DNA of 35,957 nucleotides from Candidatus Nitrosopumilus sp. (GTDB lineage: Archaea; Thermoproteota; Nitrososphaeria; Nitrososphaerales; Nitrosopumilaceae). This document shows positions 1 through 35,957 of this stretch, in pieces (the stretch's first letter is position 1; every line of letters starts with the position of its first letter). The stretch spans positions 1 to 35,957 of the forward strand of contig VMDM01000022.1 of NCBI GenBank assembly GCA_008080815.1, read 5' to 3'. The translations under genes and the position numbers were made by a program. A model generated the notes under the pieces. The model was not told the DNA's origin. It saw only the letters and a list, made by a program, of their open reading frames with translations, and searched no databases.

Positions 1-54
1 TTTTCCAGAGTCTACGTGACCAAGAACTGCCACTATGGGCTGACGAATTTGCAA
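1..54 (-). CDS. infB: Translation initiation factor aIF5B/IF-2, N-terminal fragment
   Basis: Only the first 18 codons lie in the window; the gene runs off the left edge. The translation holds the GTPase P-loop as VAVLGHVDSGK, preceded by RQPI, which is typical of the archaeal IF2/eIF5B family. This GTPase promotes ribosomal subunit joining. The start appears to be TTG at position 54, because the frame is closed just upstream by the stop codon of ndk (61-63). It is the last visible gene of the L7Ae-S28e-L24e-ndk operon and is probably translationally coupled to ndk. The identification rests on the P-loop and the operon position. Confidence 0.85.
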   Translation of the reverse strand, partial: MQIRQPIVAVLGHVDSGK

Positions 55-60
55 AGCAGA

Positions 61-462
61 TCACTCAAATGCTACCCTCGATTCGTGATCAAAACTTTCT
101 TGTGAATCAGATGCATGAATAATGTTCTCACTAAAACCTAGACCATAATCACCGCGAATAGAGCCAGGTTCTGCTTCAAATGATTTTGTTTTTCCAATCA
201 TAATTCTAGTTGTAGCAATTGCATTATTGCCTTCAATTATTGCTGCGACAACTGGACCTGATGTAATAAATGAAGTTAATTCTCCAAAAAATGGTTTGTC
301 TTTGTGAACACCATAGAAATTTTCTGCTTGTGATTGAGAAAATGTGAACATTTTTAATTTTAAAATTTTAAATCCTTTTCTTTCAAAACGTGAAATGATT
401 TCGCCAACTAGATTTCTAGCTACTGCGTCTGGTTTTACAATGAATAATGATTGTTCTGACAA
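61..462 (-). CDS. ndk: Nucleoside diphosphate kinase
   Basis: Transfers the gamma phosphate between nucleoside triphosphates and diphosphates through a phosphohistidine. At 133 residues it is close to the usual family length. The catalytic signature NIIHASDS is at 113-120 with the phosphorylated His at 116. The N-terminus SLFIVKPDAVAR and the SIRGDYG segment at 101-107 are classic family motifs. It lies one base downstream of the L24e gene and just before aIF5B, the usual archaeal order L7Ae-S28e-L24e-ndk-IF2, so it is very probably co-transcribed with the ribosomal genes. Confidence 0.97.
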   Translation of the reverse strand: MSEQSLFIVKPDAVARNLVGEIISRFERKGFKILKLKMFTFSQSQAENFYGVHKDKPFFGELTSFITSGPVVAAIIEGNNAIATTRIMIGKTKSFEAEPGSIRGDYGLGFSENIIHASDSQESFDHESRVAFE

Positions 463-463
463 T

Positions 464-664
464 TTACTTCTTCTTAATTCCGCCTTTGACGTACTTTTTT
501 GTCCATTTGAATTTTCTTGGATCTCGTTTTAGTTCTAACATGTTCTTTTTGCATTTTGCAGAGCAAAACCATAAAACAGTTCCATCATTTTTTGCCAACA
601 TAGTTCCTGAACCTTTGGCAACAGGTCTATTGCAAAAGTTACATGGTTTAACTAAAAGACTCAT
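464..664 (-). CDS. rpl24e: Large-subunit ribosomal protein L24e
   Basis: A 66-residue ribosomal protein with one zinc finger of the L24e type: CxxC at Cys8/Cys11 and Cys34/Cys38 (FCSAKC), followed by a basic tail rich in Lys. It belongs to the 50S subunit of Archaea and has a eukaryotic counterpart. It sits one base upstream of ndk and ten bases downstream of S28e, consistent with a polycistronic transcript starting at L7Ae. All four zinc ligands are present. Confidence 0.96.
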   Translation of the reverse strand: MSLLVKPCNFCNRPVAKGSGTMLAKNDGTVLWFCSAKCKKNMLELKRDPRKFKWTKKYVKGGIKKK

Positions 665-674
665 AATTCATCAT

Positions 675-887
675 CTATTTGATCTTCTTTGCTTCCCTTT
701 CAGTCTCTCTGAGCATTAGAATTTCACCCATTCTTACTGAACCTTTTACATTTCTTGTAAGAATTCGACCTCTATCCTTTCCACTCAATACTTTAACTCT
801 AACTTGAATTACTTCACCAGCAATACCAGTACGTCCAACAATTTGAATAATTTCAGAGTGAACTACTTCGTCAGTTGTAGTGCTCAT
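675..887 (-). CDS. rps28e: Small-subunit ribosomal protein S28e
   Basis: A 70-residue protein of the 30S subunit. The C-terminal segment [16 protein letters not shown] (51-66) is the family signature, and the middle [17 protein letters not shown] forms the OB-like core. Its ATG overlaps the stop codon of L7Ae by four bases (ATGA), a typical sign of translational coupling. Length and motifs match archaeal S28e closely. Confidence 0.97.
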
Positions 888-1270
888 TGATCAGTCTTTC
901 CACCTTTAACTTTAGCAATTGATGAGATTACCTGATCAACAATATGTTGTGCATCTCCAGCATCCAAAATTGCTGCTGCAGCAGAAGTAATGTCAATTCC
1001 TAAAGATTTTCCTAATTCTTGTTTATTTGGAACAAATGCATATGCTGCACCCTGTTCTTCACATAGAATTGGAAGATGAGCTACTACCTCTGGAGGTTCT
1101 ACATCTTCAGCAATAACAATTAGTTTGCTAGTTCCACGTTCAATGGCTTTAGTTGCTTCGTTGGTTCCTTTCTTGACTTTACCGCTTGTAGATGCGACTC
1201 TAACAGCTTCCAAGATTGGATTTACCAGGTCTTCTGGTGTTTCAAATTTAACATAATATGCTTTACCCAT
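884..1270 (-). CDS. rpl7ae: Ribosomal protein L7Ae (K-turn binding protein)
   Basis: A 128-residue archaeal L7Ae. The RNA-contact segment [12 protein letters not shown] (35-46) and the following [17 protein letters not shown] are diagnostic. In Archaea this protein binds kink-turns in 23S rRNA, C/D and H/ACA guide RNAs and RNase P RNA, so it is both ribosomal and part of RNA-modification particles. It is the first gene of the operon. A strong Shine-Dalgarno-like AGGGTGA lies six bases upstream of the ATG and an AT-rich TTTTAAAA lies further up at 1321-1328, so this mRNA probably has a short leader. Confidence 0.97.
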
Positions 1271-1276
1271 ATTTCG

Positions 1277-1283
1277 TCACCCT
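1277..1283 (-). promoter_or_regulatory. Ribosome binding site of L7Ae operon
   Basis: The minus strand reads AGGGTGA, six bases before the L7Ae ATG, complementary to the 3' end of archaeal 16S rRNA. It supports the 1270 start and contrasts with several genes in this window that look leaderless. Confidence 0.7.
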
Positions 1284-1320
1284 AAGGTTCATTCTCCATT
1301 CTCTCTGTCGAATGGTTTGG

Positions 1321-1328
1321 TTTTAAAA
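1321..1328 (-). promoter_or_regulatory. Candidate TATA box of the L7Ae operon
   Basis: TTTTAAAA lies about 50 bases before the L7Ae ATG in the gap after the mutase gene. Initiation about 25 bases downstream would give a leader of roughly 25-30 bases containing the Shine-Dalgarno site. The call rests on position and composition only. Confidence 0.45.
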
Positions 1329-1331
1329 GTG

Positions 1332-2681
1332 TTATCGGGAAATGATTGATTGAACTTTTTGAGTAAATTCAGACATTAAAAGGTCCAATTTCTCCTGATT
1401 TTCAGATTCGGCGTAAATTCTAACAATTGGTTCAGTGCCACTAGGTCTAATCATAACCCAATTTTTTGAATCAAGTGAAATTTTGATCCCATCAGTCGTG
1501 TCAGCATTAGGAAATTCATTTTTTAAAGAGTCTAATAATTTGGAGACGTTTTCTGAGGAGCATGAAACTTTATCTTTTGTGGTAAATGATTTTGGTAGAT
1601 TTGAAATTAAATTAGTTAATTTTACTTTTTCACTAGCCAATAATTCCAACATCAAAGCTAAAGTCATACATCCATCTCTAACTTGATTATGTTTACCATA
1701 CATGAATCCTCCATTTTCTTCAAAACCTACTAAAGCATTTTCTGGAACCATCTTTCGTGAAACCTCTACACTTCCAACCTTTGTTCTTATTACATGCGAA
1801 TTAAATTCAGATGCAATTGATTCTATATTTGAATCAGAATTGAGACATGTCACTACAGTTGAATTTGGATTATTTTTTAAAAGGAATTTTGTAAGTAGTA
1901 GTGCAGATTTATCACCGGTTAAAATTTTTCCAGAATCATCACAAAAAATACTTCTATCACCATCACCATCAAATGCAATTCCAAGATCTGCATTATGTTT
2001 CATTACCATTTCAGATAACGCGGATAGATTTTGAGGAGTGGGTTCAGAACCTCTTCCTGGAAAACTTCCATCAATTTTTTCATTTACAAGAAAAATTTCA
2101 CAATCAAGCATCTCACATAATTGAGGAGCACATACAGCTTGAGCACCATTACCAAGATCTAAAACAACTTTGAATTTTTTTGATTTAATTAAATCTGAAT
2201 TAATATTTGAGATAACACCATTAATGTACGTTAATTTTACATCACGATTATTGGTTACACCATATGCTTGAGTTGTTGATAGCCAGGATTTATTTTCGTA
2301 AATTTCTTCAATAATATTTTCATCCTCACGAGAAACTTCAACTCCATCACTAGCTGCTGGTTTAATTCCATTATACTGAGGAGGGTTATGCGAAGCAGTA
2401 ATCATTATTCCACCAGAATAATTTAGTTTTTTTACGCAATACTCTAGACAAGGAGTAGGAACTAAGCCTGCAACATCACAATCAAATCCAATTGAATTGA
2501 ATGTAGATGAAATTAATTTACAGATAAGTGGACTAGAATATCTTCCATCATATCCAATTAGAATCGGACCTTTTGAGAAATATGTACCGATTGCTAAAGT
2601 AAATTCATGAAGAAAATCTAGAGTGAGTTCATCATCAAATATGCCTCTAACTCCATTTGTTCCAAAAAATTTTCCCACCAA
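1332..2681 (-). CDS. glmM: Phosphoglucosamine mutase / phosphomannomutase
   Basis: An alpha-D-phosphohexomutase of 449 residues with all four family landmarks. The active-site serine loop TASHNPPQYNGIKP has the phosphoserine at Ser97. The metal-binding loop is DGDGDR (237-242). The sugar-binding loop is FEENGGF, and the phosphate-binding loop RPSGTEPIVRIYAE is near 411-424. Archaeal members interconvert hexosamine or hexose 1- and 6-phosphates for nucleotide-sugar and glycan synthesis. Sequence reading alone cannot settle glucosamine against mannose specificity, so the gene symbol is tentative. It stands apart from the ribosomal operon by 61 bases. Confidence 0.85.
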   Translation of the reverse strand: MVGKFFGTNGVRGIFDDELTLDFLHEFTLAIGTYFSKGPILIGYDGRYSSPLICKLISSTFNSIGFDCDVAGLVPTPCLEYCVKKLNYSGGIMITASHNPPQYNGIKPAASDGVEVSREDENIIEEIYENKSWLSTTQAYGVTNNRDVKLTYINGVISNINSDLIKSKKFKVVLDLGNGAQAVCAPQLCEMLDCEIFLVNEKIDGSFPGRGSEPTPQNLSALSEMVMKHNADLGIAFDGDGDRSIFCDDSGKILTGDKSALLLTKFLLKNNPNSTVVTCLNSDSNIESIASEFNSHVIRTKVGSVEVSRKMVPENALVGFEENGGFMYGKHNQVRDGCMTLALMLELLASEKVKLTNLISNLPKSFTTKDKVSCSSENVSKLLDSLKNEFPNADTTDGIKISLDSKNWVMIRPSGTEPIVRIYAESENQEKLDLLMSEFTQKVQSIISR

Positions 2682-2725
2682 TCTTGTTAATAATAGATAA
2701 ATTTGTGTTTAATGGCAAATTCGTT

Positions 2726-2810
2726 GCGGGAGTCGCCCAGCCTGGTCAAAGGCGTAGGGCTTAGGACCCTATCTCTTAGGAGTTCGTGGGTTCAAATCCC
2801 ACCTCCCGCA
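2726..2810 (+). tRNA. tRNA-Leu (UAG anticodon)
   Basis: The acceptor stem GCGGGAG/CTCCCGC pairs perfectly (2726-2732 with 2803-2809). The anticodon stem TAGGG/CCCTA encloses loop CTTAGGA with anticodon TAG at 2762-2764, reading CUA leucine codons. A long variable arm follows, as expected for a class II tRNA, then a T arm with GTTCAAATC. The discriminator is A2810. The next bases happen to be CCA, so the CCA end is genomically encoded here or present by chance. Confidence 0.96.
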
Positions 2811-2865
2811 CCAAAAAATTTTCTGTTAATGATTAATAATGAGAAAATTCTCAAGATTCAAAGTT

Positions 2866-3705
2866 ATGAGAAAAATTGTTGTAGGAATCACAGTTGTGGG
2901 TAAAGACAAAGAGGGAATAGTTGCATCATTTACAAATTTTGTATTTTCAATGGGCGGTAATATTGAAAAAGTAAATCAAAATGTAATCAAAGGACTTTTT
3001 GGTATGTATCTTGAAGTTTCATTTTCTAAAAATATCAATATAAAAAATTTTGATTCAGAAATTCAGAAATTAGCAAAAAAAGAAAGTATGGATGTTAGTA
3101 TTCATCATGAAACAGATTCAGAAAAAAATATTGCAGTTTTTGTGACAAAAGAACCATTATGTTTAGAGATGATTTTATCAAAACAAAAATTATTGAAAGG
3201 AAAAATTTCAGTGATTGTTGGTACAGAAAATACGCTATCATCTATCGCAAAAAAAGCAAATATTCCATTTGTACATGTAAATGAAAAAAATCAAGATGCT
3301 GCTGAACAAAAAATTATTGAAATTTGTAAAAAATTCAATATAGACTTAATTGCATTAGCAAGATATATGAGAATTCTGACTCCAAATTTTGTTTGGAGAT
3401 TTCCAAATAGAATTATTAATATTCATCCTTCATTACTTCCAGCATTTCCTGGTGCCGTTGCATATGCTCAAGCATTTGAAAGAGGTACCAAGATTGTTGG
3501 AGTCACTGCACATTACGTTACAGAAAATTTAGATCAAGGACCAATAATTTTACAAGATTCATTCAAAGTAGATCCAGAAGATACACTTGAAGTAATAAAG
3601 AAAAAAGGACAAAACCTTGAAGCTGAAACACTATTCAAATCTGTAAAAATGCATTTAGATAATAAATTAGAAGTAAGATGGAGAAAGGTTCACATTAAAA
3701 AATAA
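2866..3705 (+). CDS. purU: Formyltetrahydrofolate deformylase-like protein (ACT + formyltransferase domain)
   Basis: Hydrolyses 10-formyl-tetrahydrofolate to formate and tetrahydrofolate in characterised relatives. Counting from the ATG at 2866 it has 279 residues, like bacterial PurU. An N-terminal ACT domain (about 1-80, VGKDKEGIVASFTNFV) is followed by a formyltransferase fold. The catalytic triad equivalents are visible: Asn185 and His187 in NIHPSLLPAFPG, and Asp223 in LDQGPI. An upstream in-frame ATG at 2839 would add nine residues. I prefer 2866 because the AT-rich TATA-like stretch at about 2825-2840 then sits at the normal distance, whereas for 2839 it would fall in the tRNA end. It is followed after three bases by a creatininase-family hydrolase. 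Confidence 0.87.
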   Translation: MRKIVVGITVVGKDKEGIVASFTNFVFSMGGNIEKVNQNVIKGLFGMYLEVSFSKNINIKNFDSEIQKLAKKESMDVSIHHETDSEKNIAVFVTKEPLCLEMILSKQKLLKGKISVIVGTENTLSSIAKKANIPFVHVNEKNQDAAEQKIIEICKKFNIDLIALARYMRILTPNFVWRFPNRIINIHPSLLPAFPGAVAYAQAFERGTKIVGVTAHYVTENLDQGPIILQDSFKVDPEDTLEVIKKKGQNLEAETLFKSVKMHLDNKLEVRWRKVHIKK

Positions 3706-3708
3706 AAC

Positions 3709-4431
3709 ATGTCAGAAATTAAAAATCAATTTGATCCAATTCTAAGAAAGACAATAAAATCTAAAAAACAAATTGCAGTAATTCCCATAGGCTCAATTGA
3801 ACAACATGGCCCACATTTACCAATATCTACAGATACAGATATTGTGACTGAGGTGTCGAAGAAATTATCTAAAAAATTAGATTTCATGTTATTACCTACA
3901 ATTTCTTATGGTGTGTCTTTTGAACATAGACCATTCTTCAATCTAAGCATATCATCTTCAACCTTAAGAAAAATTTTGCTAGATCTTTGTCTATCTCTAT
4001 CTGAAAATAAAGTAAAAACAATTTTTCTAATTAATGGCCATCATGGAAATTTAATAGCTCTCAAAGGAATTGAATCGCTAATTAGAAAAAAATCTAAAAA
4101 GAAGATCAATGTTTTTGTTTTGTCATATTGGCATTATATGCAGTTAAAATTTGATCATGCTGGTTTTGTAGAGACTTCATTAATGCTTGCGATCTCAAAA
4201 AATGTCAAGATGAAATTAGCAAAGAAAGGACTAGATGAAGAAAAAATGACCCCTAAAGAATTAAAGAAAATCAGTATACTTGCAAACAAATCATTTCCAA
4301 AAGCTACTAAAAATGGAATTTGGGGCGATCCGAGAAAAGCCTCAAAGAGAAAAGGACTTGAAATATTGACAGAAATCTTGGGAAATCTTGAAAAAAAGTG
4401 TCAAACTTGCCTTACTGAGCATGGGTTATAG
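3709..4431 (+). CDS. Creatininase-family hydrolase, probable ArfB-like formamide deformylase
   Basis: A 240-residue metal-dependent amidohydrolase of the creatininase fold. Metal ligands are evident: Glu31 and His33 in GSIEQHGPHLP, Asp42 in TDTD, the NGHHGN loop (109-114), and Glu155 in HAGFVETS. The family includes creatininase, MftE-like peptidases and archaeal ArfB, which removes the formyl group from the first pyrimidine intermediate of archaeal riboflavin and F420 synthesis. ArfB is the most reasonable archaeal reading, because this lineage uses F420 and the gene is linked to another formyl hydrolase three bases upstream. Exact function is inference. Confidence 0.75.
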   Translation: MSEIKNQFDPILRKTIKSKKQIAVIPIGSIEQHGPHLPISTDTDIVTEVSKKLSKKLDFMLLPTISYGVSFEHRPFFNLSISSSTLRKILLDLCLSLSENKVKTIFLINGHHGNLIALKGIESLIRKKSKKKINVFVLSYWHYMQLKFDHAGFVETSLMLAISKNVKMKLAKKGLDEEKMTPKELKKISILANKSFPKATKNGIWGDPRKASKRKGLEILTEILGNLEKKCQTCLTEHGL

Positions 4432-4488
4432 TTTCACCAATGAAATTTTAATATAATAGACCAATATCAAAGCCAATAAGTGAAATAA

Positions 4489-4725
4489 ATGTCCGTTGAT
4501 ATGGCAGTAAAAGTACTGGATGAGAGCATTAATCAAGTTGTCTTGATTAAACTCAAAGGAAACAAAACCATCAGGGGTAACTTGTTAGGTTTTGATCAAC
4601 ACATGAACCTGCTACTCGATTCTTCAGAAGAGATTCCTACTGAAGGGGATTCAAAAACACTAGGCACAATCGTTGTCAGAGGAGATAATGTAATCATGAT
4701 ATCTCCTCCACCAGCACAGAATTAG
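4489..4725 (+). CDS. Archaeal LSm (Sm-like) RNA-binding protein
   Basis: A 78-residue Sm fold protein. Sm motif 1 covers about 11-45 with [11 protein letters not shown], and Sm motif 2 contains the RNA-binding RGDN at 64-67. Archaeal Sm proteins form seven-membered rings that bind U-rich RNA. The ATG is preceded by an AT-rich TATA-like sequence around 4447-4459. The L37e gene follows after ten bases, an arrangement widely conserved in Archaea, so the two are probably co-transcribed. Confidence 0.95.
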
Positions 4726-4735
4726 GTGATATGAG

Positions 4736-4903
4736 ATGACGAAAGGTACTACTTCTATGGGCGGTTTTACCAAGAAAAAGGTACACATCAGATGTAGAAG
4801 ATGTGGTAAAAACTCACTCCATAAAAGACACCATGAATGTGCAAGTTGTGGTTTCCCAGAGCCAAAACGAAGAAAATACTCTTGGATTAAATGGTACGCA
4901 TAG
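4736..4903 (+). CDS. rpl37e: Large-subunit ribosomal protein L37e
   Basis: A 55-residue ribosomal protein that automatic callers can miss. The translation begins [15 protein letters not shown]. It has a four-cysteine zinc finger, Cys20/Cys23 (CRRC) and Cys35/Cys38 (CASC), and ends SWIKWYA. A GGTGAT motif a few bases upstream serves as ribosome binding site. The preceding ATG at 4731 is closed after two codons, so 4736 is the start. It follows the LSm gene and directly abuts the next gene, whose ATG begins at 4904. Confidence 0.95.
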
Positions 4904-5890
4904 ATGCAAGAGATTGTCCTAATTCTTAGCTCGATTGCAGGTGTTGCAACAGCGTCAGCTTTGAAAAAAATCCCAAAAGAAAAAAATCAACTACTTAGTT
5001 TAGGAGCTAGTTCTCACATCAAGAGTCAAATAAATTCATTAAAGATTGAAAAAGATATTCTAACAAAAACAATTTCTAGATTATATGAAAATGATTCAGA
5101 GTTTACAAAAATTCAAAAAGATAAACTTCTTTTAAAATATCAACATCAATTAGGTATTGTTTTAGCAAAATTAGAAAAGTTAGATCAAGCTAGTAAGCAT
5201 CCAGATCTCGGTCCAGTTGGAGATGGACTCATTACATTAATGGATCAAAAATTATCTAAATTAGATGATAGATTATACGAATTATCATCAAAGATTTCAA
5301 CAAATAGTTCTGAATCTAAAAAAGTTGAAAACAAACAAAGTACCATTGAAATTAAAAAAGAGGTTAAACAAATTTCAGATTCATTCAAAAGTACATTTAA
5401 TTTTGATAAACCAATTGAATCAAAACCAGTTACAATTCCTGCAACAAAAACAAGGCAATCATTTGAATTAACAACATTGACAAATTTCTCAGCAAAAGAA
5501 CCAAAATTCCCATTATTTGAAGAGAATGAAATTTCATCAATCAAAACAATGCCTAAACCCAAAATTGTTTCAACAGAAATTAAACAAAAAGAAGACATTG
5601 TTGAGGATGTAATCCAAAACAAGCCTGAAAATAATGATAAATTAGAGATTGTTCAGCAGATTGAAACAAAGATTGAAAATAATGAGGAAAAGAGAATCAC
5701 TCCAACAATTGAAACTAAACCAGATATTACAAAAGAAGTAGCAAAGATTTCTGAACACAAGGCATTACCAGAACCAAAACAAGTTACAATACCTATTGAA
5801 GATGAATTAGATGATGTAGATGAACTTGAAAAAATTAAAGGCGATATAATGAAAGTACTCTCAAAGCTTGATCAAGCTGAGGTAGAATAA
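4904..5890 (+). CDS. Uncharacterised coiled-coil protein with N-terminal hydrophobic segment
   Basis: I do not recognise this 328-residue protein. Residues 1-20 form a hydrophobic stretch (EIVLILSSIAGVATASAL) that could be a membrane anchor. Residues 40-140 are charged and helical with heptad-like spacing. The rest is a low-complexity Lys/Glu/Ser/Thr/Pro linker, ending in an acidic helix (DDVDELEKIKGDIMKVLSKL). It is packed exactly between L37e (stop at 4903) and rpiA (start at 5891) with no spacer on either side, so translational coupling is likely. The low-complexity middle evolves quickly, so only its ends are likely to be conserved. Confidence 0.8.
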   Translation: MQEIVLILSSIAGVATASALKKIPKEKNQLLSLGASSHIKSQINSLKIEKDILTKTISRLYENDSEFTKIQKDKLLLKYQHQLGIVLAKLEKLDQASKHPDLGPVGDGLITLMDQKLSKLDDRLYELSSKISTNSSESKKVENKQSTIEIKKEVKQISDSFKSTFNFDKPIESKPVTIPATKTRQSFELTTLTNFSAKEPKFPLFEENEISSIKTMPKPKIVSTEIKQKEDIVEDVIQNKPENNDKLEIVQQIETKIENNEEKRITPTIETKPDITKEVAKISEHKALPEPKQVTIPIEDELDDVDELEKIKGDIMKVLSKLDQAEVE

Positions 5891-6565
5891 TTGTCGTTTG
5901 ATGGTGCCATAGAAGCATTATCTAATCATGCATTAAATCTTGTTAAAGACAAACAAATTATTGGTTTAGGTAGCGGTAGAGCAGCAACGGCACTGGTAAA
6001 ATCTTTAGGAAAATTAGTTAGAGAGAACAACTATTCAATTAGTGGAGTACCCACATCTTTACAGATTAAAGTAATTGCAGAAAAAGAAGGGATTTCTTTG
6101 GTGGAGGCAGATCAAATTGCAAATTTAGATATTGTTTTTGATGGAGCAGATCAAATTGATTCAAACAAATTTGTAATAAAAGGTGGCGGAGGCGCATTAC
6201 TTCGTGAAAATATTTTGTTTAGCATGGCAAAAAAAATTGTAGTAATGGCAGATTCAACAAAATTTGTAAAAAATTTCACTAGAACTGTACCAATAGAGGT
6301 TCATCCTCTTGCAAGAAATTCAGTTTCTTACCATGTTAAAAAAATTGGAGGTAAAACAGTTCTTAGAACTCTAGATAGAGGTTATCCATTTTTTTCGGAA
6401 AATGGCAATATTATTTTGGATGCAGATTTTGGAATAATAAAAAATCCAAAACAACTATCAGTAAAGATCAAATCTATTCCAGGAGTATTAGAATCTGGAA
6501 TTTTTCTAAAAAAACCCAACATCATATACAAAGCAAAAGAAAAAAACAAGTTTGAAATTTTATAA
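5891..6565 (+). CDS. rpiA: Ribose-5-phosphate isomerase A
   Basis: Interconverts ribose 5-phosphate and ribulose 5-phosphate for nucleotide synthesis. The 224-residue protein has the RpiA landmarks GLGSGRAA at the N-terminus, GVPTSLQ, DIVFDGADQID and KGGGGALLRE, the last carrying the catalytic acid and lysine region. The start is a TTG that abuts the stop of the coiled-coil gene (5888-5890), so it probably depends on upstream translation. Its 3' end overlaps the convergent amidohydrolase by six bases. Confidence 0.95.
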   Translation: MSFDGAIEALSNHALNLVKDKQIIGLGSGRAATALVKSLGKLVRENNYSISGVPTSLQIKVIAEKEGISLVEADQIANLDIVFDGADQIDSNKFVIKGGGGALLRENILFSMAKKIVVMADSTKFVKNFTRTVPIEVHPLARNSVSYHVKKIGGKTVLRTLDRGYPFFSENGNIILDADFGIIKNPKQLSVKIKSIPGVLESGIFLKKPNIIYKAKEKNKFEIL

Positions 6566-7957
6566 ATTTTCGATTTTTCTTTTTACCAATTTTCCATGAC
6601 CCAATTTTCCCACAACATTGAAATTCTCAGCTACCAAATGACCCCTAACAATTGTTTTTACTGGCCAACCTTTTAGATTTCGACCCTCATAAACAATATA
6701 ATCAGAAAAACCACCAAACAATTCATTTGATACTTTTTTTTCAAGTTTCAAGTCAATCATAGTGATATCAGCATCAGAGCCAGGAGACAAACAACCCTTT
6801 GTTGGATACATCCCAAAAATTTTTGCAGCATTTTCACTAGTAAATTTGGTGAATTGTTCTAGTGAGATTTTATCTTGATTGACTCCATCGTTTAATAAAA
6901 TTGGCAATACAGTTCCAATTCCTGGAAATCCTGCCAAAGCTCCCCAAACATCTTTACCTCCAAGTTTTAGTTGAAGTTGATTTGCAACATGATCAGTTCC
7001 AATGGTATCAATGAAATTGTTGGACAAAGCTTTCCAAACTGAATCTCGATCTTTATTTGTTCTAATTGGAGGCATTACTTTTGCAAGATAACCAGCTTGT
7101 TCTTCATGAGATAAAGTAAGATAGTGAGGACAAGTTTCAACAAAAATTTTTGTTCCTAATTTTCTTTCTTCTTGAATTTGTTGTAAAGCTAACTCGGATC
7201 CAATGTGAACAAAATAGATAACACAGTTGTGGTCTCGACCAAACTTTGAAACTGTTTTTATGGCTTTGACTTCAAATTCGGGTGAACGACTTTTTGACCA
7301 TGCTCCAAGACCATCTTGATTTTTTTCTTTAGCAGTTTTAATACCGCAACCACACGATTCATAATCTTCAGCATGAACAAGAACAGGACAACCTAATTTT
7401 GCTGCAGTTTTGACAGTATCCTCAACAATTTGGTTTGTGACATTAACATTTGCTTCAACAAGGGAATTAGAATCTGGTGGCATGTCCATGTAGACATGAC
7501 CAATTTCTCCACCTAGATTCATGTAAATTTTAAAAGAATTAATTCCATTTTCCAAACAATATGGCATTTCATTTATTTGAGTTTTGTTAAAAATTGATGA
7601 GTGAATTGCATAGTCTACATAGTGATTTTTTGAAGATGCTTCTAATTGAGGTTTAAGAGAATTTGAAAATGAATCATTTAATCGAAGCATTCGCATCATA
7701 GTTGTAATTCCTCCTATTGCTGCAGCATGAGATTCCGTTTTAGCAGCTTGGTTAATTGGAGAATAAACACCATAATGAACATGTGTATCAATTGCACCGG
7801 GAATAGAAATTAGACCGGTTCCATCAATTTTTTGATTACATTGTGGTATTTCATTTGAAAATCCAATGATTTTTTCATTATCAATTAGGATATTTTTTTC
7901 TACGATGCCATCGGGTAAAACCACATGTGAATTTGCAATTACAAGATCTACAGTCAT
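6560..7957 (-). CDS. Dihydropyrimidinase/hydantoinase-type amidohydrolase
   Basis: A 465-residue cyclic amidohydrolase with a complete binuclear metal site: His59 and His61 (DTHVHYG), probable carboxylated Lys143 (SFKIYM), His195 (VLVHAED), His251 (FVHIGS) and Asp322 (GTDHVAN). The SFKxYM context and length fit dihydropyrimidinase, hydantoinase or allantoinase better than a classical pyrimidine-pathway dihydroorotase, but dihydroorotase activity cannot be excluded from sequence. It is monocistronic, with its promoter in the short region shared with the divergent zinc-finger gene at 8049. Confidence 0.85.
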   Translation of the reverse strand: MTVDLVIANSHVVLPDGIVEKNILIDNEKIIGFSNEIPQCNQKIDGTGLISIPGAIDTHVHYGVYSPINQAAKTESHAAAIGGITTMMRMLRLNDSFSNSLKPQLEASSKNHYVDYAIHSSIFNKTQINEMPYCLENGINSFKIYMNLGGEIGHVYMDMPPDSNSLVEANVNVTNQIVEDTVKTAAKLGCPVLVHAEDYESCGCGIKTAKEKNQDGLGAWSKSRSPEFEVKAIKTVSKFGRDHNCVIYFVHIGSELALQQIQEERKLGTKIFVETCPHYLTLSHEEQAGYLAKVMPPIRTNKDRDSVWKALSNNFIDTIGTDHVANQLQLKLGGKDVWGALAGFPGIGTVLPILLNDGVNQDKISLEQFTKFTSENAAKIFGMYPTKGCLSPGSDADITMIDLKLEKKVSNELFGGFSDYIVYEGRNLKGWPVKTIVRGHLVAENFNVVGKLGHGKLVKRKIENL

Positions 7958-7995
7958 TGCGAAAAAGTAGAATTAGCAGTCTATTATGCGTTGAG

Positions 7996-8027
7996 TTGAA
8001 ATAATCTTTTAAAATATATTATTTCAA
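7996..8027. promoter_or_regulatory. Inverted repeat flanking a TATA box (candidate operator)
   Basis: TTGAAATAAT at 7996-8005 and its exact reverse complement ATTATTTCAA at 8018-8027 are separated by 12 bases, CTTTTAAAATAT, that contain the likely TATA box of the gene at 8049. A dimeric regulator bound here would cover the TATA element. The same region also separates the divergent amidohydrolase. Operator function is inferred; the symmetry is seen directly. Confidence 0.55.
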
Positions 8028-8048
8028 TACAAGAAAGGATTAATCAAA

Positions 8049-8312
8049 ATGACTGAAGATGTATGTGATTTCTGCAAAGGTCAGGGAGCAATTGGCACAA
8101 ATATGTGCGTATATTGTAATGGTACCGGAGAGTGGAATCAAGCCGCACAAGCATACGTCAAAAATCATATTTGCCAGTGTATTGTTATGGATAGAAAATT
8201 CTGCCCAGTGTGCAATAAACCCTGTCATCATGATACATCACTTAATCCAAAACAGAAAATTGATCCAGGGTATGGCGGAATGACATCTAGAGAAATTTCA
8301 GTAATGCCTTAG
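8049..8312 (+). CDS. Small DnaJ-type zinc-finger protein
   Basis: An 87-residue cysteine-rich protein. Two CxxCxGxG repeats typical of the DnaJ central zinc domain are present at 6-13 (CDFCKGQG) and 20-27 (CVYCNGTG). They are followed by Cys42, Cys44 and a CPVCNKPCHH cluster (52-61) that could bind a second metal. There is no J domain. Relatives of the DnaJ zinc domain act in protein folding or thiol chemistry, but the role of this stand-alone version is unknown. The TATA box upstream sits inside a perfect inverted repeat, and AAAGGAT before the ATG may serve as ribosome binding site. Confidence 0.85.
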   Translation: MTEDVCDFCKGQGAIGTNMCVYCNGTGEWNQAAQAYVKNHICQCIVMDRKFCPVCNKPCHHDTSLNPKQKIDPGYGGMTSREISVMP

Positions 8313-8391
8313 ACCCAAAAAAATTTAGCTTTGAGTGATTCTTTTTGACCGAGTTTTTTTACAATCAGTATGACGTATTAGTTACATTGAG

Positions 8392-8483
8392 TCAGAGACA
8401 TCTCACGGTGTTAGCTGGGGGCCCAAAAGCTCACATAAACTAGTTAATGCATTACATAGTCTCCTGGCGGGAGACTGTTTTTT
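8392..8483 (+). ncRNA. Candidate structured small RNA with terminator-like hairpin
   Basis: The 229-base gap between the genes ending at 8312 and starting at 8542 contains a segment clearly richer in G and C than its surroundings. It ends in a strong hairpin (AGTCTCC 8458-8464 with GGAGACT 8470-8476, five-base loop) followed by G and six T, which resembles an intrinsic terminator on the plus strand. CTGGG (8415-8419) can pair with CCCAG (8484-8488), and CCTGG (8463-8467) can alternatively pair with CCAGG (8485-8489). No ORF or tRNA fits. It could be a small RNA or the leader of the gene at 8542. Confidence 0.4.
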
Positions 8484-8541
8484 CCCAGGTAGGACAAAAA
8501 TCGATCTAAAGTAATTAATATTCCAAAATGGGATTATTTTC

Positions 8542-9072
8542 ATGTCATTTGGTGAAGTAGATACTCTCAATATGTTATTTGATAAATTACAATCTCTGTT
8601 TGATGAATCTCAAGGATACTATGAACAATTTTTAGATACTAACAATATGTACAAACAAGGAAAGATTGGCGATAAAGAATTTTTCCAGACATTGGGAGAT
8701 TATACAGTAGCATATTCTGCTTTAGAATTTCTTGCAATCAAAGTAATTTTTGAAATAAAAAAATCACTAAATTCAGGTGGTAAGGGAACACAATCACCAG
8801 GATTAATGCCTGGAATGGGAATGGCAGGTGGAATGGGAATGCCAGGTGGTGTACCTCCAAGAGCAGGAACTGCAGAGAATCCAATTGGACGTGGTCCACC
8901 AGGAATTGTTTCAGCAAAAGAAGCTTTCAGTAATGTTGGAACTTTACCATCACCAGATCCTGCATTGATGCCAAGACAATCTGCACCCAGTTCAGCAAAT
9001 GGATGTAGATCATGTGGGGCAGAACTAAGATCCAATGCAAAATTTTGTACAAAGTGTGGTACAAAAATCTAA
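8542..9072 (+). CDS. Zinc-ribbon protein with Gly/Met-rich linker
   Basis: I recognise no full-length family. The 176 residues comprise a helical N-terminal domain (1-75), a flexible Gly/Met/Pro-rich linker (about 79-150, with repeated PGMGMAGG-type runs) and a C-terminal zinc ribbon, Cys155/Cys158 and Cys169/Cys172 (CRSCG...FCTKCG). The same ribbon ends the proteins at 9084 and 10073. Such ribbons are common on archaeal accessory proteins and can bind protein or nucleic acid. The N-terminal helices suggest a protein-interaction role, which is inference. Confidence 0.8.
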   Translation: MSFGEVDTLNMLFDKLQSLFDESQGYYEQFLDTNNMYKQGKIGDKEFFQTLGDYTVAYSALEFLAIKVIFEIKKSLNSGGKGTQSPGLMPGMGMAGGMGMPGGVPPRAGTAENPIGRGPPGIVSAKEAFSNVGTLPSPDPALMPRQSAPSSANGCRSCGAELRSNAKFCTKCGTKI

Positions 9073-9083
9073 ATTCAAAAATT

Positions 9084-9440
9084 TTATTGTGTAGTTCCAC
9101 ATTCAGGACAGAACTTTGCTGTTAATGAAAGACTGTTTCCACATTCAGAGCAAAATTTACCATCGTTTTTTGGTTCTTGATATGCATTTCCAACCATCTT
9201 TGAATTCTTTACAGCACCAGATGGAACATAGGTATCATCATCAATTAAAACTGGTTCGAAATCTTGATTGGTCATAAAGGTCATCATTCTTGGAACTGCT
9301 TTTCCATCATTTTGTGGATCTGGAACTGAATCACCCAACCAGAATGCAAAGCGCATTAGAGTGAGTTCAGGAGTTGAAAATGCCAATGTGTGTTTTGACA
9401 TGTATTCTTGAGCGGCTTTTTTTCCATCAAAGACTTCCAT
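9084..9440 (-). CDS. Zinc-ribbon protein, uncharacterised
   Basis: A 118-residue protein of unknown function. Residues 1-75 form an unfamiliar domain (MEVFDGKKAAQEYMSKHT, with FAFWLGDSVPDPQ in the middle). The C-terminus is a zinc ribbon with Cys97/Cys100 and Cys111/Cys114 (FCSECG and FCPECG). It is convergent with the zinc-ribbon gene at 8542, with an 11-base gap. The shared ribbon with its neighbours suggests a related set of small proteins, but nothing in the sequence gives an activity. Confidence 0.8.
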   Translation of the reverse strand: MEVFDGKKAAQEYMSKHTLAFSTPELTLMRFAFWLGDSVPDPQNDGKAVPRMMTFMTNQDFEPVLIDDDTYVPSGAVKNSKMVGNAYQEPKNDGKFCSECGNSLSLTAKFCPECGTTQ

Positions 9441-9480
9441 GATTTACTAAATTTTCAAAGTACTATAATAGTTTCTGGAA

Positions 9481-9552
9481 TGGACCGAGGGGGAATCGAA
9501 CCCCCGACATCCTCGTTGCGAACGAGGCATTATACCACTAAACCACCGGCCC
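9481..9552 (-). tRNA. tRNA-Ala (CGC anticodon)
   Basis: Read on the minus strand, the acceptor stem is GGGCCGG/TCGGTCC and contains the G3:U70 wobble pair that is the universal alanine identity element. The anticodon stem CCTCG/CGAGG encloses TTCGCAA, anticodon CGC, reading GCG. The T arm GGGGG-TTCGATT-CCCCC is standard. The discriminator is A and CCA is not encoded. Length is 72 bases. Confidence 0.96.
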
Positions 9553-9643
9553 CTAAGAATTCAAATTAGATCTTGGTTTTATTCATATTCCTAAAATTAA
9601 GAAATTTTGATTTTAAAAATAGAAAAAGATTAGAAATTAGCAA

Positions 9644-9988
9644 TTATGCTAGAGCTCTATCAATCATTCCTTTGAATGATTCTTTTGATGCTGCACCAAC
9701 TTGTTGACTGATGATTTCACCCTTTCTAAGTAGGATCAAAGTTGGAATACTGAAAACGTTGTATTTTGATGCTAACTCATTAGCCTCATCAACATTCACT
9801 TTCACAAATTTTACTTTGTCGCCGTAATCTGCTGCTAGTTCTTCAACAACAGGACCGACCATTCTACATGGACCACACCACTCTGCCCAAAAGTCAACAA
9901 ATACTGGAGTTTCCGAATTCATTACTTCGATTTCCCAGGTTTTTGCATCAGAAACATGAGTAATTCCCATAATTTTTTGAGGGGTCAT
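9644..9988 (-). CDS. trxA: Thioredoxin
   Basis: A 114-residue thioredoxin with the redox site WCGPC (Cys38, Cys41) after FVDFWAEW, the central VNVDEANELASKYNV and the cis-proline segment SIPTLIL. It reduces disulfides in cytoplasmic proteins. A TTAGGTACGA sequence before the ATG at 9988 acts as ribosome binding site and supports that start over the internal Met7. It is monocistronic and divergent from the zinc-ribbon/PRC-barrel gene at 10073. Confidence 0.95.
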   Translation of the reverse strand: MTPQKIMGITHVSDAKTWEIEVMNSETPVFVDFWAEWCGPCRMVGPVVEELAADYGDKVKFVKVNVDEANELASKYNVFSIPTLILLRKGEIISQQVGAASKESFKGMIDRALA

Positions 9989-10072
9989 TCGTACCTAAAA
10001 ACGTTGACTAGATTTTTTTAAAAAATCAAATTTTTGATATATACTTAAATGACGTTTTTCTAAAATTAAATT

Positions 10073-10816
10073 ATGAGTGCTGAACTTAGATTAAAAAAAT
10101 TAAGAGGTTCAGGGGGTTATGTAATGGCTCAAGTTTCTGATGAGCAGCAAATGAAAGGTAATTTGGGCGGTCCAGATTTATTTTTAGCACCAATTGGAAG
10201 ATTAGATTCAACAAAAATTACAAAACACTTTTGCAATACTTGTGAAAAAGAATTTGAAGGTTCTCCAAAAATAGAATTTGAAAATCCTAATGAAGAAGTT
10301 GCAGAGAATTTAGTTTTAGCTGAAAGAGGTCAATACATTTGCAATTCATGCAGTTCTGTTATTGCTGAATATAGACAATTTAAGAAACCAGATGAAGCTG
10401 TAGAAGTAGGTAATGCAAAACCATTAGAACCTCAAACTCAATCAACTACAAATATTTCAGAACCTGAAACAACAATTCCAACAACTGTTCCTCAAACTGA
10501 ACAAACAACTAAACCATCATCTTCAACTGCAATTAGTTCAATTGAAGGAAGATTAGTTTTTGATGAGAATGCAAACAAAGTTGGAACTGCAAAACAAGTC
10601 GGTATAGATGAAACACAATCCATGGTTTTAGTAATTACTCAAAATGACGGAACTGAAGGAACAATCCCTTGGAAGAATATCAGGAAGGTTGGTGAAGTGA
10701 TTTTACTTGGAAATCCAGAATCTACACCCATAGCAACTCCTGGAAAGTGTTCTAGTTGTGGATTTGTCAATAAAGAAGGTTCAAAATTCTGTGAAGAATG
10801 TGGAACTAAATTATAG
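10073..10816 (+). CDS. PRC-barrel protein with two zinc-binding modules
   Basis: A 247-residue multidomain protein. An N-terminal zinc module is formed by Cys54/Cys57 and Cys90/Cys93. A Thr/Pro/Ser-rich linker spans about 105-155. A PRC-barrel-like domain covers about 156-213 (GRLVFDENANKVGTAKQVGID, ending IRKVGEVILLG). A C-terminal zinc ribbon has Cys226/Cys229 and Cys240/Cys243. PRC-barrels occur in photosynthetic reaction centre H subunits, RimM and small archaeal proteins, often in RNA processing or cell-division contexts. The role here is unknown. A TATA-like GATATATACTTA lies at about 10036-10047, 30 or so bases before the ATG. Confidence 0.82.
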   Translation: MSAELRLKKLRGSGGYVMAQVSDEQQMKGNLGGPDLFLAPIGRLDSTKITKHFCNTCEKEFEGSPKIEFENPNEEVAENLVLAERGQYICNSCSSVIAEYRQFKKPDEAVEVGNAKPLEPQTQSTTNISEPETTIPTTVPQTEQTTKPSSSTAISSIEGRLVFDENANKVGTAKQVGIDETQSMVLVITQNDGTEGTIPWKNIRKVGEVILLGNPESTPIATPGKCSSCGFVNKEGSKFCEECGTKL

Positions 10817-10853
10817 TCAAATTGAATTACAAGACATTTGTGAGATAAAATAG

Positions 10854-11552
10854 TTGGCAAAAAAATCATTTTCAAAAAGTATTGTTAAAGATATCGTTAT
10901 TGTTGGAATTGGAGTTTTGTTGGTATGGGTCGGTTTACAAATTGCATTTGGAACACAAAATCCATTCTATGTTGTCGCAAGTGGCAGTATGATTCCAGTT
11001 CTTGAAGTGTATGATGTTCTAATTGTACAAGGAAATATACCATTTGAAGATATTCAATTAGGAGACATCATAGTATTTGATAGACCGTCTGATCATAACC
11101 GAGTCATAGTACATAGAGTAATTACAATTCTTTCAGATGAGCCAAAAACAATCAAAACTAAAGGTGATGCAAATCCAGCGTCAATTCCTGGAACAGATTT
11201 TCCTATTACAGAAGATGAATACATTGGAAAAGTAGTTTATGTCTTACCTCAAGTTGGATATGTAACTCAAATTCTCAAACCACCAGTAAATTACATCATC
11301 ATAGCAATAGTAATTGGAATAATGATCTTTAAACAAATGAGCAAACAGAAAAAAGAATCATCTAACAAAGTAAATGAATTAGAATCAAATGAAAGTTCAA
11401 CTCATGACGACTCAGAAATAGCCGACATTGTTCAAGATTCAGAATATACAGATTTAGAAAATGATGGAGAAAAAAGTGAAATAGAAAAAGAATCTGAAGA
11501 AGTAAATCCTAATTCTGAATCAGATAAAGATGAGAAAAGAGAGATTTCTTAA
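10854..11552 (+). CDS. Signal peptidase I (archaeal/ER type) with acidic tail
   Basis: Membrane serine protease that removes signal peptides. The start is a TTG at 10854. A transmembrane helix lies at about 12-32. The catalytic serine is Ser45 (ASGSMIPVL). The general base is His87 (VIVHRVI), as in archaeal and ER enzymes rather than the lysine of bacteria. A GDAN motif with Asp105 completes the site. A second membrane helix follows near 145-165. The last 65 or so residues form a highly acidic, probably cytoplasmic tail rich in Glu, Asp and Ser, longer than in minimal archaeal homologues. The 3' end shares TTAA with the convergent dehydratase. Confidence 0.93.
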   Translation: MAKKSFSKSIVKDIVIVGIGVLLVWVGLQIAFGTQNPFYVVASGSMIPVLEVYDVLIVQGNIPFEDIQLGDIIVFDRPSDHNRVIVHRVITILSDEPKTIKTKGDANPASIPGTDFPITEDEYIGKVVYVLPQVGYVTQILKPPVNYIIIAIVIGIMIFKQMSKQKKESSNKVNELESNESSTHDDSEIADIVQDSEYTDLENDGEKSEIEKESEEVNPNSESDKDEKREIS

Positions 11553-13075
11553 ATTACTGAATCTCTAGTTTTAAAAACTCGTTTAAAGTATTCAGATGAT
11601 TCTTTTGGTTCTTCAATATCATTGGTAATTCCAGCCAATTTCTTTGCCAAATTCTTTTTCAATCCAACCTGCATTTGCCTTTGAATCTGGATTCTTTGTG
11701 CTTGTGGAGAACCTGCACCATGCATTGATTCTGTCAAATATCCGACTGCATTTCTACCCAAAGTCATATTTTCAATTAATCTCAAAATTCTCATTCTATT
11801 TTCAACATCAACACCCTTTCTTCCTGCAAGATATTTTTTGAGTAATGGTCCAGCTTCTGGATGTCTAAAATCTTTTTCAGATGGTAAAGTTACCATTAAT
11901 CCTCCAGCTACATCTTGAGCTAGTCGACCAATTTCATATGGGAATCTGGTTACATTGTGTTTGCATACTTGAGCTAGCATATCATCATTAAGATAAACAC
12001 CAGATTTCATTTTGTGACCTTGGTGAGATGATGCAATTCCTGCTGCAAAAATGGTTTCATTCAAGTGGGTCATTTCAATAATTTTGTCTTTAATGTGTGA
12101 AACAGTAGGTACACCATTGTAATCTGCAATGGTTGCAGCAGCCCCAATCAAAACGTCACCTAATCCAGTTTTACAAACATAACTTCTTCTATGATAACAA
12201 GTGAATCTTTCAACAAGCATTGATGCAAATTCAAATTCACCATGCATGAAGATTCTTTCCCATGGGATAAAGACTCTATCAAGAACAATTAGAGCCTCTT
12301 GGCCGCCAAATTTTGCATTACCAATATCGATATCACCTTCTTCCATACTACGAGTATCACAAGATTGTCTTCCGTAGATGTAAGTAACACCTTTCTCATC
12401 AGCAGGAATTGCGCCTACAATTGCCCAATCTTTATCATTTTCAGTTAATCTAATTGTAGGCATTAAGATAATCCAGTGAGAATTGATACACCCAGTTTGG
12501 TGTGCTTTGGCTCCTGAGACATAGACGCCTCTTTCATCTTGATCAACTACTCTAGTAAACAAATCAGGATCTTCTTGCTCAGATGGACCCTTACTTCTAT
12601 CACCTTTTGGATCAGTCATTGCGCCACCAATGACCAAGTTCTCTCTTTGAACCATTTTTACAAATTCTAAAAAGCGTTTGTGATATTCTGTTCCGTGTTT
12701 TTCATCAATTTCAAAAGTTGTAGAATGCAATGAATTCATGGCATCCATACCAACACATCTCTGGAAACAAGTTCCAGTATTTTGTCCCAATTTTCTTTGC
12801 ATTTTATTTTGTAAAACTAAATCCTCTGCACTCTCTGCAATGTGGAGAAAACGGTTTACTTGAAGACCAGTAATTGATGATTGTGCAGATGCCAATTGTT
12901 CTTCACGTAAAGCTAAATCATATGTTTCTGCTACTGCATTAATTGAGGGTCTGATAATTGGATGATCTACTGGTTCTTTTACTAATTCACCAAAAAGATA
13001 TACTTTGAGATCACGACCCCTGAGACTTTCAATATAATCATCTCCAGATCTAATTGTCTTTAGGACATTAGCCAT
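11549..13075 (-). CDS. 4-hydroxybutyryl-CoA dehydratase
   Basis: Converts 4-hydroxybutyryl-CoA to crotonyl-CoA with FAD and a [4Fe-4S] cluster. It is a key step of the thaumarchaeal 3-hydroxypropionate/4-hydroxybutyrate CO2-fixation cycle. The 508 residues match the family size. The cluster ligands correspond to Cys103 and Cys107 (TCFQRC), His295 (YHRRSY) and Cys301. The flavin-domain segments KAHQTGCINSHW and FIPWERIF are also recognisable. A TATA box 27 bases before the ATG implies a leaderless mRNA. The ADP-forming ligase that makes its substrate lies immediately upstream on the same strand. Confidence 0.96.
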   Translation of the reverse strand: MANVLKTIRSGDDYIESLRGRDLKVYLFGELVKEPVDHPIIRPSINAVAETYDLALREEQLASAQSSITGLQVNRFLHIAESAEDLVLQNKMQRKLGQNTGTCFQRCVGMDAMNSLHSTTFEIDEKHGTEYHKRFLEFVKMVQRENLVIGGAMTDPKGDRSKGPSEQEDPDLFTRVVDQDERGVYVSGAKAHQTGCINSHWIILMPTIRLTENDKDWAIVGAIPADEKGVTYIYGRQSCDTRSMEEGDIDIGNAKFGGQEALIVLDRVFIPWERIFMHGEFEFASMLVERFTCYHRRSYVCKTGLGDVLIGAAATIADYNGVPTVSHIKDKIIEMTHLNETIFAAGIASSHQGHKMKSGVYLNDDMLAQVCKHNVTRFPYEIGRLAQDVAGGLMVTLPSEKDFRHPEAGPLLKKYLAGRKGVDVENRMRILRLIENMTLGRNAVGYLTESMHGAGSPQAQRIQIQRQMQVGLKKNLAKKLAGITNDIEEPKESSEYFKRVFKTRDSVI

Positions 13076-13099
13076 GTAATTTTAAGGGGGATTAGGTTG

Positions 13100-13105
13100 T
13101 ATAAA
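13100..13105 (-). promoter_or_regulatory. TATA box of 4-hydroxybutyryl-CoA dehydratase gene
   Basis: TTTATA on the minus strand is centred 27 bases before the ATG at 13075. Archaeal transcription usually starts about 25 bases after the TATA centre, so the mRNA should begin at or next to the start codon. No Shine-Dalgarno sequence is visible, consistent with leaderless translation. Confidence 0.65.
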
Positions 13106-13148
13106 TATTCTAAAAATATGATTTGTAAAATTTAGGAATAAATGTCGA

Positions 13149-15245
13149 TTAAAGACCAATTCTTACATCTAGAATTCTGCAACCCTTTCCTTTCTCCATA
13201 ACCAATACTGGATTCATATCCAATTCTTTGATCTCTTTGAAATCAGTTACTAATTGAGATAGCCGTTGTATGCACTCTGAGAGTTTTGCAATATCTGATG
13301 GTTTTTCTCCTCGAACTCCTTGTAACAATTTTTGTGTTTTAATTGAGGCAATCATGTCGTCAGCCTCATTATTTGTAACAGGTGCAAGTTTGAATGTGAC
13401 ATCTTTTAGAACTTCAACATAGATTCCTCCCATTCCCAACATAATTACTGGACCGAATCCAGGCTCAAGTTTTGAACCAATGATTAATTCTTTTCCACCC
13501 TTTACCATTTCCACAATCAAAACACCTTTGATCTCTGCTTTTGAGTTGTATTTTTTGGCATTCTTGGTGATTGTCTTGAATGCCTCTTTGACTTCATTGT
13601 CATTTGTTAGATTAACTTTGACACCGCCAGCATCAGATTTATGAATAATTTGTGGTGAAACAATTTTCATTACAACTGGATAACCAATTTTTTTGGCCAC
13701 CTTGACTGCATCATTTTCATTTCTTGCAATCTCACTTTTTGGTAATGGAAGTCCATATGCCTTTAGAACTTCTTGACCTTCTTCTTCAAGAAGATTTGGT
13801 CTCTTTTCTTTTTTTACTTTGTCAAAAATTTGTTTTGCTTTAGCTTTATTCACTTTGAATTGGGTTATTTTTCCTGGAGGAGATTTAACCCAGTTTGAGA
13901 ATCTAATCATTGCAGCAAGAGTTCTGATTGCACCTTCAGCATATGTGTAATAAGGTACATTTCCATTTGCCAAAATTTCTCTGTTAGTAATTCCCTCATC
14001 TAATCCCATCAAACTTGCAAGCATTGTTTTTTTGTATTTTTTTGACATTGATACAATTACTTCAGCTAGTTTATCATAGTCTAATGTTCCAGATGGTGTA
14101 CACATTGAAATTACTGAACCCACATTCTTGTGCTGTAAAACTCGATCAAGCACATTGCTAAATCTATTAAAATCTGCATCACCTACAATGTCTACTGGGT
14201 TTCTAGAGCTTCCCCATGGTGGAATTACTTTATCAATTTCTTTTCTAGCAGATGTGATATCTGCCATTTTGATTTTCATTTTAGAGCATGCATCTGTAGA
14301 AATAATTGCAGGACCACCAGCATTTGAAACAATTACCAGTTCACCTTTGCTTGGTAATGGTTGTTTTGAAAAGGCAGTAGCATAATCAAATAATTCTTCC
14401 ATAGTATCAACTCTAATTGCACCAGATTGTCTCAACAAGGCATCATAGATTTCATCAGAACCCATTAGTGCACCGGTATGAGACATTGCAGCTTTTGCTC
14501 CCTCTGGACTTCTTCCAGATTTTAAAACTAGAACTGGTTTTTTCAATTTTTTTGTGATGTTTTTACAAACTTTAAGGAATTCTTGTCCATCACCCATATC
14601 TTCTAGATACATCACAATTACCTCAGTTTGTTTATGTTCTGCAAGAATTTTGAGAACGTCCACTTCACTCATTGCAGCTTTATTTCCCAAGCTTACAACT
14701 GCTGAAAAACCAATTCCTTGAGCACTTGCATCTTCAACTAGTGCTGCACAAATAGCGCCACTTTGTGAGACAAGAGCAATTTTTCCAGATTTGGGGGTAA
14801 CTTTGAGAAAAGTAGAATTCATCATTGTTTTTGGATCTAAATTCATCACACCAAGACAATTTGGACCGATGATTTTGATATTGAATTTTTTAGCAATATC
14901 TTTGATTTCTTGTTCACGTTTTGCGCCTTCCTCATCAACTTCTTTAAAACCTGCAGTGATGATGATTACACCTTTGATCTTTTTCTTACCACATTCCTCA
15001 AGTACAGGAGCAACTAGAGTGTTTTTAATTACAATAACTGCAAGATCAATTGGTTTTGGAACGTCTAAAACACTTTTGAAAGCTTTTTTCTCAAATACAA
15101 TGTCACGTGTTGGGCTAATTGGATAAATTGTTCCAGTAAATCCTTTCATAATATTAGATGTGATTGTTGCACCAACACTTCCTGGTTTATCAGATGCTCC
15201 GATTACTGCAATAGATTTTGGTGATAAAAAGACAGATTCTGCCAT
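13149..15245 (-). CDS. ADP-forming acyl-CoA synthetase, probable 4-hydroxybutyrate-CoA ligase
   Basis: A 698-residue fused alpha-beta NDP-forming acyl-CoA synthetase. The N-terminal CoA-binding domain starts IAVIGASDKPGSVG. The phosphorylated histidine is His256 (MSHTGALMGSD). A ligase-CoA region follows, and the C-terminal ATP-grasp domain (about 480-698) carries the second histidine His535 (IIHKSDAGG). In Nitrosopumilus maritimus such an enzyme is the energy-efficient 4-hydroxybutyrate-CoA ligase, and a paralogue serves 3-hydroxypropionate. Adjacency to the dehydratase favours the 4-hydroxybutyrate role here; substrate choice is inference from context. Confidence 0.92.
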   Translation of the reverse strand: MAESVFLSPKSIAVIGASDKPGSVGATITSNIMKGFTGTIYPISPTRDIVFEKKAFKSVLDVPKPIDLAVIVIKNTLVAPVLEECGKKKIKGVIIITAGFKEVDEEGAKREQEIKDIAKKFNIKIIGPNCLGVMNLDPKTMMNSTFLKVTPKSGKIALVSQSGAICAALVEDASAQGIGFSAVVSLGNKAAMSEVDVLKILAEHKQTEVIVMYLEDMGDGQEFLKVCKNITKKLKKPVLVLKSGRSPEGAKAAMSHTGALMGSDEIYDALLRQSGAIRVDTMEELFDYATAFSKQPLPSKGELVIVSNAGGPAIISTDACSKMKIKMADITSARKEIDKVIPPWGSSRNPVDIVGDADFNRFSNVLDRVLQHKNVGSVISMCTPSGTLDYDKLAEVIVSMSKKYKKTMLASLMGLDEGITNREILANGNVPYYTYAEGAIRTLAAMIRFSNWVKSPPGKITQFKVNKAKAKQIFDKVKKEKRPNLLEEEGQEVLKAYGLPLPKSEIARNENDAVKVAKKIGYPVVMKIVSPQIIHKSDAGGVKVNLTNDNEVKEAFKTITKNAKKYNSKAEIKGVLIVEMVKGGKELIIGSKLEPGFGPVIMLGMGGIYVEVLKDVTFKLAPVTNNEADDMIASIKTQKLLQGVRGEKPSDIAKLSECIQRLSQLVTDFKEIKELDMNPVLVMEKGKGCRILDVRIGL

Positions 15246-15303
15246 TAGATTTTTGAGAAAGATTTTGTGTAATAAATTTATTCATGAAATTTGGTGATCG
15301 ACT

Positions 15304-15660
15304 TTAACTACCAAGCATTTTGCCTGCAATGTTCTCTTTTCTAGGTACCCATTCAATAGATAAATTAGTAAATTTACCTATTAGCGACCAAGCTTCTCTA
15401 GCTAATTCCCGTAATTGTTCATTATTAATTGCAAATTCATGATTTAGTTGATTTACAGTATTTTTGGAATCACTAAAAATACAAATTGTTTCATCAGAGT
15501 TTTCAAATTTCTTTAAGACTGAAATGATTGCCAAATACTCTGCTTGGTTATTTGTCAGATCACTCTTTTTTTCATAAAAAGAATCACCAGTTTCTTTGAC
15601 AAAGTATCCATATCCACTATTTTTTCCACCAGAACCATCTACAAAAATACTAAGAGTCAT
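15304..15660 (-). CDS. RNase H I-like protein with incomplete active site
   Basis: A 118-residue protein of the RNase HI fold. Three of the four acidic residues are in place: Asp8 (FVDGSGG), Glu41 (NNQAEYLA) and Asp64 (FSDSKNTVNQL). The fourth, normally Asp in an N-x-x-AD-x-L motif near the C-terminus, reads ENIAGKMLG here, with Gly113 in its place. RNase HI removes RNA from RNA-DNA hybrids; members lacking the last Asp can keep reduced activity. The start overlaps the upstream membrane-protein gene by 11 bases, so the two are translated from one message. Confidence 0.85.
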   Translation of the reverse strand: MTLSIFVDGSGGKNSGYGYFVKETGDSFYEKKSDLTNNQAEYLAIISVLKKFENSDETICIFSDSKNTVNQLNHEFAINNEQLRELAREAWSLIGKFTNLSIEWVPRKENIAGKMLGS

Positions 15661-16093
15661 GTCGATAAAGCCTTGTAAGTTTTACACTTAGATTAACTAC
15701 AATCATGTAAATAATTGTAGATATTCCCTGTGAAACAAATGAAGCCAGATATGGATCATAATTAATTTGGAGTAAATAGTATTGTATTATCCATCTGCAA
15801 ATTGTGTAAATAATTTCACCAATTCCAAGTGAGGTAATGAGTTTTTTCAAATCATTTCTTAATTTTTTATTGTCAAGTTCTCCTGAGGGTAGCAAGTATT
15901 TTTTTCTATTATCAAAATAAAATAATGCAGAAAATACTGAAAAATAAATTACATAATCAACAATAGTAGTAAAAGTCGTATTAAGATAATCGCTTTGTTC
16001 AGATAAGATTTGAGCAACTATTGCAGAAATAATTATTGAAGCAGCAAAAGCAATTAAGATATTTTTATTCAGTTTTACGTATTCCTGAATCAT
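15650..16093 (-). CDS. Uncharacterised four-helix membrane protein
   Basis: A 147-residue hydrophobic protein. Four membrane segments are apparent: about 11-31, 43-62, 92-112 and 120-140, with a basic loop (DNRKKYLLPSGELDNKKLRNDLKK) between the second and third. No family is recognised. It overlaps the RNase H gene downstream by 11 bases, pointing to one transcriptional unit, but the pairing gives no obvious function. Confidence 0.75.
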   Translation of the reverse strand: MIQEYVKLNKNILIAFAASIIISAIVAQILSEQSDYLNTTFTTIVDYVIYFSVFSALFYFDNRKKYLLPSGELDNKKLRNDLKKLITSLGIGEIIYTICRWIIQYYLLQINYDPYLASFVSQGISTIIYMIVVNLSVKLTRLYRHDS

Positions 16094-16220
16094 GAAAAAT
16101 CTTTCTTAAACATAGAAATAAACTAGTAGAAAATTGTTTAAAGATAATTTCCTACAATTTCATTAATAAAAAATAGTAAAAAGTATAAAAAACATCATAG
16201 ATGTCTTCAAATGATTAGAA

Positions 16221-17099
16221 TTGTTAAATTATGATGCTCCACTTTACAGACCTCCATCTGAAGCACGATCATTAATCTTCCAAGTTACATTAGGTTGTTC
16301 ATTCAATGAATGCTCATTTTGTGATATGTATAGATCAAAGGAATATTCTGAAAGAAGTTGGGACGAGGTAAGAGCTGAAATTGATTTAATGTCAAAATAC
16401 ATGCCAGATACAAGAAGAGTTTTTTTAGCTGATGGAGATGCATTGAATCTTGATTCAGAATACATGATAAAGATTGTAAAATACATTAGAGAAAAATTCC
16501 AACATATTGAAAGAATTTCCTGTTATGCAATGCCAATGAACATTCTCAAAAAAACACCTGAAGAATTGAAAAAAATGAATGAAGCAGGTTTAGACATGTT
16601 TTACCTTGGAATAGAAAGTGGAAATGATATTGTTCTCAAAAAAGTTACTAAAGGTGCAATCGGTAAAACCATTATCAAAGCAGTGAACAAAGCAAAAGAT
16701 GCAGGATACATTATGTCATGTATGGTAATTTTGGGACTGGGAGGTAAAAAATACTCTAAAGAACACATTCAGGGTACTGCTGAAGTAATTAGTAGTTGTT
16801 CTCCCCATTATGTTGGTGCATTGACATTATATCTTGAAAATGGAATCAAACAAGAATTTTTGGACAAATATGAAGGAGAGTTTGTCAGAATAAATGATGA
16901 TGAATCACTACAGGAATTATATGATTTAATTAATCAAATAGATACAAAGAATGAAATAATTTTTAGAGCAAATCATGGTTCTAATGCATACACTATCAAA
17001 GGAACTTTTCCACAAGATAAACAGCAAATGCTAGAAAAAATTGACTGGATGAAAGAGCATCCTGAAATTATGCGTCCTCAAGGATTAAGAGGATTTTAA
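16221..17099 (+). CDS. Radical SAM protein
   Basis: A 292-residue radical SAM enzyme starting at TTG 16221. The cluster-binding cysteines are Cys26, Cys31 and Cys34 (CSFNECSFCDMY), a CX4CX2C spacing instead of the usual CX3CX2C. The SAM-contact segment VFLADGDAL and the YLGIESGNDIVLKKVTKG stretch place it in the Elp3/MiaB-like branch of radical SAM proteins. There is no additional iron-sulfur or cobalamin domain. The substrate is unknown. It is monocistronic, and its stop shares TTAA with the convergent secreted-protein gene. Confidence 0.85.
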   Translation: MLNYDAPLYRPPSEARSLIFQVTLGCSFNECSFCDMYRSKEYSERSWDEVRAEIDLMSKYMPDTRRVFLADGDALNLDSEYMIKIVKYIREKFQHIERISCYAMPMNILKKTPEELKKMNEAGLDMFYLGIESGNDIVLKKVTKGAIGKTIIKAVNKAKDAGYIMSCMVILGLGGKKYSKEHIQGTAEVISSCSPHYVGALTLYLENGIKQEFLDKYEGEFVRINDDESLQELYDLINQIDTKNEIIFRANHGSNAYTIKGTFPQDKQQMLEKIDWMKEHPEIMRPQGLRGF

Positions 17100-17542
17100 A
17101 TTAATTCATTATAATTCAAGTAAACTACTTTGAAGATTTTTACAGTATAACTTCCATTAAAAATTCTATCAATCTTTCCGTCTTCATGATTGAGTACACG
17201 AAATTGATATTCATAACTTCCATCCGGAAGAACATTTGTTTGTGCAAAATGTACAGCCTGTCCATCCTGGAAAATTTGTATTATTACAGGATAATTTGGA
17301 ACATGATTAGCAATTTTTCCTTCAATAAATCCCCATGGAAGTTGATTATCAATGGGTGCATGAAAGAACAAGGTTGTTTTTTCTAACTGCATTGATTTTC
17401 CCAACAAAACATAATCTGTTTGAGATTCATGTGTATGAGAATCAATTGTAATTTGGCCTAAATGAGGATGTGCAAATGCAGAATTTAATGGAATTAACAT
17501 TAATGATGCAAAAATAAAAATTCCTAAAATTTTAAAATTCAT
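17096..17542 (-). CDS. Secreted protein, uncharacterised
   Basis: A 148-residue protein with a clear signal peptide: basic start MNFK, hydrophobic core ILGIFIFASLMLIPL and a likely cut after NSAFA. The mature part begins with a His-rich segment (HPHLGQITIDSHTHES) that could bind metal, followed by an all-beta, immunoglobulin-like domain (GSYEYQFRV, GSYTVKIFKV). It has no C-terminal membrane helix, so it is probably released or surface-attached. No function is assigned. Confidence 0.75.
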   Translation of the reverse strand: MNFKILGIFIFASLMLIPLNSAFAHPHLGQITIDSHTHESQTDYVLLGKSMQLEKTTLFFHAPIDNQLPWGFIEGKIANHVPNYPVIIQIFQDGQAVHFAQTNVLPDGSYEYQFRVLNHEDGKIDRIFNGSYTVKIFKVVYLNYNELI

Positions 17543-17578
17543 GAATTCTCGTAAATATTCTATAATTTAAAAATTGGT

Positions 17579-17830
17579 TTACAAGTTATCAATTAGTGGT
17601 TTAAGATTTTCAGGTAGTTCAGGTAATTCAGTATGACTCTCATTATTTTCTAGTATTTCAGGACCAATTCTTCTAACCCTCTGAGTACCAATCAAGGTAT
17701 CGATATTTCTTTGAATATCTTTTTGACTAAGAATGGTACTCAATTTCTCAACAATAATTTGTTCATTTTCAAATTTTTTAATTCCATATTGAACTAGAAT
17801 TGTCTTTTCTTCGGAAGTAAATTCACTCAT
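17579..17830 (-). CDS. Small uncharacterised protein
   Basis: An 83-residue soluble protein of unknown function. Residues 1-60 look helical with a possible winged-helix-like pattern (EEKTILVQYGIKKFENEQIIVEKL, then a recognition-like helix and RVRRIG). The tail is acidic and Pro/Leu-rich (ELPELPENLKP). It lies just upstream of the secreted-protein gene on the same strand (36-base gap), so the two may share a transcript. Confidence 0.6.
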   Translation of the reverse strand: MSEFTSEEKTILVQYGIKKFENEQIIVEKLSTILSQKDIQRNIDTLIGTQRVRRIGPEILENNESHTELPELPENLKPLIDNL

Positions 17831-17875
17831 GAAATGTATTAAAAAAAAGGGCTAAAAAATCTTGGTATTTTATTT

Positions 17876-18400
17876 ATGTTAAAATATGATTATTTGTTAA
17901 TTGAGATATTGGTATCAAAGATTCAACTAATGAGAAATGTTCTTGGTATGAAAAGATACTATACCATAGCAATTTTGAGTGGCGGAGGATTAGGAATTTT
18001 GTATTATTTCCTTACAATGTCAATGCTTCCAACTCATTTCGAATATGAAGTTCAAATTGAACCATTCTATGTTTTATCATCAATTGCTTTAACTGCAATA
18101 ATTTCAGGTCTTGCAGGAATAAATTTCGCATTAATGGCATACAAAATTAAAAGAATGAAGATGATGAATTCTGTAAAATCAAATTCATCGGCAATTTTAG
18201 GTGGAGCATTTGCAGCATTTACACCAGGTTGTCCTGCATGTACTGCTCCACTAGCAGTAATTTTGAGCGCAATTGGAGGACTATCTTTGTTTCCGATGCA
18301 GGGATTAGAATTAAAATTCATTTCAGTCGGAGTTTTGATTTTTTCAATTTTTTGGATTCTTAGGGGATTACAAAGTAATAGTTGTTGTAAGATTGGTTAA
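17876..18400 (+). CDS. Membrane protein with TPGCPACTAPL motif
   Basis: A 174-residue membrane protein with about four hydrophobic segments. The third begins after GGAFAAFTPGCPACTAPLAVILSAIGG, and the C-terminus has a second cysteine pair (NSCCKIG). The FTP-plus-cysteine motif at the start of a helix followed by a small-residue helix resembles metal-handling membrane proteins of the MerF/MerT kind, but the similarity is only local. The start is uncertain; the internal ATGs at 17930 (Met19) and 17948 (Met25) are plausible alternatives. The stop overlaps the convergent gene in a shared TTAA. Confidence 0.65.
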   Translation: MLKYDYLLIEILVSKIQLMRNVLGMKRYYTIAILSGGGLGILYYFLTMSMLPTHFEYEVQIEPFYVLSSIALTAIISGLAGINFALMAYKIKRMKMMNSVKSNSSAILGGAFAAFTPGCPACTAPLAVILSAIGGLSLFPMQGLELKFISVGVLIFSIFWILRGLQSNSCCKIG

Positions 18401-18762
18401 CTAGATTTATTTTCATAGTAAAGTCGAATTACATCATCAACAGTTTTTTTTGTTTGTACTTCTTTTTCTGTACTTACTAAAAGTAAATCATCATCACCAA
18501 GGTAAAATGAAAATCTTTTGACTTGTTCAAATTCTGCCATTGTGTAAATTGTTTTTCCAAGCCATTTTGCCATCTCTTTTCTTTGTTTCCAATCAAGCAC
18601 TGAAAGTGTTACCAGTTCCTTCTCTTGTCTGTCAGTCAACAGATTCTGTAATCCAGGTCGCATTCCACCAGCAACTCTTTCAGACCATTGATCATACACA
18701 GTCGCAAATCTGATTTTATCATCTGAATCTAAAATATCACGGCAGAATTTCTCATAATCCAT
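18397..18762 (-). CDS. Uncharacterised soluble protein
   Basis: A longer reading frame would begin at 18807, but that start lies inside the tRNA-Val gene. I therefore place the start at the ATG at 18762, giving 121 residues beginning MDYEKFCRD. An AT-rich TATA-like stretch lies about 25 bases upstream of that ATG, which fits a leaderless message. The protein is charged and mixed helical (QWSERVAGGMRPGLQNLLTD, then DDVIRLYYENKSS). Cys7 is the only cysteine. No family is recognised. Confidence 0.7.
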   Translation of the reverse strand: MDYEKFCRDILDSDDKIRFATVYDQWSERVAGGMRPGLQNLLTDRQEKELVTLSVLDWKQRKEMAKWLGKTIYTMAEFEQVKRFSFYLGDDDLLLVSTEKEVQTKKTVDDVIRLYYENKSS

Positions 18763-18798
18763 GATATTCGTTGTTCTAGTAATAATTAAAGTAGAATA

Positions 18799-18873
18799 TG
18801 GGCCCACTGGGATTTGAACCCAGGATTTTCGCCGTGTAAGGGCGACGTCATAACCGAGCTAGACCATGAGCCC
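18799..18873 (-). tRNA. tRNA-Val (UAC anticodon)
   Basis: On the minus strand the acceptor GGGCTCA pairs with TGGGCCC (one G-U pair). The anticodon stem TCGCC/GGCGA holds loop CTTACAC with anticodon TAC, reading GUA valine codons. The T arm has GGTTCAAATCC. The discriminator is A and CCA is not encoded. Length is 75 bases. Confidence 0.96.
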
Positions 18874-18951
18874 AGAAAACAACGTTGTTAAAATCCATTT
18901 AAACTTTCACAAGTAAAAAAAATTGAAATTTGATTAAGAAATTGGAAATCT

Positions 18952-19971
18952 ATGCATGAAATTGATATTTTTTCAAGTCCAATTGGTTTGGGTCATGTAA
19001 CACGAGATATTGCAGTTGTAGATGAATTCCATAATATGAATTCAAAATTCATCACTGGTGCTGGTGCATCTAAAATTCTTGAAAAATTAAAAATGAAAGT
19101 AGAAAATGTCTACAATCCTCCAGAATTTAATGTAGAGGCAGGAGAATTAAAAAATTCTGCAAAATGGTTATGGAGATATTATCAATATTATAAAGAATGT
19201 AAAGAGATTTCAAAAAAAATTATTGATGAGGACAAACCTGAACTGATTATATCTGATGAAGATTTTGCATCTCTTTCAGTTGCTCAACAAAATAAAATTA
19301 CAAATGTGCTAATTACAGACATCTTGGAGACAAAATTCACATCAGGTTTTTCATCAATCATTGAAAAAAAGATGAATAAATCAATGAAAAATATGATTGA
19401 AAAATCTGATTTAGTAATTATTCCTGAAAATGGAGATAATGATGGAAATATTATAAGAACAGGTCCAATTGTCAGACAAACTAAATTCTCAAGAGAACAA
19501 TTAAGAGAGAAATTTTTCTTTGACAAAAAAACTGTTCTAATTGCAATAGGAGGAACAAGTGCGGGAGAATTTTTAATTGATAGGGCTATCAAAGAAATAG
19601 GAAAAATTAATCAGGATATAGAGGTCTGTGTGGTAGCAGGTCCAGCGTTAGAAAAGAAATTTGAAAATATTAAAAATTTGGGTTTTGTTGAAAATCTTCA
19701 CGAGTATATTTTTGCTTCAGATGTTCTAATTTCATTGGCTGGAAAATCAACTATAGATGAAGCAAAATGCTATGGTACTCCATCAATCTTTATTCCCATA
19801 AAAGATCATTTTGAACAGGAGGATAATGCCAAACAAGAAGGCTTTGTTTTTGAGGACATTAACAGATTAAATGAATTGATTTTAGAGAAATTAGAAGATA
19901 AGCGAAATGCTAGAAAAACTGATGGAGCAAAAATTGCCGCCTCAAATATTGAAAAATTAATCAAAGCTTAA
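18952..19971 (+). CDS. Glycosyltransferase of the MurG/GT28-like type
   Basis: A 339-residue GT-B fold protein. The N-terminal GLGHVTRD (13-20) and the C-terminal donor-binding part, with IAIGGTSAGEFL, GFVENLHEYIFASDVLISLAGKSTIDEA and YGTPSIFIP, match the MJ1255-like archaeal branch of GT28 enzymes that use nucleotide sugars. The acceptor is unknown; lipid or surface glycan is likely. No membrane helix is present. It is followed 30 bases later by aspartate kinase in the same direction. Confidence 0.82.
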   Translation: MHEIDIFSSPIGLGHVTRDIAVVDEFHNMNSKFITGAGASKILEKLKMKVENVYNPPEFNVEAGELKNSAKWLWRYYQYYKECKEISKKIIDEDKPELIISDEDFASLSVAQQNKITNVLITDILETKFTSGFSSIIEKKMNKSMKNMIEKSDLVIIPENGDNDGNIIRTGPIVRQTKFSREQLREKFFFDKKTVLIAIGGTSAGEFLIDRAIKEIGKINQDIEVCVVAGPALEKKFENIKNLGFVENLHEYIFASDVLISLAGKSTIDEAKCYGTPSIFIPIKDHFEQEDNAKQEGFVFEDINRLNELILEKLEDKRNARKTDGAKIAASNIEKLIKA

Positions 19972-20001
19972 TAGATAACTAATAATTTTTTCATAGTTAA
20001 T

Positions 20002-21417
20002 ATGGAAAAATTGGTAGTTGCAAAATTTGGAGGAAGTGCAATAGGTCCAGATGGAATTTTTATTCCAAAAATTATTGAACGAATAAACTTGTTAAAGAAT
20101 GAATCAAAAATTGTAGCAGTTTTTTCAGCTCCACTAACAATAGATAATGGAAAAAAACGTTCTTTGACAGATTTAGTTTTAGAAATTGGAAAAAATGCAG
20201 AAAATGGGCAGAAACCAAATTTTGATAAATTATTTGCAACATATGAAAGAATTTTAGATTTTGTTGAATCTGAAATGAAAAATGAATGTAAAAATATTAT
20301 TGATGACTATCTTAAAAGAGCCCTAGAATCACTAAACGAGGCATTTGAAAAAAGAACTTTTGCAGATGAAATTCGCTCAAAAGCTCTTGCTTTTTCAGGA
20401 GAAATTCTGATGGCACAAGTTATGAAATTTGTTTTATCAAGTTCCAAAATCACAGCATCAAGTATAGAATTTGAAGATTGGCCAATTATTACAGACAACA
20501 ATATTGAATCAACAAATTTTCTTCCTTCAGAATCAAAAAAGAGATTTTCCAAGATGAATGAATTAACACAAAATTCACAAGTTGTTACAATTGGAGGATT
20601 CATTGGAAAGACCATTGATGGTATTTTAACTACATATGAGCGAGGAGGTTCAGATAGGACAGCTGCCGATTTAGGAATATTATTTCATAAAGATTATGAA
20701 ACAAGTATAGATTTTGAAAAGGATAGTGCAGTGGTATCAGCAGATCCAAAAATTGTAGACACGGGATTGAGAGAAGTTTTAGAATTATCATATAATGAAG
20801 CAAGATTAGCTGGAATGTTTGGAATGAAAATTCTAGATCCAATTGCAATTAAAGAAATTGTTGAAAATGGAGTAGATATGCCAATACAAGTAACAAATAT
20901 GTCCAAACCGAATGATCGCACTCTAATAAAGAGAAATTTAGATGAACAGAAAGGTCACCCAATAAAGATTGTAACTGGAAAAGACAATTGTGCAATTTTT
21001 AGAATTGAAAATCAATCAGTTCAGAAATTGCTTAACTCTCTTGAAAAAGATAAACGTTATAGTGAATTTGTAATTTTATCTCCATTCACAAAAGATGGAA
21101 TTGAATTTTCTAGAATTTTATTTTTAGATTCAGAATATGTAAAAAGAAATGAGAAATATCTTTTATCATTTGATCCTCTTGCCACAATTACATACAATCG
21201 TGGAGTCATAACATTAATTGGTGATGAGATGTGGAGAGTTCAACAAGTAGCTTCTAGAACTAGTGCAAAAATCGGCGATACTGGAATAAACATTCTCAAC
21301 ATGGACGCACAAGAAGAAACATCTAGAATCATTATTGTTGTAGAGGATTCAAATGACAATATCAAAAAAGCAATTGCAGCAATTCACAGTGAAATCTCTG
21401 AAATTAATTTTGTTTAG
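20002..21417 (+). CDS. Aspartate kinase
   Basis: Phosphorylates aspartate in the first step toward lysine, threonine and methionine. The 471-residue protein has the amino-acid-kinase N-terminus KFGGSA (8-13), the FSGEILMAQ segment, the YERGGSDRTAADLG nucleotide-binding loop, and a C-terminal pair of ACT domains (VITLIGDEMWR, INILNMDAQEETSRIIIVV) used for feedback control. It may share a transcript with the glycosyltransferase upstream. A GC-rich segment that looks like a structured RNA follows immediately. Confidence 0.94.
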   Translation: MEKLVVAKFGGSAIGPDGIFIPKIIERINLLKNESKIVAVFSAPLTIDNGKKRSLTDLVLEIGKNAENGQKPNFDKLFATYERILDFVESEMKNECKNIIDDYLKRALESLNEAFEKRTFADEIRSKALAFSGEILMAQVMKFVLSSSKITASSIEFEDWPIITDNNIESTNFLPSESKKRFSKMNELTQNSQVVTIGGFIGKTIDGILTTYERGGSDRTAADLGILFHKDYETSIDFEKDSAVVSADPKIVDTGLREVLELSYNEARLAGMFGMKILDPIAIKEIVENGVDMPIQVTNMSKPNDRTLIKRNLDEQKGHPIKIVTGKDNCAIFRIENQSVQKLLNSLEKDKRYSEFVILSPFTKDGIEFSRILFLDSEYVKRNEKYLLSFDPLATITYNRGVITLIGDEMWRVQQVASRTSAKIGDTGINILNMDAQEETSRIIIVVEDSNDNIKKAIAAIHSEISEINFV

Positions 21418-21423
21418 TTAAAG

Positions 21424-21503
21424 TAGGCGCACAAGGTTTTCACTTGTCACGCCCTCAAGGGTTTGTTCTTGGACCTTTATCATGACTTAGTCCGGCGTTA
21501 CCC
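21424..21503 (-). ncRNA. Candidate structured non-coding RNA
   Basis: The 142 bases between aspartate kinase and the small membrane gene contain about 80 bases much richer in G and C than the genome. Hairpins are visible: GGCG...CGCC extended by ACAAG/CTTGT (21426-21453), CAAG/CTTG (21456-21471), and GGAC/GTCC (21471-21493), with a second GGCG at 21494-21497 that could compete for CGCC. On the minus strand a TATA-like TAATATAATTAA lies about 20-25 bases upstream of the structured part, so I favour that strand, but the plus strand is not excluded. No ORF, tRNA or C/D box pattern fits. Confidence 0.4.
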
Positions 21504-21546
21504 TAAACACGCGTTAATTATATTACTAATTTCTACTATTTAGAGC

Positions 21547-21562
21547 TGATCTATATAGATCA
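21547..21562. repeat. 16-bp perfect palindrome
   Basis: TGATCTATATAGATCA reads the same on both strands and includes the stop codon of the small membrane protein gene (21560-21562). It lies just upstream of the TATA-like element proposed for the minus-strand RNA. It may be a regulator site or a terminator hairpin. Confidence 0.5.
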
Positions 21563-21772
21563 AAAAGTACTACGCTCAGCGATATACCATAGAACAATTC
21601 CAACTCCAATTACACCATACCATTTGAAATTTTTCTTATTTGTGAAAATAATTGGTGAGCCTAACTGCTCATCACCGTAGAGTGTCTGCTTGATTTTTCT
21701 CATTTCAAAAGCTTGACCAATTAATCCAATTACTAAAAGTGCAATAGCTGCAAATCCAAGTGTCCATTCCAT
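21560..21772 (-). CDS. Small membrane protein, two helices
   Basis: A 70-residue protein with two membrane segments (about 4-22, LGFAAIALLVIGLIGQAF, and 51-66, WYGVIGVGIVLWYIAE), joined by a charged loop with the segment TLYGDEQLGSPIIF. No family is recognised. It is divergent from the branched-chain aminotransferase gene, 77 bases away. Confidence 0.65.
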   Translation of the reverse strand: MEWTLGFAAIALLVIGLIGQAFEMRKIKQTLYGDEQLGSPIIFTNKKNFKWYGVIGVGIVLWYIAERSTF

Positions 21773-21849
21773 GAAATACTATATGCATTACAGGATATTT
21801 AGTTTACAAAAGATAATTCTTTAAATTAGCATGATTTTTTTAAAATCCT

Positions 21850-22764
21850 ATGAAAGAAGTAGGTAAAATTTGGATGAATGGAAAATTGGTTCCTTTCAAA
21901 GATGCCAAAGTTCATGTTTTAACTCATGCCTTACATTATTCAACTTCAATTTTTGAAGGAATTAGATGTTACAATACACCAAATGGTTCAGCAATTTTTA
22001 GATTACCAGAACATGTTGATAGATTTTTCAAATCGGCAAAATTGTATTCAATGAAAATGCAATTCACCAAGAAACAAATTTCTGAAGGAATAATCAAAAC
22101 TGTAAAAACTAGTGGTCTCAAAGAATGTTACATTAGACCTCTAGCCTATTACGGATATGGTACAATGGGATTAACACCAACTGCAAATAAAGTGGATGCA
22201 TCTATTGCATGTTGGGAATGGAAGATGGGAGAATCAAAGGCTGGCAAGTTTTCTGGAGCAAAGTGTAAAGTTTCAAGTTGGATTAAAATTGATTCTAGAT
22301 CTCAACCAACACAAGCTAAAGCTGCATCAAATTATGCAAATGCTGCATTAGCTAGAATGGAAGCATTAGAAAATGGATATGATGAAGCAATTATGCTCAA
22401 TTGGAAAGGAAAAATTGCAGAGGGAAGCGCTGAAAATATTTTTGTTGTTAAAGATGATATAATTTACACTCCACCACTATCTGCTGGAGGATTGGAAGGA
22501 ATTACAAGAGATAGTATTATTCAACTCATAGAACAAAATGGTGGATTTGTAATTGAAAGTGATCTTGAACGTGATGATCTCTATGCAGCAGATGAAATTT
22601 TCATGACAGGAACAGCCGCAGAAGTAAAATCAGTCACACAGGTCGATAAAGTAATTGTAGGAAATGGAAAGATGGGTCCAATTACAAAAGCATTACAAAA
22701 ATCATTTTCAGATGTTGTGATGGGTAAAGATGAGAGATTTTTACCATGGTTGACATACATCTGA
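21850..22764 (+). CDS. ilvE: Branched-chain amino acid aminotransferase
   Basis: A class IV PLP aminotransferase of 304 residues that makes leucine, isoleucine and valine from their keto acids. Landmarks are HYSTSIFEGIR near the start, the PLP lysine Lys157 in TQAKAASNYAN, and the phosphate-binding GLEGITRDSI region. The family also includes 4-amino-4-deoxychorismate lyase and D-alanine aminotransferase, but the IWMNG start and EGIRCY context fit IlvE best. It reads in the same direction as the small cysteine-rich gene at 22804. Confidence 0.92.
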   Translation: MKEVGKIWMNGKLVPFKDAKVHVLTHALHYSTSIFEGIRCYNTPNGSAIFRLPEHVDRFFKSAKLYSMKMQFTKKQISEGIIKTVKTSGLKECYIRPLAYYGYGTMGLTPTANKVDASIACWEWKMGESKAGKFSGAKCKVSSWIKIDSRSQPTQAKAASNYANAALARMEALENGYDEAIMLNWKGKIAEGSAENIFVVKDDIIYTPPLSAGGLEGITRDSIIQLIEQNGGFVIESDLERDDLYAADEIFMTGTAAEVKSVTQVDKVIVGNGKMGPITKALQKSFSDVVMGKDERFLPWLTYI

Positions 22765-22803
22765 TATCACGAAGTTTTTTACAGGCTTGAAAATACAAAC
22801 TAC

Positions 22804-22965
22804 ATGGAATCATGCTCCACAGGTGGTACACATGAAATTTGTTGGTTCTGTAGAAAAGGCAGACATGAGGATTGTATGAAACAAATTCCTACTCAAGGAA
22901 AATCTGAAGGTCCACATGATTGCACATTTGATACAAAACTAGTTCCATGCAAATGTAGCCACTAG
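22804..22965 (+). CDS. Small cysteine-rich protein
   Basis: A 53-residue ORF, short enough to be overlooked. It has seven cysteines (4, 13, 16, 24, 40, 49, 51) and four histidines. The core CWFCRKGRHEDC and the ending CKCSH look like a compact zinc site. The frame is open from the first ATG after the aminotransferase to TAG, and the density of Cys/His is far above chance for this base composition. No family is recognised. It lies 39 bases after ilvE and may be co-transcribed. Confidence 0.7.
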   Translation: MESCSTGGTHEICWFCRKGRHEDCMKQIPTQGKSEGPHDCTFDTKLVPCKCSH

Positions 22966-23002
22966 TGATACTCACAAATACCGCAAATTTTTAAAAAATA
23001 TA

Positions 23003-23557
23003 ATGAATGATGAAAATTTTTGGAAAAAATATGCTGAAGAAAATGAATCAAGATACAATCCAGAATTTGCAAAATATGTTAAAGATTTAGTAATTTCTCT
23101 TAGATGCACAAGTGTTCTTGAGATTGGTTGTGGAACAGGAATAGATTTACGACTATTTCCAGATGATTTTGTCACAAATGGGGTAGATATTACACAATAT
23201 GCATTAGATATTGCTTCTCAGAAACAACCTAGTGCAGTTTTCAAATTAGGAGATATTACACAATTGCCTTTTGATGATAATTCAATTGATTTTGTCTTTA
23301 CTCATGGATTGTTGAACTATCTAGATGATGAAACTTTGGTAAAAGGAGTTTCTGAAATGTATAGAGTATCATCAAAATACATAATGAATTGTGAAAAATT
23401 TAGTGAATCAGAAGAATCTATTGATGAGCATCACAAATATCGTAACATGAAAAAATATTGGCGAAGCTACAATGTCATGCCAATCAGTGATGTAGATATG
23501 CATGAAGACATTGAACCTGATAAACCTAGATTTACCTTGATTAGAAAAATGAAATAA
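23003..23557 (+). CDS. Class I SAM-dependent methyltransferase
   Basis: A 184-residue Rossmann methyltransferase. Motif I VLEIGCGTGIDLRL (38-51) binds S-adenosylmethionine, the acidic loop NGVDITQYALDIA follows, and motif IV is near SIDFVFTHGLLNYLDD. The C-terminal part (EHHKYRNMKKYW) is family-specific and may bind the substrate, which is unknown. Small molecules and lipids are equally possible. It sits between the cysteine-rich small gene and tRNA-Lys. Confidence 0.87.
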   Translation: MNDENFWKKYAEENESRYNPEFAKYVKDLVISLRCTSVLEIGCGTGIDLRLFPDDFVTNGVDITQYALDIASQKQPSAVFKLGDITQLPFDDNSIDFVFTHGLLNYLDDETLVKGVSEMYRVSSKYIMNCEKFSESEESIDEHHKYRNMKKYWRSYNVMPISDVDMHEDIEPDKPRFTLIRKMK

Positions 23558-23559
23558 AG

Positions 23560-23633
23560 CGGGTCTAGAGGGATTCGAACCCTCGACAGCAGGATTAAGA
23601 GTCCTGTGCGCTACCTGGCTGCGCTATAGACCC
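23560..23633 (-). tRNA. tRNA-Lys (CUU anticodon)
   Basis: On the minus strand the acceptor GGGTCTA pairs perfectly with TAGACCC. The anticodon stem CAGGA/TCCTG holds CTCTTAA with anticodon CTT, reading AAG. The T arm GAGGG-TTCGAAT-CCCTC is canonical. The discriminator is G and CCA is not encoded. Length is 74 bases. Confidence 0.96.
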
Positions 23634-23691
23634 ACCAAAAAAAATATGCGCAGTGTCGTTATTAATCTTAAGTATGAAAAGAAACTAAAAT

Positions 23692-24294
23692 TTAGTTTTG
23701 AGTTTTTGCTTCAATCTCATTGTACTTTTCAAGAATTGCTGTTAGTACTGTTGAGACTGGAACATCATTCATCTTTTTCTTTTCGGAAAGTAATTTTTGA
23801 TATGCCTCTAGTGTGATGTATACTGGAATTGAACCGTTGCCTTCCAAAAGACCTCTAACATTGTATAGAGCAGTTTCCATTCCTCTTTCAGCAGATTTTG
23901 CAAATTTTGCTTTATCCATAATGGCACCTAATGGACCAAATGGCATCTCATAATCAACTGACATTGTTACTCTTGTGAGATTATTTCCTAATGATTTGAA
24001 TTCATTAGTGATAGACCATTTTTTGAATGGACCTTCAATTTGTTTTGCTGAAATTTTTTCATTTCTGATAAATTCAGTTGTCTCACAATCCCACTCTAAG
24101 CGCTTTCCGCTAAAGTCACCGATAATTCTAAAGGTTGTACCTACACCCATGCCTTCTTTGATATCCATTGGAATGACAGTCATTCCTACTGAATCGTTCT
24201 TAATTTGGTCAGAGACGTGTTCAGGTCTTGCAAAATAAGTGAAGACATTCTCTACAGGTGTTTTAATATCGATTGATTTTGTAACGAGGGTCAA
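23692..24294 (-). CDS. SRPBCC-domain protein with ribbon-helix-helix-like C-terminus
   Basis: A 200-residue protein. Residues 1-150 form an SRPBCC/START-type lipid- or ligand-binding fold (SIDIKTPVENVFTYFARPEH, a long final helix FAKSAERGMETALYNVRGLLE). Residues 155-193 (IPVYITLEAYQKLLSEKKK, then VPVSTVLTAILEKY) have the strand-helix-turn-helix pattern of CopG-like ribbon-helix-helix proteins. The combination suggests a ligand-responsive DNA-binding protein, an inference. A 12-bp palindrome lies 43 bases upstream of its ATG. Confidence 0.75.
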   Translation of the reverse strand: MTLVTKSIDIKTPVENVFTYFARPEHVSDQIKNDSVGMTVIPMDIKEGMGVGTTFRIIGDFSGKRLEWDCETTEFIRNEKISAKQIEGPFKKWSITNEFKSLGNNLTRVTMSVDYEMPFGPLGAIMDKAKFAKSAERGMETALYNVRGLLEGNGSIPVYITLEAYQKLLSEKKKMNDVPVSTVLTAILEKYNEIEAKTQN

Positions 24295-24337
24295 CGAAAT
24301 TTGTCTTCCCGATTTCCATTTAAAGGTTTTGAAGAAT

Positions 24338-24377
24338 TTTAGATCTAAATTTGACTTGTATTATATTCATCTAGATG
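24338..24377. promoter_or_regulatory. Two palindromes in the divergent 24295-24390 promoter region
   Basis: TTTAGATCTAAA at 24338-24349 and CATCTAGATG at 24368-24377 are both perfect palindromes. The second lies between a TATA-like TATTATATTC and the ATG of the gene at 24391, over the expected transcription start. They are possible targets of the adjacent SRPBCC/RHH protein. Confidence 0.4.
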
Positions 24378-24390
24378 TTTTCAATAATAT

Positions 24391-24912
24391 ATGAAAAAAC
24401 AGCGATCAATGATTATCGCCTCATTTGTTTTGATATTTTTAGCCTCAGGATTTTCTGAAGTTTACGCTCATTCAATGTTTAATTCCGCAGAAGAATTCGT
24501 TGGAGGTTATAGAGTTCAAGTAGCAACAGCTCCAGAGTTTCCTCAGATTGATGAACCTTCTCAGTTCATGGTTCGAGTTACAGAGGGATTTGAGTTTGAA
24601 GAAGTAGATAGATTCACAATGGGAATCAGAGTATTCTATAATGATCAACAGATCGATGCCATTCCGCCAACATCAATTGAAGGCTCGCATTGGGATTTTG
24701 ACTATATTTGGCGAAATTCAGGAAATCACATTGTAAAAATTGATCTTTATGATATGAGTGAAGAAGGAGTACTCACATACACTTTCAATATGGGTACGCA
24801 GAGCCCATTTGGAGTAATTTTCATTGCCGCCATTACAGTAGGTGCATTAACAATGACTGGAGTTTTCATTTACATTTACATTCCAAAGTTTTTAAAAAAA
24901 TCTAAGCTTTAG
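24391..24912 (+). CDS. Exported, membrane-anchored protein next to terminal oxidase genes
   Basis: A 173-residue protein with a signal peptide (hydrophobic 8-22, likely cut after EVYA), an extracytoplasmic beta-rich domain (about 27-138, YRVQVATAPEFPQIDEPSQFMVRVTE and IVKIDLYDM), and a C-terminal membrane helix near 141-166 followed by a basic tail (PKFLKKSKL). The beta domain resembles small copper/YtkA-like secreted domains in layout, but I see no metal-binding set. It is convergent with the heme A synthase gene (11-base overlap). A TATA-like element about 27 bases before the ATG suggests a leaderless message. Confidence 0.75.
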   Translation: MKKQRSMIIASFVLIFLASGFSEVYAHSMFNSAEEFVGGYRVQVATAPEFPQIDEPSQFMVRVTEGFEFEEVDRFTMGIRVFYNDQQIDAIPPTSIEGSHWDFDYIWRNSGNHIVKIDLYDMSEEGVLTYTFNMGTQSPFGVIFIAAITVGALTMTGVFIYIYIPKFLKKSKL

Positions 24913-25345
24913 TAGTCATTGGAACTTTGGCAATCCTGAATGCAAAGATTGTCGTTAGTAACACCATAGAGAATAGTAAAATTCCCATACCAAGATGAAT
25001 TGCAACAAGTAATGCATGCAGTTTAAGATCTATTACTAGAGCTCCTAACGTAATTTGTGTAATTACAAATGCAGTTGCCAAACAACTAGTTAGTTTTATT
25101 TTCCAAGTTGAATTTTTGTTGATTAATGCGGCAGCCATTGTTGCAATAACTAGAGCACCTGTTGTAGCAGCAGCCAATCTGTGGACCCACTCTATAAGAT
25201 ATTCTTCTGAAGGCATTACACCATTTGGACACAATGGCCACTCAGGACAGGTTAATCCCAATCCTGCTGCAGAAATGTAACCACCTAAGAACATCAATGA
25301 ATAGAGAACTATCATTGTTGATAGGGCTAGGTATTGAATTGCCAA
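24902..25345 (-). CDS. ctaA: Half-size heme A synthase (CtaA-like)
   Basis: A 147-residue, four-helix relative of CtaA, which oxidises heme O to heme A for cytochrome oxidase. The cysteine pair loop TCPEWPLCPNG after the first helix and EWVHRLAAATTG with a heme-ligand histidine are conserved; a further His lies in AIHLGMG. Bacterial CtaA has eight helices from an internal duplication; this version has one half and would need to dimerise. It is the last gene of the oxidase operon, two bases after the cupredoxin gene, which supports the call. Confidence 0.88.
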   Translation of the reverse strand: MAIQYLALSTMIVLYSLMFLGGYISAAGLGLTCPEWPLCPNGVMPSEEYLIEWVHRLAAATTGALVIATMAAALINKNSTWKIKLTSCLATAFVITQITLGALVIDLKLHALLVAIHLGMGILLFSMVLLTTIFAFRIAKVPMTTKA

Positions 25346-25347
25346 AA

Positions 25348-26307
25348 TTACTCGACGATAAATGTTCCTTGCATTCCTTGTAATGCATGTCCTGGAACTG
25401 TACAGATGTAATAGTATGTACCAGGTGCACCTGCTAAGAAAGTAGTACTACCACCTTCACCTGGTTTTAGTGGACTAGACATTGATGCAATTTCAGAACC
25501 CCAAATTACATTGTTAAAGTCTTCAGGATTATTTACAACACCAAATGCATGGAATGATTTTCCATTGTTACTAGATGATATTGTAACTTCATCACCAGAG
25601 TTAACTCGAATTTCTGGATTGTGTCCATCTTCACCTGGTAATGCATTAAATGCTAAAGTTCTAAAATCAGATGACTCTACAAAATTTAATTCAAATTCAT
25701 GAGAAACTCCAGTAGGACCTGCAGCTACACCACTAGAGGAACCACCAGTAGCAGGACCTACAATTATCTCACCAACCATTCCTTGTTCTCTGTGTCCTGG
25801 AACAGTACAAATGTAATAGTATGTACCTTCTTCACCTGCAATAAATTCACTTGAACCAGATTCACCAGCTTTTAATGGATTTGATGCAGATGCGACTTCA
25901 GTTCCTGGAATGATTCCAGCGAATCCTTCATCAGCTTTTGTTACACCAAATGCATGGAATGATTTTCCACCGTTTTCAACATTAAAGACTACTTTATCAC
26001 CAACACTCATGTTAATTGTTGGATTATTTCCTGGTTCACCGGGTAATGCATTAAATACCAAATTTCTAAAGTCCGCAGATTCCAAGAAAACTAAATCTTG
26101 TGTAATTGTTTTTCCAGTTGCTACAGCTGGACCAGATGACTCAACTGAACCTGCCATCATTGCTACAACTGGTGCTGGTTGAGATATCCAGTAATCCCAT
26201 AATGAAAAGAAAATTGCACCACCAACTATGCAAATGCCTAGCATGATTGCCATCATTTTTCCAGTTCTGGCTGGCGTTGTTCTGTATACGTTTTGTTCGT
26301 GACTCAT
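25348..26307 (-). CDS. Membrane-anchored tandem blue-copper (cupredoxin) protein
   Basis: A 319-residue protein with an N-terminal membrane helix (about 18-36) and two consecutive plastocyanin-like domains facing outside. Each domain has the full type 1 copper set: His118, Cys167, His172, Met177 in the first and His253, Cys302, His307, Met312 in the second, both around YYYICTVPGH. The domains are so similar that they clearly arose by duplication. Encoded between oxidase subunit I and heme A synthase, it is a good candidate for the electron donor or an accessory copper subunit of the terminal oxidase. Confidence 0.92.
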   Translation of the reverse strand: MSHEQNVYRTTPARTGKMMAIMLGICIVGGAIFFSLWDYWISQPAPVVAMMAGSVESSGPAVATGKTITQDLVFLESADFRNLVFNALPGEPGNNPTINMSVGDKVVFNVENGGKSFHAFGVTKADEGFAGIIPGTEVASASNPLKAGESGSSEFIAGEEGTYYYICTVPGHREQGMVGEIIVGPATGGSSSGVAAGPTGVSHEFELNFVESSDFRTLAFNALPGEDGHNPEIRVNSGDEVTISSSNNGKSFHAFGVVNNPEDFNNVIWGSEIASMSSPLKPGEGGSTTFLAGAPGTYYYICTVPGHALQGMQGTFIVE

Positions 26308-26319
26308 TTTTTATTTCTC

Positions 26320-27846
26320 CTAGTGATGTGGGTTCTTTGCCTCAAATGGATAGTAGTATCTTCCACCTACACCGAATGGGTCTTCAATGTTTGCAGGTTT
26401 ACCTTTTCCAGCACTGTAAATCATGTTTGCAAGGAATATTGCCATACTGACACCAATAATCATTGCACCAATTGATGCAATTTGGTTCATTGTGATCCAT
26501 TCTGGAATTGGAGGATAATCGTAAATTCTTCTTGGCATTCCGTATAGTCCCAAAACGTGTTGGGTAAAGAATACCATTACAGTTCCGATAAATGACATTA
26601 CAAAGTGAACTTTACCCATTGTTTCATTATACATTCTACCAGTAACATATGGGTACATGTAGTAAAGATAACCAATTGAACCAAATGCGATTGTTCCCAT
26701 GACAAATAGATGGAAGTGTCCAACTACCCAATAGGTATCGTGAGTTGTAAAGTCTAAAGGCATTGCAGCATTTGCTACACCTCCTGCACCTGCAGAGAAG
26801 AACAATGCAATTCCACCAATTGCCCACATCATTGGTGTAGAGAATCTAATTCTACTATTCCACATTGTTGCTACAAAGTTAAAGACATGAAGTGCTGATG
26901 CTGGAACGGCAGCTAATGTACCTACCATAAAGACAGTCTTTTCTGTAAAGGACATTCCTGTTGCATACATGTGATGAGCCCATGATGAGAATCCTACAAT
27001 AGATAATAAAACAAATGCAGTAATTCCTGATTGATAACTGTGAATTGGTTTTCTTGAAAATCTTGGAATAATTTCATACATCATACCGATTGCTGGAATA
27101 ACTAGTACATACACTTCTGGATGGAATGTAAACCAGAACAAGTGAGCATATGCAATTGGATCTCCACCCATTGCAGGATTGAAAAATCCAGAGACTCCCA
27201 ATCTGTCTGTAAGTAACATCAAGAGTGCTGCTGCAAAGGTTGGCATTGCAACTAAAATGATTAATGATGAAGTCAAAAATGACCATGCCAATAATGGAAC
27301 TTGTCCCAAAGACATGTCAGGGTGTTTGCATCTCATTATTGTTACAACAAAGTTAATTGAACCAAGAATTGAAGAAATACCCAAAATCTTTAATCCGAAA
27401 ATCCACATGTCTGCTGCTGGACCTGGAGCACTAATGATAGAATATGGTGGTGTTGCATACCATGTAAAGTCTGCAAAGCCTAACCAAATGAGTGCACCTG
27501 CTGGTGGAATTAACCAAAATGCAATTGCATTTAGTTTTGGATAAGCCATATCTTTGTATCTGACCATGATTGGAACGAAATAGTTTCCTACTGCAGATGC
27601 AAATGGAATGATAAACAAAAAGATCAATGTTGTACCATGAACAGTAAACATTCTGTTAAATGTCATGGCATCGCCAATGATTTGGGAACCTGGTAAGAAT
27701 AATTCAGCTCTAATTGCAAGAGCTAGTGCACCACCAAGGAACAAGAATCCCAAGGACATAATCAAGTATAGTAAACCTACATCAGTGTGATGTGTTGAAA
27801 ACATTATTTGCCAAATTGGACGTGGTTTTTGAAGTTCCAGTACCAT
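26320..27846 (-). CDS. coxA: Heme-copper oxidase subunit I
   Basis: The 508-residue catalytic subunit of the terminal oxidase, with 12 or so membrane helices. The low-spin heme ligand is His70 (FTVHGTT). CuB and the cross-linked Tyr come from HPEVY (His242, Tyr246) and His291/His292. The two histidines at WVVGHFHLF are 377 and 379. The D-channel Asp99 (KDMAYPKLN) and Glu244 are present, giving an A-type pattern. The usual K-channel lysine before VFN appears replaced (LHVFNF, His320). It lies between subunit II and the cupredoxin gene. Confidence 0.97.
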   Translation of the reverse strand: MVLELQKPRPIWQIMFSTHHTDVGLLYLIMSLGFLFLGGALALAIRAELFLPGSQIIGDAMTFNRMFTVHGTTLIFLFIIPFASAVGNYFVPIMVRYKDMAYPKLNAIAFWLIPPAGALIWLGFADFTWYATPPYSIISAPGPAADMWIFGLKILGISSILGSINFVVTIMRCKHPDMSLGQVPLLAWSFLTSSLIILVAMPTFAAALLMLLTDRLGVSGFFNPAMGGDPIAYAHLFWFTFHPEVYVLVIPAIGMMYEIIPRFSRKPIHSYQSGITAFVLLSIVGFSSWAHHMYATGMSFTEKTVFMVGTLAAVPASALHVFNFVATMWNSRIRFSTPMMWAIGGIALFFSAGAGGVANAAMPLDFTTHDTYWVVGHFHLFVMGTIAFGSIGYLYYMYPYVTGRMYNETMGKVHFVMSFIGTVMVFFTQHVLGLYGMPRRIYDYPPIPEWITMNQIASIGAMIIGVSMAIFLANMIYSAGKGKPANIEDPFGVGGRYYYPFEAKNPHH

Positions 27847-27883
27847 TAGTTAACTCCTCCATTTGATTGTGATAAAAGGGTTG

Positions 27884-28312
27884 TCAAGATGATGGATCCT
27901 CCACAATTAATTTTCCTCTCATGTTATAGTGAATTAATCCACAGTATTCTCTGCATTGAATGTCATGCTCACCTGCTTTATCAGGAGCAAACCATACATG
28001 ATTTACTCTACCTGGGATTGCATCCATTAATACTACATAATCATGAATATTAAAAGAATGATTGACATCTTTGGAGGTCACTTCAAATTTGTAAGCTTTA
28101 CCAGTTTCTACATGTAATTCACCGATCTCTTTAGTTCCATCTTCATGTTCAAAGGTCCAAAACCATTGTTGACCAGTGACTTTGATCACGTGTGCATCTT
28201 CTGGATAATGTTCTACTAGTCTTTCTGCTTCCCAAGCTTCGGCACCTACCCAACACATTAGTGCAATTACTACACCAACATAGATCCATTCAGGCCATGC
28301 AGAGTGTGCCAT
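27884..28312 (-). CDS. coxB: Cytochrome oxidase subunit II, CuA domain (C-terminal part)
   Basis: 142 residues that begin exactly at the second membrane helix of subunit II (EWIYVGVVIALMCWVG, 8-23) and continue into the CuA cupredoxin domain. The CuA ligands are complete: His85 (VNHSFN), Cys120, Cys124, His128 and Met131 in CREYCGLIHYNM. The first helix of a normal subunit II is missing here and is found in the gene directly upstream (28313-28573), in the same frame and separated only by a TAG codon. Together they make a normal-length subunit II. Confidence 0.93.
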   Translation of the reverse strand: MAHSAWPEWIYVGVVIALMCWVGAEAWEAERLVEHYPEDAHVIKVTGQQWFWTFEHEDGTKEIGELHVETGKAYKFEVTSKDVNHSFNIHDYVVLMDAIPGRVNHVWFAPDKAGEHDIQCREYCGLIHYNMRGKLIVEDPSS

Positions 28313-28573
28313 CTACCAATCAGTCCCCTCATATGGAGTAGGTTTGGCTTTTGGATGGGATTCTCTAAATCTCCATACTTGCCAGATAATGGTTCCAGAG
28401 ACTACTGCACCTACTACAAATGCTATAGTCATCATTCTAAAGAATAAATTCCAAATTACTACACGTCTATCAAGATATTCACCTGGTTCATCACCTGCAG
28501 CAAATGCATATTCAGCAACAGGAATTACTACTAGAACCGCCAAAACTGCTAAAAGACCAATTACGCCCTTCAT
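28313..28573 (-). CDS. Cytochrome oxidase subunit II, N-terminal membrane part (split)
   Basis: 86 residues comprising a signal-peptide-like segment (likely cut AFA before AGDEPGEY) and one membrane helix (39-66, IWNLFFRMMTIAFVVGAVVSG). The protein ends WRFRESHPKAKPTPYEGTDW at a TAG whose next codon is the ATG of the CuA-domain protein, with no frame change. The sequence matches the first helix and connecting loop of subunit II. It therefore appears to be the first half of a split coxB, either a stable two-chain subunit or read through at TAG. A TATA box lies about 32 bases upstream of its ATG. Confidence 0.85.
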   Translation of the reverse strand: MKGVIGLLAVLAVLVVIPVAEYAFAAGDEPGEYLDRRVVIWNLFFRMMTIAFVVGAVVSGTIIWQVWRFRESHPKAKPTPYEGTDW

Positions 28574-28599
28574 AGTGAATATTTCAATTCGCCTTAGAT

Positions 28600-28610
28600 T
28601 TCTATATAAG
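28600..28610 (-). promoter_or_regulatory. TATA box of the terminal oxidase operon
   Basis: The minus strand reads CTTATATAGA centred about 32 bases before the ATG at 28573. Initiation would fall near 28580, giving a leader of only a few bases. The operon then runs through split subunit II, subunit I, cupredoxin and heme A synthase with short gaps (0 to 37 bases). Confidence 0.65.
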
Positions 28611-28628
28611 AGTTTACAAAAAATGGAC

Positions 28629-29252
28629 TTAGTAATTCTGATCGAATCGAGAGGGATGCATCAAATTGATGGCTGACAAAGAAAATGTCTTGTTTGACTC
28701 ACGAAATAGATTCAATGAAGCATTTGCAATAATCAAACTAAATAGGTTCTGAGGAGAGAGATCAACCACGGTAGAGATCATTGCCTTGATGGGATCCATG
28801 TGAGTAACTAGAACTACATTCTGATCCTCGTGTTTTTCAATTACATGATCTACAATACTTTTTACGCGTTTTTTGACTTGGTCAAAGGTCTCCACACCAT
28901 TATGAGCAATTTCTAGATCACCATTGTAAAATTTCTCAAAAACATTTCCGCGTTCAGAGATAATCTCACTATAGCTTTTTCCAGTAAATTTTCCCATATC
29001 AAGTTCAATTAGTCTATCATCAATTGTTACATCAATAGAGTTTTTTTCACCTACAATCTCGGCAGTATGTTTTGCCCTTTGAATTGGACTAGAGTAAATT
29101 GCACCAATTTTCATATGAGTAAGTAATTCTGCTGCATGTTGTGCTTGAGAAATTCCAGTTTCAGTAAGAGGAACACCTTCTGTTCTTCCAGCTAAAATTT
29201 TATCAACATTATTTTTTGCCTGACCATGTCTTAGAAAAATAATTTGTCCCAA
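28629..29252 (-). CDS. Histidine phosphatase (phosphoglycerate mutase family)
   Basis: A 207-residue member of the histidine phosphatase superfamily. The catalytic RHG motif is LRHGQAKNN at the N-terminus (His8), the second histidine is in VLVTHMDPI, and the YSSPIQRAKHTAEI arginine segment is also conserved. Substrate is unclear: cofactor-dependent mutase, fructose-bisphosphatase-like and alpha-ribazole phosphatase activities occur in the family. It is divergent from npdG and lies just upstream of the oxidase operon on the same strand. Confidence 0.88.
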   Translation of the reverse strand: MGQIIFLRHGQAKNNVDKILAGRTEGVPLTETGISQAQHAAELLTHMKIGAIYSSPIQRAKHTAEIVGEKNSIDVTIDDRLIELDMGKFTGKSYSEIISERGNVFEKFYNGDLEIAHNGVETFDQVKKRVKSIVDHVIEKHEDQNVVLVTHMDPIKAMISTVVDLSPQNLFSLIIANASLNLFRESNKTFSLSAINLMHPSRFDQNY

Positions 29253-29302
29253 TCTGAGACTCGTGTAAATAGAGATAATAATAACATTATCTGTAAAAAA
29301 AC

Positions 29303-29974
29303 ATGAAAGTAGGAATTATTGGTGGAACAGGCGGAATGGGAAAAGGATTTGCTCTAAGATGGGCAATCAATAATCAAGTAATAGTTGGCTCTAGAGATGC
29401 TGGACGTGCATCAGAGGCAGCTGAAGAATATTCAAAGATTGCAAATGAATCATTTGGAAATATCAAAGGAAGTATTACTGGAACAGACAATGTAACTGTT
29501 GCAAAACAAAGTGATGTTTTGATCTTGTCAATTCCTTATGAAAATATTGATGCAGTATGTTCTGAAATATTACCTCAAGTAAGTGATAATTGTGTTGTAG
29601 TTTCACCAATTGTTCCAATGACAAAGACTGATGTAGGTTTTGAATGTGTTGCAATCAAAGAGAATAAACCATTCTCATACAAACTTGTCTCAAATCATAT
29701 GAAAAATAAATCAAAAATTGTTTCTGCATTTCATGTAATATCTGAAAAAAAATTAATCAATCCAACATTGGAACTTGATTATGATATCTTTGTTTGTGGT
29801 GATGACAAAGATTCAGTTGCAATTGTAAACACACTGATAGATGAAATTAAAGGTCTAAGATCAATTTATCTTGGACCTCTTGAATTATCTTATCTTGCAG
29901 AAATGTCAACACCTCTGCTTCTCAATGCAATGATTCAAAATAAGATCAAAAATCCTGGAATCAAAATCATCTAA
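29303..29974 (+). CDS. npdG: NADPH-dependent F420 reductase
   Basis: Transfers hydride between NADPH and coenzyme F420, linking the deazaflavin pool to NADP. The 223-residue protein has a short Rossmann start KVGIIGGTGGMGKGFALRWA, the dinucleotide segment VIVGSRDAGRASEAA, the VLILSIPYENID strand and a C-terminal dimerisation part (LSYLAEMSTPLLL), all typical of archaeal F420:NADP oxidoreductase. A split-barrel flavin/F420-binding protein is encoded 229 bases downstream, in line with an F420-related group. Confidence 0.87.
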   Translation: MKVGIIGGTGGMGKGFALRWAINNQVIVGSRDAGRASEAAEEYSKIANESFGNIKGSITGTDNVTVAKQSDVLILSIPYENIDAVCSEILPQVSDNCVVVSPIVPMTKTDVGFECVAIKENKPFSYKLVSNHMKNKSKIVSAFHVISEKKLINPTLELDYDIFVCGDDKDSVAIVNTLIDEIKGLRSIYLGPLELSYLAEMSTPLLLNAMIQNKIKNPGIKII

Positions 29975-29985
29975 AATTCATACTA

Positions 29986-30219
29986 ATGAGCCACGAATAT
30001 TATAGGCGAGGCAAAAATTGGTTCACAGCCATTGGAACCATGTTTTGTATCATGGCAACAATTGTGCTTGCAAGACAGATACTAGTATGGGGATTTGATT
30101 TTGTTGAAGAGTTTCTCTTTAATGCTGAAATAACAAATGAAAAAGTGTCAGTTGCAATGCTTGCATTTGGATTCATTATGATTGGATTAGGATTTAGAAA
30201 AAATGTCAAAGCAAGATGA
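29986..30219 (+). CDS. Small two-helix membrane protein
   Basis: A 77-residue protein with two hydrophobic segments (about 14-34 and 54-70) and a polar N-terminus (SHEYYRRGKNW). No family is recognised. Its coding end overlaps the next gene by 17 bases and it begins 12 bases after npdG, so the three genes probably form one transcript. Confidence 0.7.
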   Translation: MSHEYYRRGKNWFTAIGTMFCIMATIVLARQILVWGFDFVEEFLFNAEITNEKVSVAMLAFGFIMIGLGFRKNVKAR

Positions 30220-30601
30220 ATTTTTAAAAAAACAAAAGATTTTGCATCTGGCAACTATTGGAAAAAATAAAACCCCACATATTGTTCCAGTTTGGTATAG
30301 ATATTCTGCAAAAAAAATTTTCATTGGAGCAAATACTAGAACTCAAAAAGTAAAAAATATTCAAAAAAATAATAAAATTTCATTTTGTGTTGATCAGGGA
30401 ATTAATTCTCCAATTTATGGTGTGATGGGTCAAGGAACTGCAAATTTAATTTTAGAACAGAACAAGATTAATCCTATTGCAAAAAAAATTCTTTTGAGAT
30501 ATTTTAAATCAATGAATAATAAATCAGCAAAAGAGTTGTTTGAAGATACTAATTGTATTATTGAAATAATTCCTGAAAAAATTACAGTTTGGAGTTATTG
30601 A
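30203..30601 (+). CDS. Pyridoxamine-phosphate-oxidase-like split-barrel protein, likely F420- or flavin-dependent
   Basis: A 132-residue split beta-barrel protein. The pattern LHLATIGKNKTPHIVPVWYRY near the start and the KVKNIQKNNKISFCVD segment fit FDOR-type proteins that use F420, FMN or heme. Archaeal members with F420 reductase neighbours often use F420H2 as reductant. The substrate is unknown. Its start overlaps the preceding small membrane gene, and its 3' end overlaps the convergent aminotransferase by seven bases. Confidence 0.82.
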   Translation: MSKQDEFLKKQKILHLATIGKNKTPHIVPVWYRYSAKKIFIGANTRTQKVKNIQKNNKISFCVDQGINSPIYGVMGQGTANLILEQNKINPIAKKILLRYFKSMNNKSAKELFEDTNCIIEIIPEKITVWSY

Positions 30602-31770
30602 GATACAAATTCTTCAATCTTGTTCATTGCAGATTCCAAAATTTCCATTTTAGGAAGATAAACCAATCTAAAGTGACCATTGCCATATTGTTCACCAAAA
30701 CCAGAACCATGAACAGTCAAAACACCTTTTGATTCAAGTAATTTTGTAACAAATTCTTTGTCGTTACCAAATCTTTTGTCTTCAATTTTTGGAAATGCAT
30801 AAAATGCACCCTTGGGATTTGGACATGACAATCCAGGCATTTCGTTTAATCGTTTGATTACAAAGTCTCTGTGTTTTTTAATTTCGGAAACAAAGTTAGA
30901 GATATAGTCTTGTGGTCCACGTAATGATTCCAAAGCTGCATGCTGAACAGGTAGGCTAGTTGCAATTCTGACTCTGGCTAATTTTGGTAAATTCTCACGC
31001 AAAGCATCTAACTTTGAAGAGTTGTTAAATGCAATGTAACCTATTCTCCAACCAGACATTAAATGAACTTTGGAGAATCCATTTAGAACAATTACAGGTG
31101 AATCTCCAGCAACTTTACCAATTCCAACAAATTCCTGATCAAAGATAATTTGGTCATAGATTTCATCGCAGATAATATACAAATTATTTTGATTTGCAAT
31201 GTTTACAAGTTCTCTAAGTGATTTTTCATTAAAGACAACACCAGTAGGATTGTTTGGACTGATAAGACAGATTGCAACTGTTTTTGGTGTTATTTTTGAT
31301 TTAATGTCTTCAATATCAGGAGTAGAGTTTTCTAAATCAACTGCAAACTCTACGGGGTTACCACCGTGCAATCTCACATAGGAAGCATATGGTGGATAAT
31401 ATGGTCCAGGTAATAGTACTTCATCTCCTTCTTCAACAATGGAGGATATCACCATGTCGAGTCCTTCAGAGACACCATTTGTAATTAAAATTTCATCAGC
31501 AGAAATAGACAATCCTTTGGCATTTTCTTTTTTTGCTATTTCTTGTCTTAATTCCAGTAAACCCTCTGATGTAGAGTAATAATTTTCTCCATTCTTGATT
31601 GCATCAATTAATGCTTGTTTAACATTATCTGGAGGTTGAAATCCATATTGAACAGGATCACCAATATTGAGATAATCTACTTGCATTCCTTTTTGTTGAA
31701 CTTTTCTAGCAGCAAGAACAATATCACGAATTGCGTATTCAACTCCTGCAACTTTTTTTGAAACTTTCAC
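30595..31770 (-). CDS. Class I aminotransferase (aspartate/alanine type)
   Basis: A fold-type I PLP aminotransferase. The PLP lysine is in NGFSKVHLMSGWRIGY (Lys234 from the proposed start), with SPNNPTGVVF and DEIYDQIIF as other landmarks. An upstream in-frame ATG at 31950 would run through the tRNA-Arg gene and is rejected. I place the start at the GTG at 31770, giving 391 residues beginning with KVSKKVAGVEYAIRDIVLA. Specificity among alanine, aspartate and other amino acids cannot be read from the sequence. Confidence 0.88.
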   Translation of the reverse strand: MKVSKKVAGVEYAIRDIVLAARKVQQKGMQVDYLNIGDPVQYGFQPPDNVKQALIDAIKNGENYYSTSEGLLELRQEIAKKENAKGLSISADEILITNGVSEGLDMVISSIVEEGDEVLLPGPYYPPYASYVRLHGGNPVEFAVDLENSTPDIEDIKSKITPKTVAICLISPNNPTGVVFNEKSLRELVNIANQNNLYIICDEIYDQIIFDQEFVGIGKVAGDSPVIVLNGFSKVHLMSGWRIGYIAFNNSSKLDALRENLPKLARVRIATSLPVQHAALESLRGPQDYISNFVSEIKKHRDFVIKRLNEMPGLSCPNPKGAFYAFPKIEDKRFGNDKEFVTKLLESKGVLTVHGSGFGEQYGNGHFRLVYLPKMEILESAMNKIEEFVSQ

Positions 31771-31814
31771 TGCAATAAGACAGATTTTTAGGCCTGTTAA
31801 ATTCTTACTTGTTT

Positions 31815-31889
31815 GGACTCGTAGCACAGTCTGGATAGTGCGGGCGGCTTCGAACCGCCAGGTCGAGGGATCGAAGCCCTCCGAGCCCT
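31815..31889 (+). tRNA. tRNA-Arg (UCG anticodon)
   Basis: The acceptor GGACTCG pairs with CGAGCCC except at position 3, where A31817 faces C31886. The D stem GCAC/GTGC, the anticodon stem GGCGG/CCGCC with loop CTTCGAA (anticodon TCG, reading CGA), and the T arm GAGGG-ATCGAAG-CCCTC are all well formed. The discriminator is T and CCA is not encoded. The mismatch is discussed as a finding. Confidence 0.92.
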
Positions 31890-31930
31890 TCGTTTCTTTT
31901 ATTAAATGAAGAAATTTTTTCTCAATAGAG

Positions 31931-32422
31931 TTGATAGTTTCCCCATTCAAAATTGGAATATGTCTAGTAATTGTAGGAATGATTTGGATTTCAATGGTAT
32001 TTGTAGAAAATCAAATTATTTTTGAGAAAATTTCTTTGAATCAATCAAATTCATATCAAATTTCATCAGAGTTTTATGGAAAAGATATTGGATTTTACAA
32101 AGTATACATGCCTGATTTTAGTGGAGAGGAGATTTTCATCCAAATTTTAGACATTAGTGAAAATGTGATTAAAGAAGAAAAAATAAAGACCAAAATGTCA
32201 GTAGGATATTTTGATTACTCTCAAGACGGCAAATATTTTCTCAAAGTGACTAATTTAGCAAAAAATAAAGTGAATTTAGAAATGGAGTTAGGTGATACAA
32301 ATTCAAAACAAATGACAGGACCAGGTATCACGATATTTGTTGGAATTTTAGTGCTTATTGTGTTATCATTTTTTAAAATAAAAAATTACAATATTGCGCA
32401 ACCAGATGAAAATATCTCATAG
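31931..32422 (+). CDS. Membrane-anchored protein with extracytoplasmic beta domain
   Basis: A 163-residue protein starting at TTG 31931. An N-terminal helix (about 7-25, KIGICLVIVGMIWISMVF) and a C-terminal helix (about 130-147) bracket a domain of alternating strands (FYKVYMPDFSGEEIFIQILD, YFLKVTNLAKNKVNLEMELGD) that looks like a GOLD-type or similar beta sandwich. The function is unknown. The 3' end overlaps the convergent membrane protein gene by 37 bases, the longest convergent overlap in the window. Confidence 0.72.
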   Translation: MIVSPFKIGICLVIVGMIWISMVFVENQIIFEKISLNQSNSYQISSEFYGKDIGFYKVYMPDFSGEEIFIQILDISENVIKEEKIKTKMSVGYFDYSQDGKYFLKVTNLAKNKVNLEMELGDTNSKQMTGPGITIFVGILVLIVLSFFKIKNYNIAQPDENIS

Positions 32423-32988
32423 ACTGGAATGCATTGTATTACATGACCAAAAATCAAAACTAGATTGAATCCAAGCCAAATTGTAAAGAACAAAAATGTA
32501 ATTATTGAAAATGGTAATAGAATCTTTAATCTAGAATTTTCACGATTTTTTAATAATATCAAACCACCAAGTGAACCTAAAACTAGACCTAATTCAAGCG
32601 GTTGATGAGACCAAGAAATTAAACCATCTATTCCAAATAGATCATGGGAAAGCGAATCGCCAAATCCTGAGACTAGTTGTAAAATAGCACCAATAGTTAC
32701 AAGATGAATGCCATTTTTGAAACTTTTTGAAAGTGGTTTTTTGAAAATTTGTATTTTACCTAAAAATGCAGCAAAGGCAGTCATAGATACTCCAAAATAT
32801 ACGATTACATGTGATGGACTCCAAAAAAACTCTGGCTCATTTAGTAAATGAGATATTGCATCCCAAAACCCTGCAGAGACAGTAATGACTGGTCCAAGTA
32901 CTGAAAGTAAAATTACTAGAGAGATCTGATTTTCAAATTGAATAAATTTTGAATTGTAAATTTTTTGAATTAATTTCATAGATGTCAA
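32386..32988 (-). CDS. Membrane protein with duplicated D-x3-H-x12-H motif
   Basis: A 200-residue protein with about six membrane segments. Two copies of a motif occur with identical spacing: Asp43-His47-His60 (GFWDAISH...WSPSH) and Asp111-His115-His128 (GFGDSLSH...SWSHQP). The copies sit in two halves that look like an internal duplication, and the charged, His-rich positions inside a hydrophobic protein suggest a buried metal, heme or proton site. I do not recognise a named family. A start at Met4 is also possible. Confidence 0.78.
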   Translation of the reverse strand: MTSMKLIQKIYNSKFIQFENQISLVILLSVLGPVITVSAGFWDAISHLLNEPEFFWSPSHVIVYFGVSMTAFAAFLGKIQIFKKPLSKSFKNGIHLVTIGAILQLVSGFGDSLSHDLFGIDGLISWSHQPLELGLVLGSLGGLILLKNRENSRLKILLPFSIITFLFFTIWLGFNLVLIFGHVIQCIPVYEIFSSGCAIL

Positions 32989-33092
32989 GATTTATGAAAA
33001 AAATGGCATATTAGAAAATTTTGACTTGAAAAATATTCACTTGAGAGTAAATTTATCAATTAACTTATTAGATCTAATGTTTTAGAATTTTC

Positions 33093-33332
33093 ATGAGTCC
33101 AGGAATTGGATTAATGAAGAGAAGATTAGAAAAAGAAAAAGATGCAATTGCACTTGGAATTTCGGCAATTGCTAAAAAATATGATGTTAAACCAGAAATT
33201 CTTCAAGTGTTAGAGACAAAATATGATGATGATTCTGGAGATTGGTATGTTGCATTAGGATGGGAAGAAAAAAGGGCTATTGTTCAAATGGATTCAGTTC
33301 ATGCTACGATTATTGATATTAAAGAAATTTAA
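33093..33332 (+). CDS. Small uncharacterised protein
   Basis: A 79-residue soluble protein. The first half is a basic helix (KRRLEKEKDAIALGISAIAKKYDV) and the second half is a short alpha-beta unit (GDWYVALGWEEKRAIVQMDSVHATIIDIKEI). The layout is similar to PepSY-like modules but not conclusive. It is upstream of and in the same direction as the SDR gene at 33358, 25 bases apart. Confidence 0.65.
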   Translation: MSPGIGLMKRRLEKEKDAIALGISAIAKKYDVKPEILQVLETKYDDDSGDWYVALGWEEKRAIVQMDSVHATIIDIKEI

Positions 33333-33357
33333 TCATCCTTTTTCACATTAATGCATT

Positions 33358-34002
33358 ATGAAAGCTATTGTTTTAGGAGGTTCCAGAGGAATTGGAAAGG
33401 CTATTGCAGAGTCACTTGAAACATTAGAAATTGAAGTTTTTGCAGCATCAAAAAATGATATAGATACATCAAATATTGATAATGTAAGGAAATTTGTCAA
33501 TGATTTCCCTATAACAGATATTCTAGTACTAAATACCGGAGGTCCTCAACCAAAACCATTCGAATCAATTACTGAAGAGGATTGGAAAAAATATCATAAT
33601 CAGTTATTTTTAGGATTTGTAACAATTTTACAAAATATCAAAATTGAAGATGGCGGATATATTTTCCTAATTAGTTCAAATGTGATTAAAGAGCCAAATT
33701 CTAAATTAATTATTTCTGCTGCATACAGAACTGCATTTGTGGAAATTTTCAAAGTTTTGAGTAAAGAATATGCAAAAAGAAGTATCAGTTGTATCAATAT
33801 TGCACCAGGTCCAATCAATACAGACAGAACAAAAGAGTTGGTAGAAAATATTGAAGAATTTAAAAAAACTCTTCCAATGAATCGATTGGGAGAACCAAAA
33901 GAAATAGGAGATTTTGTAAAATCAATTGTTCAAAATAAAATAAAATATCTTTCAGGCGTAACGATAAATTTTGACGGTGCTAATTCAAATTCAATTTTTT
34001 AA
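33358..34002 (+). CDS. Atypical short-chain dehydrogenase (SDR family)
   Basis: A 214-residue Rossmann protein with the nucleotide-binding GGSRGIGKA (7-15) and the LNTGGPQPKPF loop of the NTGGP branch. The normal YxxxK catalytic pair is not in place: the aligned segment reads IISAAYRTAF, so the Tyr position is Ile119 and the Lys position is Tyr123. The S106/S107 loop (ISSNVI) is retained. Members of this branch with changed active sites may be non-canonical reductases. NAD(P)H use is likely; the substrate is unknown. Confidence 0.85.
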   Translation: MKAIVLGGSRGIGKAIAESLETLEIEVFAASKNDIDTSNIDNVRKFVNDFPITDILVLNTGGPQPKPFESITEEDWKKYHNQLFLGFVTILQNIKIEDGGYIFLISSNVIKEPNSKLIISAAYRTAFVEIFKVLSKEYAKRSISCINIAPGPINTDRTKELVENIEEFKKTLPMNRLGEPKEIGDFVKSIVQNKIKYLSGVTINFDGANSNSIF

Positions 34003-34012
34003 AATAATTTTT

Positions 34013-34624
34013 TTATGATTTCTCATTTAGAACAATTAATCCGCCGTCTCGCAATTGTTGTAACAACTGCATGACTTCTTTTTCTACTTGTTTTCTTTGC
34101 AAACCAGTTTGTTCAGCAAAAACTTGAACTAAATCAGTAACCTTTCTTTGTCCATTACAGGATTTCCAAAAATCAACAATTGCTTGATTAACCATAAATC
34201 CTTGTTCATGTTCATTAGCTAAGACCATAGAACCATCTTCTTGCTGGACCAATTTACCAACACCTTGAGGTAAAGCAGTTTCATAGTTAATTGGTGCAGG
34301 GGTATTCATATCTGCACTCATTTTTTTAATTTTTAATTTTCCTTCTTCAGTCATTTTATCCATTGACCATGGAGGATCCCATACAATGTCAATTTTTACA
34401 TTATTTACTCCAGGAACTTTTTTAACAAATCTTGTTGCATCAGAAACCAAGGTTTCATGCAAAGGACAACCCTGAGTAGTCATTGTCATTTTGATATTAA
34501 CATCGTTATTTTCAGCCACGTCAATTCCATAAATTAATCCCATTTCGACAATATTGAGTGGAACTTCAGGATCCATGCATTGTTTAAGTGAATCTTCAAT
34601 TGCCTGAGAGGTTACTGTAGGCAT
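34013..34624 (-). CDS. DUF59/MIP18-family iron-sulfur assembly protein fused to PqqD-like domain
   Basis: A 203-residue fusion. Residues 1-105 are a DUF59 domain: DPEVPLNIVEMGL at 18-30, the conserved Cys53 in TTQGCPLHE, and WDPPWS at 82-87. Such proteins (SufT/MIP18/PaaD relatives) help mature iron-sulfur proteins. Residues about 120-200 look like a PqqD-type winged-helix domain (FMVNQAIVDFWKSCNG, then EKEVMQLLQQLRDGGLIVL), which in other proteins binds peptides or partner radical SAM enzymes. The domain pairing is the notable point; the role is inferred. Confidence 0.85.
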   Translation of the reverse strand: MPTVTSQAIEDSLKQCMDPEVPLNIVEMGLIYGIDVAENNDVNIKMTMTTQGCPLHETLVSDATRFVKKVPGVNNVKIDIVWDPPWSMDKMTEEGKLKIKKMSADMNTPAPINYETALPQGVGKLVQQEDGSMVLANEHEQGFMVNQAIVDFWKSCNGQRKVTDLVQVFAEQTGLQRKQVEKEVMQLLQQLRDGGLIVLNEKS

Positions 34625-34659
34625 ATTAATTAAAATTGAATAAAATCAATAAAAACTTT

Positions 34660-35718
34660 CTAATTGTTAGCTTCAAATAATTTAGGAATCGATTCCTCAT
34701 AGGGTGCAGTTGCAACCCCTTTTTCAGTAATAATTCCTGCAATTAATTCAGGAGGAGTCATATCAAAAGCAGGATTAATTACGTTTATTTCATCAGGTGC
34801 TGTCTTTTTACCACCAATTCCAGTAACTTCATCACCTTTTCTCATCTCAATAATGACATCTTCAGCTCTTGTTTGAAGATCTATTGTAGATAATGGTGCT
34901 GCAACATAAAATGGGATTCCATGTTGTTTTGCCATGGTTGCCACTTGATATGTTCCAATTTTATTAAAAACATGACCTGTTTTTACAATTCTATCTGCAC
35001 CAACAACAACTTTGTTAACCAATCCATTTGCCATTGAATAACCTACAGCAGTATCAGGAATCAAACTTACATCAAATCCATCATGTTTTAATTCAAAAGC
35101 AGTTAATCTGGAACCTTGTTGAATAGGTCTAGTTTCAGTTGCAATCACTTTGACATTTTTTCCACTTTCTCTGGTAGCTCTAATTACACCAAGAGCTGTA
35201 CCATAAGCAACAGTAGCTAATGCGCCTGCATTACAATGAGTCATTATTGTATCGTTATCATCAAATAATTTAGATCCATTCTTCCCCATAGCTTTGTTAA
35301 TTTCAATATCCTCATCAGCCATTTTTTTTGCTTCTGTAATCACTAAATCCTTTATTTCTTCTACAGAATTTCCAGTTTTTGCAATATTCATGATTTTTTC
35401 CAAACCCCAACCAAGATTTACAGCAGTTGGTCTTGTTGCAAAAAGAATTTTTTTAGCATTTTCTAAATCTGAAATTAATTCCTCTTTTGATACTGCTCTA
35501 CTTTGTAAAACTGCCAAAGCTAAACCAAAAGCACCTGAAACACCAATTGCAGGTGCACCTCTGACAATTAGAGTTTTTATTGCATGTGCAACTTGATTAA
35601 AATCATCATATTCCTCAAAAACAAGCTCATTAGGTAACTTGGTTTGATCAATCATTACAACTTTATTATTTTTCCATTCAACAGTTCTCAATGAAGAATC
35701 ATTATTCATATCATTCAC
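34660..35718 (-). CDS. mtnA: S-methyl-5-thioribose-1-phosphate isomerase family protein
   Basis: A 352-residue member of the MtnA/eIF2B-alpha family. Substrate-loop RGAPAIG (53-59), catalytic Cys162 in THCNAGALAT and Asp242 in GADRI are the residues expected for the isomerase. The enzyme acts in methylthioadenosine salvage. Archaeal relatives also include ribose-1,5-bisphosphate isomerase and eIF2B-like proteins, but the intact Cys and Asp and the length favour MtnA. It is divergent from the sugar-phosphate isomerase gene that starts at 35783. Confidence 0.92.
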   Translation of the reverse strand: MNDMNNDSSLRTVEWKNNKVVMIDQTKLPNELVFEEYDDFNQVAHAIKTLIVRGAPAIGVSGAFGLALAVLQSRAVSKEELISDLENAKKILFATRPTAVNLGWGLEKIMNIAKTGNSVEEIKDLVITEAKKMADEDIEINKAMGKNGSKLFDDNDTIMTHCNAGALATVAYGTALGVIRATRESGKNVKVIATETRPIQQGSRLTAFELKHDGFDVSLIPDTAVGYSMANGLVNKVVVGADRIVKTGHVFNKIGTYQVATMAKQHGIPFYVAAPLSTIDLQTRAEDVIIEMRKGDEVTGIGGKKTAPDEINVINPAFDMTPPELIAGIITEKGVATAPYEESIPKLFEANN

Positions 35719-35782
35719 AAATTGACTATTTTAAGACATTATTAAAATCAAGTGTTATATGGAAAATAGTCATCAATAATTT

Positions 35783-35957
35783 ATGATTGATTATCAATCG
35801 TTAAAAAAAATTGATTCTAAAGAAATGCACAAAACATATGATAAATGGTCAGAAATTGCTTTTGAAGCATACAAAAAACCAATAAAGAAAATCAAATTTG
35901 AAAAAACATCACATCTTGTATTTGCAGGGAGGGGAGGTTCGGGTGCAATCGGAGATA
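35783..35957 (+). CDS. Bifunctional phosphoglucose/phosphomannose isomerase, N-terminal fragment
   Basis: The first 58 codons of a gene that leaves the right edge of the window. The start is the ATG of ATGATTGATTATC. The fragment ends in the SIS-type sugar-phosphate loop FAGRGGSGAIGD, preceded by a helical region beginning MIDYQSLKKIDSKEMH. This pattern is typical of archaeal dual-specificity phosphoglucose/phosphomannose isomerases, which would fit with the mutase at 1332. Only the N-terminus is visible. Confidence 0.75.
   Translation, partial: MIDYQSLKKIDSKEMHKTYDKWSEIAFEAYKKPIKKIKFEKTSHLVFAGRGGSGAIGD

Follow-up and report, generated by a model that had tools for sequence, protein, structure and literature searches.

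Introduction

The closest described counterparts of a two-chain subunit II are found among the ba3 oxidases and in mitochondria. In Thermus and Aquifex, the ba3 enzyme combines a one-helix CuA subunit (II) with a small one-helix chain (IIa) that stands in for helix 1 and is encoded by a neighbouring gene; IIa is 34–78 aa long, has the opposite helix polarity and carries the motif PX1-3GT/A (PMC3128077). Fission of subunit II into complementary chains, cox2a and cox2b, is known from the mitochondria of chlorophycean algae, alveolates and scoliid wasps, where the cut falls beyond the second helix, within the outer domain, and the two genes lie apart (PMC5374615). At the level of translation, experiments in Haloferax volcanii have established that archaeal reinitiation needs overlaps or very short distances (PMC6728339, PMC10666635), and genes whose products belong to the same heteromeric complex are overrepresented among pairs coupled by reinitiation (PMC10666635; PMC6728339).

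For ammonia oxidizers, a complexome study listed coxB with one predicted helix and, as a separate entry, NVIE_027520, a “heme/copper-type cytochrome/quinol oxidase, subunit” that also has one helix (transcribed at a log2 TPM of 11.40 versus 11.87 for coxB); NCAV_1587, likewise a separate one-helix oxidase subunit entry, was detected in native gels (PMC10030591). A survey of archaeal gene fusions and fissions mentions complex IV only for the I–III fusion (PMC11237513), and no paper discussing a split subunit II in ammonia oxidizers was found in the literature searched. Here we describe such a split in a Nitrosopumilus genome and its conservation among relatives.

Results

The stretch of DNA analysed (hereafter the window) comprises 35,957 nucleotides of a Candidatus Nitrosopumilus sp. 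contig. An earlier note on this DNA had described an oxidase subunit II interrupted by a single TAG, with ATG as the next codon and no shift of frame. This was confirmed, as were its coordinates; the strand, which had been left unstated, is the minus strand. ORF1 (28313–28573, 86 aa) ends in ...EGTDW followed by the TAG stop (28315–28313), and the ATG of ORF2 (27884–28312, 142 aa, minus strand) begins at the very next base, 28312, without a change of frame.

ORF2 encodes helix 2 and the CuA domain, as judged from alignment and from its matches to Pfam COX2 (4.3e-16) and to positions 58–193 of the 202-position NCBIfam CoxB profile (TIGR02866, 7.5e-31). Its CuA ligands H85, C120, E122, C124, H128 and M131 were invariant in an alignment of 13 diverse sequences and form the H...CxExCxxxHxxM set of an A-type subunit II. 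ORF1 matched positions 9–50 of the same CoxB profile weakly (E 0.0012), and neither ORF taken singly reached the CoxB equivalog cut-off. A profile built from 14 ORF1 homologues, however, aligned with helix 1 of one-gene CoxB proteins from deeper members of the class (hhalign E 6.6e-9, probability 95.8). These matches, the helix-1 profile alignment and the operon neighbours described below identify the two ORFs as the two parts of subunit II; since the CoxB positions they cover are complementary, the joined pair spans an ordinary subunit II in length and order, as had been claimed. The joined profile also aligned with the caa3 subunit 2yev_B over positions 43–227. An AlphaFold model of the joined chain was weak (pLDDT 60.7); its best matches in a Foldseek search were nevertheless COX2 chains, led by 2yev_B (E 4.9e-13), at TM-scores of only about 0.5, and no close sequence to the terminal oxidase of ammonia-oxidizing archaea was present in the PDB copy searched. 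Values of dN/dS between 0.05 and 0.21 showed both ORFs to be under purifying selection.

By eye, ORF1 consists of a putative signal peptide (approximately residues 1–25, with the signal-like start ...YAFA-A), helix 1 and a positively charged tail, WRFRESHPK. The signal-like N-terminus and the charged residues after the helix suggest N-out/C-in polarity, and the break between ORF1 and ORF2 would thus fall in the predicted cytoplasmic loop between helices 1 and 2 of an ordinary subunit II. With the break in this loop, the topology of subunit II would be kept and both chains could insert independently. Signal cleavage and the topology of both products are likewise predictions made by eye.

The pair appears to head an operon. 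A TATA-like box, TTATATA, recognised by eye, lies upstream of ORF1 (28603–28609, minus strand) and reads TTAAATA in relatives. On the same strand, ORF2 is followed by COX1, an A-type subunit I gene (26320–27846) that ends in TAG and has its own Shine-Dalgarno (SD) motif, GGAGGAG, at 27854–27860. Sequence matches then identified a membrane-anchored blue-copper protein with two cupredoxin domains, a putative electron donor (25348–26307), and half of a CtaA/COX15-like heme A synthase (24902–25345). The order ORF1, ORF2, COX1, blue copper, CtaA-like is kept in distant relatives. The spacing in gene number between NVIE_027520 and the blue-copper protein NVIE_027550 equals that between ORF1 and the blue-copper gene in the window, and NVIE_027520 is therefore probably the ORF1 homologue, as judged solely from gene order and numbering. 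On this reading, the Nitrososphaera annotation already lists the two pieces as distinct oxidase subunits.

Several features of the neighbouring genes were observed in passing. In COX1 of the window, HPEVY is retained in the active-site helix, and the K-channel lysine of helix VIII (GIKFF in the Mycobacterium chain) aligns with a histidine (ALHVF) beside a one-residue insertion. The blue-copper protein has tandem cupredoxin domains in 319 aa, and the gene at the same place encodes 284 aa in locus L183 and 191 aa in L184. In two Nitrososphaeraceae loci, L076 and L079, the CuA ORF carries an added C-terminal cupredoxin-like domain (280 and 328 aa between stops), resembling a fusion of the blue-copper donor to subunit II.

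The junction was then surveyed across relatives. We searched 400 genomes of the class with the joined sequence, translating through stop codons and counting them, and obtained matches in 311. Some joined in-frame matches contained one TAG and others TAA; for the majority of same-genus genomes, only the CuA half matched, because its ORF sits in another frame. Junctions were taken from 159 loci, 134 of them distinct, and all 134 had two separate ORFs; we therefore class the pair as a split variant of A-type subunit II, which is otherwise a single polypeptide. The sense codon in relatives that the earlier note had named as pointing to a recent mutation or an error thus did not occur in any relative examined. 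Conservation of the TAG, which it had proposed to check among Nitrosopumilus genomes, did not hold either: the ORF1 stop was TAG in 67 loci, TAA in 64 and TGA in three, and relative to ORF1 the frame of ORF2 was 0 in 43, +1 in 17 and +2 in 74. These proportions are biased, because the initial search preferentially recovered in-frame loci; among the 80 loci retrieved with a query of the CuA part alone, 13 were in frame. The in-frame loci comprised 30 with TAG and 13 with TAA. On the gene tree we counted at least 16 changes of frame, at least 26 changes of stop and, among in-frame rows, at least seven switches between TAG and TAA; these counts are rough, as many inner branches are weak. The nearest relatives of the window, L035 and L037, read TAG-AAATG and are out of frame.

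The conserved property of the junction is the distance between stop and start, while frame and stop identity vary. ORF2 began between −4 and +4 nt from the ORF1 stop in 131 of the 134 loci, through GTGA and TAATG overlaps, direct abutment or short gaps, and TAG was followed immediately by ATG in 20 distinct loci. Of the three exceptions, two offer other possible starts nearer the stop, and the remaining one is a draft in which ORF1 is broken. L019, from a complete genome (G103), has a double stop, TAATAG, followed by a TTG start, and in L111, a draft contig of Nitrosopumilus salaria BD31, a small indel, either a draft error or a real loss, breaks ORF1 before helix 1 is complete, with a normal-looking junction.

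No clear SD at proper spacing had been noted before the second ATG, which is fair by eye: GAGGGG lies 12 nt upstream of the ORF2 start. A stretch within the ORF1 tail that is weakly complementary to the anti-SD, AGGGGACTGATT (28318–28329, minus strand), can form a bulged AGGGG..TGATT pairing of −8.9 kcal/mol, a value equalled by 20% of shuffles and hence non-significant. No 16S 3′ end turned up in the same genome or in 20 relatives (the rRNA seems to be missing or masked), and the canonical anti-SD of archaea was therefore taken. Deeper relatives have strong motifs in the same place of the ORF1 tail, up to −16.2 kcal/mol; in most loci of Nitrososphaeraceae and other deeper families a strong SD stands 6–9 nt before the ORF2 start, for example GGAGGAGGTG in L072, and the SD of Nitrosopumilus is weaker than theirs.

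Discussion

We consider it highly probable, from the comparison of these sequences, that subunit II is made as two chains from split, abutting genes, the TAG being a true stop from which ribosomes reinitiate at the ATG. The earlier note had left open whether two chains assemble after translational coupling or the TAG is read through; the two ORFs in all relatives, the tight stop-start distance and the purifying selection on both support the former. A spacing of −4 to +4 nt is as expected of a termination-reinitiation pair. A start of ORF2 at its own site in the ORF1 tail, regardless of upstream termination, would also yield two chains and would account for the strong SD motifs of Nitrososphaeraceae and deeper relatives, and the window itself offers its −8.9 kcal/mol pairing. 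This motif is, however, weak, badly spaced and matched by 20% of shuffles, and the stop-start distance is held to a few bases in whatever frame. In Haloferax, moreover, nine of nine close pairs were strictly coupled and there was no de novo start at a downstream SD (PMC6728339). We therefore regard independent initiation as improbable. As the ORF2 start of the window has no clear SD, efficient reinitiation there is assumed from distance alone.

The weak SD in the window does not favour readthrough of the TAG by a suppressor tRNA, by pyrrolysine or as a leaky stop, which would give one fused subunit II. Such a product would agree with the shared frame, the lack of intervening bases and the ordinary joined length. 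It should also keep the same frame and the same stop across relatives, whereas half of the loci end ORF1 in TAA or TGA, TAG and TAA are exchanged repeatedly among in-frame rows, and the CuA ORF is out of frame in 91 of 134 loci, where a readthrough product is therefore impossible. TAG is also an everyday stop in the window, ending nine of the 41 ORFs that are 100 aa or longer, among them COX1 in this operon, and no PylS scored over the cut-off (best 28.7 bits versus 178) in this genome, which is about 87% complete, while a control genome passed. Readthrough is thus not supported and we hold it to be very unlikely. A recent nonsense mutation, a pseudogene or an assembly error in one genome might be suspected in a source assembly that is fragmented (52 contigs, 87% complete), but all ammonia-oxidizer families examined have the split, independent assemblies repeat the TAG-ATG junction and dN/dS is low for both ORFs; the chance of this is negligible. 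A sequencing error at the TAG itself was rejected, as a 90%-identical genome (L003/L103) and other independent assemblies share the TAG|ATG junction.

We propose that the subunit II gene of an A-type oxidase has been cut where it encodes the cytoplasmic loop joining the two membrane helices. ORF1 would provide helix 1 on a chain bearing a signal peptide, and ORF2 would provide helix 2 and the CuA domain. One operon mRNA starting from the TATA box would carry ORF1, ORF2, COX1, the blue-copper gene and CtaA; ribosomes would stop at the TAG and reinitiate at the adjoining ATG, which would tie the amounts of the two chains together. Both chains would then assemble with COX1 into an oxidase with a two-chain subunit II of normal topology.

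The split appears to be old. In a tree of CuA domains, a single branch with 99/98 support divides 19 one-gene forms from the split forms, 21 of ammonia oxidizers and three of families f7 and f16. The state thus changes a single time on this tree, and it is this single, well-supported change that argues for age. As the tree is unrooted, we infer fission and not fusion from A-type CoxB being a single gene elsewhere. L085, L086 and L090, from families f16 and f7, form a second divergent group with a split subunit II beside its own COX1. Family f7 also includes a genome with one-gene CoxB (L096) beside others that are split, and two oxidase lineages seem to coexist in it.

The split subunit II is real and functional; it is ordinary in mechanism and mildly interesting as an evolutionary variant. 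Ammonia oxidizers rank among the most abundant of the aerobic archaea. A two-chain subunit II means that a third small core subunit should be sought in structural and proteomic work on their oxidase, and it explains why coxB has been annotated as a one-helix protein. The more than 100 natural junction variants also illustrate how, at a coupled gene pair, selection keeps the stop-start distance and not the frame.

Compared with A-type (aa3/caa3) CoxB (TIGR02866, PF00116), the pair shares the order of helix 1, helix 2 and CuA, the predicted topology, the six CuA ligands and an adjoining A-type COX1; it differs in being two genes cut in the loop between the helices, with neither half passing the equivalog cut-off. 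The mitochondrial cox2a/cox2b pairs are alike in being a fission of subunit II into complementary chains, but here the cut lies between the helices and the genes abut. Known termination-reinitiation pairs likewise have stop and start a few bases apart and encode subunits of one complex (PMC6728339, PMC10666635), although most overlap by −4 or −1 nt, whereas distances of 0 to +3 are commonest here and −1 or −4 occurs in some lineages. The ba3 pair resembles the locus in its one-helix CuA subunit and small neighbouring stand-in for helix 1, but the partner COX1 in the window is A-type, and ORF1, at 86 aa, exceeds IIa in length, begins with a putative signal peptide and has, we infer, canonical N-out polarity. 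None of the 14 ORF1 members searched matched the CoxIIa Pfam family, and no PX1-3GT/A motif was seen by eye before the helix in the ORF1 alignment; assignment of ORF1 to the IIa family was rejected on these grounds. It seems reasonably likely to us that a single ancient fission between the helices of an A-type subunit II, before ammonia-oxidizing archaea left their split-form relatives, gave rise to an IIa-like but unreversed chain that has persisted ever since as a subunit of its own, coupled in translation, an A-type counterpart of the ba3 IIa and II pair.
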